From a virus, in the IMG/VR virus record IMGVR_UViG_3300025913_000021, positions 85,261 through 149,260 of that record: a stretch of DNA of 64,000 bases. One strand, 5' to 3'. Under the pieces are notes generated by a model. It was not told the DNA's origin. It searched no databases and saw only the letters and a program-made list of their open reading frames with translations. The number at the start of each line of letters is the position of its first letter. Position 1 is the stretch's first letter. This document shows positions 1 through 64,000 of this stretch, piece after piece. The position numbers and the translations under genes are program-made.

Positions 1-147
1 GGTGGTGGCTTCACTGAGGCCGAGTACGCCCGCATGCAGGCACTGTTCGACGACCCGGAAATGGCCCGGCGCACGACCGAGTACATGGAAGCTGACCCCG
101 AGACCCGACAGCGGATGCGCGACGAAATGGATGGGCGGCTGAACTGA
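1..147 (+). CDS. 3' end of an unknown gene cut by the window edge
   Basis: An open frame runs from base 1 to a TGA at 145-147 and gives 48 residues rich in Met, Arg, Glu and Asp (it contains FTEAEYARM and DPETRQRM), with a predicted charged helical character. The start lies outside the window. The stop abuts the next ATG (TGAATG), as expected for translationally coupled phage genes. I do not recognise a family; it reads like the helical tail of a small phage protein. Confidence 0.6.
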   Translation, partial: GGGFTEAEYARMQALFDDPEMARRTTEYMEADPETRQRMRDEMDGRLN

Positions 148-342
148 ATGTTCTACTGCAAGGACTGCGCCGACATCACCGGCTGGCCCGAGCTCGGCTT
201 CTCGGTCGGCCGGTGCGAAATGTGCGAGCGGGGCAGCATGCTGTGCTCCGACGTGCCGAGCAAGTACCTCTCCATCCCGACCCAGGAAATGCACACGCGC
301 ATCCAAGGTCTCAACCCACATCGGATCCAGGAGGAGCCGTGA
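148..342 (+). CDS. Small zinc-ribbon protein, unknown role
   Basis: 64 residues. Cysteine pairs at the N-terminus (CKDC, residues 4-7, and CEMC, about 23-26) suggest one zinc ribbon; a later Cys lies near residue 33. The remainder has no recognised domain. The ATG directly follows the previous stop, and the gene ends in a TGA that overlaps the next GTG (GTGA). It belongs to a run of small cysteine-rich proteins in this rightward operon. The function is unknown; a protein- or nucleic-acid-binding adaptor is only an inference. Confidence 0.75.
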   Translation: MFYCKDCADITGWPELGFSVGRCEMCERGSMLCSDVPSKYLSIPTQEMHTRIQGLNPHRIQEEP

Positions 343-671
343 CCGACGAACTGCTGCCAGTCAGGTCGAGAGGTAGCTATCCGAGCCACAACGGTCACGT
401 CATGGGCAGCACCCGGCACAACGCGATCTTCTGCATCACGTGCATGAACGACCTCGGTCTGGAGCAAGGCCCCGCCGAGATCCTGGACCGATGGATTCAC
501 CTGGAGATCGAGGAGGACGAGGTTCCTCGCGCTGACGTGGAGTACGTCGTCTATCGCGCGCGGGACTTCATCGAGCGAGGTCAGGAAATGGACGCGTGGC
601 GATTGCTGGATGAAATGACCCGCCGCATCGGTCGCAGCAAGGCCGGTCCCAACATGAAGCCGGGCGAGTAG
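339..671 (+). CDS. Hypothetical protein, 110 aa
   Basis: I chose the GTG at 339 because it overlaps the preceding TGA (GTGA) and has an AGGAGGAG-type ribosome site just upstream. The open frame extends upstream, but that part lies inside the previous gene. The product is acidic with a CITC motif near residue 32, a negatively charged middle (HLEIEEDEVP) and a basic C-terminus. I do not recognise a family. It sits between two other small genes in a coupled operon. Confidence 0.7.
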   Translation: MTDELLPVRSRGSYPSHNGHVMGSTRHNAIFCITCMNDLGLEQGPAEILDRWIHLEIEEDEVPRADVEYVVYRARDFIERGQEMDAWRLLDEMTRRIGRSKAGPNMKPGE

Positions 672-976
672 TGGACGCCTACGAGCGCGGCCTACGTGCG
701 GAGATCGCCAACGTCCAACTGGAGCGCGAGCGCGACGAGGCCCTGGCCGAGAACGAGTACATGCTGCGCATGCTGTGCGAGGCACTGGGTGAGCAGTACG
801 AGTTCCCGTCGGACAACCCGAGTGAGCCGCCCTACCGGATGGACTGGCCTCGGATTCTCGGTACGGTGCGTGGTCGAACACGGGTCTGGTCGGACCTGAT
901 GAAGCGAGCAGAGGAGGTGGATGCAGAGTGGCTACGCGAGTACCGGGGCCGGTCCTCACGGACCCGACGGGACTGA
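671..976 (+). CDS. Hypothetical protein, 101 aa, coiled-coil N-terminus
   Basis: The GTG start shares one base with the preceding TAG (TAGTG). Residues 5-40 are rich in Glu, Arg and Leu with heptad-like spacing, which suggests a coiled coil; the rest contains WPRILGTVRGRT and an Arg-rich tail. No family was recognised. Its last 49 bases overlap the start of the phosphoesterase gene in another frame. Confidence 0.65.
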   Translation: MDAYERGLRAEIANVQLERERDEALAENEYMLRMLCEALGEQYEFPSDNPSEPPYRMDWPRILGTVRGRTRVWSDLMKRAEEVDAEWLREYRGRSSRTRRD

Positions 977-1731
977 TCATCGCTGGGGATATTCACTCCG
1001 ACCCACGGCACCTGGCGTACCTGTACGAGGTCGCCGTGCAGACGCGCTGCGAGGCGATCGTGGTGGTCGGGGACTTCGGTTACGTCGAGCACTACGACCA
1101 AGGCGCTTTCCTGGCAGTCGCCGAGGAAGGATTCCGACTGACCACGGAGCACGGGTGGCCGGTCGAATTGCTGTGGCTGGACGGGAACCACGAGAACCAT
1201 CCGCTGCTGCACGAGAAGTACGGCCCCAACTCACCCATCCACGAAGCCAGCGAAGAAGGCTTCTGGAAGATGCGAGAAGGCGTTCACTACATCCCACGGG
1301 CCACCCGCTGGAATTGGGCGGGCATCAGTTTCCTCGCCCTCGGTGGGGCGTACTCGATCGACAAGATGCACCTGTTGAAGTTGCAGCGTCAGGACGGTGG
1401 TGAACGGTGGTGGCCCACCGAGGAGATCACCGACGATGACGTGGCGAAGTGCCTGTCGGATCGGTCCCCCGTGGACGTGATGCTCACGCACGATAAACCA
1501 CGCGACGTACAAGTACCGTGGTCCCGCCGCGACATTCCGTTAGCACTGCCCAACCAGGACAAGATCCAACGGGTGGTGAATGCTCTGCACCCGAAGTTGC
1601 TGGTGCACGGGCACCTGCACATCCGCTACCAAAGCAAGGTAGACCGCACCATCGTGGAGGGATTGGGATGCAACCCGCACAAGGACTCCGACGACCCGGC
1701 GGATTCCTGGATAAGGCTGTCGCTCGTCTGA
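928..1731 (+). CDS. Metallophosphoesterase (calcineurin-like)
   Basis: 267 residues carrying the ordered metal-binding motifs of the calcineurin-like phosphoesterase fold: GDIH (about 20-23), GDFG (48-51), GNHE (86-89), a lone His in MLTHD (about 187) and GHLH (228-231). These residues normally coordinate two metal ions and hydrolyse phosphomono- or phosphodiesters; the substrate cannot be deduced. The GTG start follows a GGAGG by about 10 nt. It is the only clear enzyme in the rightward small-gene operon, so a nucleotide- or DNA-end-processing job is plausible. I am sure of the family, not the substrate. Confidence 0.88.
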   Translation: MATRVPGPVLTDPTGLIIAGDIHSDPRHLAYLYEVAVQTRCEAIVVVGDFGYVEHYDQGAFLAVAEEGFRLTTEHGWPVELLWLDGNHENHPLLHEKYGPNSPIHEASEEGFWKMREGVHYIPRATRWNWAGISFLALGGAYSIDKMHLLKLQRQDGGERWWPTEEITDDDVAKCLSDRSPVDVMLTHDKPRDVQVPWSRRDIPLALPNQDKIQRVVNALHPKLLVHGHLHIRYQSKVDRTIVEGLGCNPHKDSDDPADSWIRLSLV

Positions 1732-1838
1732 CCCGCTGCCAGTGCGGCTGCGAGAAGGCCGAGCACGAGAACCGAGGCTCGTGCGCCACGTGCGGCCCGA
1801 AGCGCTGCCCTGAGTTCCGAGGAAGGTGGTTGCCATGA
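1668..1838 (+). CDS. Small cysteine-rich (zinc-binding) protein
   Basis: 56 residues starting at an ATG that lies inside the 3' end of the phosphoesterase gene, with a GGAGGG site 6 nt upstream. Cys motifs CQCGC and CATC..KRC in the second half look like a zinc knuckle. The stop overlaps the next start (ATGA). The 64-nt overlap with the upstream gene is long, but the ribosome site and the coupled stop support it. Function unknown. Confidence 0.65.
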   Translation: MQPAQGLRRPGGFLDKAVARLTRCQCGCEKAEHENRGSCATCGPKRCPEFRGRWLP

Positions 1839-2215
1839 CACTGCCTGACAAGCTGCTCGGCCCCGAGGGCTACGACCCGATGTGGGACGACGTGCGCAAG
1901 GTCGGCGACACCGCGCTGTACTTCGACCGCCAGGGCCAGCCGATGACCCTGCGCCAGTGGGTGACCGGCATCGAAACGGACGAGTATCGCTTTCTCAAGC
2001 GCACCCGCGTGGGCGAGAGCATGATCGTCACCGCCTGGAACGGCGTCAACGACGGCTGGCCCGACCCCGAGGCGCAGATCTTCGGCACGATCGAAATCCG
2101 TGGCCAGGGCGAGAACGTGACCTATCACGACGAGGAGACCGACAGCACCGAGGCTGCGGCCCTCGCCACCCATGATCGCCGGGTGGAGGAACTGAGGAAG
2201 GAACTGAACCCGTGA
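1835..2215 (+). CDS. Hypothetical protein, 126 aa
   Basis: The start is the ATG of an ATGA overlap with the previous gene, with AGGAAGG upstream. The product is an acidic, probably globular, cytoplasmic protein (motifs include TLRQWVTGIET and MIVTAWNGVNDG) with a charged helical C-terminus. No cysteines, membrane segments or known motifs were seen. Coupled to the next gene through GTGA. Function unknown. Confidence 0.75.
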   Translation: MTLPDKLLGPEGYDPMWDDVRKVGDTALYFDRQGQPMTLRQWVTGIETDEYRFLKRTRVGESMIVTAWNGVNDGWPDPEAQIFGTIEIRGQGENVTYHDEETDSTEAAALATHDRRVEELRKELNP

Positions 2216-2535
2216 ACGACGCGACCGAACATCCGAACTGGACCCCGCAGGACGACACCACCGCCTGCCCGTACTGCGGCAAGCCCAACAACGCCTGGTC
2301 GTCCACCGACGGCGCGGCCGTGGAGCGTCCGCAGGCTGGTTCGCTGAGCCTGTGCTTCATGTGCGGCGGGCTGTGCGTCTACGAGGAGACCGACGGCAAG
2401 CTCTCGCTGCGCAAGACCACCGCCGAGGAGGCGAAGGCATGGGAGAGCGACCCGTTGGTCGTGCGCACCCGCAAGATCATCAGCTACACGGAGAGCCCGA
2501 ACCTGGCTAGCAGCTTCCTGCTGATGGACCAGTGA
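2212..2535 (+). CDS. Zinc-ribbon protein, 107 aa
   Basis: The GTG start overlaps the previous TGA (GTGA). A CPYCG motif at about residues 19-23 pairs with CFMCGG at about 46-51, the spacing of a classical zinc ribbon. The C-terminal half is charged and lacks known motifs. The next gene overlaps in the same way. Probably a small nucleic-acid- or protein-binding factor; the role is not known. Confidence 0.75.
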   Translation: MNDATEHPNWTPQDDTTACPYCGKPNNAWSSTDGAAVERPQAGSLSLCFMCGGLCVYEETDGKLSLRKTTAEEAKAWESDPLVVRTRKIISYTESPNLASSFLLMDQ

Positions 2536-2810
2536 TCGACCCGAACATCACGACGGCCGACGGCAAGCCGGTCGCCTTCCACGACTTCAAGCCCGAGCAG
2601 TTCCCGTTCCGCGTCCAGTTCATCGACAACGACACCGAGGAACTGCTGCACGAGGTCATCGTGCGCGGGATCAGCCACATGGAGGTCCCCGGCTTCGCAC
2701 CGCGTCGGGTGCGGGTCGAGATCACCTACCCGAACGGGTTGCAGTACGTCGAGGGACCACCAGGATCGGGACTGAGCGAAATGCGCCAGGTCCCACCGCC
2801 GCGCCTGTGA
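2532..2810 (+). CDS. Hypothetical protein, 92 aa
   Basis: GTG start within a GTGA overlap. The sequence alternates short hydrophobic and charged stretches (FPFRVQFIDND, RRVRVEITYPNG), consistent with a small beta-rich domain, and has a Pro-rich C-terminus. No catalytic motif recognised. It lies between two cysteine-rich genes. Confidence 0.7.
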   Translation: MIDPNITTADGKPVAFHDFKPEQFPFRVQFIDNDTEELLHEVIVRGISHMEVPGFAPRRVRVEITYPNGLQYVEGPPGSGLSEMRQVPPPRL

Positions 2811-3034
2811 GCTATCGCGACACCGAGTGCGATGCGTGCGGCAAGCCGTGGGACATCCACCTGATCATGGGCTGTGTGCACGAGCACTCCGGTCACGTGC
2901 GGTTCTGTCGAGAGCACCGCTCTCGGTTGGTCGCCACTGCCGATCAGTACCTGTGCTGCACCCCCTGCATCAACGATCACCCGTGCCGCACGCACGTCGT
3001 GCGCGTCATTGAAGATCGGTCCCAGGCCGCGTGA
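2807..3034 (+). CDS. Cysteine/histidine-rich small protein
   Basis: 75 residues from a GTG in a GTGA overlap. Cys and His residues are dense: CDAC (about 8-11), then H/C residues near 24-34, and CCTPCINDHPC near 50-60, enough for two zinc sites. It ends at 3034, and the sigma-factor promoter begins 4 nt later. Role unknown; a zinc-binding regulator is an inference. Confidence 0.7.
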   Translation: MSYRDTECDACGKPWDIHLIMGCVHEHSGHVRFCREHRSRLVATADQYLCCTPCINDHPCRTHVVRVIEDRSQAA

Positions 3035-3037
3035 CCC

Positions 3038-3065
3038 TTGCGCTGTTCGGCTGCGCGTCTATATT
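3038..3065 (+). promoter_or_regulatory. Leaderless-type promoter of the sigma-factor gene
   Basis: TTGCGC at 3038-3043 and TATATT at 3060-3065, separated by 16 nt. Seven bases after TATATT comes the ATG at 3073, so transcription would begin at or next to the start codon. Two other promoters in this window have the same spacing from -10 box to start codon. Confidence 0.6.
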
Positions 3066-3072
3066 CCGTGTT

Positions 3073-3852
3073 ATGGCGGTGGGAAAGCATCAGCTAACGG
3101 ACGGTGAACTCGACGAGCAGTGGGCCCTCCTCAAGGCCGGAGGACCACGCGCTTCGACCGCCAGGGACCGTCTCGTGCTGCACTGGCGTCCGTTCGTCTG
3201 CTCGATCGCCAACCACATCGGCACCCGACTCCCGGCCCACGTGGACAACGAGGACCTGATCAGCTACGGGATGATCGGGCTCCTGGACGCCATCGAGAAG
3301 TTCGACCCCGGCCGTGGCCTCCGCTTCAAGACCTACGCCGGGAAACGGATCAGCGGCCAAATCTACGACGAGCTGCGCAAGCTCGACTGGGTTCCGCGCT
3401 CGGTGCACAGCCAGGTCAAGGAGGTCACCGAGACGGTGATCGACCTGGAGCGCAGGCTCCAGCGTCCCGTCTCCGATGCCGAGGTGGCCAAGGCTGCCGG
3501 ACTGAGCCGCGAACAGGTCGCTGACGCCCGCAGCGAGCAGTCCTACATCAGCGTCATGGCGCTGGACGCCCTGCTGGACAACAACGTCGGGGACGAGACC
3601 CTCTCGCTGGCCAGCCAGCTCTACGACCGCACGCAGTCACCCGACCAGGACTTCGAGGTCGAGGGCATCAAGGCTCTGATCGCCGGGGCTATGGCCAACC
3701 TGGGTGAGCGCGAGGCGCTGGTGCTGGCGCTGTACTACATCGAGGGGCTGACGCTCTCCGACATCGGTGGGCTGCTCGGCGTCACTGAGTCTCGCGTGTG
3801 CCAGATGCATACCCGCGCGATGGTCGCAGTCCGCGAACGTCTCGCCGCCTGA
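3073..3852 (+). CDS. RNA polymerase sigma factor, FliA/WhiG type
   Basis: 259 residues. Region 2 spans about 35-110 (DLISYGMIGLLDAIEKFDP, then the aromatic-rich melting segment). Region 3 spans about 118-160 (helical, ending with AKAAGLSREQV). Region 4 is a helix-turn-helix at about 200-258 (LGEREALVLALYYIEG, then SDIGGLLGVTESRVCQM). This order and length fit group 3 sigma-70 factors. The frame is open back to a GTG at 3031, but I prefer ATG 3073 because the promoter would yield a leaderless message from it. It probably redirects host RNA polymerase to a subset of phage promoters; which ones is not shown by the sequence. Confidence 0.9.
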   Translation: MAVGKHQLTDGELDEQWALLKAGGPRASTARDRLVLHWRPFVCSIANHIGTRLPAHVDNEDLISYGMIGLLDAIEKFDPGRGLRFKTYAGKRISGQIYDELRKLDWVPRSVHSQVKEVTETVIDLERRLQRPVSDAEVAKAAGLSREQVADARSEQSYISVMALDALLDNNVGDETLSLASQLYDRTQSPDQDFEVEGIKALIAGAMANLGEREALVLALYYIEGLTLSDIGGLLGVTESRVCQMHTRAMVAVRERLAA

Positions 3853-3976
3853 ACCGGATTTGGCTGCTCGTCCGTCCGCACTTCACGCACGCGGGCGGCA
3901 TCGCGTGGTAGGCGTCCCAGGCGTGATCGCAAGGCACGACGGTCTGCCAGAGCCGTCGCAGGGCGTGCTTGATCAC
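3782..3976 (-). CDS. Small C-x2-H/C-x2-C protein, antisense overlap with the sigma gene
   Basis: 64 residues, GTG start inside a GTGA overlap with the upstream membrane-protein gene. It contains CDHAWDAYHAMPPACVKCG (residues 16-34), a compact zinc-binding motif. The last 71 bases run antisense through the 3' end of the sigma gene, so the Arg-rich C-terminus is constrained by the opposite strand. The coupled start and the metal motif make it more than a shadow. Function unknown. Confidence 0.6.
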   Translation of the reverse strand: MIKHALRRLWQTVVPCDHAWDAYHAMPPACVKCGRTSSQIRFRRRDVRGLRPSRGYASGTRETQ

Positions 3977-4398
3977 TTCGCTTCGGGGCTGAGGTACTTC
4001 GCCAGGCGCGGATCCGGTGGCGGTAGCAGGCCGTGCTTCTTCTCGCAGTCGTAGGCGAAGTAGGAGTTGCGGAAATCGGCGATCAGATGCAAACCGACGG
4101 CCGTCGTATTCGGCGCGAGCGGGATCGTCCCCACGTCGTGATAGAGGTTGCAGTTCGCCTGGTCCCCGTGCTGCACGGTGCTCTTGACCCGGGAAGCCTC
4201 GGTGGCGTTGCGGAACACGAGGATCGCCACGATCACCACCAGCACGAGGATCGCCCCGTCGCGGACCTGGCTGCGGATGCGCTCGCGGCGCACCCTGATC
4301 TGAGCCTCCTCGCGGGCCACCTTCGAGGAGACCAGCGCGGTCGCCTCCAGGCGTGCCTTCTCGGTGACCTGGGGCACTCCGATGTCGTCCGGGCTCAT
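3973..4398 (-). CDS. Single-pass membrane protein, 141 aa
   Basis: ATG 4398 is preceded by GGAGGTCGCC, an ideal ribosome site; the longer open frame upstream is not needed. Residues about 1-45 are charged and helical (with RLEATALVSSKVAR), then a hydrophobic segment (ILVLVVIVAILVF, about 49-61) forms one transmembrane helix. An outer domain of about 80 residues with two Cys follows. The juxtamembrane motif resembles that of the protein at 58839-59486, so the two may be paralogous membrane anchors. A spanin-like or envelope-remodelling role is possible but unproven. Confidence 0.75.
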   Translation of the reverse strand: MSPDDIGVPQVTEKARLEATALVSSKVAREEAQIRVRRERIRSQVRDGAILVLVVIVAILVFRNATEASRVKSTVQHGDQANCNLYHDVGTIPLAPNTTAVGLHLIADFRNSYFAYDCEKKHGLLPPPDPRLAKYLSPEAK

Positions 4399-4428
4399 GG
4401 CGACCTCCTCTGGTAGTCCCATCGGCCG

Positions 4429-4457
4429 TTGCCCCTTCGCGTCTGACGAGCTAATGT
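4429..4457 (+). promoter_or_regulatory. Rightward promoter with TAATGT box
   Basis: TTGCCC at 4429-4434, a 17-nt spacer, and TAATGT at 4452-4457. Seven bases downstream is a GTG (4465) that opens only a four-codon frame before TAA. It is divergent from the membrane-protein gene starting at 4398. The geometry equals that of the 3038 and 5092 promoters. Confidence 0.5.
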
Positions 4458-4576
4458 TCGGCTTGTGATAAGTCGCTAACCTGAACCCCAGGTGGTGCCG
4501 CGCTGAATGCCGCCGCACCCACACGCATCAGTACCCGCAGGATCGCAACCGTATCGGTGAGCGCGCCTGGTGCTAC

Positions 4577-4675
4577 GTGATCAGCGAGGAACCCGAGACC
4601 CCCGATGAGTGGTCGGCGTTCCGAGATCAGGTCTACCGAGTCGGCTGTCGAGGCCCGCGCGAGCGTGCAGCATGA
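4577..4675 (+). CDS. Short CDS, possibly longer at its 5' end
   Basis: A frame without stops runs from 4472 to a TGA at 4673-4675 that overlaps the next ATG (ATGA). Its translation looks protein-like (for example ISEEPETPDEWSAFRDQVYR). The only common start codon is GTG 4577, which gives 32 residues. Upstream codons would add a cysteine/histidine-rich stretch (WCRAEC..HTH) but lack ATG, GTG or TTG; a CTG at 4481 is present. Either the start is unusual or the gene is a remnant. No family recognised. Confidence 0.4.
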   Translation: MISEEPETPDEWSAFRDQVYRVGCRGPRERAA

Positions 4676-4971
4676 GCGAGCCGACCGAGGTCGAGAAGCT
4701 CCAGCGCGAGATCGACTCACTGCGCGACCAGCTCGCCGACGCCAACGCCAGAGTGCAAACGCTGAGGTGGCAGAACCAAGCACTGGAATCGGTTCACCTC
4801 TCGCCCGAGCAGAAGGCACGCTCGCACCAGAACGCCGAGGTCTACTACTGGATCGCCAAGTGCCAGCGGCAGCGACGGGCGATCAACCACATCCAGCGCA
4901 AGGGTTGGTACCCACCGGAGTACGTGATCCGCGAGGAGGAGACTCCGTGGGAGCTGGATCAGACCGCGTAG
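4672..4971 (+). CDS. Coiled-coil protein, 99 aa
   Basis: I chose ATG 4672 because it overlaps the upstream stop (ATGA) and starts the heptad region. Residues 6-45 (EVEKLQREIDSLRDQL and on) form a clear coiled coil; the C-terminal half is basic then acidic (QRQRRAINHIQRKGW). No enzymatic motif seen. Probably a small scaffold or DNA-associated protein; unknown. Confidence 0.7.
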   Translation: MSEPTEVEKLQREIDSLRDQLADANARVQTLRWQNQALESVHLSPEQKARSHQNAEVYYWIAKCQRQRRAINHIQRKGWYPPEYVIREEETPWELDQTA

Positions 4972-5045
4972 ATCGCCACGACCAGCAGGGACATGCCGAG
5001 CACGACTAGGACGACCCCGAGCTTCTGATCATGTCCGAGCGCCAT
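4959..5045 (-). CDS. Possible 28-aa membrane peptide
   Basis: On the minus strand an ATG at 5045 opens 28 codons: a short polar start followed by LGVVLVVLGMSLLVVAIYAV, a convincing single transmembrane helix. It overlaps the 3' end of the coiled-coil gene by 13 nt in antisense. I see no ribosome site or -10 box in front of it, so expression is doubtful. It otherwise fills a 156-nt gap that has no + strand gene. Confidence 0.25.
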   Translation of the reverse strand: MALGHDQKLGVVLVVLGMSLLVVAIYAV

Positions 5046-5091
5046 CGGGCGAGCCGATCACGGATTCGGCCGCTCGTCCAATCGGAACGTC

Positions 5092-5120
5092 TTTCGGCTC
5101 AGCTCAAGGTCGCCTAGGTT
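5092..5120 (+). promoter_or_regulatory. Leaderless-type promoter for the gene at 5128
   Basis: TTTCGG at 5092-5097, a 17-nt spacer, TAGGTT at 5115-5120, then 7 nt to ATG 5128. There is no ribosome site between box and start, consistent with a leaderless transcript. Confidence 0.5.
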
Positions 5121-5127
5121 GTTCGGC

Positions 5128-5514
5128 ATGCCCGCGCCCGAGGAGCCCGATCCGCTCGACGACATCAGCACTGCTGCGCTCAGGGCGGCGCTGGAGCGTC
5201 GGGGGTATGTCACCCTCACGGCGAAGTCCTACAAGGCCGCACAGCGCCGCCAGGGGATCGCGCAGAGCCGCATGGCGTGGGCCGAACGAGAGGCCGAGAG
5301 CGCTCGGAGCTGGGCCTACGACTGCCTGGCCGAGGAGCGTCGTCTGCACGCCCGACTGAACGAGATCATCGCCCTGGCGACGCAGCACGGGATGACCACG
5401 GAGGATCTCGTCCGCTTCAACGAGCAGCTCGGACTTCGGGGCGCTCTGCCACCGACCACCGTCGTGCCCGAACTCCCAGGGGCCGTCACTCATCGCATCC
5501 CGGAGCAGCCGTGA
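5128..5514 (+). CDS. Hypothetical helical protein, 128 aa
   Basis: ATG 5128 was preferred over the in-frame TTG at 5119 because of the promoter geometry. The protein is Ala-, Arg- and Glu-rich and mostly helical (SYKAAQRRQGIAQSRMAW, LAEERRLHARLNEIIAL), with a Pro-rich tail. The stop overlaps the next GTG (GTGA). No family recognised. Confidence 0.7.
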   Translation: MPAPEEPDPLDDISTAALRAALERRGYVTLTAKSYKAAQRRQGIAQSRMAWAEREAESARSWAYDCLAEERRLHARLNEIIALATQHGMTTEDLVRFNEQLGLRGALPPTTVVPELPGAVTHRIPEQP

Positions 5515-5768
5515 CCCTGCCACAGGACGACGCCGACCTGTCCCCGCAAGTGCTGCGGGAGTACGCGATCCAATGCCTGCGCCAGGCTGGGACCTTCTCG
5601 TACCTGCCGTACACCCCCGCAGCGCCGGTCGCGCAGCCGGGCTTCACTGCACCGCAGCCGCTCCCGACACCGGATGCGCGCCCGAGCGGCATCCTGTACG
5701 CGCTCCAGGGCCTGCTGGCCATGCAGATCGCGAACTCGATCACGCACGTCATCGAGGAGCACCCATAG
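5511..5768 (+). CDS. Hypothetical protein, 85 aa
   Basis: GTG start in a GTGA overlap. The middle is Pro-rich (PYTPAAPVAQPGFTAPQPLP), followed by a hydrophobic-leaning helix (LYALQGLLAMQIANSITHVI). It is the last gene of the rightward block; a strong hairpin follows 2 nt after its stop. Function unknown. Confidence 0.65.
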   Translation: MTLPQDDADLSPQVLREYAIQCLRQAGTFSYLPYTPAAPVAQPGFTAPQPLPTPDARPSGILYALQGLLAMQIANSITHVIEEHP

Positions 5769-5770
5769 AT

Positions 5771-5803
5771 GAGCCCCTCCGCACGGGGGAAACGGAGGGG
5801 CTC
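5771..5803. terminator. Bidirectional hairpin terminator
   Basis: Perfect 11-bp stem GAGCCCCTCCG/CGGAGGGGCTC with an 11-nt loop. It lies 3' of the last rightward gene and 3' of the leftward tRNA transcript, so it can stop both. Confidence 0.8.
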
Positions 5804-5830
5804 AACGATCAGTCTGCGCCCACCGAGAAA

Positions 5831-5955
5831 CGGACGCAAGTCCGAATATTGGGGCGACAGGTGCCGGTGTAACGAGCATGTGCTAGCAAGCTCGGCCTCC
5901 ATGACTCGGCCAGGAGGAGTGCTTCCGGTTTAGAGCCGACGTTTCACCTGTCGCC
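5831..5955. ncRNA. Candidate structured RNA (cloverleaf-like)
   Basis: A 5-bp hairpin (CGGAC-GCAA-GTCCG, 5831-5844) is followed by an 11-bp closing stem (5853-5863 with 5945-5955). Inside the stem are a CCGG/CCGG helix and two hairpins with 5-bp stems and 12-nt loops (CGAGC/GCTCG and CCTCC/GGAGG). No open frame or tRNA T-loop is present, so it is not a tRNA, tRNA-Sec or tmRNA by sequence. If leftward, it would be co-transcribed with the two tRNAs and end at the 5771-5803 terminator; the GNRA loop argues for the + strand. The strand is unresolved. Confidence 0.45.
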
Positions 5956-5978
5956 GCCCGAGAGCATACCGAACATCG

Positions 5979-6051
5979 TCCGGGTGGAGGGACTCGAACC
6001 CCCGATCCCTTGGTCCCAAACCAAGTGGCCTAGCCGCTGGCCTACACCCGG
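5979..6051 (-). tRNA. tRNA-Pro(UGG)
   Basis: 73 nt fold into a full cloverleaf: acceptor CCGGGTG/CACCCGG, D stem GGCC/GGCC, anticodon stem CTTGG/CCAAG with loop TTTGGGA (anticodon TGG), and T arm with TTCGAGT. The 3' CCA is not encoded. It would help decode CCA/CCG-type proline codons. Confidence 0.93.
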
Positions 6052-6067
6052 GTGCGGGTTGCGATTG

Positions 6068-6140
6068 CAGGGGCGGTAGGACTCGAACCTACGGATGCCG
6101 GGTTTGGAAGCCGGTGCTCTTGCCGCTGAGCTACACCCCC
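6068..6140 (-). tRNA. tRNA-Trp(CCA)
   Basis: 73 nt with acceptor GGGGGTG/CGCCCCT, D stem GCTC/GAGC, and T arm GTAGG-TTCGAGT-CCTAC. The anticodon loop TTCCAAA places CCA at positions 34-36, as in bacterial tRNA-Trp; the top anticodon pair is a C-C mismatch. Discriminator is G, as usual for tRNA-Trp. CCA is not encoded. A Gly(TCC) reading would require an unpaired anticodon stem, so Trp is preferred. Confidence 0.88.
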
Positions 6141-6204
6141 TTGGGAGCGCAGCCTCGCAGCGACTGCGCTCAGTAGAGCGGTCGCGGTCGCCAGCAGCGG
6201 AAGG

Positions 6205-6681
6205 TCATGACGGAGAGGCTAGCTGGTCGTCATCGAGGACATCAAGCGATTTCCGAACACCGCACTCGCATCCTGGAGCGAGGCACTGGCCTCGGTGATG
6301 GCGGGCCCGAGCATGTGGGCAGCCGCAGGGTTCCGGCATGGAAAGCAACGTCCGTCCGATTCCCTGCATCGGCTCGGCCTCGACGTGCCCATGTCGCTCG
6401 ATGGCCAGGCCGGTGGTGCCTGCACCCTCTGGACTCAGCAGGAAGTAGAGGATCTCCTGGGCGCGCTGCTTCGGAATCTGGTAGCTGTCGTGCACGTAGT
6501 CGTGATGCCGACGGCACAGCGTGATCAGGTTCTCGGGCACGTCGTGCGCATAGCCGCGCCGGTAGGTGATGTGGTGCACGTCGTAGGGCGGCTGGTTGGT
6601 CGCCCCGCACCACCGGCAGCGGTAGTTGTCCCGCTCGAAGATCGCGAGCTTGAGCTTCTTCGGCAGGCCCGTGTAGGTCAC
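6205..6681 (-). CDS. HNH endonuclease with C-terminal Cys/His cluster
   Basis: 158 residues from a GTG in a GTGA overlap; the longer frame upstream is a shadow. The HNH core is visible: CRWCG (about 22-26), DVHHITYRRG (about 33-42), ENLITLCRRHHDYVH (about 50-64). The central HH, the Asn and the later His match the metal-binding beta-beta-alpha fold that nicks or cuts DNA. A second Cys/His-rich stretch near the C-terminus (CGCPH, CLAPGCECG) may bind another zinc. Being next to the tRNAs it could be a free-standing homing nuclease, or it could help DNA processing. Confidence 0.88.
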   Translation of the reverse strand: MTYTGLPKKLKLAIFERDNYRCRWCGATNQPPYDVHHITYRRGYAHDVPENLITLCRRHHDYVHDSYQIPKQRAQEILYFLLSPEGAGTTGLAIERHGHVEAEPMQGIGRTLLSMPEPCGCPHARARHHRGQCLAPGCECGVRKSLDVLDDDQLASPS

Positions 6682-6908
6682 GCCTCGGCCGCGTCCTCGT
6701 TCTCGTCCTCGACCTCGTGCTGCCCGACGAGCCACTTCTTGTTCGTGGCCAGGTGCAGCGAGATCGTGTGCTCGCCGGGCTGCTGAGCCGCACGGAAGAA
6801 CTCGATCAACATGTCCTTGTTGACCTCGGCCCAGAACACCTCCTCGCCCTTCTCGTCGAACACGCGCAACGTCGGTAGGTCACCACTGCCTCGCGGGGTG
6901 TCACTCAT
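6678..6908 (-). CDS. Hypothetical protein, 76 aa, acidic tail
   Basis: ATG 6908, with GGAG 4 nt upstream, was chosen; it overlaps the preceding gene's stop region. The sequence reads like a small alpha/beta domain (TLRVFDEKGEEVFWAEV, then a helix and HTISLHLATNKKW) with a very acidic C-terminus (EVEDENEDAAEA). No family recognised. GTGA overlap into the HNH gene. Confidence 0.7.
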   Translation of the reverse strand: MSDTPRGSGDLPTLRVFDEKGEEVFWAEVNKDMLIEFFRAAQQPGEHTISLHLATNKKWLVGQHEVEDENEDAAEA

Positions 6909-7305
6909 GCTTCTCCGACCAATCCGGTGCATCGACGCCACCATGCCGAGGCACGCCGAGTGGGTTGCGCGAGTTCGGCTCCTCGGCCGTATTCGGGATG
7001 CTGTTGGCATAGCTCATCGGCTGGATCTGGAAGTCGATGGGCTTGCTCAGTCCGCTCGACTGCTGGATCTGCAATGAGAGAGCAGTGTTCACAAGACGCA
7101 GCCGACGCATGTCGTCGCCACGACCGCCGAACATCTTCATGAAGTCGTCGTCGTCCAGGATCAGACGCACGTCGATATCCCGGTAGTCGCTCGTCCTCAG
7201 CGCCGACCCGACGAGGTACGGCGTCGAGCCGAACGCCTCGCGGATCGGCTGGCAGGCCCAGTTCAGCCGCATCAGGTCCGACGGGCTCAGGCCACTGCCT
7301 CTCAT
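6901..7305 (-). CDS. Nucleotidyltransferase-like protein
   Basis: 134 residues. The stretch YLVGSALRTSDYRDIDVRLI (about 30-49) carries the GS-x9-DxD signature of the polymerase-beta-type nucleotidyltransferase fold, with the two Asp as metal ligands. The rest (FMKMFGGRGDDMRRL, then a substrate-side segment) is compatible with a minimal NTase. Such proteins add nucleotides to proteins, RNA or small molecules; some are toxins (MNT/MenT types), but no partner toxin or antitoxin is visible. Flanking genes are coupled by ATGA/TGA overlaps. Substrate unknown. Confidence 0.65.
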   Translation of the reverse strand: MRGSGLSPSDLMRLNWACQPIREAFGSTPYLVGSALRTSDYRDIDVRLILDDDDFMKMFGGRGDDMRRLRLVNTALSLQIQQSSGLSKPIDFQIQPMSYANSIPNTAEEPNSRNPLGVPRHGGVDAPDWSEKHE

Positions 7306-7667
7306 GACGCGATGAAGAACGGGCGTCGGTAGAAGTGACCCGGGTAGCCGATGTTCATCGAGTTGAAGTTGATCATGTCGATGAACTCCTGCATCTGCTC
7401 GCGCGACAGGTGCTGGTAGTAGAACTTCCCCTCGTGCTGGCCGTCCGGGCTCTTGAGGTACGCCTTGTAGTTCTTGTCGGTCGGCGAGACCTCGTGTCCG
7501 TCACGCAGGCCCTGCATGAAGTCGTCCGGGTGCATCGAGCCGCAGTAGGAACAGCCGCGCGTCTGATTCACCAGGCCGCGACCCTCGCGCCAGTCGTCCG
7601 GCGTGCCCTGCTCGTCGCCGCCGTACGCGAACAGCTCATTGCGACGAGGGCATCGGAACTCACCCAA
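7302..7667 (-). CDS. Hypothetical protein with CxxC, 121 aa
   Basis: The only usable start is a TTG at 7667 that overlaps the endolysin stop by 8 nt. Cys residues CSYC near 39-42 plus Cys6 suggest a small zinc site. A region rich in Tyr, Phe and Asn follows (KNYKAYLKSP, GKFYYQHLSREQM). No family recognised. It lies between the lysin and nucleotidyltransferase genes with overlaps on both sides. Confidence 0.65.
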   Translation of the reverse strand: MGEFRCPRRNELFAYGGDEQGTPDDWREGRGLVNQTRGCSYCGSMHPDDFMQGLRDGHEVSPTDKNYKAYLKSPDGQHEGKFYYQHLSREQMQEFIDMINFNSMNIGYPGHFYRRPFFIAS

Positions 7668-8361
7668 TCTTGAGCACCTGCCCGGCCTCGATGTGGTTGA
7701 TGTCGTGGATGCCGTTGAGCCGCGCGATCGACTGCGCGGTGATCCACTTCTGCGGGTACTTGTGAGCGATCGTCGTGAGCGTGTCGCCCGGCCGGACCTT
7801 GTAGTGGTCCACGATCCCGTGACCGCTCGGGGCAGGCGGCTTCGGCGTGGGCGGGTGCGGCGTCGGCACGTTGGGGTTCACCTGCGCCCAGAGCGCCTTG
7901 CGGATCTGGATCGCCCGGGCATCGTTGCGCCGGTAGTTGCCCCCGGTTGGGTCGAACGAGCCCTGGACGGACTGCGCGGCGTCCCAGTTGGTCATGTGCA
8001 GCCAGTTGCGCTTGAACAGCTCGGTGAGGAACTTGCGCGTCGAGTAGCCCACGTCCATGCACTGCGAGGTCGTGCCCCAGTTGGCCGTCGAGTTGACCGC
8101 CCCGCCGACCTGCTGCTGGTACAGCCCGACGGAGCCGTGGTCCCAGCCCACCGCGTCGTGCGGCAGGCGCATGCTGAGCGGGTTGTTGCCGTTGGCGTAC
8201 ATCCGCAGGCCCGACTCGGTGAGCACGGTCCCCAGAGCAATGTCAGCGGCGCGCTGCGCCACGGCGGGCGACAGCTTCATCCCCTTGATGATGGCGATGA
8301 TCTTGTAGGCCCAGTTGAACTGCGACTTCGTGAGCCCGAGCGAGGCAGGAGTGGCGGTCAT
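7660..8361 (-). CDS. Endolysin: transglycosylase-like domain plus LysM
   Basis: 233 residues from ATG 8361, which follows AAGGAGGT closely. The N-terminal about 150 residues hold a lysozyme/transglycosylase-like pattern: a helix-rich start, TVLTESGLRMYANG with a likely catalytic Glu near 46, and SVGLYQQQ near 75. A Pro-rich linker (about 160-180) leads to a C-terminal LysM repeat (YKVRPGDTLTTIAHKYP, about 188-232) that binds peptidoglycan. There is no signal peptide, so it would need the holin at 21734-22204. It lies far from the holin and next to dcd, which is unusual for a lysis cassette. Confidence 0.82.
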   Translation of the reverse strand: MTATPASLGLTKSQFNWAYKIIAIIKGMKLSPAVAQRAADIALGTVLTESGLRMYANGNNPLSMRLPHDAVGWDHGSVGLYQQQVGGAVNSTANWGTTSQCMDVGYSTRKFLTELFKRNWLHMTNWDAAQSVQGSFDPTGGNYRRNDARAIQIRKALWAQVNPNVPTPHPPTPKPPAPSGHGIVDHYKVRPGDTLTTIAHKYPQKWITAQSIARLNGIHDINHIEAGQVLKIG

Positions 8362-8405
8362 ACCTCCTTGTTCGGACTCCGACCACAGCAGTATGAACTC
8401 GGAAC

Positions 8406-8996
8406 TCACTCCCCGATCAGAAGCTGAACGATCTGCTCGTCCGTCGGCTGCTGGCCGTACCTGGATGCTGTCGCTCCGCGCTGACCCTGGTACTTCGAGT
8501 TCAGCCCCGGGTGGCCATACGGCCTCTCCGCAGGCCGGTCCAGATACGTGAAGCTCACCTGGCAGATCCGCATACCGACAGGCAGCCGAATCGGGAACGG
8601 CGAGACGTTGGATAGTTCCAACGTGATCTGACCCTCGAAGCCCGGGTCGATGAAGCCCGCCGTCGCGTGCACCAACAGACCCAGCCTGCCCAGGCTCGAC
8701 TTCCCGTCCACCTGGCCAACGAGATCCCGGGGGAGTTGCACCGACTCGATCGTCGATGCCAGGACGAAGCGTCCCGGGTACAGCACGCACCCCCCGGAGA
8801 TCACTTCGGTCATATCGGTCGGTTCCATTGGGTCGATGATCGGTGCGATCTGATCGAGCGACGGCTGCGTGAACTCGCGAAACGAATCGGCCAAACGGAG
8901 ATCGACGCTGCACGGTTGGATCGCATCCTCGTCCAGGGGGTCGATGCCCAGTCGGCCGTGGTGGATCAGCTTGCGGATGGTGCCGTCACTGAGCAC
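8406..8996 (-). CDS. dcd: dCTP deaminase (dUTP/dUMP-forming)
   Basis: 196 residues from GTG 8996. Family motifs are intact: LSDGTIRKLI at the N-terminus, GRLGIDP, IQPCSVDLRL, GKSSLGRLGLL (about 99-109) and TAGFIDPGFEGQITLELSN (about 112-130) with the catalytic Glu in ITLEL, ending with KYQGQRG. The length and sequence resemble the mycobacterial bifunctional dCTP deaminase/dUTPase, which converts dCTP directly to dUMP. Together with the ribonucleotide reductase it would adjust the dNTP pool towards dTTP. The 11-nt overlap with the upstream glycosyltransferase gene suggests coupling. Confidence 0.93.
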   Translation of the reverse strand: MLSDGTIRKLIHHGRLGIDPLDEDAIQPCSVDLRLADSFREFTQPSLDQIAPIIDPMEPTDMTEVISGGCVLYPGRFVLASTIESVQLPRDLVGQVDGKSSLGRLGLLVHATAGFIDPGFEGQITLELSNVSPFPIRLPVGMRICQVSFTYLDRPAERPYGHPGLNSKYQGQRGATASRYGQQPTDEQIVQLLIGE

Positions 8997-9582
8997 GGTA
9001 GGGCTCGCTATCGGGGATGTCGCCGGGCGCATCGCTCGGCGTGACGAGGAACGGGTCGGCCGCGAAGCAGGTGTTGAGGTGCACCAGCTCGTGCCCGAGC
9101 TGCACGTCCCAGTGGTTGCGCGCCGTTTTCGAGACTTCCACGGCGGTCTCGATCGCGCGGCCTCGGACGATATAGGCGAGCGTCCGAAGTGGCTGCACGC
9201 AGCGAGCGGTGTTCGCACCCATCGGGATCGGCCGACGGACGTGCTCACCGCCGAGGTAGATCGACTCCCAGAACGGAGGGAGTTCGCTGATAACCCGGCT
9301 TATCACCTGCCGGAAGTTCGGCTGCACCACGGCGTCGTCCTCCAGTACGAGGACCGTCGCGCCCTTCGGGGAGCCCTCCAGCACCGCACGGTGGCTCATC
9401 ATGCAGCCGTACGCCTCGGGCGACCCGATCCAGTTCGACGGCGGGGTGAGCGTGCCACCCTCGATCGCGTCGATGATGCGGATCGGGAAGCCGAGGCGCT
9501 GGTCGAGACCGACCAGGGCAGCCCGACGATCAGTACGGCGAGCCAGCGATATGCACGCCGCGAAGTCGGGCTGCCAGGTCAT
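8986..9582 (-). CDS. Glycosyltransferase, GT25-like
   Basis: 198 residues. Family 25 features: ISLARRTDRR at 11-20, IDAIEGG, GCMMSHRAVLE (about 59-69) and LVLEDDAVV (about 78-86) holding the DxD-type metal motif. A helical C-terminal half follows. GT25 enzymes transfer sugars (often galactose) to lipopolysaccharide or collagen-like hydroxylysine. The acceptor here is unknown; phage virion proteins or DNA are possibilities. Start ATG in a TGATG overlap. Confidence 0.8.
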   Translation of the reverse strand: MTWQPDFAACISLARRTDRRAALVGLDQRLGFPIRIIDAIEGGTLTPPSNWIGSPEAYGCMMSHRAVLEGSPKGATVLVLEDDAVVQPNFRQVISRVISELPPFWESIYLGGEHVRRPIPMGANTARCVQPLRTLAYIVRGRAIETAVEVSKTARNHWDVQLGHELVHLNTCFAADPFLVTPSDAPGDIPDSEPYRAQ

Positions 9583-10103
9583 CAGAAGCCGACCCCCTCC
9601 GGGATCTCGTCGAACCGATGCTCGTCGGATTCTTCCACCGGCTCGGCCGATTCGACCTGGAGGGCGCGCTTCTCGGCGTCCTTGGCCTCCACGTCGGACC
9701 AGTCCTCGTCGGGCGCAGGGGCCAGCTCGTTGACCAGCTCGGCGGGGTCCTCACCCGGCTCCTCTGCCTGGTCCTCGCGGCCCGGCTCCTCCTCGATGAC
9801 CTTGTTCTGCTTGGCCTTCTCGGCAGCCTCTGCGGCCTCGAACATGGCCTTGCGCTGCGCCGGGGTGAGCACGGACAGGATCTGCGCCTCCTCGACCACC
9901 AGCATGTGGTGCAGCGTCGAGTTGCCCTTGCGATCCTCGCCATCCGTGCGTGCCCTCACGCGCAGCGAGAGGTTGATGTTGAGGATCGTGCCCTTGGGCC
10001 AGTCCCCCTCGACCTCCAGCTTCGTGCTCGGGATCTGGGCCGTGTAGGTGACGGCCTCCTCCTGCTCCTCCGGTGGCTGTTCCACCGAATCGGGCTCGGT
10101 CAT
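9582..10103 (-). CDS. Acidic hypothetical protein, 173 aa
   Basis: A beta-rich N-terminal domain (about 18-70: TYTAQIPSTKLEVEGDWP, ILNINLSLRVRARTDG) is followed by a long Glu/Asp-rich low-complexity tail from about residue 100. The composition suggests a soluble protein with a disordered acidic tail, perhaps DNA-mimicking or protein-binding. No known domain. Neighbours are GT25 and another unknown gene. Confidence 0.7.
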   Translation of the reverse strand: MTEPDSVEQPPEEQEEAVTYTAQIPSTKLEVEGDWPKGTILNINLSLRVRARTDGEDRKGNSTLHHMLVVEEAQILSVLTPAQRKAMFEAAEAAEKAKQNKVIEEEPGREDQAEEPGEDPAELVNELAPAPDEDWSDVEAKDAEKRALQVESAEPVEESDEHRFDEIPEGVGF

Positions 10104-10106
10104 GCG

Positions 10107-10598
10107 TCAGTCTCCGCTCTCGATGGCCGGTGGGCCGGATGCGCCACCGGGAAGTCCGGGCAGCAGGTCGATCGCCTGCCCCAGCTTGTACGCGACCTCG
10201 ATCCGCTCGCGCACCACGTCACCCACGGTGCGTCCATCAGGCAGCACGATGTGGGCCATGAACTCGTCCTCGAACGTGGTCACCCCCGTCGAGACGGCTT
10301 CGAGCTTCGCCTTGATCACCAGCACCATCGAGCGCCAGCGTCGGCGAACCTCCTGGTCGTACGCGCCCTCGGGGTTGGTGCGAGTGCGCCCGCTCGGGCC
10401 GATGTGAAACCGACGCTCGTCTGGATCGGGCAACGGCACCGTGAAGCGGACGACCCGTTCGTGTGCTCGGAACGCCACCTGGGCGAACCCGCCGTCCCAG
10501 CCGTAGGTGAAGCCGTTCGCCCCGTACTTGAGCAGGAGCTTGGCTATCTCCGCCTGCGACTTCTCCGGCGAGACCGAGGTGGACTCGGCGTACGCCAC
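10107..10598 (-). CDS. Hypothetical protein, 163 aa
   Basis: A GTG start 4 nt after the upstream stop. The N-terminal half contains KSQAEIAKLLLKYGANGFTY and VRFTVPLPDP; the middle is Arg-rich (RRRWRSMVLVIKAKLEAV); the C-terminal half has VLPDGRTVGDVVRERIE. It looks like a compact alpha/beta protein conserved in phages, but I do not know its role. It is immediately downstream of the Acb2-like gene. Confidence 0.7.
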   Translation of the reverse strand: MAYAESTSVSPEKSQAEIAKLLLKYGANGFTYGWDGGFAQVAFRAHERVVRFTVPLPDPDERRFHIGPSGRTRTNPEGAYDQEVRRRWRSMVLVIKAKLEAVSTGVTTFEDEFMAHIVLPDGRTVGDVVRERIEVAYKLGQAIDLLPGLPGGASGPPAIESGD

Positions 10599-10602
10599 GG
10601 CA

Positions 10603-10842
10603 CTACGGCTGTCGCGCGATGGCGGCGTTGGCCCACATGAGGGCCTCCTCCAACTTCGTGATCACCAGTGCGTGCTCGCGGCCGGGCGGCAGGGCCGCGT
10701 CCAGCAGCGAGACGAACTCGATGAACAGCGCCCGCGTCTTTTCGTGCGCATCGGCACGGCCAGGTTGCGTTGGCGGGTGGTAGCTGAACCGGTTCTTGAT
10801 GTCCTCGGACGGCTCCGGTGCGTCCGCGATGATCTGACCCAT
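10603..10842 (-). CDS. acb2: Acb2-like anti-CBASS cyclic-nucleotide sponge
   Basis: 79 residues. I chose ATG 10842 because GGAGAGAGAG precedes it; the ATG five codons upstream overlaps that site. The layout matches the Acb2 family: a short N-terminal stretch, then NRFSYHPP (about 22-29), a first helix (KTRALFIEFVSLLDAALPPG), and a second helix with TKLEEALMWANAAIARQ at the end. Acb2 forms hexamers that sequester the cyclic di-/tri-nucleotide signals of CBASS defence. Recognition rests on motif memory, not on a search. Neighbours are unknown small genes, as common for anti-defence loci. Confidence 0.72.
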   Translation of the reverse strand: MGQIIADAPEPSEDIKNRFSYHPPTQPGRADAHEKTRALFIEFVSLLDAALPPGREHALVITKLEEALMWANAAIARQP

Positions 10843-10878
10843 CGTCTCTCTCTCCATTCTCCGCAGGTCGAGTGCGGA

Positions 10879-11450
10879 TCAGCTCGCGATGAGCTGCTGT
10901 TCCGTGGGCAATCCAAGCATGGCGAGCAGCTCCGGTACAGCATCTGCGCGCCCGTGTCGGCGGACCACCCGCGCAGCTCGGATGAGCTGATCGGCGGTGT
11001 TCTGGTATGGATGCGTGTCGGTTTTCATCGGTGGCGGCTTGATGGCCACGGGCTCGTTCTCCTGGCGAGGCTGCTTGTACGGGATCGGGATCGCGTGGCG
11101 GTAGAAGAACCGCTCCATCGACTCCGGGCCGGTGAACCCTAGCCGGTGCGCTAGCTCCTCCGCGTCACGAAGGCCCGCCTCGACGAGGTACGCCGCCTCG
11201 TCCCGGACGATCTGCCACCGGTCCTGGTTCTCCAGCTCGCTGCTCCGTCCGAGCACGCCAGCGGGCGACATCTGGGTCACGTTCCCACTCGTCCTGTTTC
11301 CGGTCCGTCTCGGGGCCGGGCGGGAGTCGCAAGAGCCACTCCCGCTCGGCCTCGAAGTTCCGTCCAATTCCACTGCGGGGCATTGCCTCAGTCCGATCTC
11401 GATCTCGATGCCGATGATGAGGTCGAGTACCCCCCACTCCCACTCATCCA
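10879..11450 (-). CDS. Hypothetical protein, 190 aa (internal frame conflict)
   Basis: GTG 11450 follows AGGAGC and overlaps the previous stop. The frame is open to 10879. Its start (DEWEWGVLDLIIGIEIEIG) and its last about 130 residues (LENQDRWQIVRDEAAYLV and on, then a helical C-terminus) look like protein, whereas about residues 24-60 read like a shadow. In another frame, 11165-11381 offers a better-looking charged sequence (NFEAEREWLLRLPPG, DEWERDPDVARW). So this may be two or three genes, or a frameshifted gene. The C-terminal part could start at ATG 11264. No function assigned. Confidence 0.5.
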
Positions 11451-11611
11451 CGCCGAGCTTGCTCCTGGTGGATCAGGCCATTCAAGGTCCGCAGGCTCTC
11501 GTTGAAGCAGTCCATGCAGACCCACTTCGCCTCGGCCGCGTACGGACTGCCGATGCCCACGACGGCGGGCGGGTGCGTCGGGTCGTTGACGCACGGATCG
11601 CCGTAGCTCAT
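11444..11611 (-). CDS. Small protein with CxxC, 55 aa
   Basis: ATG 11611 overlaps the RNR stop (ATGA). The sequence contains a Cys near residue 7 and VCMDC near 31-35, so possibly a zinc site, and an N-terminal GDPCVNDPTHP. It is coupled downstream to the next gene. It lies directly after the reductase gene and could be its accessory, but no thioredoxin/glutaredoxin motif (C-x2-C with the right context) is seen. Confidence 0.7.
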   Translation of the reverse strand: MSYGDPCVNDPTHPPAVVGIGSPYAAEAKWVCMDCFNESLRTLNGLIHQEQARRG

Positions 11612-13662
11612 TGGGCGTTCAGAGCTACCGTCTTGACCTCGCAGGCATCGGTGGTGCAGTACGCCTCGCCGACGGCCTCGCTGGCGTTGAGCCCCGCGTA
11701 GATCGGCTCCAGGTCGATCTTGAACAGCCGCATACTGGCGTCCGTCCATTCGTCCTGGTCGATCTGGGTGTAGGGCTGCTGCGGGTAGACCGCGTTGCCC
11801 ATCGGGAGGAAGCTCACCGTCTTGAGCTGGCCCTCGTGCATGTGCAGCACAGTGCCGACGTGCGCCGCCTCCTTCTCCGCGTCGAAGCTCAGCGTCACCG
11901 ACACGGAATTGTCACTCCAATAGCGCTGCGCGATGACCGCGAGGTTCGCCTTCTCGAAGATCGTCACGTCCTTCTCCGCGCGCTTGGCCGGGGCGTGGAT
12001 CGGGAAGTAGCAGACCACCGTGTTGTCCGGGTCGGACACGTCGGTCTCGATCGTGTAGCCCGCCTGCCGGAGCAGCGGCACGAGCGCGTTGTCCTTGGCC
12101 AGGCGCATCGCCCGGTTGAAGAACTCGCCACCCGGAGCCCAATGGACGCCCGGCGATTCTCCGGCCAGGATGCTGACGGTGCCCGAGGGCTTCACCGTGG
12201 TGGTCTTGATGCTGGGCCGGATGCACAGCCACTCGGAGTAGATCTCGTCGTACTTCTGGACCGTGGCGTAGCCCTCGTTGAGCCACGTCCGCAGCTCGGT
12301 CATGCCACGGTTGTCGGCGAAGTTCGCGATGCCCGAGGCCGAGCAACCGATGCGCCGGTTGCGCTGCATGATCGCGTTGGTGCGCTCCCAGTGGGTCGGC
12401 AGCAGGGTCACCGTCTTGGCGTACATGTAGGCGTACTTGAGCGTGCGCTGGAAGTCCTCCAGCGACTCGTGCCGGTTGAGGTAGGTCTCGACCAGCGTGC
12501 ACATCTCGTAGGACTCCAGCGACTGCTCCGCGCATGGGTTGTAGCCCGCCACGCGCCAGTCCTTGCCGTTCGGCGGGTCGATCAGCCGCCCGTAGTCCCG
12601 CGTCACGTCCATCCAGATCAGGCCGGGCTCGCCGTTGTGGGCAATCGCATCGACCAGGTGGTCGTAGGACTCACCGACCTTGGCCTCGACGGAGTTGTTG
12701 CTCATCCAGCCCCAGCCGCGCTCGGTGGGGTCGTCCTCGTCGTTGGTCCAGAAGTTCCGCTCGGGGAACGCCTCGCGGTTCTTGAGCTGGATGAAGTCCT
12801 TGTCGTCGATGCGCCCGATCAGCAGCTCGGCCGAGCGGCGCACGTTGCCCGCCACCACGCACACGCCGATGAGGTTGCCGATGTCGGCGATGTCCACCCT
12901 GGACAGGTAGGAGCCAGCACGGCCATCGAACTTCGCCTTGATCATCCGGTGCAGGCGCTTGAGCGGTTCGGGTCCAGCGGCAGTTCCGCCGAACGTCCGA
13001 ATCGGCGCACCGGCCGGACGGATGAGCGAGTAGTCGAACTCCAGCCGGTGCTTGTCCGGCATGAGGTAACTCTCCAGCAGCATCGACATCGAGTCCACCC
13101 AGCCCTCGCGGGTGTCCGGGATGACGAACTGGCGCACGGTCTCCTTGGGCTCGTAGATCACGAACTCCTTGTCCGCGCCCTTGTCGTCGAAGCCGACGCC
13201 GACGCCGAGCATCGACGCCTCCATAAGGAAGGCGAAGGGACCGGCCGGGTCCATCTTCGTCATGTCGGCGGTGGAGACGAACGCGCAGTTCTGGAGCGCC
13301 GCGCTGTTGCGCTGGTCGTAGACGAGCGGCGTCCCGGCGACCCACAGGCCACGACCGGGCGGGGTCCACTTGAAGGTGAACATGCGCTCGAACGCGTCCT
13401 GGGCCGAGCGCTGCGCCTTGTGATCGTTCCAGGGCAGCCGGTTGCTCTTGCAGTGGTTCTTCTGCTCGGAGAACATCCACTCGATCACGCGGCGGCAGAC
13501 CTCGTACCAGCGCTCCTTGGTGCCGTCCTCCTTGATCCTGGAGTACGTGCGCAGGAACGTGATCTCACCGAGGCTGTTCCCGGCGGCGTCCTGATACCCC
13601 CAGTCCACTCGGCGTGTCGCGAAGGACTGCACGAAGTTGTCGGCGAGCTTGAAGCTCAGCAT
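11608..13662 (-). CDS. nrdJ: Ribonucleotide reductase, adenosylcobalamin-dependent (class II, monomeric)
   Basis: 684 residues. Key residues match the Lactobacillus-type class II enzyme: redox Cys126 (in NCAFVS), thiyl Cys377 and Glu379 in NPCAEQ, and second redox Cys388 (11 residues on). The C-terminal pair YCTTDAC is for re-reduction. The order of helices, TPPGRGLWVAG near the N-terminus and the size fit the ribonucleoside-triphosphate reductase family (about 700-740 residues). It makes dNTPs for phage DNA and needs host B12. It is monocistronic with a hairpin upstream (13687-13714), then overlaps the small gene downstream. Confidence 0.95.
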   Translation of the reverse strand: MLSFKLADNFVQSFATRRVDWGYQDAAGNSLGEITFLRTYSRIKEDGTKERWYEVCRRVIEWMFSEQKNHCKSNRLPWNDHKAQRSAQDAFERMFTFKWTPPGRGLWVAGTPLVYDQRNSAALQNCAFVSTADMTKMDPAGPFAFLMEASMLGVGVGFDDKGADKEFVIYEPKETVRQFVIPDTREGWVDSMSMLLESYLMPDKHRLEFDYSLIRPAGAPIRTFGGTAAGPEPLKRLHRMIKAKFDGRAGSYLSRVDIADIGNLIGVCVVAGNVRRSAELLIGRIDDKDFIQLKNREAFPERNFWTNDEDDPTERGWGWMSNNSVEAKVGESYDHLVDAIAHNGEPGLIWMDVTRDYGRLIDPPNGKDWRVAGYNPCAEQSLESYEMCTLVETYLNRHESLEDFQRTLKYAYMYAKTVTLLPTHWERTNAIMQRNRRIGCSASGIANFADNRGMTELRTWLNEGYATVQKYDEIYSEWLCIRPSIKTTTVKPSGTVSILAGESPGVHWAPGGEFFNRAMRLAKDNALVPLLRQAGYTIETDVSDPDNTVVCYFPIHAPAKRAEKDVTIFEKANLAVIAQRYWSDNSVSVTLSFDAEKEAAHVGTVLHMHEGQLKTVSFLPMGNAVYPQQPYTQIDQDEWTDASMRLFKIDLEPIYAGLNASEAVGEAYCTTDACEVKTVALNAQ

Positions 13663-13686
13663 CTATCGGCCTTCTCTCTCTAGCTC

Positions 13687-13714
13687 GCACGCCGTGGGTC
13701 GAGCACGGACGTGC
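13687..13714. terminator. Hairpin upstream of the reductase gene
   Basis: GCACGCCGTG pairs with CACGGACGTGC (10 bp, one bulged A) around a 7-nt loop, between the gene ending at 13736 and the reductase start. It probably terminates or attenuates leftward transcription; no T-run follows. Confidence 0.55.
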
Positions 13715-13735
13715 GTCTGTTTCGGGGGACGTTCT

Positions 13736-13894
13736 CTACTTCGGCAGAACGCCCCGGCAGATACCGAGGTGGACGCCGGTGCAGAACGGGCACGGCGGTG
13801 GGTCCATCAGGACCGGGTGCTGTCCGCGCACGGGTCTCGGGTTGGGCCAGCGCACGAAGGGACTCTGCTTGGTGGTGGTGATGATCGACGACAT
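13736..13894 (-). CDS. Small protein with CPFC, 52 aa
   Basis: ATG 13894 has GAGGAGC upstream. The product is Pro- and Thr-rich with one CPFC motif (about 35-38) and a further Cys at 45, so a single small zinc site is possible. It is the last gene before the 13687-13714 hairpin. Function unknown. Confidence 0.65.
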   Translation of the reverse strand: MSSIITTTKQSPFVRWPNPRPVRGQHPVLMDPPPCPFCTGVHLGICRGVLPK

Positions 13895-13902
13895 GCGGCT
13901 CC

Positions 13903-14121
13903 TCAGGCGGGTGGGGTCTCCTCGACCCTGACCTGATCCATGAGTCCGGCGTCCACGACGACCCGTGCCCCGTAGTAGTAGCCGGGGTACGGATTGTCGA
14001 AGTCGGCGAAGCTCGCGATCGGGTAGCCAGGGCCGACGTGCACGACCGGGCCGGGCCACTGACACGCACGCAGGCGCGTCAGCAGCTCGGCCTCGGTCAG
14101 CCGGGCAGGTTCGTCGGTCAC
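13903..14121 (-). CDS. Hypothetical protein, 72 aa
   Basis: GTG start in a GTGA overlap with the upstream zinc-ribbon gene. The sequence includes a helix (EAELLTRLRACQW) and a Gly/Tyr-rich stretch (NPYPGYYYGARVVVD). No family recognised. Confidence 0.65.
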   Translation of the reverse strand: MTDEPARLTEAELLTRLRACQWPGPVVHVGPGYPIASFADFDNPYPGYYYGARVVVDAGLMDQVRVEETPPA

Positions 14122-14570
14122 GAGCGGTGCTTCGTCACCAGCTCGACGGCCTTGGCCTCGGTGATCTTCTTGAACGCCTTGACGCCCTCGTGCTTGCCCC
14201 GTCGCTTGTAGACGAGCCAGTTCTGCGTGCACTCGCCGCAGCGCCACACGGAACCGACGAACGTCCGATCGTCGATGTGCGGCAGGATGCAGGTGTGCTC
14301 GGGCGTGATCTTGAGGATCCACCCGGCCTCGCTCGTCTCGCCGACGAACGGCTTCGGCTCGACGCTGCCCTGTGCCTCCTTGGGCGTCTCCAGCACGGCC
14401 GGGGTGCCTCGGGCCGGGTCCTCGGGCTCGGTCTCGCCCGTGGAGACGATCGTGTCGGTGTCCGCGTGCTCGCACAGCGGGTCGTGCGGCTGGCTGGGCC
14501 TCTCGGCACCACACGACGGGCACGTCGCGGCGATGGTCGGGCTCTGATCCAGTTCCTGCGTCTGCGTCAT
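14118..14570 (-). CDS. Zinc-ribbon protein, 150 aa
   Basis: ATG 14570 follows GAGGAGCTGG. Cys pairs CPSC (about 17-20) and CGEC (about 111-114) plus CEH and CIL residues suggest two zinc sites, separated by an acidic linker. The C-terminal part is basic (KRRGKHEGVKAFKKITEAKAVE). The gene sits directly downstream of the primase-helicase gene, so a replication-associated DNA-binding role is conceivable but unproven. Confidence 0.7.
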   Translation of the reverse strand: MTQTQELDQSPTIAATCPSCGAERPSQPHDPLCEHADTDTIVSTGETEPEDPARGTPAVLETPKEAQGSVEPKPFVGETSEAGWILKITPEHTCILPHIDDRTFVGSVWRCGECTQNWLVYKRRGKHEGVKAFKKITEAKAVELVTKHRS

Positions 14571-14580
14571 TCCAGCTCCT

Positions 14581-16854
14581 CTAGCTGATCGCGGAAAGCT
14601 CCGGTTGGTCGTAGCTCTCCTCCTGCTTGTCGAACGCGTACTTCCAGGTGTACGGGTCGCCCCGCTTGCCCGAGCCGACGCGCTCGAAGTCCTTGCGGGT
14701 GTCCATGATGTCGATCAAGTGCATCTTGATCCGTCCAGGCTGGCACCCGAACCTGGCCGACGCCATGTGCAGGAACTCGTCCTCGATGACCGGGACGACC
14801 TCCAGCAGCACGTTGGCGACGTTCTCCGTGGACAGCGGCAAGCGCTTGGCGTGCACGCGCCGGTACGCCGCCGTGGTGCCCTCATCCTCGTCGTCCTCGG
14901 AGGAGAACTTGAACGGGGCGATCTCCGTGTAGTTGATCGACTCCTTGCCGCGCTTGAGCAGCAGCGGGTCCGGTGCAGCCGCGTCACGGAACGCGGTGAA
15001 GGAGCAGATCACGTCGTAGGGGTTGGCGACCGAGCGCTCCTTGAAGTTCAGCAGCACCGTGCCGTTGACCCAGCCGGTCCAGAGGAACGAACCGGCGACC
15101 GAATCGACATCCGGCATTTCGTTGCGGGCGTTGCTGCCCTTCTTCTGGTGGTGCGTGAGGATGATCGAGACGCCGGTCTCGGCGATCACCTCGTCCAGCA
15201 CCGCGAACACCTTGGTCAGTGAGCGCGAGGACTCGAAGTCGCCGCCGCCGAAGAACTTGTAGGCCGTGTCCAGGATGACGACCTCGGCGCTGTTGGCCGT
15301 CACCAGGTTGATCAACTGGTTGGCCGCGTTGTCGGCGTCGAGCCGCAGCGCGAAGTCGTGGTCGATGAGCAGCTTCTCCTCGGCGAGCTGATAGCCCGGC
15401 CGTCCGTCCATGAGCGTGTTGAGCCGGTCGTAGAGACTGCGCTTGCTCAGCTCACGGTCGAGCAGCAGCACTCTATGGCCGGGCGTCGGATTGCTGTTGG
15501 CGATCCCGAACCCCGGGAAGCCACCGCCCTTGCTCGTGGCCAGGAACGGGATGCCCGCCGCGATCGAGCACGCGAGGTTCTGCGCGAAGATGCTCTTGCC
15601 GACCTTCGGGGCTCCCGTGATCAGCAGCCGTCCACCCTTCGGCAGCAGACCGTTATCGACGAGGAACACCGCCTCCTCGGGAGGTGCCTGACGGATTTGG
15701 GCGAACGTCTGAACGACGAACGGTGACACCTTCGGCTTGCCGTCCACCAGCATGTCGAAGTCCATGAAGGTCTGGCCGTCGCGCATGATGAACTCGTTGA
15801 TGTCCGTCTTGGGCGCGCCCTCGGGCAGCGGCAGCACGACGTTGCGAGCCCGGTGCCCGAAGAAGTCCAGCAGCTTCGTCGCCGCGTCCTGGCCCGGGTT
15901 GTGCCCGGCGCAGTCCGCCTTCTCGACCGTGCCGCACTTCCGGCAGTTCTCGCGCTGATGCACGGCCGGGTTGTCGTTGTCCAGGACGATCACGATGTCC
16001 TTGGCGTGCATGAAGTATTGCGCCCACTCGGGCTTGAAGTTGGCCGCGCCCGGCAGCGACACCGCCATCTTCCCGTTGCGGGCGAGCAGCATCGCCTTGA
16101 ACTCGCCCTCGCAGATGTAGACCCGGCCGCGCTCGTCACCGTTGGCGTGCCCTGGGTTGAACAGCCGCAGCGGGTCCTCGCGCACGGTGTCGTTCTGGCG
16201 CTCCCACCAATACTTCGACCCGTTGGGCCCGCCGTACATCGGCTTGCCCTTCTCGTTCACGCCGCGCTGCACCGGGTCGTAGTAGCGGAACGCGACCGGC
16301 CGACGACCCTCCAGGTAGGGGATGACGTAGTAGCCGCCGGAGTTCTTGCACTCCTCGATCTGCTCCTCCGTCATGCCCTCGGTGGGCTCCTTGACGTAGC
16401 GGTAGCCGATGCGGAAGCGGTCGATGATCTCGTCGTTGAGCCCCTTCTCGTACAGCACCTGGCGCAGGTCCGTTGTCAGACGCGCCTGGTACTTCTGGAG
16501 TTCGACGTTCTTGCTCTTGAAGCTCATCAAGAGCTGCGGGTCGTCGTTCACGCCGAAGAACTTCGAAAGGGTCTGGAGGTTGCCGCTCTCACCGCAGCTC
16601 GCCGCCTGGCAGTAATACTGCGAGGTCTTGGCGTCCAGGTAGAAGTGCGTCTTTTCGTTGCGGCCGAGCGAGCCTTCCTCCTCATGGAAGGGGCACTTGA
16701 ACTCGTACTGGCCGTTCTGCGGTGCGACGCGGCGGGAGAGGAACCCGTACTTCTCCAATAGCTGCTTGGCGGCTTCGCCCTCGTTCCTCGGCCCACTTGC
16801 CCTTTGTTCGGATTGGGCGCTACGCTGATCGGGCACCAGCATGAGACGAGCCAC
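14581..16854 (-). CDS. DNA primase-helicase fusion
   Basis: 757 residues. An N-terminal CHC2-type zinc finger is seen at 54-87 (CPFH, then C82 and C87). A Toprim domain follows, with the Glu of CEGEF at about 249-251 and LDNDN near 291-295. A RepA/DnaB-like ATPase follows, with Walker A GAPKVGKS (414-421), LLLDRELS, Walker B VVILDT and a sensor ILTHHQKK. The Toprim domain carries an inserted Cys cluster (CRKCG..ADC, about 304-315). It would prime and unwind DNA at the phage fork. The SSB-like, Sak4-like and exonuclease genes lie upstream in the same direction. Confidence 0.92.
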   Translation of the reverse strand: MARLMLVPDQRSAQSEQRASGPRNEGEAAKQLLEKYGFLSRRVAPQNGQYEFKCPFHEEEGSLGRNEKTHFYLDAKTSQYYCQAASCGESGNLQTLSKFFGVNDDPQLLMSFKSKNVELQKYQARLTTDLRQVLYEKGLNDEIIDRFRIGYRYVKEPTEGMTEEQIEECKNSGGYYVIPYLEGRRPVAFRYYDPVQRGVNEKGKPMYGGPNGSKYWWERQNDTVREDPLRLFNPGHANGDERGRVYICEGEFKAMLLARNGKMAVSLPGAANFKPEWAQYFMHAKDIVIVLDNDNPAVHQRENCRKCGTVEKADCAGHNPGQDAATKLLDFFGHRARNVVLPLPEGAPKTDINEFIMRDGQTFMDFDMLVDGKPKVSPFVVQTFAQIRQAPPEEAVFLVDNGLLPKGGRLLITGAPKVGKSIFAQNLACSIAAGIPFLATSKGGGFPGFGIANSNPTPGHRVLLLDRELSKRSLYDRLNTLMDGRPGYQLAEEKLLIDHDFALRLDADNAANQLINLVTANSAEVVILDTAYKFFGGGDFESSRSLTKVFAVLDEVIAETGVSIILTHHQKKGSNARNEMPDVDSVAGSFLWTGWVNGTVLLNFKERSVANPYDVICSFTAFRDAAAPDPLLLKRGKESINYTEIAPFKFSSEDDEDEGTTAAYRRVHAKRLPLSTENVANVLLEVVPVIEDEFLHMASARFGCQPGRIKMHLIDIMDTRKDFERVGSGKRGDPYTWKYAFDKQEESYDQPELSAIS

Positions 16855-16903
16855 GGTTCAGTTCCTATCTCTCTCGGGACGGGCGAAGTGCTTATCGTGC
16901 TGG

Positions 16904-16940
16904 GAGAGGGGTCCGAGCGGTCGAGGTTCGGACCCCTCTC
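16904..16940. terminator. Strong hairpin between SSB and primase genes
   Basis: 13-bp perfect stem (GAGAGGGGTCCGA/TCGGACCCCTCTC) with an 11-nt loop, 12 nt after the stop of the SSB-like gene. Likely a terminator or attenuator for leftward transcription into the primase gene. Confidence 0.75.
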
Positions 16941-16952
16941 AGCATCTTCCGC

Positions 16953-17543
16953 CTAGAACGGCGGGTCGTCGTCCGCCACCGCCCAGGCCGGGACCTGAGT
17001 AGACGGTGCCGGGACCTGCGGCTGGGATTGGACGGCCGTCTGAACGCTCGTCGGCTGCTGGCTCGGGGCGTCGTCCTTGAACAGCCCGGCCGGGATGTTG
17101 GCCGTGCCGCCGAGCGGACCTGCCGGGAGCATGTCGTCGATCTGGTGCCGACGGCTGCCGTCGTTGCGGACGTAGGAGCCGGTGACCGCCTTGGCCTGGC
17201 GACCGATGAGCAGGTCGGTGTCCAGCTCGAAGCCCGCGTCCAGCTCGCCCATGTTGAGCAGGGCCTCGCTCCAGCGACGGAGCTTGTTGTCCGGGTGCGT
17301 GGTGAAGCGGTTGCTGGTCGAGCCCCAGATGTTCGAGCCGATCAGCTCCATGTACTCCTCGTCGCCCTTGAAGCGGTCGGGGATGTCACGGATGACGCAC
17401 TTGAACTCCAGCTTGGTCCAGCCCTCGCCGCCGCCCTTCGGGGTGACGTTGCGCTCGCGGATGTCCTGGACCTCGATGAGGATCAGCGTCTCGTCCGGCA
17501 GGACGCCGAACTCCTTCGCTTCCTCCAACATCATCTTCGGCAT
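16953..17543 (-). CDS. Probable single-stranded DNA-binding protein (DUF669-like)
   Basis: 196 residues. The N-terminal about 130 residues are beta-rich with conserved-looking DETLILIEVQDIRERNV and KLEFKCVIRDIP, compatible with an OB-like or DUF669 fold. A Gln/Pro/Ser-rich linker follows and the protein ends in AVADDDPPF, an acidic hydrophobic tip like the DDDIPF tail by which bacterial SSBs recruit partners. It sits between the Sak4-like ATPase and the primase-helicase, the usual replication-recombination neighbourhood. Confidence 0.75.
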   Translation of the reverse strand: MPKMMLEEAKEFGVLPDETLILIEVQDIRERNVTPKGGGEGWTKLEFKCVIRDIPDRFKGDEEYMELIGSNIWGSTSNRFTTHPDNKLRRWSEALLNMGELDAGFELDTDLLIGRQAKAVTGSYVRNDGSRRHQIDDMLPAGPLGGTANIPAGLFKDDAPSQQPTSVQTAVQSQPQVPAPSTQVPAWAVADDDPPF

Positions 17544-17594
17544 TGCTGTACTCGCTCTCTGGTATCGGCGTTATCGCTGGGATCTGCTGGCGTC

Positions 17595-19136
17595 TCAGAC
17601 CGACGCCTTGGTCTTGCTCTCGGCCTTGTAGTCCTTCACGCACAAGGGCTTCTGGAAGCGGGTCATGGCGAGGTTGGCGATGTCCACGTCGTCCACCACC
17701 TCCCCACACGTCGCGCACTTGGTGCCTGGCACGACCTCGCGTCCAATCTCCACGCCGCCTAGCTGGTCCTTCACGAGCGCCACGGCCTCGTCCATCTGGG
17801 CCTGCTCGGAAGTCCCCGTTTCGGGAGGCGTAGGAGTTGCATCGGCCGAGGGAGCCGGGGTTGTCACCTCCTCTGCGGGCTCCACGGGAGGCTTCGGCGG
17901 GGTCTCGACGTTTCCGACGCCCGTCTGAACGCCGGGCAGGTCCCCGGCGTAGGCGTCGTACGCCTTGAGGTAGTCGATGATCGTCCCCCGGTCGGTGACC
18001 TGACCGGCCAGAGCGTCGGCCTTCACCGCGACGAACCACTTCGCGATCATGCGGGCCTTGCCCAGAGTCCAGGTCTGGATGTCGGCCGGAAGCGCCAGAG
18101 AATGGGCCATGTAGTGCTTCGTGAGGACCTGGAGACCGCCCGCGTTGATCGGCTTGTCGTCGTCCGACAGGGGCACGCCGGGGGTCGTCGCCTCGGTCGG
18201 CTGCGGCGCGGGAGCCGGTGCTGCGGCGGGAGCAGGTTCGGGCGCGCTGGGCGCTTGTGCCGTGCTCACGTTTTGAGCGCCAGTTGGAGCCTGCTCGGGC
18301 TCCGGGAGGTTGGCGATCTTGATGCCCTCGGTCGCCTGCGGCTGAGCCACCGGCTTCGGCGCATCCACCGTGATCTCGGTCGGGTTCTGGCTCGGCACGT
18401 CGCGCTTGATGCCCTTGAACACCGCATCGAACAGCGTCGAGAACTTCGGCTCGCTGATCTCCGGCACCCGGCCCGCCGCCCGGTTGCCCAGACTCGGGTT
18501 CTTGAGGTCGCCCTCGTTCTTGAGGAAGTACGCGATCTTCGGGTTGCCCTGCGCGTCCACCTGCCGGTCGCGGAACGCGAGCAGCGAGAAGTCCACGAAG
18601 CCCGCCACCTCGTCCTTGATCCCGCCCTGGAGCGCGGGAGCGTAAATGAGCCTCGACTCGTCGTCCTGCGTGGTGCTCGTGTGCACCGTGAAGATCACGT
18701 TCATCGGCAGCGCGACGAACGCCTTGAGGATCGTCGCCATGCGCTCCTTGAGCGTGCCCCAGTCGGCCTGCTGCATGGACGTGCGTCGGTTTTCCTTGAG
18801 GATCTCCTTCTTGAGCATCTCCTGCCAGGCGTCGAGCGTGTCGATCGCCACCGTGTCGATCTGCGGCAGGCCGAGCTGCTTCGCCGCCTTCGAGCGCATC
18901 GTGTCGTCCTGGAGGACGGTGTGCAGCGTCTGGAGCTTGTCCGTGCCGTCGATCTCGACGTACGGGATGTCCATGTGCGCGATGGACATCAGGCCCGCCT
19001 CCACGGCCGCGACGACGATGTTCGGCGCGGTCGCCAGGAAGGTGGTCTTGCCGGACTTCGGTGGACCCTGCAACAGGATCTTGAGGTAGCGCGGGTAGTC
19101 GGCATCACCCGTGCGCTTGAACGCGAACTGAGCCAT
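17595..19136 (-). CDS. Sak4-like ATPase with zinc-ribbon tail
   Basis: 513 residues. Walker A GPPKSGKTT (about 24-32), a Walker B-like segment (DTVAIDTLDAW, about 94-104) and NVIFTVHTST fit the RecA-like AAA ATPases of phage Sak4 type, which promote single-strand annealing or strand exchange. A Pro/Ala/Thr-rich linker (about 260-340) leads to a helical region and a C-terminal CATCG..LCV cysteine motif. At 513 residues it is longer than usual Sak4 (about 220), so the C-terminal extension is extra. Neighbours: winged-helix gene and SSB. Confidence 0.8.
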   Translation of the reverse strand: MAQFAFKRTGDADYPRYLKILLQGPPKSGKTTFLATAPNIVVAAVEAGLMSIAHMDIPYVEIDGTDKLQTLHTVLQDDTMRSKAAKQLGLPQIDTVAIDTLDAWQEMLKKEILKENRRTSMQQADWGTLKERMATILKAFVALPMNVIFTVHTSTTQDDESRLIYAPALQGGIKDEVAGFVDFSLLAFRDRQVDAQGNPKIAYFLKNEGDLKNPSLGNRAAGRVPEISEPKFSTLFDAVFKGIKRDVPSQNPTEITVDAPKPVAQPQATEGIKIANLPEPEQAPTGAQNVSTAQAPSAPEPAPAAAPAPAPQPTEATTPGVPLSDDDKPINAGGLQVLTKHYMAHSLALPADIQTWTLGKARMIAKWFVAVKADALAGQVTDRGTIIDYLKAYDAYAGDLPGVQTGVGNVETPPKPPVEPAEEVTTPAPSADATPTPPETGTSEQAQMDEAVALVKDQLGGVEIGREVVPGTKCATCGEVVDDVDIANLAMTRFQKPLCVKDYKAESKTKASV

Positions 19137-19160
19137 TCCAATCTCTCTCTCTGTTGGGGA

Positions 19161-19193
19161 CCGCGCGGGGTCGGCCGAGGTAACCCCGCGCGG
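19161..19193. terminator. Hairpin after the winged-helix gene
   Basis: Perfect 11-bp stem CCGCGCGGGGT/ACCCCGCGCGG with an 11-nt loop, between the stop at 19206 and the ATPase start at 19136. It lies in the right place to end leftward transcription. Confidence 0.7.
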
Positions 19194-19205
19194 CCGGTCC
19201 TGTTC

Positions 19206-19595
19206 CTACGTCGCCCGCCACACGGTCTGTGGCGACTGATGAGAACTCATCCGCGTCTGGCCGGTGTCCACGACGAAGCCGTCGCGCACCAGCTCCCGCA
19301 CTCGCGGGCCGACGTGGCTGTACTCCATGCCGAGCCTGGTGCCCAGCTCCTCGTAGGTCAGTCCGTTCGTACCGGCAGCGGTGATCGCGTCCAGGCACAA
19401 GCGGCGGTTGGTTCCGGCCTTCGGTGCTCCTGCTCGGGCACCGGCCTTCTGCACGGCGTTGTCGGTCGAGGCGCTCAACGTCGGCGGGTTGCGTGGGATC
19501 GACTTGCCCGCGTTCGAGGGGCACGTCGGGTCGGTGCACTGCATGGTCGCCGTGTCCTTGCTGACCTGCATGCACTGGAGGCAACGGACCTTCAT
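19206..19595 (-). CDS. Winged-helix regulator with zinc-ribbon N-terminus
   Basis: 129 residues from ATG 19595 (TGATG overlap). CLQC (5-8) with CTDPTC (about 20-25) form a zinc-ribbon. After a linker, about residues 62-120 (LCLDAITAAGTNGLTYEELGTRLG, then a recognition helix and VRDGFVV) resemble a winged helix-turn-helix of the MarR/PadR or DUF-type. This fits a DNA-binding regulator. A hairpin follows the gene. Confidence 0.7.
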   Translation of the reverse strand: MKVRCLQCMQVSKDTATMQCTDPTCPSNAGKSIPRNPPTLSASTDNAVQKAGARAGAPKAGTNRRLCLDAITAAGTNGLTYEELGTRLGMEYSHVGPRVRELVRDGFVVDTGQTRMSSHQSPQTVWRAT

Positions 19596-20086
19596 CAGTG
19601 CCCCACGTACCCGATCCCCACGTGATCGGTGTAAGCGTCCATGCTGATCAACTCGACGCCTCGGTTGACCGAACCGACGATGCCGGTCGCGTTGACGACG
19701 GCGCGGGAGAGCTTGCCCTGCTTGCCGACGAACACCGCGACGTGGCTGACGCTGTTCGGGTGCGTGATCGAGCCGTAGTAGAACACCAGATCGCCGGGCT
19801 TGATCCAGAACATCGGCCAGTGCAGAGCACCGTGACCGGCGTCGTGCAGCGTCTTGCCGTGCTCGTCGATGCGGATGCCTCGGGCCACCGTGCGCACGCC
19901 GGGCGCGGTGATGAGCGCACCGGAGTTGTGCGGCAGCTCGATGAACGGCTTCCAGGCAGCGAGCACCGAGCCGGAGCAGTCGTAGCTGTTCGGGCCCGCC
20001 GCGCCCCACTGGTAGGGCTTGCCGAGCTGACTCAGCGCACGCTGTACGACCTCGGTGCGCTGCAAGTCGGTGAATCGGACGCTCAT
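19595..20086 (-). CDS. NlpC/P60 cell-wall hydrolase
   Basis: 163 residues from ATG 20086 (ATGA overlap). A catalytic Cys in NSYDCSGSV (about 34-42) and a His in SHVAVFVG (about 115-122) follow the order of the NlpC/P60 peptidase family, with a helical N-terminus (VQRALSQLGKPYQWG). It cleaves peptide stems of peptidoglycan. There is no signal peptide. Placed in the replication region, it may be a second lysis enzyme or act in host-wall entry; which is unclear. Confidence 0.82.
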   Translation of the reverse strand: MSVRFTDLQRTEVVQRALSQLGKPYQWGAAGPNSYDCSGSVLAAWKPFIELPHNSGALITAPGVRTVARGIRIDEHGKTLHDAGHGALHWPMFWIKPGDLVFYYGSITHPNSVSHVAVFVGKQGKLSRAVVNATGIVGSVNRGVELISMDAYTDHVGIGYVGH

Positions 20087-20370
20087 CCGATCTGCACCTC
20101 CACCCATCCATCCTCGGGATCGGTCATCTTGACCATCGTGAGCTTGTAGTGCATGGCGATGAGATCGACCTGGGCCAGCGAGTCCTCGCGGACCATGCCC
20201 TTCCACCAGGGCCGGTACCTCAGCGTCGCCATGATCTCGCCGCAGGCCCATCCGGCGACGAACGCCTCGTCGTCGTACGGCCCGCCTCGCGAAGTGACGA
20301 CGGTGAACGGCATGACCAGGCTGAACTCCTGGCCACCCTCGTCGGTGAAGTGCTGATCGTCGTCGGTCAC
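20083..20370 (-). CDS. Hypothetical protein, 95 aa
   Basis: GTG 20370 overlaps the upstream gene's stop (GTGA); the open frame extends upstream but lies in that gene. The protein looks alpha/beta (FSLVMPFTVVTSRGGP, DEAFVAGWACGEIMATLRY), like a small globular phage protein. Function unknown. Confidence 0.65.
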   Translation of the reverse strand: MTDDDQHFTDEGGQEFSLVMPFTVVTSRGGPYDDEAFVAGWACGEIMATLRYRPWWKGMVREDSLAQVDLIAMHYKLTMVKMTDPEDGWVEVQIG

Positions 20371-20498
20371 AACGCCCACTCCGTTCCGCAGGAGCACTTC
20401 ACGAGCAGTCCCTTCGCACTGATGTCCCAGAGCGGCGCGGAGACGCGGCGCTCCTCCTGCTTGTGCTTGAGCACCTTGCGGTGCCACCAGCGGTTCAC
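20367..20498 (-). CDS. Small basic protein, 43 aa
   Basis: GTG 20498 in a GTGA overlap with the LexA-like gene; the stop overlaps the next start in the same manner. The sequence is basic and aromatic (NRWWHRKVLKHKQEERR) then CSCG near the end. The double coupling supports it as a real gene despite its size. Function unknown. Confidence 0.55.
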   Translation of the reverse strand: MNRWWHRKVLKHKQEERRVSAPLWDISAKGLLVKCSCGTEWAL

Positions 20499-20725
20499 GG
20501 GATCAACTGGATCGCTCGGGCGGTGTTCTCGCCGCGCTTGATCCATCCCTGCATTTCCAGTCGGCGCAGTCGGCTCTGCACGGTGGACGTGCTCGACAAC
20601 CCGACGGCCTTGCCGATCTCACGCACCGTCGGAGCCCAGCCGGTCTCCTCGATGTGCTTTTGGATGAACGTCAGAATCTTCTTGTCGTGGGCGGTGGGCT
20701 TGGGTCGCTCGATGACGGCCTTCAC
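20495..20725 (-). CDS. LexA-like DNA-binding domain protein
   Basis: 76 residues from GTG 20725 (GTGA overlap with the exonuclease). The sequence KKILTFIQKHIEETGWAPTV then IGKAVGLSSTSTVQSRLRRL is a good match for the winged helix of LexA (recognition helix STSTVQSRLRRLEMQG). The usual C-terminal S24 autoprotease with its Ser-Lys dyad is absent. It would bind DNA without SOS-type self-cleavage. It could bind host SOS boxes or phage operators such as the one at 21630-21645. Confidence 0.78.
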   Translation of the reverse strand: MKAVIERPKPTAHDKKILTFIQKHIEETGWAPTVREIGKAVGLSSTSTVQSRLRRLEMQGWIKRGENTARAIQLIP

Positions 20726-21528
20726 TCCAGTCCCTCCTCGGCTCGTGATGGCAACCCGCAGACCTTCCGGAACTCGCAGAACTCGCACTTCTCGCCGGAC
20801 AGGTCCGGCACGAAGATCCCGAGAGCGATGCTCTGCTCGATCTGGTCGCACGCGTAGCGCAGACGGTTGTAGTGCATCTGGGTGCGTTGCCCGGCGGTGA
20901 TCCGCTTCGGTGCACGAAGCTGCACCCACTCGCCCTCGCGGGGCGCGTTGGCCAGCTCGGTGAACAGTCGCGGGCCGTCGGGGATGTTGGCCCAGAACTC
21001 CTGCTGGGTGGTCGCGTAGCAGTAGGCGGAGAACTGCACGTCGTGTGCGAGGTAGTCCCTCGTCGGCTGCTTGCTGCCGGTCTTGTAGTCGCTGATCAGG
21101 ACGCTGTACGAGCCGTCCTTCTGGGTTCGCAGGCACACCTTGTCGGCCGTGCCCGCGAGGGTGCTGCCGTCACCGATGGGGACCTCGAACTGGTACTCAC
21201 GGGCGAGCACGATGTCGGTGTCCCACTGGATCAAGGACCACCAGTCGCGCAGGATGCGGTAGCCCAGGTCGGTGTAGGTCGAGTGGTCGTATCGGGGGAT
21301 CAGGTAGTCGTAGTCGAGATCGAAGTCCGCGAGGTGTTGCCAGATCGCGGTGAAACGATCTATGCCGACCTGCGGGTCGTAGGCCAGCTCCATCTGCATC
21401 ACGGCATCGTGGATCGCCGTGCCGAAGCTCATCGCGCTGGACTGTTCGCGCGGTGCTCCCTGATCTTGGAAGCGATACCGCAGCGAGCACTCCGTGAACA
21501 ACTTGATGGTGGACTGGCGGAACTGCAT
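20722..21528 (-). CDS. Cas4/RecB-type PD-(D/E)XK exonuclease
   Basis: 268 residues; ATG 21528 has GGGAGGGTGAC upstream. Cys14 (in FTECSLRYRF) with C-terminal CEFCEFRKVC make the four-Cys iron-sulfur set of Cas4/AddB-like nucleases. The catalytic core shows a His near residue 40, the Asp of LAGTADKVC and the DxK motif in LISDYKTGSK. It should resect DNA ends and act with the Sak4-like and SSB-like proteins. Start of the leftward replication operon: the promoter with operator lies upstream. Confidence 0.87.
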   Translation of the reverse strand: MQFRQSTIKLFTECSLRYRFQDQGAPREQSSAMSFGTAIHDAVMQMELAYDPQVGIDRFTAIWQHLADFDLDYDYLIPRYDHSTYTDLGYRILRDWWSLIQWDTDIVLAREYQFEVPIGDGSTLAGTADKVCLRTQKDGSYSVLISDYKTGSKQPTRDYLAHDVQFSAYCYATTQQEFWANIPDGPRLFTELANAPREGEWVQLRAPKRITAGQRTQMHYNRLRYACDQIEQSIALGIFVPDLSGEKCEFCEFRKVCGLPSRAEEGLE

Positions 21529-21621
21529 GCCAGTCACCCTCCCACCCACCACTGACAAGAACGGCCCGTCGAATCCGAACATCGGACCCGTTTGTTCGAG
21601 TCGTTCGAGGCGGTGTCGAGG

Positions 21622-21651
21622 AAGTTAGCACCCTCTACAGAGGGTCACCAA
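21622..21651 (-). promoter_or_regulatory. Promoter with a palindrome filling its spacer
   Basis: Minus strand: TTGGTG (21651-21646), 18-nt spacer, TAACTT (21627-21622). The spacer holds the palindrome ACCCTCT-GT-AGAGGGT (21645-21630), 7-bp arms. Any protein bound there would block RNA polymerase. The exonuclease start is about 90 nt downstream. Confidence 0.55.
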
Positions 21652-21733
21652 GACCCAGTTTTTGCCCGTCTTTGTTCGGATTGGCAGGCTGTTCGGACGA
21701 ACGTCCGTTCCTGCTCGTTCACAGAGAGTACGC

Positions 21734-22204
21734 CTAGTTTCCTGGCGTCGCCGGGCCTGCTGGGGACTCGCCTGTGGACTGCACCGACCCGATCTTCCCG
21801 ACGCTCATCGAGTGCCGACTCACGTAGCTCATCGGCTGGTCGGACACGTCGGTCCTGGGTGGGAGGCCGAGCTTCTCGTCGGTGACGCCCTTGCGCTGGA
21901 GCTTGTCGCTGATGCCGCTGGGCTTCCATACCCGCAGGTACGAACCCTCGGCCAGCAGCCACGTCGTGACCGCGCTGATCACGCTGGCCTGCCACACGAA
22001 GTGCTGGTTCGCCTTGATCGCGTCGAGCCACTGAGTGAGCACGGCCGAGACGCCGGATAGACCCGCGAGGATCGCAGCCTTGAGCCCCTTGTTCATGGAC
22101 TCGTTGGTGAAGTAGCCAACCGCGTTCGGCAGGACGATGCCGATGATCAGCGAGATCACGCCCGCCGTGTTGAAGGCGACCGCGACTGGGGCGTTGGAGG
22201 ACAT
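21734..22204 (-). CDS. Putative holin
   Basis: 156 residues from ATG 22204, with AAGGGA upstream. Two hydrophobic segments are visible: AGVISLIIGIVLPNAVGYF (about 14-32) and about 42-90 (AAILAGLSGVSAVL, then a further weaker helix ASVISAVTTWLLAEG), followed by a polar, disordered C-terminus. This is the pattern of two- or three-helix phage holins. It lies next to other membrane genes, but the endolysin is 13 kb away. Confidence 0.6.
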   Translation of the reverse strand: MSSNAPVAVAFNTAGVISLIIGIVLPNAVGYFTNESMNKGLKAAILAGLSGVSAVLTQWLDAIKANQHFVWQASVISAVTTWLLAEGSYLRVWKPSGISDKLQRKGVTDEKLGLPPRTDVSDQPMSYVSRHSMSVGKIGSVQSTGESPAGPATPGN

Positions 22205-22214
22205 GGATTCCCTT

Positions 22215-22245
22215 CCGATGAGCGTCAGTACCTCATCGGGATCAT
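22215..22245 (-). promoter_or_regulatory. Hairpin and six-residue ORF in the holin leader
   Basis: Between the genes is AGGAGGC followed by ATG (22245), a six-codon frame (M-I-P-M-R-Y) and TGA (22225). An 8-bp inverted repeat CCGATGAG/CTCATCGG (22239-22232 with 22222-22215) overlaps its end and lies just before the holin ribosome site. It may control holin translation. Confidence 0.35.
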
Positions 22246-22261
22246 GCCTCCTGGGACGGAG

Positions 22262-22507
22262 CTACGCGCGGTGGCGGGCTCGCTGGTTCGCCGCCATCAT
22301 GGCCTCGGCCAGGCTCTCGCGGTCGTGCTCGTTGACGGCGTGGATTGCGTCCAGCGTGACGTTGCTGATCTCCAGGGTCACGGTCGTCTTGCGGTGCTTC
22401 GGGGAGAAGTGCCACGTCACGGCCGTGACATCACGAACTTCCTCGCCGTCGAGGGTCACCTGCGTTCCTTCGACCGTCCCGTCGCTGACGATGCGCAACC
22501 CGTCCAT
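22262..22507 (-). CDS. Hypothetical protein, 81 aa
   Basis: A small soluble protein with a beta-like N-terminal half (LRIVSDGTVEGTQVTLDGEEV, VTLEISNVTLD) and a helical, basic C-terminus (LAEAMMAANQRARHRA). ATG 22507 follows the 7-TM gene stop by 2 nt. No family recognised. Confidence 0.65.
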   Translation of the reverse strand: MDGLRIVSDGTVEGTQVTLDGEEVRDVTAVTWHFSPKHRKTTVTLEISNVTLDAIHAVNEHDRESLAEAMMAANQRARHRA

Positions 22508-22509
22508 GA

Positions 22510-23325
22510 CTATCCCGTCCCCGAATCCGCTGCCGACGCCACGGGTCGCGGCTTGTCGATCAGCGGGACTAGCACTGCCAGGAAGAACACCGCTGCCAGC
22601 AACGATGCGATGTCAGTCCACAGGAACAGCTTCCCGCTTCCGGGCCCAATGTGATAGGCCCCACCGGCTATTTCGATGGCCTGGGCAAGGCGGCGGAACG
22701 CCATCGTGACGAACACGAGCCCGAGACTGACGCCAAGTACCGACCACTCCCGGGTGCGCCGATGCACCCGAAGTTGATAACTCAGCCATATAGCGCTCAA
22801 CATCAAGTAGAGCCCGGTCAAGATCAGGTTATAGCTGGAGTCGAAGTGCCACCAGCGAAAGTGCGTATGTCTGAACCGAGCTACGTCCACGGTTCGCATT
22901 ATGAATGCCCCGATGTAAGCCCCGAGTGCAAGAACGACTCCAAGGAGCCACGCGGGGGTGGTTCTCACGATCCTCTGAGGCAAACTCCGGGCAAGTCGGA
23001 CACGCTCCCACCCGAAGATCAGTAGTGGCGGGAAGCACACGATCAACGAACCGATGTCCAGCGCGCGAATTCCGCGCGGGCCGGTCAGGTGCATGTTGAG
23101 CGTGTAGACACCGTGAACGATCGCGTACAACCCCGAGGTGAGCGATACCGTCACCATGCCTAGGCCAAAAACCGCCGCCCGTCCTTTTCGCTGTCGCAAA
23201 TACGGCAGCGCTTCGTAGGCGAAAAAGATGCCGAGGATGACGAAGTTCAATAAGCCGAGAATGATCTGCGTCCACCCCCAGAAGTGACTCGCGCTCGTCG
23301 GCGTATTCAGCACCGGCCAGCTCAT
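22510..23325 (-). CDS. Seven-transmembrane protein of unknown function
   Basis: 271 residues with about seven hydrophobic helices (about 19-40, 49-75, 90-110, 125-147, 163-187, 195-215, 235-258) and loops rich in Arg; the N-terminus is short. Codons here include ATA, TTA and CGA types less common nearby. It starts within an ATGA overlap with the upstream two-helix membrane gene. Multi-helix proteins of this kind are rare in phages. Candidate roles are superinfection exclusion or host-membrane remodelling, but nothing in the sequence proves it. Confidence 0.75.
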   Translation of the reverse strand: MSWPVLNTPTSASHFWGWTQIILGLLNFVILGIFFAYEALPYLRQRKGRAAVFGLGMVTVSLTSGLYAIVHGVYTLNMHLTGPRGIRALDIGSLIVCFPPLLIFGWERVRLARSLPQRIVRTTPAWLLGVVLALGAYIGAFIMRTVDVARFRHTHFRWWHFDSSYNLILTGLYLMLSAIWLSYQLRVHRRTREWSVLGVSLGLVFVTMAFRRLAQAIEIAGGAYHIGPGSGKLFLWTDIASLLAAVFFLAVLVPLIDKPRPVASAADSGTG

Positions 23326-23633
23326 TCGTCGTCCTTCCCTGCCGACGCACCCATTTGCCGCATGGCCTCGGCGATGATGCTCTTGGTCGCAGCTCGGCCC
23401 AGGATCGCGAAGTCGTCGTCGCTGTCCGAGTTCTTCGTCAGGTCTCGTCCGGTGATCTTCGTAGCCAGCGCACCGACCGCCGCCGAAGCGATGGCGACCA
23501 ACGGCTGCGCGTCGATTTTCACGACCGCCAGGACCACGATGCCGACGATGCAGACCATCGCCGTAGCACCGAGGAACGTCAGGATCAGGCGGTCGTTACT
23601 CCCTTCCTCCTGGTGCTGCTGCTTCCGCGCCAT
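23322..23633 (-). CDS. Two-helix membrane protein, 103 aa
   Basis: ATG 23633 has GAGGAGTCGAGGG upstream; the frame is open a little further. The basic N-terminus (MARKQQHQEEGSNDR) precedes a hydrophobic helix (LTFLGATAMVCIVGIVVLAVV) and a second segment (VAIASAAVGALATKITG). The acidic C-terminus follows. It could be a second holin-type or anti-holin protein, given the neighbouring membrane genes. Confidence 0.65.
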   Translation of the reverse strand: MARKQQHQEEGSNDRLILTFLGATAMVCIVGIVVLAVVKIDAQPLVAIASAAVGALATKITGRDLTKNSDSDDDFAILGRAATKSIIAEAMRQMGASAGKDDE

Positions 23634-23724
23634 TGCCCTCGACTCCTCTGTTGCCCGTTCCCGCACGGAAAAGGCGTCACTAGGCCATCGGTCCTTCGCG
23701 GCTACGGCTTCACCATGAAAGGGG

Positions 23725-25446
23725 TCAGAACCACAACGACACGTTTACGTCGGCTGCCGCCGTCGGCCCGCCGTCCACCAATGCGGTGGCCGTGAGCAGA
23801 CCAGCACTGAGCGTCGGCACCGAGGTCTCGAAGCGCACGTCCTGCACCTCGTAGGTCTGCGCCACGCCGGTCACCTTCGACACCCGGATGACGATGGGCA
23901 CGCCGCCCGGCGCGGTGAAGCTCAGCGGCCCGATCTCGGCGAAACCGATCGTGGTCGTGACCGTGTAGTTGGCCCCCGCGATCTGGGTGTTCGTGTCCAG
24001 GCGGATGACCTGGAGACCGATGTCGTTGGTCGCGGTGGTCAGCTCGTTCGTGCGCAGCGAGGCGTACGCGCGGTAGGTCCCCGGATCGAGCGAGCCCATG
24101 TTCCCCTGTGCCCACTCGCCGTTGAGCTGCAACAGCATCGACTGGCCGGTGTCGCTGATGTCATCGGTGATCAACCCGACCAGCGCCGGGTCGGACACGT
24201 CCACCGCCGACGGGTCGCTCATGTAGATCTCCAGCGCCTCCACCAGCGGCCACTCCACGTGGTAGTAACCCAGCGGATCGACCGGCGTTGCTCCTGGCGG
24301 ATCGCAGACCAGATCCACGTAGCTCGGCGTCGCCGCGTTGTCGCTGATCCGGATCGTCACCTCAGAGGTGCCGTCCGGGGGCGTCTTGAAGAACGCCGTC
24401 AGTCGAGCGGGCTTCACCGGGGCCGGACTCTCGGTGATGTCGAGAACCTGCGTGTCGGTGACCACGCCCGGCGTGAAGAAGTTCAAGATCCGCACACCGC
24501 GCGGGATCGACGCCAGCTCCAGCGAACCGGCCAGCTCGTTGAGCGTGACCAGCACGCCGCTGCCGATGGTCGTCCCGGTCTCCTGCGGGAAACCCGGCAG
24601 CAGCGAGTCGCCCGTGTCCACCCACATGGTGCGCGGCACAATGCTGGTGTCGGTGACGCCCTCGGTGACCTCGTGCACCAGGGAGTTGCCGTCGTACTCG
24701 CCGGAGGCGGTGGCCCGGTAGATGCGCCACGCCTGGCAGCCGTCCGGGATGAACGCCCCCGGGATGGTGACCTCGATCGAGTTCGCGGCGTTGGTGGTGT
24801 TCACGGTGTTGACCGTGATCGTCTGGTCCTCGGCGATGCCGTCGTCGTAGAAGCTGCCGCTGGTCAGCGAGCCGATGAAGTAGAACTGGCTCTGCCCCGG
24901 CCGCGAGCGGTAGATGCGGATGCCCGCCGCGCCGGTCCCCAGCGTGCCGAAGTCGAGCTTGATGCGGTTGGTCGTGCCCGAGACCACCTGGACGTTGTTG
25001 ATGCTGCTCGGCGTCGTCTCACCGCCGTACGGGTCGTAGTAGGTGATCAGGTACGAGTACGTGCCGGGCAGCAGTCCACCGGACGAGGGCTCCACGGTGG
25101 CGCTCGGTGCAGCCGGTGGTCCGATCGGGTTCGGCGTGGTCACCGATGCCTCGGGGCTCGCGGCGGTCTCCAGCCCGAAGCGGTCGATGAAGGAAGCCCG
25201 GTAGTAGAACGTTGTCGCGGCAGGCAAATGGCCGCCCGTCGAAACGGCGACGAACGTGCACGGGTCGGTCGGGTCGCCCAGCGGCGGCTCGCCCGTGTGC
25301 TGGTGGTTGGCCAGCGCGTACAGCAGGTCGTCCAGCCGCACCCGGTCGGCGTCCGAGAAGGCCCAGCCGTCCTTGCTGAACGCCTCGCCCGCGTTGATGC
25401 GCGTCAAGCCGAAGTGCGAAGTCGGCGTGGTGACGGATTCGGTCAT
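23725..25446 (-). CDS. Tail fibre / minor tail protein
   Basis: 573 residues. Beta-rich with Thr, Ser, Pro and Gly; repeated fibre-like segments such as LPAATTFYYRASFIDRFG, LPGTYSYLITYYDPYGG and two IRIYR/WRIYR elements suggest tandem fibronectin-like or fibre domains. It is the most distal gene of the tail cluster; such genes encode tail tips or receptor-binding proteins. No protease or depolymerase motif seen. Confidence 0.7.
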   Translation of the reverse strand: MTESVTTPTSHFGLTRINAGEAFSKDGWAFSDADRVRLDDLLYALANHQHTGEPPLGDPTDPCTFVAVSTGGHLPAATTFYYRASFIDRFGLETAASPEASVTTPNPIGPPAAPSATVEPSSGGLLPGTYSYLITYYDPYGGETTPSSINNVQVVSGTTNRIKLDFGTLGTGAAGIRIYRSRPGQSQFYFIGSLTSGSFYDDGIAEDQTITVNTVNTTNAANSIEVTIPGAFIPDGCQAWRIYRATASGEYDGNSLVHEVTEGVTDTSIVPRTMWVDTGDSLLPGFPQETGTTIGSGVLVTLNELAGSLELASIPRGVRILNFFTPGVVTDTQVLDITESPAPVKPARLTAFFKTPPDGTSEVTIRISDNAATPSYVDLVCDPPGATPVDPLGYYHVEWPLVEALEIYMSDPSAVDVSDPALVGLITDDISDTGQSMLLQLNGEWAQGNMGSLDPGTYRAYASLRTNELTTATNDIGLQVIRLDTNTQIAGANYTVTTTIGFAEIGPLSFTAPGGVPIVIRVSKVTGVAQTYEVQDVRFETSVPTLSAGLLTATALVDGGPTAAADVNVSLWF

Positions 25447-25453
25447 CGAGTCC

Positions 25454-25912
25454 TCACACGTAGTAGGGGACGGGCTGTGGCTCGTCCTGGAACGGGACAG
25501 GCTTCACGACACCGGTACCACTGAGCACCTGGCCGTGGAGGAGCAGGGAGCGCGAGACTGCTGCGCCGACCGAGCCCTGGAAGTCGAACTGAGCCTCGTG
25601 ACTCAGACGGGCATCCAATTGCGTGTGACCGATGATCGTAGCGGTGAACTGGGGGCGTTCGACCACGACGAGCGTGCCGGACAGGATGGTGCTGCCGACG
25701 ATCGTCCCGGCTAGCGGCGCGCGCTGACCGAGCGTGGCGGTGAACCGGGTGCGCCCGACGATGGTGCCGCTCAGGTGTGCCGGGAGCGAGAGCCTCGGGC
25801 TGACGAAGCGGGTCTTGCCGACGATATGCGCGTGCAGCCCGCTCGTGACCTCATCGGGGTCACCCCCGAGCATGGTCGAGCCAGTGAAGAAGTCGCCGAG
25901 GAGGTTGCTCAC
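25454..25912 (-). CDS. Tail protein with short beta repeats
   Basis: 152 residues; the GTG at 25912 overlaps the upstream stop (GTGA). Four imperfect repeats of about 22 residues occur: IVGKTRF.., TIVGRTRFTATL, TIVGSTILSGTL, TIIGHTQLDARL. These look like a beta-helix/beta-roll stretch, a pattern of phage fibres. Between two large tail-fibre genes. Confidence 0.65.
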   Translation of the reverse strand: MSNLLGDFFTGSTMLGGDPDEVTSGLHAHIVGKTRFVSPRLSLPAHLSGTIVGRTRFTATLGQRAPLAGTIVGSTILSGTLVVVERPQFTATIIGHTQLDARLSHEAQFDFQGSVGAAVSRSLLLHGQVLSGTGVVKPVPFQDEPQPVPYYV

Positions 25913-28900
25913 TGCCACCTCGGGATGCTTGCGCCGTCCAGGTGGATCGTGTCGGTGGTCAGCGAGTCCACGATGTCGATCGTGTTGTAGTACGAGTGCA
26001 GCGTCCGTGTGACGTACGCGCCAGCCACGCCGTCGTAGGCGGTGATGGGCATGTAGCAGTGCTGCGTGTCGGGACGCATGTCGCTGTCGAGTTCGCAGAT
26101 CACGGCCCCGGCCGTCCCTCCGGTGATCGACCCGTGCAACCGGATCCGGTCACCCTCGATAGACCATGAGGGAGCGTCGAGGGCCGTCCAGCCGTTCAGG
26201 AGCATGAGCGGCACGCGGGTCTCGCGCAGGTAGTTGGTTCGGATGCGCGTCCATTGCTGCGCCTCGTAGATCGCGAGGTTGCTGATCTGCACCGGACCAG
26301 TGGTGCCACTGTCCCCCGTGGAGCCGCCCAGGAAGAAGTAGCCGCCCTCGTACGAGGTGCTGTCCAGGTAGGCGTAGCTGGTGAACAGCTTCGTGCCGTC
26401 CATGTAGATCGACAACTGGAAGCTGCCCGGCTGCTGGAGGCTGTCCAGTGAGAGGCGGATGTCCCAGTGGTGACTGCCGGTCGTGTACGCCGAGCCGGGC
26501 TGCGGACTGGCCCCGAAGAAGCCACTGCTGCCGACGTGCGACATCCCGACCGTCGGCTCGAAGGCGAAGAAGTTGCCGGTCTCGTTGCCCGCGCCATACG
26601 CACCGCTCGCTCCGCGCGCCAGCGGCAGCGACCCGGCCCATGCCTTGTACGGCGGCGTACCGATGTCACTCAGGAGCGAGGCCGAACTGAACCAGCCGAA
26701 CGAGAAGCCGCTGGCTGCATCGGGAACGTCCGCATCGAAGCTGATGTGCAGCCCATCCATCGCGAGCCGATTGATGTGCACCATGAGGCCCGCGCTCGCA
26801 TCCGAGCTGGTGGTCAGTGAGGCCACACCGGAGCTGTCGAGAGTGGCGTCCTGGACGTGGAGCCAGAAGCTGTCGTCGGAGCCGTCGGTGGGCCAGTGCT
26901 GCATCGCTGCGGTCCCCGGCTGCCACTGTCCGCCGCCGTCGTCCCATACCGCTCGCAGCAGACCGCCCTGGTGATGCACGAAGTCGCTCTTGAAGATCGA
27001 GCCGGTGATGGTGCCGTAGAAGCCCATGTCCACAAGACCGCGAGCGGTACCGCCGCCACCGCCGCCGCTGTCCGTGCCGTCGGTGATCATGTTCCACACG
27101 CCGCCGACGCTCACGTAGAGCGCGTAGTTCGCCAGGTCGATGGCCAGTACCCGGTCGGGCACGGTGACCGAGGGGGCACCGTAGGAGACGATCGGCGTCA
27201 GCGGCTGCCACTGACCGTCCCCGAACGAGCCGTAGAGCAGGCTCGCGTTGAGGTCGAGCCAGACGCTGCCGACCGGCGCAATGCCAATCGGAGGGCCACT
27301 GCTGACGTGCGTGGTCGGCTTCTGTTGCCAGCCGCTCGGCGCGATCGAGTCGGCCAAGATCACATGAGAGAGACCGAGCGAGGCGTCGGCACAGGCAGAG
27401 CCATTGCCCATGTGCCACCCGATGCACCCGCCACCGAAGTCCTGGGTCATCGGCGGGAGGTGGAACACGCCCAGCGGGATCGGGTTGCCGGGATCGCCCG
27501 CGTCGTAGAGGCACATCGTGTTGCCGGAGCAGATCACTCGCAGGTTCCGGAGACCGCCAGTCGTGCCCGGCATCGAGGTGGTGCCGTAACCGATGACCGA
27601 GTGCACGCCGCCCACGAGCAAACGGATGGTCATCTGTTCCGTGTTCGGATTCATCTCCAGGTAGATGCCGTTGAGCCCATCGTCGCTGGTGCGCAGCAAC
27701 GGCCCGTGCATGGAGCCGAGGTCGGTGACGTTCTGCCAGGCGAACGTCACGTCGATGTCGTGAGCACGAATGTCGCTGATGATCGACGCCAGCCCCCCGG
27801 TGTCCCCGGACTCGAAGCGCAGTAGCGGAGGTCCGAGGGTGAGCGTCGTACCCCACACCGACGAACCGACCGGCGTCCACGGCTCGGCACCGCGCCAGGC
27901 ACTGAGATCCACGACGCTCGGCGATTCAGCCGGTACGCCACCGCTGATCGCAGCAAAGACGAGCTGCGTCGTCACGCCACGCATGACACCCATGCCGACC
28001 GGAGCCGAGGAGCCGATCGAGGTCCAGTACAGGTTGGTGTCGCTGGCACAGCTCGCGCTGTTGGCCATGAAGCCCGAGTTGTTGCCCCGTGCAATCCCTG
28101 GAGTGAGCGAGAAGCTCTCGTAGGCGACCGTGTAGGGCGCACCGCCCGGATCGGGGCGCACCCAGACGCGCAGCACGTCCTCGTACAGGCTGACCCATGC
28201 GTCCGGCGTCGTGTTGGCGACGAGAGGGTCACCGAACGTGCCAAGCGAAGTGAGAGCACCGCTCTCGATTCGGTACATCGTCGGCGAGGCACCGGGTGTG
28301 AGTGACAGGTACCAACCGTTCTTGCCGTCGGCGGTCGCGCCGATCACCGCACCCGCGTCCACCCCGTCAGCTCCGAGGTGCATCGCGAACACGAGCTGAT
28401 GCTCGATGCCACCGAAGGGCCGCAGCACCTGGGCCTGATTGGTGAGCGGGTCGGTCGAGGTGACCATCGCGGCCGACACGGGTCGCCCGTCGTAGTGGCT
28501 CGGGGTGCCGAAGCCACCTTGGACGGTCGTCCACTGCGTGACCCCGAGCGCCAGGGCCTGCGCATCGCTGGTGGTCTCGGTCGAGGGTCCGATAATCGAC
28601 GCTCCACTGGCACCTGCGGAATCGTCGCCCGTGAAGTCGGTCTGCTGGAAGTAGCTGCTACCGGTGAAGGTGAACTCACCGCGCGTGCGCACGTACACCT
28701 GATCGCCGGGCACGAACACGTCGCCGTCGGGCGGGGGCAGGCGGTCCATCGACGCCAGTGCGGCCCGGAAGCGCCGCACGATGTCGGCCGTGAGTGCACC
28801 CTTGATCATCGTTCCCGAGAGGTGCGCCTGTGCCGTGGTCCCCAGCTCGCCACGAACCACCGCGAGGGTCAGTGTCGTGAAATCGACGCTCGTCAGTTTC

Positions 28901-29196
28901 ACTATCTCGAACGTCGCCGGGTGCACGAGATCCGACTCGATGGTCAGGTACAGCGGAGCCTTCGCCAGCTCCGCATCGGTCGGGAACGTGCTCACGTCGT
29001 CCACGACGATCGAGGTCACCGCGTCGTCGATGTCACCGTCCAAGGTGGCGAACACGAAGTCGCGCACCAGCGGCACGGTCGGCGTCGGCACCACCTGTGC
29101 TGGGGTCGTGTCCAGCGGTGGGCCCGGCGCAGTCGAGAACGTGATCGTGCCACCCGTGACGGTGGCACTAGCCGGGACGAGGGTGAGCGTGGCCAT
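25909..29196 (-). CDS. Large minor tail / receptor-binding protein
   Basis: 1095 residues. Beta-rich, with recurrent Gly/Ser/Thr/Asp and concanavalin-like laminin G-type signatures in the middle (WYLSLTPGASPTMYRIES, GIYLEMNPNTEQMTIRLL; YFFLGGST). Repeated GxxxDGxNGxYL elements suggest carbohydrate-binding domains. A start ATG in a TGATG overlap. The likely role is receptor recognition at the tail tip or in baseplate fibres. Confidence 0.72.
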   Translation of the reverse strand: MATLTLVPASATVTGGTITFSTAPGPPLDTTPAQVVPTPTVPLVRDFVFATLDGDIDDAVTSIVVDDVSTFPTDAELAKAPLYLTIESDLVHPATFEIVKLTSVDFTTLTLAVVRGELGTTAQAHLSGTMIKGALTADIVRRFRAALASMDRLPPPDGDVFVPGDQVYVRTRGEFTFTGSSYFQQTDFTGDDSAGASGASIIGPSTETTSDAQALALGVTQWTTVQGGFGTPSHYDGRPVSAAMVTSTDPLTNQAQVLRPFGGIEHQLVFAMHLGADGVDAGAVIGATADGKNGWYLSLTPGASPTMYRIESGALTSLGTFGDPLVANTTPDAWVSLYEDVLRVWVRPDPGGAPYTVAYESFSLTPGIARGNNSGFMANSASCASDTNLYWTSIGSSAPVGMGVMRGVTTQLVFAAISGGVPAESPSVVDLSAWRGAEPWTPVGSSVWGTTLTLGPPLLRFESGDTGGLASIISDIRAHDIDVTFAWQNVTDLGSMHGPLLRTSDDGLNGIYLEMNPNTEQMTIRLLVGGVHSVIGYGTTSMPGTTGGLRNLRVICSGNTMCLYDAGDPGNPIPLGVFHLPPMTQDFGGGCIGWHMGNGSACADASLGLSHVILADSIAPSGWQQKPTTHVSSGPPIGIAPVGSVWLDLNASLLYGSFGDGQWQPLTPIVSYGAPSVTVPDRVLAIDLANYALYVSVGGVWNMITDGTDSGGGGGGTARGLVDMGFYGTITGSIFKSDFVHHQGGLLRAVWDDGGGQWQPGTAAMQHWPTDGSDDSFWLHVQDATLDSSGVASLTTSSDASAGLMVHINRLAMDGLHISFDADVPDAASGFSFGWFSSASLLSDIGTPPYKAWAGSLPLARGASGAYGAGNETGNFFAFEPTVGMSHVGSSGFFGASPQPGSAYTTGSHHWDIRLSLDSLQQPGSFQLSIYMDGTKLFTSYAYLDSTSYEGGYFFLGGSTGDSGTTGPVQISNLAIYEAQQWTRIRTNYLRETRVPLMLLNGWTALDAPSWSIEGDRIRLHGSITGGTAGAVICELDSDMRPDTQHCYMPITAYDGVAGAYVTRTLHSYYNTIDIVDSLTTDTIHLDGASIPRWQ

Positions 29197-29588
29197 CAGA
29201 CCCCCGTGATCGTGAACGCCTGGCCGTTAGCGGTGAGCACCTCGGCGCTCAGCGTTTGGGTGGACCCGGCATCGACGCAGAACAGCGGTCGGCCGCTGTT
29301 GTCCAGTGCGATGGCGAAGCGCCAGTTCGCCACGCTCATCGCCGGGAAGGACAGCCCCTTGCTGCCCAGACCGTAGTTGCCGGTGTTGCCGGTGCCCGAG
29401 CTGTCGTTGGCGATCTCGCCAGTGCCGCGCGAGTACGAGGCGTCGGTGCACTCGGACGGCGTGATGTCGCTCAGCGCATGCGTCGCGCTGAACACGTAGG
29501 TGTCCACGGCCAGCAGCATCGAGATCGAGCCCCAGTCGCTCGCCGGGTTCGACTGGAAGAAGCTGTCATACAGGGAGACGTTGGTCAT
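29196..29588 (-). CDS. Minor tail protein, 130 aa
   Basis: The ATG at 29588 is in a TGATG overlap. The product is Ser/Gly/Thr-rich and beta-rich (WGSISMLLAVDTYVFSATH), typical of small tail-tip or fibre-associated proteins. No domain recognised. Confidence 0.65.
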   Translation of the reverse strand: MTNVSLYDSFFQSNPASDWGSISMLLAVDTYVFSATHALSDITPSECTDASYSRGTGEIANDSSGTGNTGNYGLGSKGLSFPAMSVANWRFAIALDNSGRPLFCVDAGSTQTLSAEVLTANGQAFTITGV

Positions 29589-30025
29589 CAGGTCTCCTTC
29601 GCCACGAGCGATCCGGCCGAGAAGGATGGTCCTGGACCGGCGACGACGACCGTCGGGGTCAGGTCCGAGCCGTAGAGCACGTTGTCGGCGCTGGTCTTGG
29701 CGTTGCCGTCGCACAGGTAGAAGCTGCGCACCGTGCCGTAGCCCGAGCCGGTGACCGTCGGCCAGTTCGCGTCGAGCAGGTTGGCCTTCTGTCCCGTGCT
29801 GTCGGCCAGCGGCCAGAAGGTGCCGTCGTTGGGGACCTCGATGCGGTCGTAGGCGGTGCCGGTCCCGCTGACCTCGTTGGTGAGGATCGACGTGCCATCC
29901 GTACTGGCCGCGAACACCGCCGTGGACAGCGCGATCCACAGGTTGGTCGGCGGTGTCCAGATCGTCTGCCCGAGCGCGTGGTCGAGCAACGCCTTCTGGA
30001 GGTAGATGCACTTGCCGCTGGCCAT
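29588..30025 (-). CDS. Tail fibre protein family (KALLDHALG type)
   Basis: 145 residues beginning MASGKCIYLQKALLDHALG, a pattern I recognise from phage tail proteins that continue with LWIALSTAVF and similar. The remainder is beta-rich and ends with a short polar tail. Likely a structural tail-tip protein. Confidence 0.7.
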   Translation of the reverse strand: MASGKCIYLQKALLDHALGQTIWTPPTNLWIALSTAVFAASTDGTSILTNEVSGTGTAYDRIEVPNDGTFWPLADSTGQKANLLDANWPTVTGSGYGTVRSFYLCDGNAKTSADNVLYGSDLTPTVVVAGPGPSFSAGSLVAKET

Positions 30026-30032
30026 GTACGCC

Positions 30033-30554
30033 TCAGCTCTCGTTCCAGCCGAAGTGATAGTGGATCATCGTTGGGACGATCACTTCGGTACCTGTCTGCC
30101 CCAGTAGTGGCCCTTGCTCAACGAGACCGAAGTCGGTGACGTGAGCCTGGATCACGACCCACGGTGCGCGGTTCGTTCCCGGTTCCAGTAGCGCGGCGGA
30201 CACGTTCGCCCCGCTAGGTGAACTCGTCGGCACCGGGAGCGTGGCGATGGAGCTGGCGACGTTCACCGGCCGGTGGTAGGTATCGCTGATCCCGAAGCGC
30301 ACGTCCCACCCTGGCGGCAGCGCGAGGTTGTCCGCCCAGAACCGGATCGACTGGACCTCGCGGTCGCTCACGAACACGGCACGGATCCACCGCTCGAAGG
30401 AGTAGGGATGCCGCGCGGTCAGGATTCCGGCCTTGTATCCCTCGGCTGCCTGAATTGAATGCACGTCCAAACTCAGAAGGTGCACGAAATAGTCGGCCGG
30501 GGCGATCTTCATCTCCGACCCGATGGCCTCCTCGATGCTCACGTACGTGCTCAC
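30033..30554 (-). CDS. Minor tail protein, tandem paralogue A
   Basis: 173 residues; GTG 30554 overlaps the upstream stop (GTGA). It shares with the next gene a central pattern of Y-S-x-E-R-W, then R-F-W-x-D-N-L-A and P-G-W, and ends in a similar FGWNES motif. Its role is probably in the baseplate or tail tip. No catalytic motifs. Confidence 0.7.
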   Translation of the reverse strand: MSTYVSIEEAIGSEMKIAPADYFVHLLSLDVHSIQAAEGYKAGILTARHPYSFERWIRAVFVSDREVQSIRFWADNLALPPGWDVRFGISDTYHRPVNVASSIATLPVPTSSPSGANVSAALLEPGTNRAPWVVIQAHVTDFGLVEQGPLLGQTGTEVIVPTMIHYHFGWNES

Positions 30555-31069
30555 GACTCCTCCCAGGCGAACCGGAAGTCGAGATCACCGAACTGGAACA
30601 CCGTGTCGTCGTCGGCCGTCCACACCGCCTGGAGGACGAGCCAGGGCGTGTACTGCGTCGAGCTTCCGTCCAGGAGGTCGTCGAGCGGAGTGGTGCCGCT
30701 CAGCAGTGGGTAGAGGTTCGGCGCGTCCACCCCGGGGTCCTCGGTCGGCACCAAGGCGACCGCGATCTCACTTCGGCTGGTCGTCGGTTTCCGCCAGGTG
30801 AGGCTCGTACCCATCAGGAGCTGCCATCCCGGGTTGGGCGCGAGGTTGTCGATCCAGAAGCGCACGAGATGCGCCGAGCCTCCGGTCAGCCGCAGCCGCA
30901 GCCAGCGCTCGCAGGAGTAGGCGGGCAGCCCATTGAGGTTGCGTCGCAGCGGCGAGAGCGTCCCGGAGTGCTGGTCGGTGGCCATGATCTGAATGCTGGA
31001 CGTGACGACCTCGGAGTCGGGCCCTAGGCCGACCGCCTCCAGCACGTCCACCTGGGCGTCGTCGCTCAC
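30551..31069 (-). CDS. Minor tail protein, tandem paralogue B
   Basis: 172 residues; GTG start in a GTGA overlap. It shares YSCERWLRL, VRFWIDNLAPNPGW and the ending FAWEES with the downstream gene, so the two arose by tandem duplication. Both are beta-rich structural tail proteins. Confidence 0.7.
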   Translation of the reverse strand: MSDDAQVDVLEAVGLGPDSEVVTSSIQIMATDQHSGTLSPLRRNLNGLPAYSCERWLRLRLTGGSAHLVRFWIDNLAPNPGWQLLMGTSLTWRKPTTSRSEIAVALVPTEDPGVDAPNLYPLLSGTTPLDDLLDGSSTQYTPWLVLQAVWTADDDTVFQFGDLDFRFAWEES

Positions 31070-31734
31070 CAGAACCTCACCATCGGATCGCTGACGGCCC
31101 CGCCGATCTGACCGGTCGGCACGGCGTACACGTCGCGGTTGCTGAACTGCCCCTGCCCGGCGAGAGCCAGCCCAGACCGCACCGTGGCGAGCTTGAGCGC
31201 CGCACCGAAGCGCTGGAAGGTCGTGGCGAGGTGTAGGTACCCCATCGGCTCCGTGAGCGTCGGCAGACCCGCCAAGGCCCCGTCGTGGACGTAGTAGGAC
31301 TCGGCGCTGTAGATCGGGTTCGGGTCGGTGTAGGCCACCGTCGAGAACAGCTCCGGGACACGGGCGATGAAACGCACCAGTGGGCCCATGTCGGGGCCCC
31401 CGGCCTTCGCGTCCTCCGTGCTCACGTCGATGGCGTTGCCCGCCTGGTGCTCCGCGTGGTCCTTGAAGATCTCCCGCTCCACGTCGTAGACGTAGCCGCT
31501 CTCGTAGAGGAACTCCTTGAGCAGGCCACTGGCTCCCGGGGAGCTGCTCTTGAGCAGGCTCGGCCGGGCGCAGACCTGGGCGAGGTACTCGATGTCGATC
31601 TGCGGAACGATCGGGGTGTCACGGCCGCTGAGGTCGGTGACCGGCGTGGCGACGAACCCGGTCGTGTGTCCGAGCGTGAGCAGCGGCGGACTCGGCGGGG
31701 CATCGCCGATCGGGGTCACGAAGTTGTCGGTCAC
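31066..31734 (-). CDS. Tail protein with M15-like metallopeptidase motif
   Basis: 222 residues. EHQAGNAIDVS (about 95-105) matches the H-x2-G-x-A-x-D zinc-binding signature of M15 D-Ala-D-Ala carboxypeptidase/VanX-like enzymes, and a later SYYVHDG offers a third ligand. A Pro-rich N-terminus precedes it. If active, it could cleave the cell-wall crosslink during DNA entry. Function is an inference from the motif. Confidence 0.55.
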   Translation of the reverse strand: MTDNFVTPIGDAPPSPPLLTLGHTTGFVATPVTDLSGRDTPIVPQIDIEYLAQVCARPSLLKSSSPGASGLLKEFLYESGYVYDVEREIFKDHAEHQAGNAIDVSTEDAKAGGPDMGPLVRFIARVPELFSTVAYTDPNPIYSAESYYVHDGALAGLPTLTEPMGYLHLATTFQRFGAALKLATVRSGLALAGQGQFSNRDVYAVPTGQIGGAVSDPMVRFW

Positions 31735-32066
31735 AGCAGGTCCGCCTTGTGACGCCGGAAGATGACCGAGCCCTCGTCGGGCTGCGCGGTGCTGGTGACG
31801 TGGTAGTTCATGACCACGAGGCTCGCACGAGCACCCGCGTCCGGCGTGGTCCAGAAGTGGCTTGCGGCTGCGATCTTGTGCTCGATTCCGACGATCGTCA
31901 GATTGTCCGGCGTGCGAATGACCGGCACCCCGGCGGAGTACGGGGCCACGGGCGTGATCTCCAGCGGCAGGTTCGGCACCTCGGAGGCGTAGCGCCAGGT
32001 CTTGCCGTCGTCGCCACTGCTGGCCATCCAGATCGACCGCAGGCTCAGATCCTCGAAGTAGCTCAT
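31731..32066 (-). CDS. Tail protein, 111 aa
   Basis: ATG 32066 is in an ATGA overlap; the stop overlaps the next GTG. The sequence is beta-rich and aromatic (SIWMASSGDDGKTWRYAS) with no known domain. Structural role inferred from its place in the tail cluster. Confidence 0.62.
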   Translation of the reverse strand: MSYFEDLSLRSIWMASSGDDGKTWRYASEVPNLPLEITPVAPYSAGVPVIRTPDNLTIVGIEHKIAAASHFWTTPDAGARASLVVMNYHVTSTAQPDEGSVIFRRHKADLL

Positions 32067-33571
32067 GTCAACCGAGGCCCGTTGTTGGTCACGACGAAGT
32101 GCATCTGGCCGACCCGGTTGCAGTCGCGCAGCACCCGGAACCCTGCGTAACGCACCAGGCCCGACTGAGCTGGCTCCTCGCGCTGGTTCCAGATGTCGGT
32201 AGTGAACGGCCCGATCGAGCTGATCTTGTTGGCCGGTCGGTACCAGTCGTGATCGAAGGCGTAGCCCTCGGGGTTGAGCGACGGGAAGCGCCGCTGGCCC
32301 GACTCGAAGAACGGATCGTCGTCGAAGATCAGGTTCGGCACCGGCTGGTACTGGTGACGACCCCACTTCGCGGCGTAGATGTCGAACCGTGTTTTCGCCC
32401 CGAAGCCGTGCATGACGAAGTACCACAGCTCGGGCGCGCCGTAGTTCCCGCATCGCCACGGGTGCACGAGCACCGGCCCGAAGGCGTAGATGCCGTCAGG
32501 CAACGAGGTGGTCTGGTAGTAGGCGGCGAGCTGGCCGGTGACCTTGCGGTCTCCCGTGACCTGGTTCTGGAACATCGAGCCGAAGGTGCCGCTGCCGTCG
32601 TCGGCGAAGCCGAAGTAGCCACAGTCCGCGCCGTTGTCGGACACGTCGCCGAAGGTGGTCCAGATGAACGGCGTCGCATCGTCGGAAACGAAGAACTGGT
32701 GCTGCGATCCATTGTGGAAGCCCAGGTGCGGGATCATCACGCGCCAGTCGTCGGTCTCGTCGGTCGTGTCGAAGCTCTCCGAGATCCTGGTGACGGGAAC
32801 GCCGTCAGGACCGATGCGACGCACGGTGAGGCTCCCCGCCGAGTCGAGCCGGATCGGGAGGGTGCCTGACGAGTCGTACGTCGTGACGACGGTCTTGCGA
32901 TGCGAGCTGAACACGTAGACGTAATCGCCGAGCCGCTGTGATGCGAGGTCGGCCACGAGGTCCGCACTCCAGGCCCACGCGTCGGGAGGGATCGTCTCGA
33001 TCGGATCGAGCTGGACCTCCCACTGGGTCACGTAGTCGCGGATCGAACGCGACTGTGGGTGGAAGGCGAGCCGAATCGCCGGGAAGCCACCAGCGCTCTG
33101 GTCGCTCGTGAACACCGTCGCCCACATGCCGTTGTGCGGCCCCTTGCCATGACCAGCGGGTGTGAGGGCCAGTGCACTGATGCCGCCCGCGTCCGGGGCG
33201 TAGCGGTGGTTCAGGTTGATCGTGGGCGGAAAGGTTCCCGGGTCCGTCCTGTAGTGACGGAGCGGGTTGCTCAGGTTCGTGAACACGTCGGTCGTGCCGA
33301 ACGCTCCTGGCTGGGTGAAGATGCCATCGGTGATGTCGTCGGTCGGGTTGAGAGTGCTCAGTGACGGGTTCAACGCCCGCAGCTCGGTGACGGTGCTGCT
33401 GTAGCGCGTCGCCACCTCGGTCCAGGTCACCGGCTGCACGCCGAGGTAGGTGTCGGTGGTCAGGTAGGTGTGCGCGGGCAGGCCGTACACCCGGCGCGTG
33501 TAGAAGTTCTCGTTCGTCGGGACGATGGTGTCGATCAGTGGCGGCTTCGCCAGCCGGTAGTCCGAGCCCAT
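32063..33571 (-). CDS. Minor tail protein, 502 aa
   Basis: Beta-rich protein with many Asp, Gly, Tyr and Trp residues. About residues 50-80 (VTWTEVATRYSSTVTELRALNP) resemble a LysM-like fold fragment. The rest includes repeated ADCGYFGFADDGSGTFG-type patches. The ATG start is in a TGATG overlap. Baseplate or tail tip inferred. Confidence 0.65.
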   Translation of the reverse strand: MGSDYRLAKPPLIDTIVPTNENFYTRRVYGLPAHTYLTTDTYLGVQPVTWTEVATRYSSTVTELRALNPSLSTLNPTDDITDGIFTQPGAFGTTDVFTNLSNPLRHYRTDPGTFPPTINLNHRYAPDAGGISALALTPAGHGKGPHNGMWATVFTSDQSAGGFPAIRLAFHPQSRSIRDYVTQWEVQLDPIETIPPDAWAWSADLVADLASQRLGDYVYVFSSHRKTVVTTYDSSGTLPIRLDSAGSLTVRRIGPDGVPVTRISESFDTTDETDDWRVMIPHLGFHNGSQHQFFVSDDATPFIWTTFGDVSDNGADCGYFGFADDGSGTFGSMFQNQVTGDRKVTGQLAAYYQTTSLPDGIYAFGPVLVHPWRCGNYGAPELWYFVMHGFGAKTRFDIYAAKWGRHQYQPVPNLIFDDDPFFESGQRRFPSLNPEGYAFDHDWYRPANKISSIGPFTTDIWNQREEPAQSGLVRYAGFRVLRDCNRVGQMHFVVTNNGPRLT

Positions 33572-34032
33572 CAGAGATCGTCCGATGTGTAGGTGGTCAC
33601 GCCTCGGTAGGTGTTCGTCGTCGCCTGCACCTTGGTGTCCGTGCCCTGCCCGGCCGTGGTGCGCATCGTGGAACCCTCGAAGGTGAGCGTGAACTTGAGC
33701 CGGATCGTGTAGAGCATCGACTCGACCTTGAAGCCGACCTCCGCACCCGACCAGAGCCCAGCGGCAGTGCGCTGCCAGTTCAGCACGGTCGCCGTGGCCA
33801 GTGGCAGCTCGCCGACCTTGAGCGGGGTGATCGTCACGACGCCGAAGGAGAACGTCGGCTCGTCGATCATGTACGCCCCGAAGGCGATGGCCTGCTTGCC
33901 GGTGAGACGGCTCTCGCCGATGCCTGAGGTCTTGACGGTGAAACGGACGCGCGCCGGTCTCGGCACGGCCTGGTTCGTCTCCCGGGCTCGCGCCGCCTGG
34001 CGATTGAGGTGGTGGTGGATCGCGGAGGTCAT
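33571..34032 (-). CDS. Tail protein, 153 aa
   Basis: ATG 34032 is in an ATGA overlap; stop in TGATG. A basic N-terminus (HHHLNRQAARARETNQAVPRP) is followed by a beta-rich domain (FGVVTITPLKVGELPLATATV). Probably a small structural tail protein. Confidence 0.62.
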   Translation of the reverse strand: MTSAIHHHLNRQAARARETNQAVPRPARVRFTVKTSGIGESRLTGKQAIAFGAYMIDEPTFSFGVVTITPLKVGELPLATATVLNWQRTAAGLWSGAEVGFKVESMLYTIRLKFTLTFEGSTMRTTAGQGTDTKVQATTNTYRGVTTYTSDDL

Positions 34033-36698
34033 GTGCCATACACCGGCTGCTCGAAGGGACCGCCAGCCGCTTCCTTGCCGACCCGCTTGAGGATCGCGGG
34101 CAGCGTGGTCACCGCTGGGGTGAGGGTCTGCTTGTTGACGAACCACTCCGTGTTCGGGTCGCCGCCGAGCCAGTGGCACGTCACGTCCATCGTGTACTCG
34201 CCGCTCTCCAGGTTGTGCGTGGAGGTGACGCCCGAGACGTAGTGGATGTTGGTCTCGTAGCTGGTCCGCTCGAAGATGCGCACCTGATCGTCGATCTGGA
34301 GTCCTGGATGAGCGACGATCTTCGCGCTGCCCGTGCGGTAGGTGAACAGGATGAACAGCGCGGTCAGCTCGGCCATCCGCTGACACTCGCGCTCGGTGTA
34401 GAACAGGTTGGTCGATTCGCCGGGGACGATCATCAGCCGGTACTGCCCGGCCAGCACGTCCGTGAAGTCGATCGCGCTGGTCTGGCCGGTCTCGCTGTTG
34501 TAGCCGAGCACGTAACCACCGGCCACCGGAGCCGGGGCGCTGGTGGACTTCGGGTAGCCACCGACGACCAGCACCTCCGAGCGCACGTCCGCGTCGCTGA
34601 TCGTCATCTGGTAGCTGATCAGGTTCACGTCCTCGTGGAACTCGATCGGGTGTCCAGCGACCCGCGCCTTGAGAGCAGTGCTCGCGCCGATGTCGTCGAT
34701 GAAATTACCGGCCGTCCAAATGTTGGGCAGCCGGAACTGCGCACCGCCGGTCTCGTCGATGAAGAAGATCCCGCCGATGAAGTCGCGGATCAGGCCGATG
34801 CCGTCCATGAACGACTTGCTCATGAAGTAGTCGCCCGGCGTGCACACGATCGGGCCCGCACCGAGGATCTCGAAGTCGCCCCACACGCGCAGGTTGACCA
34901 CCGGCCTCGCCCGGAGCGTGGTGATCCTGGCATTGAGATCGTTGATCTGGTTGATGATCGCCGCCTTCTGACCGGCGTTCCACCACGTCTGGCTATGCAA
35001 CTGCTTGCGCAGCACCATGATCTTCTTCTGGTACGCGGCGATCGTGGCGGCGGGCGAGGTCGAACCGATCACCGGGTCGGCCGTCGGTGCGTCCTCCCAG
35101 GTCAGCCCAGCCCAGGCGCACATCTCCTTGATGGGCTCGGTCCAGTCGTTGATCGAACCGCCCTTGCCCTCGGTCGAGGCGAGGAAGGTGTTCGGGATGT
35201 GGTTGCGCACGACCATCTCGCGTACGCCTGCACGGTACGGCGAGCCCTCGCCCAGGCTGGGGTTGAGGTTGGTGAACACCACCCGCACGAAGTTGGCCTT
35301 GTACGTCTTGGGCAGCGTGATCGTCGCCTTGCCGTTGCTCGGCACCGTCGCGGTGATCACGTACGGGATGTCCACGTGCGTGCCACCGGTCGCAGTGCCA
35401 CCGGTCGGCGGCGGCGTCAAGGTGCCCTTGACGTACGGGATCTTGATCCGCTGGCCGGGGTAGATCCAGTGCGGATCCTTGATGATGTTGTTGTTGGCCC
35501 GCGCGATGATCGGCCACTTGAAGTTGTCGCCGTAGTAGTGCCCGGCCAGGTCCCACAACGTGTCGCCCGAGGTGATGACGTACATGAAGCCAGCGCCGTC
35601 ACCGGGGGAGTCGTAGTAGTCCAGGTTCTCCGAGTTGCCCGCGACCGTGCTGGTGCCCTGCCACTTCCCTCCCGAGTGCACGCAGACGTACACGAGGTAG
35701 TTACCGCCGTAGCAGTTGAGCACGATCTCGTTGATCTCGCCGTGCACCTTCGCCTGGAGCCACTCCAGGTTGCTGCCGACGGTGTTCGCGCCCGAGAGCC
35801 AGAACGTGTGCTTCCTGCCGTCGAAGGCATCGCGCGCCCGGTGGCCGAGCACCTTGCCGTTCTTGCCGTAGCGCCGATCGGTGCTGGCCGAGTGGTAGGT
35901 GGCGACGTTCTTGCCGATCACCTCCTTGTGGCCCATGTCCTTGTGCGCCGGGCAGTAGATCAATGGGAAGCGGTCGATGGGCAGCAGTGGCGGGTAGATG
36001 AACTGCTCGATCAGCAGCTTGGCCAGGTCGCGGCACTCCAACTGCATCGTGCCGTCGTTGTGGATCGTCACCTGGTCGATGAGCCACGTGCCGGTCTGGT
36101 AGAGCTTCGTGTCCGCCTCGGGCGGGACGTAGCCCTCGCTGCTCGGGTCGTGCATGTAGATCTCGTTGCCGAGCGAGTCGAAATTGTCGCTGCCGTAGCC
36201 CTGGTAGGTGCGGATCACCGTGTTGGGGATGAACACGTCGCGGTACGGATTCTCGGGATAACCCCAGCTCGTCGGCAGCACGAGCTGCGCGTCGCTGTCG
36301 GTCATGCCGAGATCGGTGTCCGTGCCGGTATAGACGCTCGTCAGATTCTGGATCGCCGCACCGCGCCCCGGCGTGAGGTAGCCCTTGCGTCCCTCGGTGT
36401 CGATGCCCTCCGGCTGGCTCGTCTTGTTGTGCGTGTTCCACAGCGTGATCGTGCACGTCGCTGCGTCCTGGCCGATCGAGCGCTGGATCTCGACGCTGGC
36501 GATGCCGGTGAACTCGAACTGGGTCGGGTTCTTGTCCAGGTAGCGAACAGCGCCCATGCCGTCCTTGGTGCTGTGGATCTGGCGGATGCTCTGCTTGCAC
36601 CACGTCGCACGCGTGACCGGCCGGTCACGGCCGACCATCATCCCGGAACGCTGGATTTCCTGGATGTGCTGGAACTTCGCCGTCGTGTAGTCGCGCAC
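34029..36698 (-). CDS. Tail hub / minor tail protein with LysM domain
   Basis: 889 residues; GTG 36698 shares one base with the upstream TAG. The N-terminal third is beta-rich (FTGIASVEIQRSIGQDAATC). Near the middle is an intact LysM (FMYVITSGDTLWDLAGHYYG, about 375-425), likely to hold the tail against the cell wall. The C-terminal part is rich in beta strands and helical segments. Position beside the tape measure and the 36698 gene fits a tail-hub/distal-tail protein. Confidence 0.75.
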   Translation of the reverse strand: MRDYTTAKFQHIQEIQRSGMMVGRDRPVTRATWCKQSIRQIHSTKDGMGAVRYLDKNPTQFEFTGIASVEIQRSIGQDAATCTITLWNTHNKTSQPEGIDTEGRKGYLTPGRGAAIQNLTSVYTGTDTDLGMTDSDAQLVLPTSWGYPENPYRDVFIPNTVIRTYQGYGSDNFDSLGNEIYMHDPSSEGYVPPEADTKLYQTGTWLIDQVTIHNDGTMQLECRDLAKLLIEQFIYPPLLPIDRFPLIYCPAHKDMGHKEVIGKNVATYHSASTDRRYGKNGKVLGHRARDAFDGRKHTFWLSGANTVGSNLEWLQAKVHGEINEIVLNCYGGNYLVYVCVHSGGKWQGTSTVAGNSENLDYYDSPGDGAGFMYVITSGDTLWDLAGHYYGDNFKWPIIARANNNIIKDPHWIYPGQRIKIPYVKGTLTPPPTGGTATGGTHVDIPYVITATVPSNGKATITLPKTYKANFVRVVFTNLNPSLGEGSPYRAGVREMVVRNHIPNTFLASTEGKGGSINDWTEPIKEMCAWAGLTWEDAPTADPVIGSTSPAATIAAYQKKIMVLRKQLHSQTWWNAGQKAAIINQINDLNARITTLRARPVVNLRVWGDFEILGAGPIVCTPGDYFMSKSFMDGIGLIRDFIGGIFFIDETGGAQFRLPNIWTAGNFIDDIGASTALKARVAGHPIEFHEDVNLISYQMTISDADVRSEVLVVGGYPKSTSAPAPVAGGYVLGYNSETGQTSAIDFTDVLAGQYRLMIVPGESTNLFYTERECQRMAELTALFILFTYRTGSAKIVAHPGLQIDDQVRIFERTSYETNIHYVSGVTSTHNLESGEYTMDVTCHWLGGDPNTEWFVNKQTLTPAVTTLPAILKRVGKEAAGGPFEQPVYGT

Positions 36699-37120
36699 TA
36701 GAGGATCCGTCCGTAGACGCGCTGGCCCGAGGCGTTGACGTAGGCGGTGACGGTGAACTCGGCGTCGTACGTGTGGTACCAGGGGTTGTTCGGTCGCCGG
36801 ATGCGCTTGGGCGCGAACTTGCTGAACACCCCGTAGAAGGTCCGGTTGAGGTCGTCCACGAGCTTGATCAGCACGCGCTTGTCGAACCAATACTCCAGGT
36901 TCTCGTAGTGCCCCTGCTCCAAGATCACGCCCGAGAAGTTGATCGTGGGCGTCGTCGAATTGCCTTCCTGCACGAGGTTCATGCGGTTGGGGCCGCTGCT
37001 CTGCAAGATGGCCATCTGCTTGGTGATCTCGGGCGAGCCACCGTCGTTCGGGTTGATCTCCATCTGGTAGGTGACTGGGGTTGCGGCCCAGTAGTCCTGC
37101 ATGGACCAACGGACGACCAT
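36698..37120 (-). CDS. Distal tail protein-like, 140 aa
   Basis: ATG 37120 lies 4 nt after the tape measure stop. The protein has a compact beta-rich pattern (INFSGVILEQGHYENLEYWF, VLIKLVDDLNRTFYGVFSKF) as in small distal-tail (Dit) type proteins, but this is only a positional inference. Confidence 0.6.
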   Translation of the reverse strand: MVVRWSMQDYWAATPVTYQMEINPNDGGSPEITKQMAILQSSGPNRMNLVQEGNSTTPTINFSGVILEQGHYENLEYWFDKRVLIKLVDDLNRTFYGVFSKFAPKRIRRPNNPWYHTYDAEFTVTAYVNASGQRVYGRIL

Positions 37121-37123
37121 CTG

Positions 37124-40100
37124 TTATCGCCTCCCCACCGGGACGTTGCGCGGGCTCGCCGAGTTGGCTCGCACCTGCTGCCCGGTCTGCTGGTTGATCA
37201 GCGAGATCACCTGCGCCGCGACCGCCTTGGCCATCGCACTCGTCGGCAGCGTCTGGTTCACCGTGATCGACGCCTGCTGGTTGTTGTTCACGATGTTGGC
37301 CTGCGTGCCGGTGCCACCGAAGCCCGCACCGAGCGAGCGCCGCACGTCGTACGCGGTCGGCAGCTTGATGTCGCTCGGGATGTTCAGACCGCCCTGCGTG
37401 AGCTGCTCGCGGATGCCACTCTGCAAGCTCTTGATCTTGAGGGTGATCGAGCGCTGCTCGGCCAGGGTGAGCTGCTTGTTCTTCAAGATCTGCTGGAGCG
37501 CGGCGATCTCCTGCGCACCCGTGATCTGGTACGTCTCCTTTTGGAAGTCCAGCGTGTCGAGCTGCGCCTGCAACGCCACGTCGAACTGGTTGCGCTGCGC
37601 CGCGATCACCGCACCGTAGAGCTTGTCGTACTCGCTGGTGCCCTTCTTGCCACCCTTCTTGAGGTAGCGGTTGAGATCGACCTGCGCCTTCTGGAGCGAG
37701 ACGCCCGCCGCAGCCTGACCGAGGTCCGAGCCCTGGCCGACACCGCGAGCGTTGAGCTGCTGGATCTGGAGGTCCAACCCCGCCTCGATCTGCTGCGTCA
37801 CCGCGTCGTACTGCGCCGACTTCGACGTGATCACGCTGGTGTACGCGTCACGTGCCTCCTTGCTGTTCTTGCCGTACTGCTCCACGGCGTAGCGGTAGGC
37901 GTCCTCGGCCTTGCTCAGGTCCAGCGTTGCAGCCCGCACGTCGTCACCGTGGAATCGTGCAACCGCCGCCCTCGCGGCGAGCGCCGACTCCTTCTGGGCC
38001 TCGATCGCGTCGGCGATCTGCTGCCGGATCGCGATCTCCTGCTGCTGCGCCTGGAGCAACGTGGCCTGGTCGGCGAGGGTGCCACCACGAGCCGACGCCT
38101 CAGCCTGGAGCACTTGGTTGAGCTGCGCCTGACCCTTCGCGATGGCGTTGCGGTTCTGTGCGACGGCGATGCCGTACCGCGCTTGCGTCACCTGCTGGTT
38201 CGCCTGCGCGACGCCGAGATTGCCCGCCCCGACAGCGGCCTTGTCCTGTCCGATCTGATCGGCCGACGCGCCACTGGCCAGATCCTGCTTGAGCTTCAAC
38301 TGGGCATTGGCCAGCGTGGCGTTCGCCTTGGTCAGGGCGTCGTTCGAACTGGCGATGATCAGGTTGTTCGCGTTGTAGGCAGCCTGGTTCTGCAACTGGG
38401 CGATCTGCTGCTTGTTCTGCTCGATCTGCGCGATGTTGGCCCAGTATTGCGGGTCGTCGTGGGTCAGCGTCTTGTTGTACTTCTCGATCGCCGTGTTGGC
38501 TCGCCGCAGGTCGGCAACCGCACCGCCCGTCCCGGCACCGAAGTGGACGCCGCCGACATCGCCACCGGTCCCCGACAGGCTCGCGCGCAGGCCCGCGCGG
38601 TTGGTGAACTCCTGGATCGGGTTCTGGTAGATCTGCTGGTTGACACCCTGGAGACCTTCGAGCCCCGCCTTGAGCTGCGCCTGCGCCTTGTCGAACGCCG
38701 CCTGCGACTTCTGATCGGGCTTGCCGATCGACTCCAGGATCGTGTTGGCCTGCTTGATCGACTCGTTGTAGCCGTCCCGCAACGCCTTGAGCAGACGCTG
38801 CTGGCTCAGCGCGCCCGGCGAGCGCTCGCCCTTCGGGTTGTAGATCGTCGGCGCACCGGCCGGTGCCTGGCCAGGGAGGGTGGACTGGATGCCGGAGGAC
38901 TGCGTGTTGTTGTCGCGCGTCGAACCAGCAACGGCCGGGCCGGTCTGCGTCGCCTGACGCAGCATCGAGTGGAAGTTGCCACCCGCGTCGTAGTAGCCGT
39001 ACTTCCCGTCGGTGGTGCGACCGACCTGACCTGCCTGGCCCTGGTCGATGCCAGCCGCCGCGAGCACGTCCTTGTACGCCTTGCTGCCCGGCGAGAGCGT
39101 GCCCGCCTTGAGCAGGTTCTGGATCGCTTCGCGCTGGGTGGTCAACGTCTCCGGGTTGAGCTGGCCGACCGTACCGAGCGCCGACTGGAGATCGTCGATC
39201 TGCTGACTGTTCAGCACGTCGATCTTGTTGAAGCCCTTGATCGCCGCGATGCGGTGCTGCGCGGCCGTCTGGAGCGTCGTCTCCAGCCGGTCGATGTCGG
39301 CCGAGATCTTGGCCTGAGCCTCCTTGCTGTTTCCACCGGCCGTCTGAATCTTGTCGCGCTCGGACTCGATCTGCTTGCGGACCTTGGTCTGGAACGCCTC
39401 CACGGCCTCGGCACTGCCGAGCTTCGGGAGCTGGTCCTTGAAGCCCTGACCGCGCGACGCCTTGTCACCGGCCGAGCCCTTGGCGAAGCCGCCGACCACC
39501 TGATCGAACAGCTTGTAGTAGGCGTTGTTCGACGCGACCGAGGTCTGCGCGTTGTTGAACTTCCGTGCATCGAGGACCGCACTGACCCCGCCGAACGCGG
39601 TGCCGCCGATCGCACCGAGAGCCGCACCGAGCGGACCACCGACCAAGCCGCCGATGCCCGCACCCATCGTGATGCTCTCGGCCAGGCTGCCCGCAAATCC
39701 ACGAGCACCAGAACCAGCCGACTGACCACCGGAGATCGCCTGGCCGAGAACGGGTGCACCGAAGATGGCCAGGAGCGGAGCTGCCGCACCGAGCTTGCCG
39801 AACTTGCCGAGCCGTGCACCGAAGCCAGCACCGGCACCCGTGGCCAGCGCCTCCTCCTCGGCCGCACCCGCCGGGAACGGCAGCAAGCCGCCGGAGCGAC
39901 CAGCGTTCATCGCTTGCAGCTCCGCCCGGGTCATCCCCGGCAGAGCGCCCTCAGCGGATGCGATGCGCTGAGCGTCGGCCGAGGCCACCTGACCTGGCGT
40001 GGCGAAACGGCCGGTCGTCGGATTCCGGAACGCGAGCGGGAGGAGCATCTGCCCCTCGGTCTGCGCCGCGACCTGAGCCGCCTCGCGCTCGGCAGCCTGC

Positions 40101-43100
40101 GTCCCAGCTCCGACCGCGCCGCCACCGAACAAGGTCGGCTGGTAGGCACCGGCACGCGAGATCGGGAACAGCGCACCCTGCTCGGCGGCACCGATCGCAC
40201 CGCCCGTAGTCGCCACCCGATTGGCGACGACCACCTCCTCCTCGCTGGCTGCGGCCGTGCGTGCCGCACCGGACAGGACGTTCAGCGTCTCGGCAGCCGT
40301 GCGGGCTGCCGTGTCCATCACACCGAGCGTCTCGGTGGTGGAGACGATCTGGCGCTCCTCGGCGCTGCGCACCGTGTTGGTGGCCGCTGCCTGGTCCTCC
40401 ACGACCCCGACCGGGCGACGGAGGCCGAAGCGCGAGGTCCCCGCGCCGCGAGCGATGTCACGGAAGCGGTAGCGAGCAGCGGGCACGTTCTCGGATCCGG
40501 CTGCCTGCGCGGCGGCGATCTCGTCGGCGTTGCGCGGCGTGATGTTGCCGAACAGCCGACGACCGACGCCACTGCCGAGCACGAGGCGCGACCCGGCACC
40601 GGCACCGACGAACTTCCAGACGGCCGCGACCTCACCGAGCGCGATGGCCAGGTGCAGCGCCTCGCGCGTCGGGATGCCGAAGTAGTCGTGGTCGGCGAAG
40701 TTGCTCAGTGCACCGCTGACCTTGTTGATGATCTTGAGGATGTCGTCCAGCGTCATGGCCAGCGCGCCGAGAGCGTCGAAGGCACCGATGCGCTGGAGTT
40801 CCGAACCGAGGTTCTGGAAGTCCTCGTCGAGCTGCTTGATCCGACCCGAGATCGTCTGGAGGTAGCGCTGGTTCTGGTTGCTCAGCGCGTTGTTGCTGTC
40901 CAGCTCGCCGTTGAGCGCCTTCACCGCGTTCGCGCCGCCACCGATCAGGGCGGCGAAGGCCCGCGCCTGGATGCCGGTGCCCATCAGGCCCGCGATGGCC
41001 TGCTTGCTCGCGTCGTTGAGGTGACCGTACTGACCGATCAGCTCCTGCAACACGCCGCCGATGTCGCCGCTCTGGAACTGCTGCGCGATCGACAGCCCAG
41101 CCGAGTTGGTCGGCTTGAGCACGCGCTGGAGAGTCTCCTGCGTGCGCGTGTTGTAGAGGCTCGACAGCAGACGCGAGGTCTGCGACGCCGACTGCTCACC
41201 GCTCTGGCCGGTGCCCTGGGCGACATACGCGGCGATGGTGGACGCCTGCCGCTGGCTCAGGCCGAAGTCGCGCGCCTCCTGCGCGATCTGCGTGGTGCCC
41301 TCGGTGATGTCCTTGACGTTCACGCCCGTGAGCTGACTCAGGCGTGCGATGTCGTCGCCGGTCTGCTTGATGCCCTGCTGCATCGTGAGACCGGACTGCT
41401 GCCAGGTGTCGCCGTACGCGGCCACCACGTCCCGCAGGCCGACCGCCGCGTCCTTCGCCGTCAGCGTGCCCTGGCTGATGTTGGCGAGCTGGGCAGCGAC
41501 CTCAGCACCGAACCGGATGTCGGCAGTGGTCTTGAGCGTGCCCGACAGCTCGGACGCGGCCTCGATGACGTGCTCCAGCGGAGTCGCCGTCTCGGCCGAG
41601 ATGTTCTGGAAGTCCTGGCGCAGATTGCCCGCCGAAATGCCGTTCGCATCGAGGCTGGCCTGGAGACGAGCGAACGCGGCCTGCGCTTCGAGGCCGTCGT
41701 GCACCAGCTCCTTGAGCTTGTCGAAGCCCTCGAACACCAGCGAGAACCCGACCATGTTCTCCAGGCCGAGCCCGATGTGGCGAAGCTGGCCAGCACCGAA
41801 GCCCTGCTGGCCGAACACCTGGGTACCGAGCGAGCGCGGCTGCTCGGCACGAGTCACCCGCTCGACACCGGCCTGCGCGGCGATCAGCTCCCGCTGAGCC
41901 GTGGCCAGCTTGATCACGTCGGTGGTCTCGGCCTCGGTCAGCGCCCGCACGCGCTCCTCGGCCTGGAACAGCGCGAGCTGGGCCCGCTGCATCTCCGCGC
42001 TCGCCCCGGCTGTCTGCTCCAGGACCGAGCGGTAGCGCTCCATCGCCGCCGAGGACTGGTTGGTGGCCGTCGTCGTGCGCTCAACGGGCGCTACGGCCCC
42101 CAGGCCAGCCAGGGCCGAGCTACCACCGCCTCGGGCGTACACCTGGCCCAGAGCGGTGTTCGTGGCCCCGCCACGGGGCAACTGGAGCAGCGTGCCGAGC
42201 GTCTGCCGCTGGAGGCTGAGGTTGCCACCGAGCGAGGCGAACGCCGGGTCGTTGCGCAGCGCCGTCCCGGCACGCTCGATCGCATTGGTCCGAGCCGAGC
42301 CGGTGAGGCCGGGCAGAGCCGCACGGGTCGCCTCGATGATCTCGCGCGTGCCCTGCTGGAGAGAATCGGCGAACGTCCGAATGTTGTCCGTCAGCTCGAA
42401 CGGCGTGCCACGCACTCGCCCCGAGGATCGCCGAGCCGATCCGGTGATGCTCGACTCTGCGACGGTGGCCTGTTCCTCGGTCGCAGCAGCGAGCTTGTTC
42501 TCGGCCGCTTCGAGCCGCCGCATGGCGTTGGCCAGCTTGCTCGTCAGGCCCGAGACATCCTCGCCCGCGCCGTACGCCTGCTCGTACTGGTTGCGAAGTC
42601 GATCGACCTTCTGCCTGCGATTGGCGACCGTCTGCTCCAAGGACGGCCGCTGCTCGGGCTCCTCCTCGGGCTGCTCAGAGTTTGAGCCCGTAGTTGGCGG
42701 CTTCGGCGGCTTCGGTGGGCGACCACCGCCGCCCCCGGCCGGGAGGCCAGCGGCTTCGCGAGCGGCCCGCGCCTCGGCCTTGGCCTGCTCGACCATCGCG
42801 TCGTACTCGGCAGCGGTGTCCTTGACGCGCGCCTCGCGGCCGGTGTCGCCGATGACCGGGCCAGCCTCAGGGCGCACCGAGCGCGAAGGGTCCAGGTCGC
42901 GGTAGGCCCCGATGATGTCCTGGCGAGCCTGACGGCCAGCGGCGACGATCGACTCCGCCTGGGCCCGGTAACCCGCGCCGGGGCCCTGCGTCTCCTCGTC
43001 GTAGCGAGCGACCTGCTTGCGGTAGTCGCCGACGGTGCCGAACACGTCCGCTCGACGCGCCTCGGGCGCGAAGGCGAACGTCTCCATCGGGTTCTCGGAG

Positions 43101-44407
43101 ATCCGCCGCGCCACGTCGCCGCGCGAGAACTTGGCGAAGTCCTCCTGCATGCGCTGGAACTCGGCCAGCGCCTGCGGCACCTGCTCGTACTGCTCCGGGG
43201 TGAGCGACTTCCCCGGGGCCAGCACGGAACCGACGGACGCCCGAATCGTCTCGGCCCGCACCGTGCCAGGCAGTCGCTCCAGGTCACGGAAGCGCGGGTC
43301 ACCGGCCAGCTCCTCCAGGCCGCGCCGACCGATGAGCTGCTGTACGCGCTGGAGATCACGGCTGCCCTGGATGCCGACGCGCTGCTCGGACGCGGTGACG
43401 ACATCCTGGCGAACCTGGTTCAGGCCACGGCTGTTGCTGACGACCCGCTCGAAGTAGCCCTCGAAGGTCTCGCCGGGGTTGATCCGGTTGCTGACGATGC
43501 GCGGCTGCGTCTCGCCGGGCACGAGGTACGAGCCGGGCCGAGCCGGGGCGCTGAACTGCGAGCGCTCCAGCGTGGTCGCCTTGGCCTTGGCCTCGGCCGC
43601 GTCGCGCTGCGCCTGGTGTGCCGCGTCGCGCACCGGGGCCTGTGCAGCCTCCTGGACACCGGCAGCGGCCAGGATCGTCTGGATCTGCGCCGGGTTGATC
43701 CCGATGCCGCCCGTGCCGCCACCCGGGATGATGATGTTGTTCTGCTGGAAGCGGCCTTCCTCCATGCCCTTGGTGGTGGTCCGCGTCTGCACCGTGAGGG
43801 TGCGGATCACCTGCCCGAGGTTCTTGAGGGCGTCGGCGCTGTCCGTCGCGTTGCGCGCCAGCGTGGCGTTGATGTCCGCGACGCGCTTGACCGCGTTGCG
43901 CGCCGCGTCGCCGTCTGCGGTGGCCTTGGCCAGCGTGCTCTGCGTCTGGCGTACCTTGGCCGGGCTCAGCTCCTCGTCGCGGACCTGCGGGATGTTGCGC
44001 CGCTGGGCGTCGATGACGCGCTGCTGCTCGGGGGTGTAGCCCTGCGCATTGACCTGCTGCTTCTGGCGCTGCGCGGCCGAGCGACTGGCCGCAGCCGAGC
44101 GGGTGACGACATCGAGCGCTTCGGTGAGGTCGCGGCTCAGTGTGCCGAGCGAGTTGACGATCTTCGAGAACTGACCGGAGATCTGGTCGCCGATCGTTTC
44201 GAGCTTGCCCGCCGCCTGATCGAGCTGGCTGAACATGCCACCGAGCGGGTTGCCCGCTCGCATGTTGCCGACGGTCTCGTCGTACTTGAGCAGCGCCTCG
44301 GTGAGCGCGTTGATCTGCCGAACACCGGGGGCCAGTTCGCCCGAGAGGGACTTGGAGAAGGACTCGGCGTTGCTGCCGAACTCAAGGAAGAAGTCGTTGT
44401 TCGGCAT
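37124..44407 (-). CDS. Tail tape measure protein
   Basis: 2427 residues of mostly Ala/Gln/Arg-rich helix (coiled coils at both ends). A tape-measure core at about 890-1250 contains MVGFSLVFEGFDKLKELV, then LDANGISAGNLRQDFQNI, SELSGTLKTT and similar. Two hydrophobic stretches (about 1550 and 1590-1610: LLAIFGAPVLG, IGGLVGGPLGAALGAIGG) could contact the membrane. Using about 1.5 A per residue, the tail would be near 360 nm, long for a siphovirus. Preceded by the frameshifted chaperones and followed by the distal tail genes. Confidence 0.93.
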   Translation of the reverse strand: MPNNDFFLEFGSNAESFSKSLSGELAPGVRQINALTEALLKYDETVGNMRAGNPLGGMFSQLDQAAGKLETIGDQISGQFSKIVNSLGTLSRDLTEALDVVTRSAAASRSAAQRQKQQVNAQGYTPEQQRVIDAQRRNIPQVRDEELSPAKVRQTQSTLAKATADGDAARNAVKRVADINATLARNATDSADALKNLGQVIRTLTVQTRTTTKGMEEGRFQQNNIIIPGGGTGGIGINPAQIQTILAAAGVQEAAQAPVRDAAHQAQRDAAEAKAKATTLERSQFSAPARPGSYLVPGETQPRIVSNRINPGETFEGYFERVVSNSRGLNQVRQDVVTASEQRVGIQGSRDLQRVQQLIGRRGLEELAGDPRFRDLERLPGTVRAETIRASVGSVLAPGKSLTPEQYEQVPQALAEFQRMQEDFAKFSRGDVARRISENPMETFAFAPEARRADVFGTVGDYRKQVARYDEETQGPGAGYRAQAESIVAAGRQARQDIIGAYRDLDPSRSVRPEAGPVIGDTGREARVKDTAAEYDAMVEQAKAEARAAREAAGLPAGGGGGRPPKPPKPPTTGSNSEQPEEEPEQRPSLEQTVANRRQKVDRLRNQYEQAYGAGEDVSGLTSKLANAMRRLEAAENKLAAATEEQATVAESSITGSARRSSGRVRGTPFELTDNIRTFADSLQQGTREIIEATRAALPGLTGSARTNAIERAGTALRNDPAFASLGGNLSLQRQTLGTLLQLPRGGATNTALGQVYARGGGSSALAGLGAVAPVERTTTATNQSSAAMERYRSVLEQTAGASAEMQRAQLALFQAEERVRALTEAETTDVIKLATAQRELIAAQAGVERVTRAEQPRSLGTQVFGQQGFGAGQLRHIGLGLENMVGFSLVFEGFDKLKELVHDGLEAQAAFARLQASLDANGISAGNLRQDFQNISAETATPLEHVIEAASELSGTLKTTADIRFGAEVAAQLANISQGTLTAKDAAVGLRDVVAAYGDTWQQSGLTMQQGIKQTGDDIARLSQLTGVNVKDITEGTTQIAQEARDFGLSQRQASTIAAYVAQGTGQSGEQSASQTSRLLSSLYNTRTQETLQRVLKPTNSAGLSIAQQFQSGDIGGVLQELIGQYGHLNDASKQAIAGLMGTGIQARAFAALIGGGANAVKALNGELDSNNALSNQNQRYLQTISGRIKQLDEDFQNLGSELQRIGAFDALGALAMTLDDILKIINKVSGALSNFADHDYFGIPTREALHLAIALGEVAAVWKFVGAGAGSRLVLGSGVGRRLFGNITPRNADEIAAAQAAGSENVPAARYRFRDIARGAGTSRFGLRRPVGVVEDQAAATNTVRSAEERQIVSTTETLGVMDTAARTAAETLNVLSGAARTAAASEEEVVVANRVATTGGAIGAAEQGALFPISRAGAYQPTLFGGGAVGAGTQAAEREAAQVAAQTEGQMLLPLAFRNPTTGRFATPGQVASADAQRIASAEGALPGMTRAELQAMNAGRSGGLLPFPAGAAEEEALATGAGAGFGARLGKFGKLGAAAPLLAIFGAPVLGQAISGGQSAGSGARGFAGSLAESITMGAGIGGLVGGPLGAALGAIGGTAFGGVSAVLDARKFNNAQTSVASNNAYYKLFDQVVGGFAKGSAGDKASRGQGFKDQLPKLGSAEAVEAFQTKVRKQIESERDKIQTAGGNSKEAQAKISADIDRLETTLQTAAQHRIAAIKGFNKIDVLNSQQIDDLQSALGTVGQLNPETLTTQREAIQNLLKAGTLSPGSKAYKDVLAAAGIDQGQAGQVGRTTDGKYGYYDAGGNFHSMLRQATQTGPAVAGSTRDNNTQSSGIQSTLPGQAPAGAPTIYNPKGERSPGALSQQRLLKALRDGYNESIKQANTILESIGKPDQKSQAAFDKAQAQLKAGLEGLQGVNQQIYQNPIQEFTNRAGLRASLSGTGGDVGGVHFGAGTGGAVADLRRANTAIEKYNKTLTHDDPQYWANIAQIEQNKQQIAQLQNQAAYNANNLIIASSNDALTKANATLANAQLKLKQDLASGASADQIGQDKAAVGAGNLGVAQANQQVTQARYGIAVAQNRNAIAKGQAQLNQVLQAEASARGGTLADQATLLQAQQQEIAIRQQIADAIEAQKESALAARAAVARFHGDDVRAATLDLSKAEDAYRYAVEQYGKNSKEARDAYTSVITSKSAQYDAVTQQIEAGLDLQIQQLNARGVGQGSDLGQAAAGVSLQKAQVDLNRYLKKGGKKGTSEYDKLYGAVIAAQRNQFDVALQAQLDTLDFQKETYQITGAQEIAALQQILKNKQLTLAEQRSITLKIKSLQSGIREQLTQGGLNIPSDIKLPTAYDVRRSLGAGFGGTGTQANIVNNNQQASITVNQTLPTSAMAKAVAAQVISLINQQTGQQVRANSASPRNVPVGRR

Positions 44408-44494
44408 CGACCCGCCCTGCTCCTATCTCCGTTCGCCCACTGTTCCTGAGTCCATGCCGTGCAGTTCCAGTTCCTCGTACTCCTTCGGCAACGA

Positions 44495-45636
44495 TCACTT
44501 TCGGAAGTAGTCGGCCAGCTCGTTGCCCATCATCGAGTTGTCCGTGCCGTCCTCGTCGTCGTCACTGCCCGGCGAGTCGAACTTCATCTTGTCCTCGTGC
44601 CGCTTCTTGATCACCTTGAACCATTCGTTCACGGCCTCGGTGTCATCCCACAGCGCCTCGGGCGGGATCTCGTCCTCGACGTAGTTCTCGAACCAGTTCA
44701 GCACCGCGAGGCCGTGGTTGATCGCCTCCTGGAGAGGCCAGGGCACGTCCTCTATTCGATCGACTCCACGGGGGTAGAGGATTCGGAAATCTCCGGCTCT
44801 GCGGGCGGCTCCGATGAGTCCGAGGAAGGTGCCGCCCCCTGCGAGTTTTTTGCTTCACCGGAGTCCGTGACGAAGGTCGCGAGCTTGTCGCTCAGCGCAT
44901 CTTGCAGCTCCTGCGGCTGCCTGCGCATGTCCTCGGTGTCCTCGAAGTACAGCTCGTTGTGGTCCTCGTCGTCGCGGCAGGCGTAGAACAGCATCCACAG
45001 CTCGTAGGCGTCCATGAACGCCGCCGTGCCCGCCTGGTCGGCACGCTTCTCGTAGGCGCGCTTCTCCAGCTCCGAACGCGGCATGAGCTTCATCGCCTCG
45101 TTGGCGCTCTCCCGCAGCTCGCGGGCCCGCTCGGTGACCTGGCGACCGAACTCCTCGTCGCGCTTCATCAGCGGCTGCCACTCCGGGTCGTCCTTCGGAG
45201 CACCCGCCTCCTGGAACTGCCGCATGGCGTCCCGCAGTGCGTTGAAGTCCTCCCACTCGGGCTCCTTGAGCACGTCGCGACGCGCCTCGGACAGCCGGTC
45301 GGACTCGTCGAGGTCGATCACGTAATCGACGAGACCGTCCATCGAAAGCTGCGCGACGAAGGCACGGACGTTGATCCATTCCTTCGACTCGGTGTCCTTG
45401 CTGGCCACGAGGGTGCGGGCCCGAGCTGCCTGGGCCTCACGCACGACCTGCTCGCGCTGCAAGGGGTTGGCCGGACAGACCCAGATCTTCATGTCGTCCG
45501 GCTGGGCCTCGGCCTCGGACTCCCGGATGATCGGGACGCCATCAGGCCCGGCTGTGAAGTAGACGTAGGAGCCCCTGTCGAACAGAGCCTCCAGGCGACG
45601 GCGCTTTTCGATGCGCGTCAGTTTGTTCCTGCTCAT
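44495..45636 (-). CDS. Tail assembly chaperone, frameshifted (gpGT-type)
   Basis: The upstream ORF reads through A AAA AAC (44851-44845) by a -1 shift into the frame that ends at 44495. The shifted frame is open from the site through EDVPWPLQEAIN and the rest of the 44495 ORF, giving a product of about 380 residues (264 + 116). This is the known lambda G/GT arrangement: the shifted product interacts with the tape measure and tube proteins. The shift region carries no stop between. The GTG at 44746 is therefore probably not a separate start. Confidence 0.85.
44752..45636 (-). CDS. Tail assembly chaperone (gpG-type)
   Basis: 294 residues, zero-frame product. Helix-rich and acidic (EEFGRQVTERARELRESANE), with N-terminal RIEKRRRLEALFDRG and a Ser/Glu/Pro-rich end. 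The slippery site lies 30 codons before its stop. It folds the tail tube proteins and tape measure, as in lambda. Confidence 0.82.
   Translation of the reverse strand: MSRNKLTRIEKRRRLEALFDRGSYVYFTAGPDGVPIIRESEAEAQPDDMKIWVCPANPLQREQVVREAQAARARTLVASKDTESKEWINVRAFVAQLSMDGLVDYVIDLDESDRLSEARRDVLKEPEWEDFNALRDAMRQFQEAGAPKDDPEWQPLMKRDEEFGRQVTERARELRESANEAMKLMPRSELEKRAYEKRADQAGTAAFMDAYELWMLFYACRDDEDHNELYFEDTEDMRRQPQELQDALSDKLATFVTDSGEAKNSQGAAPSSDSSEPPAEPEISESSTPVESIE
44845..44851 (-). promoter_or_regulatory. Programmed -1 frameshift site
   Basis: The heptamer A AAA AAC sits exactly in the zero-frame phase (GCA AAA AAC). In the -1 frame the next codons continue without a stop to 44495. Confidence 0.82.
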
Positions 45637-45682
45637 GGCCAGACTCCATCCATCAGATCCGCTTCCAGTTCCTCACCACGTC

Positions 45683-45710
45683 GCGGGGGCCAGCCGAAGC
45701 CAGCCCCCGC
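45683..45710 (-). terminator. UUCG-loop terminator after the major tail gene
   Basis: 12-bp stem (GCGGGGGC plus wobble pairs) closed by a C(UUCG)G tetraloop on the minus strand, 20 nt after the stop. Likely to reduce transcription into the chaperone genes, a usual way to make more tail tube than chaperone. Confidence 0.75.
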
Positions 45711-45730
45711 GCGCAGTGTCGAGCGAGTCG

Positions 45731-47065
45731 TCAGTTCGGGACGACGGTGTTGCTGGAGCCCGGGAGGCCCTGGAGCTGAGCCAGGGTCGCCGCGCCCTTG
45801 ATGATGTAGATCAGGCCCTTGTCGGACGTGTAGGTCACGTCCGACGTGAGCTTCTGGCTGACCCGACCCTCGTAGCCCGGGATGGTGAAGCGCGCATCCG
45901 GGATGAAGATCGTCTTGAGCACCGCGCCCTGGGCAACGTGCGAGGTGCCGCCCGAGGCCGGGTTGAGCAGCTCGACGATGATCGGGACGGTCACCGAGGA
46001 CTGCGGGCCGATGATGTCGGTCGTCGGCACGCCGGTGATCTGGTACAGCTTGTCGAACAGCGCCTGCACCGTGATGGCCTTGAGGCCGATCGTGCCCGTC
46101 ACGTCCGGCGGGTCGATGTAGTCACGGTTGACGGCGTGGGCGTCGCCGAACTCGTAGTCGTTGTCGAGCGTGACACGCCAGTTCGCCTCGAAGGACTGCA
46201 CGTCGTGCCACTTGTGGCTGATGTTCAAGCCACCGACCTTGACCCGGATGTCACGGCCACGGATCGCCGCAGGCTTCACCGAGAGGTCCGAGTGGACCAC
46301 CTGCGGATAGGTCACCGAGATGGGCGTGTCCGTCGCCGTCTCGTTGGCACCGAACGTGATCCGGATGACCGAACCGTTCGCCGGAGCCGACGTGAAGGTG
46401 ACACCCGTCTCGGTGTCGGTGAAGTCCACGTCCCGGCGCTGACGCTTGCCGTCCACCGAGACGTTCAGGGCGAACTGCGACTGCCCCTGCTCGGTGTAGA
46501 GCAACGCCTTGAGCGCGACCGGAGTCGCGTCAGCCGTCTGGAACTGGAACGTGGTGGTGGTGCCGTCGCCGTCGTACACCGCCAGGAACGGCACGCCGGG
46601 GACGTAGTAGATCGAGTCCCCGCGCAGGGTGTAGTTCTCCCCTGCGTTGGCCTGGAGACCGTACTGGTACTGCACGGACTCCAGGCTGAGCTGCGGAACG
46701 GCCACGCCTCGGACGACGCTGTACTGCCCTTGCGCCGTCTTGAAGGGCGAGATGATGTCGGCGGGGATCGCATCCGCGAGGGAATAGACCGCGCCGGGGG
46801 TGGTGCCGTCACCGAGTGGATGATCGGTGTCGTTGTCGGGCCGGACTGCACCCGTCAGGAGAGCTTCCACCTGCGTGCCCACGTCCAGCACGTCGAGAGT
46901 GAAGCTCAGGTCCGGAACATCCCGGACGATGCCGACGCTCTGGTAGTTCCCCAGCTCGTAGACACGATCCTGCGGGATGTTCAGGTTGCCCGCGCCACCC
47001 GTCTGGATCCGATCGACGATGAACTGGTTCATCGCGTGAAGGATCTGACCTGCCCTGATAGCCAT
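45731..47065 (-). CDS. Major tail (tube) protein
   Basis: 444 residues. A beta-rich protein with bacterial Ig-like character: VGIVRDVPDLSFTLDVLDVGTQV, VEALLTGAVRPDN, FLAVYDGDGTTTTFQF and RVTLDNDYEFGDAHAVNRDY. The position just before the chaperone/tape measure genes and a strong terminator after it fit the tail tube protein. The extra middle (about 150-240) may be a decoration domain. Confidence 0.72.
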   Translation of the reverse strand: MAIRAGQILHAMNQFIVDRIQTGGAGNLNIPQDRVYELGNYQSVGIVRDVPDLSFTLDVLDVGTQVEALLTGAVRPDNDTDHPLGDGTTPGAVYSLADAIPADIISPFKTAQGQYSVVRGVAVPQLSLESVQYQYGLQANAGENYTLRGDSIYYVPGVPFLAVYDGDGTTTTFQFQTADATPVALKALLYTEQGQSQFALNVSVDGKRQRRDVDFTDTETGVTFTSAPANGSVIRITFGANETATDTPISVTYPQVVHSDLSVKPAAIRGRDIRVKVGGLNISHKWHDVQSFEANWRVTLDNDYEFGDAHAVNRDYIDPPDVTGTIGLKAITVQALFDKLYQITGVPTTDIIGPQSSVTVPIIVELLNPASGGTSHVAQGAVLKTIFIPDARFTIPGYEGRVSQKLTSDVTYTSDKGLIYIIKGAATLAQLQGLPGSSNTVVPN

Positions 47066-47135
47066 GTCTCTGCCTCCTCTCTTGGGCCATCGGTAGACCG
47101 GTTAGGCGGATTCCCCTTGCGGGCCCCTCAGCACC

Positions 47136-47753
47136 TCAACGGAAGATCCGTCTAGCTTCATCGGTCAGCCGAGTGCGCAGTTCGACGTAGCCCGCCGCGC
47201 CGCCGTCGCCGATGAAGTGCTTGCCCTTGATCTCGCGCCGGATGCGCTTGCGCCGACGCCGTGCCGCAGCGACCGCCTGCGCGTTCAACTCGCTGGCGTA
47301 GTAGAGCTGCTCGCTGTGCACGCCGCGCTGCGCACGCGACGGGGCAGCACCCGGGCCGCTGGCCCAGTAGAGGTTCGCACTGATCGTGCGGCCCACCTGG
47401 GAGCGCACGGTGATGGAGCCGCGCGGGTTGAGGATCGCCGCGCTCTGACCGGTCCCGATCTCCTGGATGAGCGCGTAGAACGGCAGCCGAGCCAGCTCGA
47501 ACTCGATGCCGCCACCGGTCGCGGTGCGGATCCAGGAGATCTCCGAGGCGAAGGCCCCGCTGGTGCTCAGTCGTCCAGGACGCGTGGGCGCTGGCGGTCG
47601 GCCGGACAGGCGCGAGACGAAGCGCTGTCGGGACACGGCCGTCGCGGTCGCGGCAGCCGCTTGTTCGGCGGCTGGGATCGCGGAGCGGAACTTCTGCGCC
47701 TGTGCGTAGGCGTTCAGGAACCGTTTGGCCTTCGCGCTGAGGACGACCGGCAT
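47136..47753 (-). CDS. Head-tail connector / tail completion protein
   Basis: 205 residues, Arg/Ala-rich with a basic C-terminus (ARRRRKRIRREIKGK). It starts at ATG 47753 in a TGATG overlap. Its place between connector genes and the major tail gene fits the neck (HK97 gp10-like) region; I recognise no decisive motif. Confidence 0.58.
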   Translation of the reverse strand: MPVVLSAKAKRFLNAYAQAQKFRSAIPAAEQAAAATATAVSRQRFVSRLSGRPPAPTRPGRLSTSGAFASEISWIRTATGGGIEFELARLPFYALIQEIGTGQSAAILNPRGSITVRSQVGRTISANLYWASGPGAAPSRAQRGVHSEQLYYASELNAQAVAAARRRRKRIRREIKGKHFIGDGGAAGYVELRTRLTDEARRIFR

Positions 47754-47926
47754 CAGTTGTTGAAGGTGTCGGCCACGTGCACCAGTGGCACCAGGATCCA
47801 GAACAGCAGACCGAGGGCCACGAAGTTCATGGGGGTGGGCCGACCCTGCGGTCGGCGGCTGATGATGACCTCGACCAGGAAGCTGAGCGCCCCGAGGATG
47901 AGCATGATGAGCGTGAACAGACGCAT
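47753..47926 (-). CDS. Small two-helix membrane protein, 57 aa
   Basis: ATG 47926 follows AGGGAGAAAC. Two transmembrane segments are visible: LFTLIMLILGALSFLVEVII (about 3-22) and FVALGLLFWILVPLVHVA (about 35-52), separated by a basic-polar loop. The stop overlaps the downstream start. A membrane protein inside the connector gene set is unusual; it may be a lysis- or entry-related protein. No family recognised. Confidence 0.6.
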   Translation of the reverse strand: MRLFTLIMLILGALSFLVEVIISRRPQGRPTPMNFVALGLLFWILVPLVHVADTFNN

Positions 47927-47944
47927 GTCCGTTTCTCCCTTGGA

Positions 47945-48205
47945 CTAGACGCTCTGGTCGAGCCGCTCGTTCACGGCCTTGAGCAGCGTGATCAGCTCGT
48001 CGTTGTGGAGCGACCCAACGTCGCTCTTGAACAGGTCCAGTGCCGAGTCGTGGTAGCTGTTCAGCGCATCGAGCACGAGCTGACGAAACTTGCGCTGCTG
48101 TTCCTGGTCCAGCTTCGGGAAGATCTCACGCTCGGCATACCCGAGAATCGAGCCCAAAGCACGGTCCCGACGTGCCTTGAGGAACTGCTTCACCGGGATG
48201 CTCAT
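47945..48205 (-). CDS. Hypothetical helical protein, 86 aa
   Basis: A short helical protein (KQFLKARRDRALGSILGYA, QEQQRKFRQLVLDALNSYH). ATG 48205 is in an ATGA overlap. Conserved in position in neck regions, but function unknown. Confidence 0.65.
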   Translation of the reverse strand: MSIPVKQFLKARRDRALGSILGYAEREIFPKLDQEQQRKFRQLVLDALNSYHDSALDLFKSDVGSLHNDELITLLKAVNERLDQSV

Positions 48206-48753
48206 GGCTGCATGACCGTCCTGCCTCCGTCTACGAAGTCCCGCACGATCAACTCACCGAAGAACAGGTGATGCTCGTACGGCACCGCGTCCTGTGGTGC
48301 ACGCGCCCACTGCCACGAATCGACCTCCATCATGCGAACCAGGGGCGGGGTTGCGTGGTTGTAGTCGTACAGCGCCACGTAGGGCGCGTTGGTGAGCCCG
48401 TCGTAGCGGTCGGACAGGTCGCTGAACACGGCCAGTCCGGTGTCGTCGTCCTGGGCGTAGAAGCCGAAGTTGAACCGGTGCTGACGCGTCAGGTCGCCGC
48501 CCAGCTCCCACTCGCCGATCGCGCTCGGGTCACCGTTGTCGATGACCAGCGTGTTCACGTGCACCTCGTCCTGCACGTAGATCTGGAACTCCGGGAAGAA
48601 CTCCTTGACCGTGAAGGGGAACTCCAGGTCGGCGCTCGTCCAGCCGGTCGCCTGGAGCGTGGCCCGCAGGTCGTTGAACACGCTGGAACGCACCATGCGC
48701 GAGCGCCAGCGGACGAAGCCGCCGACGCCACCGTCGATCACCGTGTCGGTCAT
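48202..48753 (-). CDS. Neck protein, 183 aa
   Basis: ATG 48753 is in an ATGA overlap; the longer frame upstream is a shadow. Beta-rich sequence (VKEFFPEFQIYVQDEVHVNTLV, YVALYDYNHATPPLVRMMEV), compatible with a tail-terminator or head-tail joining protein. Role inferred by position. Confidence 0.62.
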   Translation of the reverse strand: MTDTVIDGGVGGFVRWRSRMVRSSVFNDLRATLQATGWTSADLEFPFTVKEFFPEFQIYVQDEVHVNTLVIDNGDPSAIGEWELGGDLTRQHRFNFGFYAQDDDTGLAVFSDLSDRYDGLTNAPYVALYDYNHATPPLVRMMEVDSWQWARAPQDAVPYEHHLFFGELIVRDFVDGGRTVMQP

Positions 48754-49214
48754 GCCGTGGTCACCTCGACGCCCTTGCGGAAGCAGACCAGCGTGTAGAC
48801 CGTCACCGGCCCGAGCCCGACGCTCTGCATCTCCTGGATGAGATACCGACGCCCGGCCAAATTCACTTCGATGGCTTCTCGGACCTGGGCGTACTGCTCG
48901 TCGAGGAGGGTGAGGGTTGCTCGGGTCTGCCAGAGAGTGCCGACGAGCCCCGTCTCGTTCGTGGTATCCGTCGCGAACTCCACGGCACACGGGACCTGTA
49001 CTGGCTCCGGCGCGGAGCGGGTTGGCTTGATCCGTACGTCAATGGGCTTCCCTTCGGAGTCCAGCAACGTGCCTTCGGGGTAGGCGAGCGTCTCGGGGAA
49101 GAAGAACGTCGGCCGCTCCTCCACCGGCACCGGCAGCCCCATGATCATCGTGTTGAGGATGTTGGTGCGGAAGGTGTCGGCGTCGAAGCCGCTCAGGATG
49201 GGGGAATCTGCCAT
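48750..49214 (-). CDS. Head-tail connector, 154 aa
   Basis: The sequence mixes beta strands and helix (LTLLDEQYAQVREAIEV, YLIQEMQSVGLGPVTVYTLV). ATGA overlap into the next gene. Position suggests a stopper/adaptor of the neck. Confidence 0.6.
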   Translation of the reverse strand: MADSPILSGFDADTFRTNILNTMIMGLPVPVEERPTFFFPETLAYPEGTLLDSEGKPIDVRIKPTRSAPEPVQVPCAVEFATDTTNETGLVGTLWQTRATLTLLDEQYAQVREAIEVNLAGRRYLIQEMQSVGLGPVTVYTLVCFRKGVEVTTA

Positions 49215-49810
49215 CAGACGATCCCCGATGGGTCAATCGCGTCGAGCACGTTCGAGCCGATGGCCGAGAGGTACCAGTCGTAGAGGTAGCCCGAGTAGCT
49301 CGACGGGCTGGCCGAGCGCACCGAGAAGGCGTCGATGACGTGCACGTCCTGGTTGTAGGTGCGCAGGAACAGCAGCCGCTGACGCACCGCTTGCAGCTCC
49401 TTGAGCATCTCGACCAGGAGGTTGGCCGAGAAGTCCTGCTCGAACTCGACCGGCCCGGCCTTCGCGCGCAACCGGCTCGACTGCACCATGAGCTGATTGC
49501 GAATGATCTTGATGCCCGCGTAGAGGATCACCAGCGCGATCTCGGGCCGCGAGATGTCCATCGTCGGGTCGAAGGGGGTCGGCGTGTAGTCGGTCTCGCC
49601 CGCCACCACCTCTGGGTCGTTGACGGGCAGGATGATGCCGTTCGCGTCGCACGAGAACGGCTCCATGAAGCCGTCGAGACGCACCTCCCAGAAGGCGTCG
49701 GCCAGGTAGCCGACCATCACGTCGTCACTGACCGTGCTGAACATCGTCGAGCCCGGGGGCGCGACCTCGCGCCGCAGCGCATCCACGTAGTCGGACAGGT
49801 CAACGGCCAT
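49214..49810 (-). CDS. Head-tail adaptor, 198 aa
   Basis: Helix-rich protein beginning MAVDLSDYVDALRREV, with a long C-terminal helix (ANLLVEMLKELQAVRQRLLFL). Adaptor-like proteins of HK97-fold phages start in this way. Inferred from position in the neck cluster. Confidence 0.6.
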   Translation of the reverse strand: MAVDLSDYVDALRREVAPPGSTMFSTVSDDVMVGYLADAFWEVRLDGFMEPFSCDANGIILPVNDPEVVAGETDYTPTPFDPTMDISRPEIALVILYAGIKIIRNQLMVQSSRLRAKAGPVEFEQDFSANLLVEMLKELQAVRQRLLFLRTYNQDVHVIDAFSVRSASPSSYSGYLYDWYLSAIGSNVLDAIDPSGIV

Positions 49811-49853
49811 GCTTGACCATCGGCGTGGTTCGACCGCCGCTTGAGGATCGACG

Positions 49854-51236
49854 CTACGGCTTCGCGACCTCGCCGTAGCCGATCATGACGTTGCCCGCCG
49901 CGCTGGTGCCCGTGGCCGTGAAGCAGAGGCTCAGGAACAACTGGGCCGTCGTGTCCACGGTAGCGACGCCGCCGTTGACGATGGACTTCGGCACGATCGA
50001 GTCACCGAAGATGCCGATCTCGCCCAGGATCGAGCCCGACGCGCCGATCGCACGACAGGTGACGGTCGCCTCGATGCGCCAGTTCGCCGTGGAGGCCACC
50101 GCTGCGCTGGTGCCGGACAGCATCGAGGTATCCGCTGTCGTCCCAGCCGTGCCCGCACGGACGCGCGCCGTGATGGTGGGCGTCGTACCGGCCGTAAAGA
50201 CACCGGCCGCAGCCAGGCGCAGCACTGACCCGACCTTCAACGTGTTCGCCGGAACCGCCCACTGGATGCAGATGACCTCCGCCGTGGTGTAGGCCAGGTT
50301 CGCCACGCGTGAAGCGGGGGGCGACAGCACGAGGCCCGTGCCCGCATCGACGTAGTTCTTGGTCGCAGCGTCCTGAGCGGCAGCCGGGTCCACGAACTGG
50401 GTTCGGCCGCTGGGGTCGCGACGCACGATCGTGCCGGTGTTCTGAATGGCTTGCGACCACAGGGAGGACACCGTGTACCACTTGGTGTTGGCGGCACGAT
50501 AGACCAGTCGCATCGACTCCTGGGCGAACAGGGCGATCGACGAGGTGCCCGCCCCGATGTCGTGAGTGTCGGTGCCGCCCCGCACGATACTGACCGAGAG
50601 GGTCGGGTTGGTCGCAGCGTTGAACACCTCGACGACCGTTCCATCGGGCGGTGCCGTCGGGAGCGTGCAGTTGAAGCTGGACGAAGGTACGCATCGGTTG
50701 TAGGTGCCCGGCGTAGCCGTGAAAGCGCTCGTCTGGAGTACGACCGTGAGCGTGCGGCCATCTACATAGCCCTTGGTGGTGATGTGGTTCGTGCTGGTCG
50801 GCAGGGCGACCTCGGCGTTGCCGTTGCCATCGCGAGCCATGAGCGACGGCGTGCTGAACGTGTCGAGCGCCCAGTTCGGCCCCGAGAAGCCGGTAGCGAA
50901 AGTGCTTGCTCCCCAGGCGAAGCCGACCCACGCCGAATTTTGGTAGACGAACAGGACCGAGCTGTAGATGCCCAGCGTCCAGGTACTGCCTGCACTGACG
51001 CCGAGGAAGGTGCCGCTCACCTTCACGAGGTACGGCTGAATGTTCGATGTGTTGTCACTACGAGTGAGGAGCACGCAAGCGCCCGGCGACGGGGAAGTTG
51101 GCAGCGTGACCACGATGTCGGCGAGCTGAGCGCCGTTGTTGACCTCATACGCATAACCGACCTGGGCGGTGAATGAGCTGAACTGGACACCGCCGTCCTC
51201 GAACGCCATCCCAGCCGGGGGACCGATGTTGGGCAC
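49854..51236 (-). CDS. Fibre protein with repeated head-fibre module
   Basis: 460 residues; GTG 51236 follows GAGGAGTAACG. Two modules of the type RDxxGRxQFxDPAAAQDAATKNYVD (around residues 135-160 and 275-305) are seen, the same as in the next gene. The rest is beta-rich. Location between the neck and capsid genes points to a head fibre or decoration, but a tail fibre is also possible. Confidence 0.65.
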   Translation of the reverse strand: MPNIGPPAGMAFEDGGVQFSSFTAQVGYAYEVNNGAQLADIVVTLPTSPSPGACVLLTRSDNTSNIQPYLVKVSGTFLGVSAGSTWTLGIYSSVLFVYQNSAWVGFAWGASTFATGFSGPNWALDTFSTPSLMARDGNGNAEVALPTSTNHITTKGYVDGRTLTVVLQTSAFTATPGTYNRCVPSSSFNCTLPTAPPDGTVVEVFNAATNPTLSVSIVRGGTDTHDIGAGTSSIALFAQESMRLVYRAANTKWYTVSSLWSQAIQNTGTIVRRDPSGRTQFVDPAAAQDAATKNYVDAGTGLVLSPPASRVANLAYTTAEVICIQWAVPANTLKVGSVLRLAAAGVFTAGTTPTITARVRAGTAGTTADTSMLSGTSAAVASTANWRIEATVTCRAIGASGSILGEIGIFGDSIVPKSIVNGGVATVDTTAQLFLSLCFTATGTSAAGNVMIGYGEVAKP

Positions 51237-51245
51237 CGTTACTCC

Positions 51246-53087
51246 TCAGTTCGCGGCGATGTAGGAGCCGCCGCACGAGACCGACGAGCCCGCCGTGACG
51301 TTGGCGTGGCCCGGCGGAAACGCCGTGATCTGAATGATTCCGCTGCTCGTGATGATGAATGCGGCGATGTCTCCAGTCGCGCCCGACGCGAGCGCAGTGT
51401 TCATCGACGGAACGAAGCGCGTGTCGGTGATCGTCGCCAGTGACGTGTTCGTGATGTTGCCGCTCGTCCCGACGGTGATCGCCGGAGTGGTCAAGACCGC
51501 GTAGATCTGAACCAACTTCCCGATGCGACGCAGCGTGTAGGAGCTGACGCCAGCACCGCTGGCCGCCGACAGTGCACCCGACGTGATCGTGCCCGTGTCG
51601 TCGTAGATCCGCTTCCAGCTCCGCCACCCGCCCGAGGACGACCACTGGCGCATCCACTGTTCGGGAACGTCGCTAGTGGAAAGCCGGTAGACGACCTGGA
51701 CGAGCGAGGTGTCACCACTGGCCCCCTGGTACACCGTGCCGACGTAGGTCGCCGTCGCAGGCCCATTGCTGGCGCTCGCGCCGTAGTAGTCACCCGGCGC
51801 ATTGGCCGAGTTCCAGTCGGTGATCACGGTCGGAGCGACGGAAGCGACCGCTGGGGATACCTCGTAGACCGACTCGACGTAGGCGTTCGTGCCGTCGCCG
51901 ATGAACACCGCCGAGGTGTCCTGGCCCGTGATCACCGCGCTGGCATCGCCGTCGATGGTGCCGCTGGCCGGGACGACGGTGACCGCGTTGGTCGAGCTGT
52001 CGATCTTCTTGACCGTGACCTGCGTTCCGGCCGTGATCGGGATCGTGACCGTGATCGCACCGCTGGCGGCGTTGGCCAGCACGATGTCGCGGTTGACGGC
52101 CGTGTAGTTCGCGGTGATGCTGCGGACCACGCCATCGACGTAGTTCTTCGTGGCCGCATCCTGAGCAGCAGCCGGGTCGGTGAACTGCGAGCGGCCCGAG
52201 GAGTCGCGCGCAACGATCGACGGTGGCAGCGCGTTGGAGGCGGTCGGTCCGAGCATCCCGGACAGGTTGTTGATCACCTGGCCGATCTGGTGCCAGGTCG
52301 TCGTGCTGTTGCGATAGATCAGCGCAAGGCCCATGCCCGGCTTGAGCGTGAACGGGCTCGCTCCAGCGAGAGTGTTCGTCCCGCCCGGCTGGATGGTGAC
52401 GGCGTTGCTGAACGCAGAGTCGATCCGCGTCAGCTCGATGATCGTGCGGTTTGTCGGACTCGTCGGCAAGGTGAGCGTCATTGCGCCACTGGTGGCGTCC
52501 ACGAGATAGGTGGTGTCGGCCGACAGCGTGCCGGAACCGACGACGGCCGCGAAGCTGTGCGGTGCAACCAGGGCATCCACGTAGGTCTTGTTGGCGGCAT
52601 GCCCACCGGCCGTGGCCGTACCGACCTGGAGGTTCGCGTTGCCGTCACGCTGGGCGATGGCACCGCCGACCGCGCTCGAACTCGCGCGCGGGGTGAGTCC
52701 GCTGATGCCACCAATGATCGGGATCGCGTACCAGACGGTGCCGATGTAGATGAACATGACGCCGCCTGCGCCACGGTAGAGCTGCCAGACGCCGCCCGTC
52801 GATTCGGCCAGGGTGTCCGAACCGCCTGGCGAGACGTTGACGAGGTTGGTCGTGCTGTCCGTGCGCCACAGCATGATCTGCGTGCCGAGGGCGGGCGTCG
52901 TCGGCAACGTGAGCGCGATACTCGCACTCGTGGCATCGACCGTGTAGAAGGTGTTCGCCGCGAGAGTGGCCGCGCCCGTCAGGTTCGAGCCGTTGGCCAG
53001 GAGCTTCTGAGCGACCGAATCGACGTACCCCTTGGTGGCAGCGTCCTGGGATGCCGATTCCGCCGCGCCTAGCTGCTTGCGTGCCAT
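51246..53087 (-). CDS. Fibre protein, modules plus pyocin-knob-like end
   Basis: 613 residues. Starts with ESASQDAATKGYVDS and repeats the module around residues 150-175 (ANKTYVDA) and 305-330 (AAQDAATKNYVDG). Near the C-terminus, a segment with WNSANAPGDYYGASASNGP and WMRQWSSSGGWRSWKRIYD resembles the pyocin knob domain of fibres. Likely a surface fibre for attachment. Confidence 0.68.
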   Translation of the reverse strand: MARKQLGAAESASQDAATKGYVDSVAQKLLANGSNLTGAATLAANTFYTVDATSASIALTLPTTPALGTQIMLWRTDSTTNLVNVSPGGSDTLAESTGGVWQLYRGAGGVMFIYIGTVWYAIPIIGGISGLTPRASSSAVGGAIAQRDGNANLQVGTATAGGHAANKTYVDALVAPHSFAAVVGSGTLSADTTYLVDATSGAMTLTLPTSPTNRTIIELTRIDSAFSNAVTIQPGGTNTLAGASPFTLKPGMGLALIYRNSTTTWHQIGQVINNLSGMLGPTASNALPPSIVARDSSGRSQFTDPAAAQDAATKNYVDGVVRSITANYTAVNRDIVLANAASGAITVTIPITAGTQVTVKKIDSSTNAVTVVPASGTIDGDASAVITGQDTSAVFIGDGTNAYVESVYEVSPAVASVAPTVITDWNSANAPGDYYGASASNGPATATYVGTVYQGASGDTSLVQVVYRLSTSDVPEQWMRQWSSSGGWRSWKRIYDDTGTITSGALSAASGAGVSSYTLRRIGKLVQIYAVLTTPAITVGTSGNITNTSLATITDTRFVPSMNTALASGATGDIAAFIITSSGIIQITAFPPGHANVTAGSSVSCGGSYIAAN

Positions 53088-53090
53088 CCG

Positions 53091-53912
53091 CTAGGCATGC
53101 ACGACCACGCGGTACGCACCGGACGCCGGGGCGGCGGCGAAGTTCAGCGTGATCGTGGTGGTCGAGGTGTGCACCACGTCCGTCTCGACCTCGTTGAAGG
53201 CGGTCGCGTCGTACAGCGCGACCACCACGTCCCGAGTGTTCAGGTTGTGGGTGACGACGATGGCCGTCGAGGAGCCGTCACCGATCGCCGCCGCGTACTT
53301 CTTGACGACGATCGTCGAGTCCACGTAGAGGCCGGTGCCGTCCACGACCAGGCCGGAGCTGCTGGCCAGCTTGATCGAGAAGGTGCCCGAGGACAGGTTC
53401 AGGCCGTTGCCGTTGGTGTAGGTGTTGCTGCCGCCGAAGGCCGCGAAGGTCAGCGCGGTGGTGCCGACGGTGATCGGGTCGTCGGTGGTGAGCACGTACG
53501 CCGTGTCGGCGTTGACGGTGCCCTTCTCGACGTAGACCGCCATGCCGCCGTTGAGCGTCTGCACGCCGTCGGCGCTGCCCGCCGCATCGGTGGCGTCGTT
53601 CGCCCGGCTGGCCGCACCGCTGGCCGGGACGACGTAGATGCCGTTCTCCGAGGCGGTGGTCTGGTTCTTGAGTAGCACCCGCTGCCCGGTGGCCAGCGTG
53701 ACGCCATCGAGGGTCTGGCCGTTGGCCAGGCCCGAGGCGATGGTGACGTTCGCCGTCGAGGCAGCGATGACCGCCTGCTTCCAGCTCAGACCCCGGACGT
53801 ACGCCTGGAGCTGCTGGAGAGTGACGGCATCGGTCGCCGACGTGCCGTCAGCCAGGTTGATGATCTTCTGGTTCTTGTTGTCGATACCAGAGAGGAACTG
53901 CTTAGCGGCCAT
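53091..53912 (-). CDS. Fibre protein with WKQAV repeat
   Basis: 273 residues, beginning SGIDNKNQKIINLADGTSATD, then VRGLSWKQAVIAASTAN and TLDGVTLATGQRVLLKNQT. This pattern is frequent in phage fibres/decorations. The N-terminal motif parallels the module of the two downstream fibre genes. A 19-nt identical leader occurs at 54722-54740. Confidence 0.68.
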   Translation of the reverse strand: MAAKQFLSGIDNKNQKIINLADGTSATDAVTLQQLQAYVRGLSWKQAVIAASTANVTIASGLANGQTLDGVTLATGQRVLLKNQTTASENGIYVVPASGAASRANDATDAAGSADGVQTLNGGMAVYVEKGTVNADTAYVLTTDDPITVGTTALTFAAFGGSNTYTNGNGLNLSSGTFSIKLASSSGLVVDGTGLYVDSTIVVKKYAAAIGDGSSTAIVVTHNLNTRDVVVALYDATAFNEVETDVVHTSTTTITLNFAAAPASGAYRVVVHA

Positions 53913-53933
53913 GCCTTCTTCGTCGGCCGAGAT

Positions 53934-54332
53934 CTAGCTCAGAATGACCGTGCCCGTGAACGGAGTTGGGAACTCGATGTAGACCGTATGGAGGTCGGGG
54001 TACTCGACCTCCGTCTCGACCTCGTTGCCGAACTCGTCGATCAGCCGGACGGCCGGGTAGTACGGCAGGTCGTGAGGCTGCGACCAGGAACTGACGGCCG
54101 TCAGAACGTAGCTGATGGCGAAGGCCGTGCCCGGCGGACCCTGGAGACCACGCGGTCCGACGATCCCAAGCTCCTGGACATCGACACGCTGCTGGCTCTG
54201 GGTCTGGACGTTGGTGGCGACCGGCGTGCTGACCGTGACCTGGTTCGGAGCCTGCGTGCTGACGACGACCTGCTGCACCGGCCCCTGCTGGACGGTGACG
54301 TTCGGGCCCTCCTGCGTCTGGACCTCGGTCAC
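53934..54332 (-). CDS. Collagen-like fibre protein, 132 aa
   Basis: GTG 54332 is in a GTGA overlap. A Gln/Val/Thr-rich N-terminus is followed by a short collagen-like triplet run (GPRGLQGPPG, about 60-69) and a beta-rich C-terminal domain (HDLPYYPAVRLIDEFGNEV). Likely a trimeric fibre stalk with a small head. Confidence 0.68.
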   Translation of the reverse strand: MTEVQTQEGPNVTVQQGPVQQVVVSTQAPNQVTVSTPVATNVQTQSQQRVDVQELGIVGPRGLQGPPGTAFAISYVLTAVSSWSQPHDLPYYPAVRLIDEFGNEVETEVEYPDLHTVYIEFPTPFTGTVILS

Positions 54333-54724
54333 GTATTCACCGAGGCCGACTGGGAGATGTTCATCGCGCCGTAGACCAGCCGGTACGCCTCGGTCGGGTC
54401 GTCCGTCTTGATCACGAACACGTCGTAGAAGCCGCCCTTCTTGAAGCCAGCCGTGGTCAGCGCCGAGACCTTCACGTCGATCACGCCGATCAGTCCCTCG
54501 GGCTCCAGCGTCATCGAACCGTCGGTGCCCGTCACGTCCGAGGCGAGGTTGGCCATCAGTACACCCGCCCCGCCGCGCTTCGAGCGGATCTGCATGTGCG
54601 CACGCCAGCCGGTCAGTGGGATCGGCTGCGGCGTGGCCTGATCGTCGTTCCAGGTGATCCGCATCTTGTACGTCGCGCCCTGGATGACGGTGATGTCCTC
54701 GGAGACGGGCCCGGGCGTGGTCAT
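54329..54724 (-). CDS. Structural protein, 131 aa
   Basis: ATG 54724 lies in the leader motif shared with 53912. The sequence is beta-rich (TYKMRITWNDDQATPQPIPL, LEPEGLIGVIDVKVSALTTAGF) and typical of a small baseplate or fibre-associated protein. No known domain. Confidence 0.65.
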   Translation of the reverse strand: MTTPGPVSEDITVIQGATYKMRITWNDDQATPQPIPLTGWRAHMQIRSKRGGAGVLMANLASDVTGTDGSMTLEPEGLIGVIDVKVSALTTAGFKKGGFYDVFVIKTDDPTEAYRLVYGAMNISQSASVNT

Positions 54725-54756
54725 GCCTTCTTCGTCGGCCGCTGAACCGTTCCGAT

Positions 54757-55461
54757 TCAGAAGCCGACGCGCTCGTCGATGACGCCCAGCATCCCCGGGC
54801 TCATCACGTGCTTGGCCTTCACGTCGAGGTTGATGGCCATCTGGAGCCCGCGCTCCCACGCGTTCTTGGCCCAGCCGATGTCCTCGCCCTGCCGGTGCAC
54901 GGCGTAATCGACGCCCCGGACCATCTCCGGTGACATGAGGACGGCCCCGAACACCGCATACGCCCTATGGACGCCCGTCCAAATCTGGCTCAGCCTCCAG
55001 CGGTTGCCGGTGAGATCGAAGGCGTTCGGGCACTGACCGGTCGGCGTCATGTGCGTCAGCGGGGCGACCGCCTGGTAATGGACGCCGAGCGTGTCCACAA
55101 GGTTCTCCACGGCTGTGGACGGCAGCAGGATGTCCGTGTCGAGGCTCAGGTAGAGGCACGGCGGCTGCTCGCGCACGAACTCCAGCAGCCGATTGCGCAG
55201 CCGGACCATCGTGGCGTAGCGGTCCTCGTTCCAGCGCCGGTCGGGCCGGTGGTCATCTGACTCATCGGTCAGAACCGATACCCGGCCGAATCCGTGCTCG
55301 GCCTGTGCACCCTGGATGATCTCCAAGGTGTCGTCCGTGGAGTGGCCGTAGTTCAGCACGACGTGCAGCCGCTGCGGCTCGATCGTCTGCTTGCCTAGGT
55401 GCTCGAACCAGTCTCTGAGGATCCACCCGCGCTGGTGGACCGGTGCCCCAACGACGATCAT
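54757..55461 (-). CDS. GT-A glycosyltransferase
   Basis: 234 residues. N-terminal VVGAPVHQRGWILRDW, then YLSLDTDILL with a DxD (about 104-113), and a C-terminal LDVKAKHVMSPGMLGV. Fits the nucleotide-sugar-dependent GT-A fold. Acceptor unknown; the neighbouring fibre genes suggest virion glycosylation. Confidence 0.75.
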   Translation of the reverse strand: MIVVGAPVHQRGWILRDWFEHLGKQTIEPQRLHVVLNYGHSTDDTLEIIQGAQAEHGFGRVSVLTDESDDHRPDRRWNEDRYATMVRLRNRLLEFVREQPPCLYLSLDTDILLPSTAVENLVDTLGVHYQAVAPLTHMTPTGQCPNAFDLTGNRWRLSQIWTGVHRAYAVFGAVLMSPEMVRGVDYAVHRQGEDIGWAKNAWERGLQMAINLDVKAKHVMSPGMLGVIDERVGF

Positions 55462-56162
55462 GACAGCCCTGCGTACCTCTCCAGTCTCGGCTGCTGGATG
55501 ATCGAGGCGATGTGCCGGTCGTTGTGGCCGTGCCCGCCGAGCCGCTCGCTGTAGAGCGCGTGCTTGCGCTGCCGATCGGCGATGCGCAGGTACCCCCAGT
55601 GCAGCAGGTGCGCCTCGTTCTGCGGGAACCAGTCGCCGCGATGGACCGCCGCCTGGACGTAGGTGGGCTCGGAGCCGCAGGCCATCTCCTTGTCGGCGAT
55701 GCGCGCACCCTCCTGCCAGCGGAACAGACGCGTGGCCGAAGTGCCGAACCAGAAGCCATCGGTGCGGTACTGGTCGGGGCTCCAGAACTCGTAGAGCGGC
55801 AGTCCGATCGCCACGTCGTTCGGTCGGACCCGCTCGGTCGCCCGGACCAGCTTCTCGGCGTCGTTGATCGTCTCGTCGGCGTCCAGGCTGAGCACCCAGT
55901 CACCCGGCTCGACCCACTGCGCCACGTAGTTGAGGTGCCGCTGCCGCGCCTGGCCCTCGTTCTTCCAGAACAACGGCTCGTCGGTGCGCTGCACGCGCCG
56001 GGTCCAGCGCTTGCAGATCTCCACCGTGTCGTCGTCGCTGGCGTCGTCGGTGACGATGATCGACCCGCCCGCGAGGTTCTGGATCTGCCACGCGGTGCGC
56101 AGCGCGTTCTCCAGGTAACGGCCGGACTCGTTACGCACCATCATGATCGTATGGATGGTCAT
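55458..56162 (-). CDS. Glycosyltransferase family 2
   Basis: 234 residues from ATG 56162. MVRNESGRYLENAL at the start, DDASDDDT (about 40-47) and LSLDADETIND (about 90-100) are GT2 hallmarks. Likely transfers a sugar to a fibre, capsid or polysaccharide. TGATG overlap with the methyltransferase. Confidence 0.8.
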   Translation of the reverse strand: MTIHTIMMVRNESGRYLENALRTAWQIQNLAGGSIIVTDDASDDDTVEICKRWTRRVQRTDEPLFWKNEGQARQRHLNYVAQWVEPGDWVLSLDADETINDAEKLVRATERVRPNDVAIGLPLYEFWSPDQYRTDGFWFGTSATRLFRWQEGARIADKEMACGSEPTYVQAAVHRGDWFPQNEAHLLHWGYLRIADRQRKHALYSERLGGHGHNDRHIASIIQQPRLERYAGLS

Positions 56163-56776
56163 CGCTTCGCCCTTGCTACGAAGATCCCGTTGTGATTCCG
56201 GAACATGCGGTAGCGACGGAAGTCGCGCACCCGCTCCTCCTCCAGGAAGAACCCGGCCTCCATCAGTCGATGGCCCCACCACTGCCGCGACTTGATCGTC
56301 ACGTGCGTCGGGTCGGACTCCCAGCCCGGCACGCTGTCCAGGCAGATGCTCAACAGCAGCGTGCCTCCTGGCCGAGCCATCGCCAGGCGCAGGTTCTCCA
56401 GCGCCACGCCGACGTGCTCCTCCGGGATGTGCTCCATCGTCTCGAAGCACGTCACCAACTGGAACACGAGCCCCGGCTTGCCGACCATGCTGTTCGGCAC
56501 GGTGAGGTCGATGAAGTTCACGAAGGGCTTGATGATGCTCGGCGCGAGCCCGAGCGCGTAGTCCGAGTAGTCGAGTCCGAAGGTCTCCACGCCGCGTCGC
56601 CGCATGTGGTGCACGAGGTAGCCCGCTGCGCAGCCCACGTCGAGCATCCGCGCTGGTTGCAGCTCCTCGACCAGGATGTGCGCCAAGTCCTCCCAGATCG
56701 GCGAGTCGCGGTAGCCTGCCCCACCGTCGAGCGACTCCCAGTAGTCCTCGCCGTAGTCGAGATCCTCGGTCCTCAC
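56159..56776 (-). CDS. SAM-dependent methyltransferase, class I
   Basis: 205 residues from GTG 56776 (GTGA overlap). ILVEELQPARMLDVGCAAGYL (about 36-56) is motif I of class I methyltransferases, with LVTCFETMEHI as post-motif. Sits between two glycosyltransferases and probably methylates the same glycan. Confidence 0.8.
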   Translation of the reverse strand: MRTEDLDYGEDYWESLDGGAGYRDSPIWEDLAHILVEELQPARMLDVGCAAGYLVHHMRRRGVETFGLDYSDYALGLAPSIIKPFVNFIDLTVPNSMVGKPGLVFQLVTCFETMEHIPEEHVGVALENLRLAMARPGGTLLLSICLDSVPGWESDPTHVTIKSRQWWGHRLMEAGFFLEEERVRDFRRYRMFRNHNGIFVARAKR

Positions 56777-57591
56777 TCGACCTCCCCGGCCATGTCGATG
56801 CCGCACATGATGCAGGCCCTGGCGAACTGCGCCTGCGGTACGAGGAAGGACTGCGAGCCCGGCTTCGAGCTGCGATGCCACTCGTGGATCATGGCGACGC
56901 TGCCCATGTAGACGACGCGCCACCCGTGCTGGCGCGCGTGGTAGGAGCAGAACGTCTCCTCGAAGAAGTGCTTGGTCGGCAGGAACGCACCGGTCGCTTC
57001 GACCTCGCACGCGGCCTTCGCAGCGCGCTGGTAGTCAGCGCACTCGGTCAGCTCCAGCCACATCTTCGTGCGCACGAAGTACGTCGCGCCGGAGACGGTG
57101 TTGACCTCCAGGGCGTCCTTGTACTGACCGAGGTCCGGCTCCATCCAGCCGCGATGGTGGTTCCTCGGCTCGGCGTCCGTGGTGACGATTCCGGCGTGCG
57201 TCAGTTTCCCGTTGCTGGTCCGCGTCCTGGGACCGATCACGCCGATGTCGGGGAACGTCTCGAAGGCGTCGATGATCTGTTGGATCTTCTCGCCCTCGAT
57301 GAACTGCACGTCGCAGTTGAGGATCGCCGCGTACGGCGCGGGGTGCGCCCAGAAGCTCATGCCCTGGTTCACCGCACGGGCGTAGCCCACGTTCTCGGTG
57401 TTGGTGATGATGTGCGCGTCGTCCGGGATGTTCTTGCGGATCGCGTCGAGCGTCGCCATGCCGGGCGAGTAGTTCTCGATGACCAGGAGCCGGTAGGGCA
57501 CGTCCAGATGCGCCAGGCTCCGGAGGAACGCAGCCGTCTCCTCCGGAGCCTCGTACGCGACCGCCACCAGATCCAGCAGCGGCGCGCCCAC
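56773..57591 (-). CDS. Glycosyltransferase family 2 (rhamnosyl-type)
   Basis: 272 residues; GTG directly follows the upstream TAG. VENYSPGMATLDAI, NVGYARAVNQGM (about 68-79) and NCDVQF with a metal-binding Asp follow the order of GT2 rhamnosyltransferases (NxGYAxAxNxG). Forms a three-gene glycosyltransferase/methyltransferase set with the genes downstream. Confidence 0.8.
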   Translation of the reverse strand: MGAPLLDLVAVAYEAPEETAAFLRSLAHLDVPYRLLVIENYSPGMATLDAIRKNIPDDAHIITNTENVGYARAVNQGMSFWAHPAPYAAILNCDVQFIEGEKIQQIIDAFETFPDIGVIGPRTRTSNGKLTHAGIVTTDAEPRNHHRGWMEPDLGQYKDALEVNTVSGATYFVRTKMWLELTECADYQRAAKAACEVEATGAFLPTKHFFEETFCSYHARQHGWRVVYMGSVAMIHEWHRSSKPGSQSFLVPQAQFARACIMCGIDMAGEVE

Positions 57592-58203
57592 CTACGACGC
57601 CGCTTGGGTGTGCGAGGTCGCCTTGATCGCCGAGCGCGCACTGCGCGCCGGGTTGCCACCGCCGACCGGCTCACCGCTGCCGATCGAGTCGATCTGCTTC
57701 TGGATCTCGGGGTCCTTGTGCGTGACCCGCTTGCCGATGTTGCTGAACTTCTCGTGGCGGCGCTCCAGCTCGCGGTAGCGCTTGAGCGAGAGGTTCGAGT
57801 TCTCGGCCAGTTCGAGCATCCGACCGAGCGTGGCCGGGGAGTCGATCACGGCCATGTACTCGTCCCAGGCCACGTCCGAGGCCGTGAACAGCCGGTTGAT
57901 GTCGGCGTCGCTCATGGCGTTCGGGTTGGACTCGATGTTCACCCCCTCCGGCACGGTGATCGGCCGGAAGGTGCCGTTCTTGAAGGGGTTGTTGCGCGGA
58001 TCGAGGCACCGCTCCTCGGTGATCATCCGCTCGTACGTGGAGAGCCGGAAGGTGCGTCGCCCGGTGATCTGGACGTGCACCTCGTCCCCGCGCCGGTTCT
58101 CCTGGATGACGTACGTCGTCCCCGCGCCGACGTTCTCCCACGTCTCGATGAAGGTCTTTTCCTCGGCGGTGATGGAACCGTGCAGCTCCAGTGGACTAAC
58201 CAT
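57592..58203 (-). CDS. Structural-region protein, 203 aa
   Basis: ATG 58203 follows GGAGAGAGAAGC. The N-terminal half is beta-rich (VISQEN-like ENRRGDEVHVQITGRRTFRLS), the C-terminal is charged helical (RYRELERRHEKFSNIGKR). No family recognised. The first gene after the minus-strand promoter at 58284-58255. Confidence 0.65.
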   Translation of the reverse strand: MVSPLELHGSITAEEKTFIETWENVGAGTTYVIQENRRGDEVHVQITGRRTFRLSTYERMITEERCLDPRNNPFKNGTFRPITVPEGVNIESNPNAMSDADINRLFTASDVAWDEYMAVIDSPATLGRMLELAENSNLSLKRYRELERRHEKFSNIGKRVTHKDPEIQKQIDSIGSGEPVGGGNPARSARSAIKATSHTQAAS

Positions 58204-58254
58204 GCTTCTCTCTCCCAGGTCCATGAGCGCGGTCGAGGCGCTTCGGCTGTTCGG

Positions 58255-58284
58255 ACTATAGACGTTCGTTCGTTAGGTGCGGAA
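58255..58284 (-). promoter_or_regulatory. Leftward promoter with TATAGT box
   Basis: TTCCGC (58284-58279), 18-nt spacer, TATAGT (58260-58255) on the minus strand, upstream of the gene starting at 58203. Confidence 0.5.
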
Positions 58285-58593
58285 CCTATGCAGCAAGCCG
58301 CCTGAGCCGCTGGACGGGTCCACGGGACGATCTTCCCCATCGAGACGACCGTCGAGCCGCCGCCTATGCAGCAGCTCCTCCAGGCACTCACTGGTGCAGG
58401 TCACCACGAACGGAGTGCCTTGCTCCTCGGCCGCTTCGCGAGCGCCGGGCGGGTAGAACACGAAGTCCCCGCAGGCGTTGGCGCACCAATCGACATCCCA
58501 GTCATCGGGCACGCCAACGCGCTTGCGGGACTCCTCGATCGCCTCATCGCTGACACCGAACAGCTTCGCCACGATGGTGAACATACGGCTCAC
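58273..58593 (-). CDS. Hypothetical protein, 106 aa
   Basis: GTG 58593 overlaps the upstream stop (GTGA). Includes VDWCANACGDFVF and VTCTSECLEELL, so four Cys that may form a disulfide or zinc site. No family recognised. The end overlaps the promoter for the next unit. Confidence 0.6.
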   Translation of the reverse strand: MSRMFTIVAKLFGVSDEAIEESRKRVGVPDDWDVDWCANACGDFVFYPPGAREAAEEQGTPFVVTCTSECLEELLHRRRLDGRLDGEDRPVDPSSGSGGLLHRFRT

Positions 58594-58835
58594 CAGTTGG
58601 ACAGGTCCAGCTCACGCATCGACTCGACGGCATCGCGTAGCTCGCCCTGGTGATGCAAGCCCACGTGAAGGAGGGCTCGCATCACCAGGCGCGGCTCAGT
58701 CCCCAGCCGCGCGGCAAGATCTCCGACGACCTGCGTCCCCAGCAACGAGAGCCGAGGGGTCATCACGAGGATCTTGCCGTCATGCTCGTGAGCAGGGCCG
58801 GGCACGATCGGGAGGCGGGTCACGGTAGAAGTCAT
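58590..58835 (-). CDS. Hypothetical protein, 81 aa
   Basis: The sequence includes a helical segment (LGTQVVGDLAARLG, LVMRALLHVGLHH) and looks like a small globular protein. ATG 58835, 3 nt after the upstream stop. No domain found. Confidence 0.6.
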   Translation of the reverse strand: MTSTVTRLPIVPGPAHEHDGKILVMTPRLSLLGTQVVGDLAARLGTEPRLVMRALLHVGLHHQGELRDAVESMRELDLSNW

Positions 58836-58838
58836 GAC

Positions 58839-59486
58839 TCATCCGACCTTGATCGGAGGCAGCTCGATGCCACCCACGCGGATCGGAGGAACGTCGATGA
58901 TCGGCGTGTGCGACGGCTTCGGAGTCGGGCTCGGCGTCGGCGTCGGCGTCGGAGTGGGCGTCGGATTTGGACGCCCGGCCGAACCGCTGGACGACGGATT
59001 CGAGACCGGAGGCCGCGAGGGACCGCCTGCCGCGCGGCCACCCGAAGTCGGAGCCCCAGAGGTGAACCCCGGGAAGGTCGTGACCGTGGGTATGGCTGGC
59101 AGGGCCGGGATCGACTTCGGGTTCACGCCGAGCTTGATGAGCTTGCGCCGAAGCTGGTTGATCAGCTTGAGCTGGGCCCGGCTCTCCTGCTGCTCCTGGA
59201 GAAGGAGGCCCTGCTCGACGCGGAGCTGGTCGCTGAACGTCTTGATGGTCTCGCGGTCGGCGGCACGCTGGTCACGCAGCTCCTGCCGAGCGTGATCGTT
59301 CTGCGCGTTGAACCACAGCACGACGAGCACGAGGGCCACGGCGAAGATCGCGATGATGGCCAGCTCGCGCCGAGTGATGCGGTGCATCGCAGCGCGGAGG
59401 TGGAGCCGAGAGACGCGCGAGGCGACGACCGCGCTGGCCTCCAGGCGCTTCTGCTCGACCTGTCGGTCGAGGACGGTGCGGGTCAC
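58839..59486 (-). CDS. Membrane protein with coiled coil and Pro-Thr stalk
   Basis: 215 residues. A juxtamembrane RLEASAVVASRVSR motif (about 14-27) precedes a transmembrane helix (LAIIAIFAVALVLVVLWF, about 42-59). A coiled coil follows (about 65-115: QELRDQRAADRETIKTF), then a Ser/Gly/Pro-rich linker and a (PT)n stretch (about 175-190). This resembles a spanin-like or envelope-spanning architecture. The same motif is found in the protein at 3973-4398. Confidence 0.72.
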   Translation of the reverse strand: MTRTVLDRQVEQKRLEASAVVASRVSRLHLRAAMHRITRRELAIIAIFAVALVLVVLWFNAQNDHARQELRDQRAADRETIKTFSDQLRVEQGLLLQEQQESRAQLKLINQLRRKLIKLGVNPKSIPALPAIPTVTTFPGFTSGAPTSGGRAAGGPSRPPVSNPSSSGSAGRPNPTPTPTPTPTPSPTPKPSHTPIIDVPPIRVGGIELPPIKVG

Positions 59487-59523
59487 GGGAACTCCCCATT
59501 CCGGTGGGTGAGATGGATGGCTT

Positions 59524-59592
59524 TCAGTTCCCGTTCCAGCTACCGAGAGTGACCGCGCGCCTGCTTCCTGGCGGCTTGTACCTGGCAGTCAT
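59524..59592 (-). CDS. Possible 22-aa peptide downstream of the capsid gene
   Basis: ATG 59592 is preceded by GAGGTAAGGG and opens 22 codons (with TARYKPPGSRRAVTLGS) ending at TGA 59524-59526, 37 nt before the next gene start. A TTGAGA...TACGGC promoter-like pair lies upstream. The product is basic and Pro-rich. Could be a leader peptide or a microprotein; evidence is only the ribosome site. Confidence 0.35.
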   Translation of the reverse strand: MTARYKPPGSRRAVTLGSWNGN

Positions 59593-59703
59593 ACCAGTTT
59601 CCCTTACCTCGAACTAACAGCCGTAGGGCCAAAAGCCACCTTCTCAACGACTTTCTCCTGATCTGTGACAGACCGAACAGCCGATCATGTGTACCCAAAC
59701 GGA

Positions 59704-59735
59704 AGCGGCCCCCCACCCGAAGGTGAGGGGCCGCT
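59704..59735 (-). terminator. UUCG-loop terminator after the capsid gene
   Basis: A 14-bp stem with one G-U wobble and a C(UUCG)G tetraloop on the minus strand, 24 nt after the major capsid stop. Confidence 0.82.
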
Positions 59736-59758
59736 CCGACTGAGCCGTCCCGGGCAGC

Positions 59759-60697
59759 TTACGCCGCCTGGTTGCTGTCCACGATCCGGCGCGCACGCTC
59801 GGGGTGGTACACCAGCAGGCCGCTGTCGCGGCGAGCGATGTAGTGCCAGTACCAGTTGTCCAGGTCCTCGAACTCCTTGGACTTGAGCCCGCCGAAGAAT
59901 GCGAACTTGCCCGTGTCGCGGGCCATGATCCACATCTCGTTGCCGGGGAGGTACGGCAAGCCGTCCTCGTCCTTGTAGTTGCGGAGCCGGACGATGGTCG
60001 CGCCCCGGTACGTGCCCAGGACGCCCTTCTGGCGGATCTCCTCCAGGGTCTCGACGCCGTAGCCCTCGAAGTCCACGATCTGGTCCACCATCGTGGGGCG
60101 ACCCACGATGACGACCTCGCCCGTGCGAGAAGCGTCGGAGACCGCGCGGATCGCGTTGTCCACCGCTGCCTTGGACAGGCCCGGCGCGGTCACCTCGTAC
60201 GGGGAACCCGTCGGGATGGCCTCGGACAGCACGGTGTGGATGCGGCGATTGATCTCCGCGTCCATCCGCTGGATGGCGAGATCACGGAGGGTCGAGGCCG
60301 ACTCCGTGAAGTTGTTCTGGAACTTGTCCTCGAAGTCCGAGACGTGGACACCGATCATGTCGCGAGGGATCTCGGACACCTCGGCGCTCATCTGGCTGGC
60401 CTCGATGTAACCACCGCGAGCCATCCAGAACGCCTTGAGACCGGTCGCCTCACGGATGAAGATGCGACCGTTGAAGTCGGTCGTCTCCGTCTCGATCCAG
60501 CGATCGACCAGCGTCTCGTACTCGAAGCCGAGGAGGATGGATTCCGTCAGCTCCGCAGCGAACTCCGCGCGCCACTGCGGGTTGCTCCAGTGCTGCTTCG
60601 CCTCCTCGTTCGCCCGCTCGGTGATCTCGCGCTTCGCGCGCTTGTCCTCGGCAGTGCGCCCGAAGGCGTCCACCATCTTCTTGGTGATGTCAGACAT
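59759..60697 (-). CDS. Major capsid protein
   Basis: 312 residues. The N-terminal helical region (DAFGRTAEDKRAKREITERANEEA) is followed by HK97-like features: VDRWIETETTDFNGRIFIREA (E-loop-like), IPRDMIGVHV, MDAEINRRIHTVLSEAIP, and VEVV..GRPTMVDQIVDF as a P-domain-like pattern. Neighbours (scaffold, decoration, terminator) and level of context confirm the capsid role. Confidence 0.85.
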   Translation of the reverse strand: MSDITKKMVDAFGRTAEDKRAKREITERANEEAKQHWSNPQWRAEFAAELTESILLGFEYETLVDRWIETETTDFNGRIFIREATGLKAFWMARGGYIEASQMSAEVSEIPRDMIGVHVSDFEDKFQNNFTESASTLRDLAIQRMDAEINRRIHTVLSEAIPTGSPYEVTAPGLSKAAVDNAIRAVSDASRTGEVVIVGRPTMVDQIVDFEGYGVETLEEIRQKGVLGTYRGATIVRLRNYKDEDGLPYLPGNEMWIMARDTGKFAFFGGLKSKEFEDLDNWYWHYIARRDSGLLVYHPERARRIVDSNQAA

Positions 60698-60715
60698 TGG
60701 CTAATCCACCCCCTC

Positions 60716-61267
60716 TCAGAAGGTGAAGCGGGCTTCGCAGAGCCCGGTGACGTTGTTGACGAACTCCACCTGGAGCCAGCCGTTGGAGGCGTTGCCCTCG
60801 ACCCAGAGGCCGTTGGCACCGGGAGTCAGGTAGTCGCCGACCGCGATGCTCGGGGTAGCGCCCCCGAGGCCGGTGACCATGCTGACGCCCGCCTGGACGC
60901 GGCCGTCGTACAACGGCTTGTCCTGCGTGTTCCGGAACCAGACCTTGACGCCCGGTCCGTGGACCATCTGCGCCATGCGACCCAGCGGAGCCACCTGGAA
61001 GGGCGGGTCGTACTGGGTGGTGAGGAACGGGTCCACACCCTGGAACTGGATGTGCTCGTACACGACGATCCCCGAAAGGGCGGTCGGCGCGGCAGAGCTG
61101 GACGGCCGGACGAGCTGGCCGGGGTTGCTCGGGTCCACCGCGACGGCGGTGCCGATGCGGAAACCGCTGGCATCCGCGCCGGACAGACCGCTCGCCGGGA
61201 CCTTGTTGCGGCCGTCCCGGATGATGCCGGTGAAGTCGCGGAACCCGAAGTTACGGGTGTAGCTCAT
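60716..61267 (-). CDS. Capsid decoration / stabilisation protein
   Basis: 183 residues, beta-rich, with Gly/Ser/Thr loops (YTRNFGFRDFTGIIRDGRNK, VTGLGGATPSIAVGDYLT). Lies between scaffold and capsid genes, the usual slot for decoration proteins (head protein type). No motif decisive. Confidence 0.65.
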   Translation of the reverse strand: MSYTRNFGFRDFTGIIRDGRNKVPASGLSGADASGFRIGTAVAVDPSNPGQLVRPSSSAAPTALSGIVVYEHIQFQGVDPFLTTQYDPPFQVAPLGRMAQMVHGPGVKVWFRNTQDKPLYDGRVQAGVSMVTGLGGATPSIAVGDYLTPGANGLWVEGNASNGWLQVEFVNNVTGLCEARFTF

Positions 61268-61285
61268 GTCTCGTGCCTCCTTTCC

Positions 61286-61846
61286 CTACTCGGCGGGACC
61301 GAGCCCGAGCGCGGCGCGGCGAGCCGAAGGCTGCTGACCGGTCTGGCTGTCCCGGGTACCCGTGACGGCGGATGCCGTCTCGGTGGTCGTGACGGTGGAG
61401 GTGCCGCCCTTGGCGACCTTCCACTCGTCGAGGCGTTCCGCCCAAGCGGCCTCGTCGGCCTCGGCCCACTTGCTGGCCCGCTCGGTGATGAACTCCTCGG
61501 TGAACAGGCCCAGGTTCCGAACCTGCGTCGCGCGAGCGCTGGCGAGTTCCGCCTTGGCGGCGGCAGCGGCCTTCTCCTCGGCCTCGGCCTTGAGAGCGGT
61601 CGCCTCGTCCTGCGCAGCCTTGAGAGCCACCTGCGCGGTGTCGAGTTCGCCGTTGATGCGCTCGTTCTCCTTGCTCGCCGCTTCGAGCGCGCTCGACTTC
61701 TCGGTGAGCTGCTCGGTGAGGGTCGCGACCTGCTTGGCCAGATCGTCGCGCTCGGTGGTCAGAGATGCGGTCGCGTCACTGACGGCCTTGGCGAGGAGGG
61801 CCTCGTGGGTCTCCGTGGAGATGGACTTCACGTCGTCGGTTTCCAT
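61286..61846 (-). CDS. Nested scaffold from an internal in-frame start
   Basis: The ATG at 61846 (METDDVKSIS) lies in the same frame as the longer gene. AGGAGG is at 61862-61857, 10 nt upstream. It would give a 186-residue coiled-coil protein lacking the DUF6582-like domain, like the lambda C/Nu3 arrangement. Internal initiation is a prediction. Confidence 0.5.
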   Translation of the reverse strand: METDDVKSISTETHEALLAKAVSDATASLTTERDDLAKQVATLTEQLTEKSSALEAASKENERINGELDTAQVALKAAQDEATALKAEAEEKAAAAAKAELASARATQVRNLGLFTEEFITERASKWAEADEAAWAERLDEWKVAKGGTSTVTTTETASAVTGTRDSQTGQQPSARRAALGLGPAE

Positions 61847-62377
61847 GTGCTTGGTTCCTCCTCTCGCTGCTGCGTCAGGGCGGTTGCCGGTCGCGTCCCG
61901 CTTCCCAGGAGTGACATCGGAGCCACTCGCGGGTGAATCAACTTCCGCCTTCTCGGACGACTTCTTGGCGGCAGGCTTGGCAGCCGGGGCGTTGGCCTCG
62001 GCAGCCTTCTTTTCCGCCTCGACGCCGAACTTCTTGAGTGCGGCGGCGATCTTCGTTCGGATGGTCGAGAGCTGATCCGCCGAGTAGTTGGCGGCGTTCG
62101 CCTCTTGGTGGATGTAGGACCACGCAGCTCGTGCGTGGGCCTCGGTGTCGATGGGGTAGCGCTTCTTCCCGTCCTTCTGGTAGCCGGGGTCCGCGTACTG
62201 CACATCGCCGTACGGCTTCTTGGCATCGGCGAGTTCGAGGCGGTCGTAACCGGAGGGGATCCCGTCGCCCGTCATTGCCCAGTCCGCACAGAAGGGACAC
62301 ACGTCAGAGTCGTGCCGGGCATCTTCCGGAGCCCGAAGAAGGAGCGCGTCATGGATATCCAGCGCGGTCTCCAACAT
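61286..62377 (-). CDS. Scaffold protein with N-terminal DUF6582-like domain
   Basis: 363 residues; ATG 62377 follows GGAGGTACTC. An N-terminal Cys pair (CPFC) precedes YGDVQYADPGYQ...YPIDTEAHARAAWSYIHQ (about 55-95), as in DUF6582 domains of phage proteins. After a Lys/Ala/Ser-rich linker, a long coiled coil (about 210-290) typical of scaffolds is followed by a charged C-terminus. Fused protease-scaffold architectures are known, so the N-terminal part may be a maturation-related domain. Confidence 0.75.
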   Translation of the reverse strand: MLETALDIHDALLLRAPEDARHDSDVCPFCADWAMTGDGIPSGYDRLELADAKKPYGDVQYADPGYQKDGKKRYPIDTEAHARAAWSYIHQEANAANYSADQLSTIRTKIAAALKKFGVEAEKKAAEANAPAAKPAAKKSSEKAEVDSPASGSDVTPGKRDATGNRPDAAARGGTKHMETDDVKSISTETHEALLAKAVSDATASLTTERDDLAKQVATLTEQLTEKSSALEAASKENERINGELDTAQVALKAAQDEATALKAEAEEKAAAAAKAELASARATQVRNLGLFTEEFITERASKWAEADEAAWAERLDEWKVAKGGTSTVTTTETASAVTGTRDSQTGQQPSARRAALGLGPAE

Positions 62378-62425
62378 GAGTACCTCCACGCTTATTCGCT
62401 CGGAACCGACGTACGTCCGTTTGAA

Positions 62426-63214
62426 CTAACGGCGTCCGAGGGTCACCACAGCGGCCATCAGGTGCTCCCATTCGCGGGCCGAGATGTCGCCGACCGACGC
62501 GGCCTGGCGGAAGGCGTCCTCGGTCATCTCGGCGTAGCGAGCGGCTTCCTCGCGCACCGCGTCCTCGAACACGTGCGCGCTCGCGCCCTGCCAGCCGGGC
62601 CGGGTCGGCGGGATGATCAGCGCGCCGCCACGGAAGATCGGGTTGACGATGTGCCGGATGCTGGAGCGCTCCATCAGGTGCGCGCAGTGCGTCTCGGTGG
62701 CCATGTACTCGAAGGTCTGGTCGCAGCCGTTCGGGCCCGCGCAGTGCAGGTGCGAGCCCCGACACTCCATCGAGTAGAACAACTGGCCCGCCTCGTCGGC
62801 CTGATCGACCAGCGCGGCCTCGAACGGGAACACGTGGCTCCACATCCCGGCCAGCGCCTCGATCTTCGCCGTGCCCTGCGCCGCCGCACCGTCGGAGTGG
62901 GTCAGCGGGATCGTCTGGGTCGAGGAGAAGAAACCGACGGGCGTCTGTTGCTTGTGCAGCATGTTCAGCGGGCTGTACTTGATGCTGTACTCGCCGATCG
63001 CGAGGTCGTCCTTCGTCCAGAACTGCGTGTTCGAGTTCGGGTTGTCGGCCTCCACGAAGTCGCCGACGATCCACTTGATGAAGGGGTTGGCCTTCTCGAC
63101 GGCGAAGTTGCTGGCAGCGGCCAAGTCCTCGCTGACCTCGACGCCCTGGCGCACCACGCGGGCGGCGTTGGTGAACATGAGCCGCCCACCGGTCTCGATC
63201 ACGAGCGTGTCCAT
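62426..63214 (-). CDS. Probable capsid maturation protease
   Basis: 262 residues. KDDLAIGEYSIKYSPLNMLHKQQTPVGFF (about 68-96) contains a His in the LNMLHK motif, and VDQADEAGQLFYSMECRG (about 137-154) offers a Ser. This order and position between portal-side genes and the scaffold resemble S78/U35-type prohead proteases. Zinc-like residues follow (HLHCAGPNGCDQ). Catalytic assignment is tentative. Confidence 0.68.
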   Translation of the reverse strand: MDTLVIETGGRLMFTNAARVVRQGVEVSEDLAAASNFAVEKANPFIKWIVGDFVEADNPNSNTQFWTKDDLAIGEYSIKYSPLNMLHKQQTPVGFFSSTQTIPLTHSDGAAAQGTAKIEALAGMWSHVFPFEAALVDQADEAGQLFYSMECRGSHLHCAGPNGCDQTFEYMATETHCAHLMERSSIRHIVNPIFRGGALIIPPTRPGWQGASAHVFEDAVREEAARYAEMTEDAFRQAASVGDISAREWEHLMAAVVTLGRR

Positions 63215-63246
63215 ACGTGCTGGATCGGTCGTGATCGAGCCCGGAC

Positions 63247-63627
63247 TTAGGACGGCGTGACCGCCTGCGACGCGCTCTTGGCCGACTCGACGCCCGCCTC
63301 GTCCACGTAGCTGACCGAGAGGTTGACCTGCTGGCCGGTCGTGAGCCCGCTGACCGTGGCCGTGCTGTTCCTGGTCGAACCCAGCTTGGTCGAGCCGTTG
63401 TAGATGTTGTAGCTGCCGCTGTCCCCGGCCTTGTCGTCCCAGGCCAGGCTGACCGTGGTGGCCGTGTGGCCAGTGACCTTGAGGCCGCTCGGCGGGGTCG
63501 GCGCGTTGAGGTCGGTCACCTCGTTGCCCTCGCCGTACGCGAAGCCGAACGGCAGCGAGTTGACGTTCTGCTTGTGCGGGTCGGGATAACCGCTCGGCAC
63601 CATGAAGGTGCCCTCACCGCCTGCCAT
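63247..63627 (-). CDS. Fibronectin type III domain protein
   Basis: 126 residues. From about 38 to the end, APTPPSGLKVTGHTATTVSL then YNIYNGSTKLG, TATVSGLTTGQQVNLSVSYV follow the FN3 beta-sandwich pattern. FN3 domains are common surface decorations of phage virions and may bind cell-surface sugars. Start ATG in a TGATG overlap. Confidence 0.82.
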   Translation of the reverse strand: MAGGEGTFMVPSGYPDPHKQNVNSLPFGFAYGEGNEVTDLNAPTPPSGLKVTGHTATTVSLAWDDKAGDSGSYNIYNGSTKLGSTRNSTATVSGLTTGQQVNLSVSYVDEAGVESAKSASQAVTPS

Positions 63628-64000
63628 CAGCTACCTGCCTTCATCGCGGTGGCCCGCGCCTTGACCGGGTTCATGTTGTGCGCGACCTGGAGGTGGTTGA
63701 TGAGGCCCTGCTGTGTGGAGAAGGTCCGCTTGTCCACGGCGCACTCGTAGACCGTCTTGTTCGGTCCCGGTGCGGCAGCGGCCGTCTGGACCGTCTTGCC
63801 GAACGTTCCCGTGGGGAACGGGCCGACGCCTTCGCCCGCGCCGGACATGAGGTCCGAGACGACCTTGAGCGCGGTCGCCGCCTGGTCCTTGTCCTCGTCG
63901 TCGCACGTGGCCAGGTACATCGCCAGTGCCTGCCAGGCCGACATGAGCAACTGCTGCTGCCCCGGGGTGTCGTCCTGGTCGGCAGCGTCGGCCACCAACG
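63627..64000 (-). CDS. Partial gene with C2H2-like half finger
   Basis: At least 123 residues; the frame is still open at the window edge, so the start is outside. Near the C-terminus YECAVDKRTFSTQQGLINH then QVAHN follow a C2H2 finger spacing, but the second Cys is replaced by Asp. A helical region precedes it. Function unknown; it lies just before (5' of) the FN3 gene. Confidence 0.6.
   Translation of the reverse strand, partial: LVADAADQDDTPGQQQLLMSAWQALAMYLATCDDEDKDQAATALKVVSDLMSGAGEGVGPFPTGTFGKTVQTAAAAPGPNKTVYECAVDKRTFSTQQGLINHLQVAHNMNPVKARATAMKAGS

Follow-up and report, generated by a model that had tools for sequence, protein, structure and literature searches.

The 103-nt segment at positions 5853-5955 (minus strand) of a viral DNA window, here called E1, is best read as a structured non-coding RNA that forms the last segment of a leftward tRNA-Trp/tRNA-Pro transcript, a reading held tentatively and at slightly less than even confidence. 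The window is the whole 64,000-nt stretch that was analyzed; it makes up the final 64 kb of a virus record of 149,260 bases and has a G+C content of 66%. The source is an uncultured virus of bacteria, and E1 adjoins two of its tRNA genes. The basis of the reading in sequence and computation is the position of E1, the strand of its neighbors, the non-coding interval in which it lies, an 11-bp closing stem, and two hairpins that fold well on the minus strand. A structured RNA is preferred because of a second stem-closed element in the same genome, a comparable element in Actinomycetia phage DSL-LC01, and the RNAs published from the tRNA regions of T4 and Kayvirus. E1 is thus a plausible RNA gene, put forward as a candidate.

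The strand of E1 is read from its neighbors. About 7.5 kb of genes runs leftward, from ribonucleotide reductase (RNR; 13662) down to an HNH endonuclease gene (6205-6735, minus; PF01844, E 1.5e-4) that lies directly upstream of the tRNAs. The tRNA-Trp (CCA; 6067-6140) and tRNA-Pro (TGG; 5978-6051) genes are also on the minus strand, and neither has an encoded CCA. Given this leftward direction of the two tRNAs and the preceding genes, the natural RNA would be the minus-strand one, and the transcript would read HNH, tRNA-Trp, tRNA-Pro, element, end. On this strand E1 begins 22 nt downstream of tRNA-Pro and is situated between that gene and a 12-bp hairpin at 5770-5804 (z -5.5 as RNA). The small genes up to 5768 run rightward and converge on the leftward unit. 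Among them, an 85-aa gene (5511-5768, plus; coding score +0.48) stops at the hairpin, which lies between it and the leftward unit and, though it has no U tract, may be a terminator shared by the two converging units. The interval 5805-5977 is non-coding, with scores of -0.5 to -0.9 in all six frames. A search for a U-tailed terminator and a sigma-70-like promoter found neither, which speaks against the preferred reading. The phage has a sigma-70-family factor of its own, with regions 2 and 4, at window positions 3031-3852 (plus), so phage-specific promoters may account for the missing sigma-70-like promoter near the tRNAs.

On the plus strand, E1 starts with GGCGACAGGTG and ends with its exact reverse complement. 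The perfect 11-bp stem claimed in the initial annotation (GGCGACAGGTG/CACCTGTCGCC, 5853-5863/5945-5955) is therefore borne out by the sequence. In the minus-strand RNA its 5' arm is GGCGACAGGUG (5945-5955; pair probability about 1.0) and its 3' arm is CACCUGUCGCC (5853-5863), and energy modeling has this outer stem paired with a probability close to 1 on both strands. Likewise present are the two 5-bp hairpins that had been described, CGAGC/GCTCG and CCTCC/GGAGG, each with a 12-nt loop. As minus-strand RNA, CGAGC-12 nt-GCUCG (5873-5894) has a pair probability of 0.88 (0.99 on the plus strand) and CCUCC-12 nt-GGAGG (5896-5917) one of 0.92 (0.30 on the plus strand), making the minus strand the only one on which both fold well. 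The inner CCGG/CCGG helix fared differently, with a modeled pair probability of just 0.09 on the minus strand and 0.06 on the plus strand, versus 0.28 and 0.46 for a rival UCGG/CCGG hairpin. A compact structured RNA beside the tRNAs stays plausible, but the cloverleaf or four-way geometry first proposed depended on that helix and is not upheld. The safer description is a long stem enclosing two hairpins, with a third, weak one possible. A small hairpin, CGGAC-GCAA-GTCCG, is found at 5831-5844 by sequence and fold; its GCAA (GNRA) cap is confined to the plus strand, which is probably not the transcribed one, and the minus strand carries a UUGC loop instead. The palindrome TGCTAGCA is present in the loop of the CGAGC hairpin. 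The suggestion that it could kiss with another copy found no backing, as the window contains no second exact TGTGCTAGCA and one-mismatch matches occur at chance level.

A minimal mechanism would give E1 a shielding and processing role. The leftward transcript would stop at or near the hairpin at 5804-5770, and 3'-end processing of tRNA-Pro would release the trailer. The closing stem could then shield this trailer so that an RNA of 100-130 nt accumulates, by analogy with T4 rnaC/rnaD and the Kayvirus RNAs. Once released, the RNA might bind tRNA-handling or translation factors, or might merely shield the transcript end.

The first alternative is chance: a short spacer in a 66% G+C genome may hold a fortuitous 11-bp and two 5-bp inverted repeats and no selected RNA. 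This is less likely than the preferred reading, though it has to be weighed seriously. Counting perfect inverted repeats with arms of 11 bp or more and a loop of 40-110 nt, the window has six and shuffles have 2.7 +/- 1.3, so an 11-bp stem is by itself not rare genome-wide. The other five are nowhere near tRNAs, which counts against the RNA reading. An 11-bp stem within the 173-nt interval from the hairpin at 5804 to tRNA-Pro, on the other hand, has a P of 0.001 by shuffle, which argues against chance. The case for more than chance is weak over the whole window and stronger locally. The fold z-score is modest and favors chance (-2.6 on the plus strand and -2.7 on the minus strand with 200 shuffles; -3.5 with a smaller shuffle sample), but the whole fold places among roughly the top 1% of 984 equal-size windows, a ranking that is favored by the choice of the exact ends of E1.

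Chance is also favored by the searches for relatives, which found none. An exact 15-mer search took in 106 viral stretches, none of which has the second stem arm, and distant blastn against phages and plasmids returned no relative of the element. A pattern of both hairpins with free loops had 0 matches in viral contigs and 1 in genome contigs, the latter in a tRNA-free part of a Streptomyces contig and judged to be chance. A one-sequence covariance model, run over loci totaling 0.67 Mb and over 14 phage records, gave a meaningful score to E1 alone. Routes via the HNH gene, the RNR gene, and tRNA-Pro led to no relative of the element; RNR relatives (66%) have no synteny at this locus, and no counterpart is present in L163 and L164, two contigs of large phages whose tRNA-Pro is similar.

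A further point against chance is that an element of like size and build adjoins the other tRNA of the genome. This second element is 96 nt long (G000:C1:5822-5917; L158:523-618, minus), with a 10-bp stem, GTGCTCCGGG/CCCGGAGCAC, enclosing 76 nt (P 0.0185 for the stem by shuffle). It lies 5 nt upstream of an anticodon-CAT tRNA (G000:5743-5816), the only other confident tRNA locus in the genome. Its plus strand contains a T-arm-like GTTCGAGTC. In DSL-LC01, the nearest sequenced phage by RNR (67% identical), a stem-closed non-tRNA stretch of about 92 nt lies in the tRNA-Thr/tRNA-Pro interval (L108:19190-19281; z -5.8). It resembles E1 in position, size, long closing stem, and location on the tRNA strand, but there is no clear common sequence and the E1 covariance model missed it. 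Alignment of E1 with both elements revealed position and size in common and no convincing common sequence.

How often such stems occur beside viral tRNAs was surveyed at 120 viral loci chosen by tRNA pattern and holding 646 tRNAs, with stems of at least 11 bp and a 40-130 nt loop. Such a stem was found in 11 of 614 stretches flanking tRNAs, against 7 of 714 controls, with shuffle expectations of 1.8 and 2.2. Long stem-closed elements beside viral tRNAs thus exist, but the class is not strikingly enriched, and this slight enrichment is again compatible with chance. Part of the survey signal comes from one real family with a covarying stem, here called the tRNA-trailer stem. It is repeated in phage tRNA arrays as a 17-19 bp stem, CCATATTGAARCACATT/AGTGTGYTTCAATATGG, around variable interiors of 45-100 nt, and it often begins at the tRNA CCA end. 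Copies were seen at L161:44-132, 205-303, and 1225-1307 (plus), at L232:513, 909, 1498, 2464, and 2900 (minus), and at L172:6596 (minus). In 8 copies, 97% of the cells are paired and 10 cells are changed on both sides, and the covariation score is 0.222 versus no more than 0.085 when slid. L161 and L232 share one conserved interior, and another contains a T-arm; the element in L161 has no Rfam match. Membership of E1 in this family (CCATATTGAARCACA...) was considered and rejected: its tRNA-Pro has no encoded CCA, the arms differ, and a 22-nt gap separates E1 from the tRNA.

The tRNA-trailer stem bears on a second alternative, that E1 is a processing or stability device only. Here the trailer would block 3' exonucleases or offer a double-stranded cut site, tRNA-Pro would be matured and the long leftward mRNA would be given a defined end, and the released piece would have no function. 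This explanation is fairly unlikely, and less probable than chance. E1 lies where such a device should, following the last tRNA directly and preceding the candidate terminator, and other phage arrays do have a long stem starting exactly at the tRNA CCA end, with compensatory changes and a variable interior, as one would expect if the stem is the part that counts. The two internal hairpins of E1, however, exceed what a processing stem needs, and the stem sequence of the tRNA-trailer family is unrelated to its own. A broader proposal, that E1 and the second element represent an unrecognized and fast-evolving class of stem-closed phage RNAs of about 90-100 nt, which would be carried in tRNA transcripts, would act on the tRNA-handling or translation machinery, and would keep their architecture without their sequence, is speculative and decidedly unlikely.

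A DNA-level site in place of an RNA, such as a recombination, homing-endonuclease, or replication signal, is very improbable. The fold is equally good on both strands, the inverted repeat is perfect, and an HNH endonuclease gene lies beside the tRNAs, all of which would suit such a site, but no known site was recognized and copies of the arms elsewhere in the window do not exceed chance.

The initial annotation held that E1 is neither a tRNA nor a tmRNA, and this agrees with ARAGORN and Rfam RF00005, which make no call on it. The combination of a tag reading frame and a tRNA-like domain that marks tmRNA is absent from the element, as is a T-arm with a GTTCRAN loop next to an acceptor stem, as neither strand of 5853-5955 contains GTTCGA. 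A degenerate, atypical, or suppressor tRNA, to which a 7-nt CUCUAAA loop on the minus strand and a CCA after the stem might point, was rejected as scarcely credible: relaxed ARAGORN calls were no better than the control rate (80 of 100 random stretches), the stem is 11 bp, the UCGG/CCGG arm pairs with a probability no higher than 0.28 on the minus strand, and the neighboring tRNAs encode no CCA.

Other structured or tRNA-like stretches were noticed in the compared genomes. Jumbo phages carry an unannotated non-coding stretch of about 250-400 nt, a putative rRNA-like RNA, located on the minus strand of two IMG/VR contigs (L163:8400-8805; L164 about 2730-3132) and in Xanthomonas phage XacN1 (L292:860-1130), Acinetobacter phage ME3 (L293:600-950), and Pectobacterium phage CBB (L294:890-1180). 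Near its 5' end is a 23S rRNA GTPase-associated-center sequence, GGTTGGCTTAGAAGCAGCCATCCTTTAAAGA, with 89-91% identity between L163 and E. coli 23S over 35-36 nt. Its conserved 3' end, CCCTTAGAGCATTTGGCGTAACAGCACAC, is reminiscent of the remaining half of this 23S region, and the L163 and L164 stretches also have a sarcin-ricin-loop-like AGTACGAGAGGA. By blastn with E up to 10, 49 phage records match the stretch, many of them weakly. It looks like a mimic of the ribosomal factor site; rRNA mimicry was also looked for in E1, and none was found. In the genome of E1, G000:C1:38150-38216 (L159:351-417, plus) is a weak tRNA match of 26 bits, under the Rfam cut-off, with a good T-arm and hardly any D-arm. 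By eye, its anticodon loop could present UUA, which would pair with the UAA stop codon. A contig with an RNR 66% identical contains, in its tRNA-Asn/tRNA-Thr interval, about 370 nt of structured-looking non-coding DNA (G002; L157:380-750, plus) without an Rfam match.

The preferred reading of E1, a structured RNA at the end of a tRNA transcript, has published parallels of several kinds. GOLLD and ROOL are structured RNAs of phages and prophages that are often near tRNA islands (PMC12286853). Unlike E1, they are several hundred nt long with elaborate structures, and no Rfam family, GOLLD and ROOL included, had a covariance-model match to the element on either strand at E up to 10. Kayvirus phages have two very abundant non-coding RNAs beside their tRNA genes (PMC7698491). 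In vB_SauM-515A1, lncRNA1 and lncRNA2 are non-coding and lie directly after or before tRNA genes, as does E1 (PMC7698491). Their regions span 525-570 nt and their high abundance was measured, whereas E1 is 103 nt and predicted from sequence.

The closest comparison is with phage T4. Knowledge of small RNAs in phage tRNA clusters goes back to T4, yet they are still without a function (PMC9697503). The T4 RNAs rnaD and rnaC are expressed late, were detected by northern blot, and are of unknown function (PMC9697503). rnaC (species 1) and rnaD (species 2) are about 120-140 nt long, are not tRNAs, and are encoded on the tRNA strand where the tRNA cluster has its 3' end. E1, its strand judged from its neighbors, also lies in a tRNA cluster on the tRNA strand, and as the 3' segment of the tRNA transcript it would occupy the corresponding place. 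The T4 cluster holds a homing endonuclease gene, and the E1 locus has an HNH endonuclease gene beside its tRNAs. The two differ in that rnaC has a T-arm (GGTTCGAATCC) and E1 has none, no sequence likeness was noted, and the T4 RNAs are proven by northern blot whereas E1 is known here from its sequence. As a compact orphan RNA, E1 would add one case and a defined, testable piece; it would take a conserved family to open the question of their function. If real, E1 would be a further example of the known but unexplained kind to which rnaC and rnaD belong.
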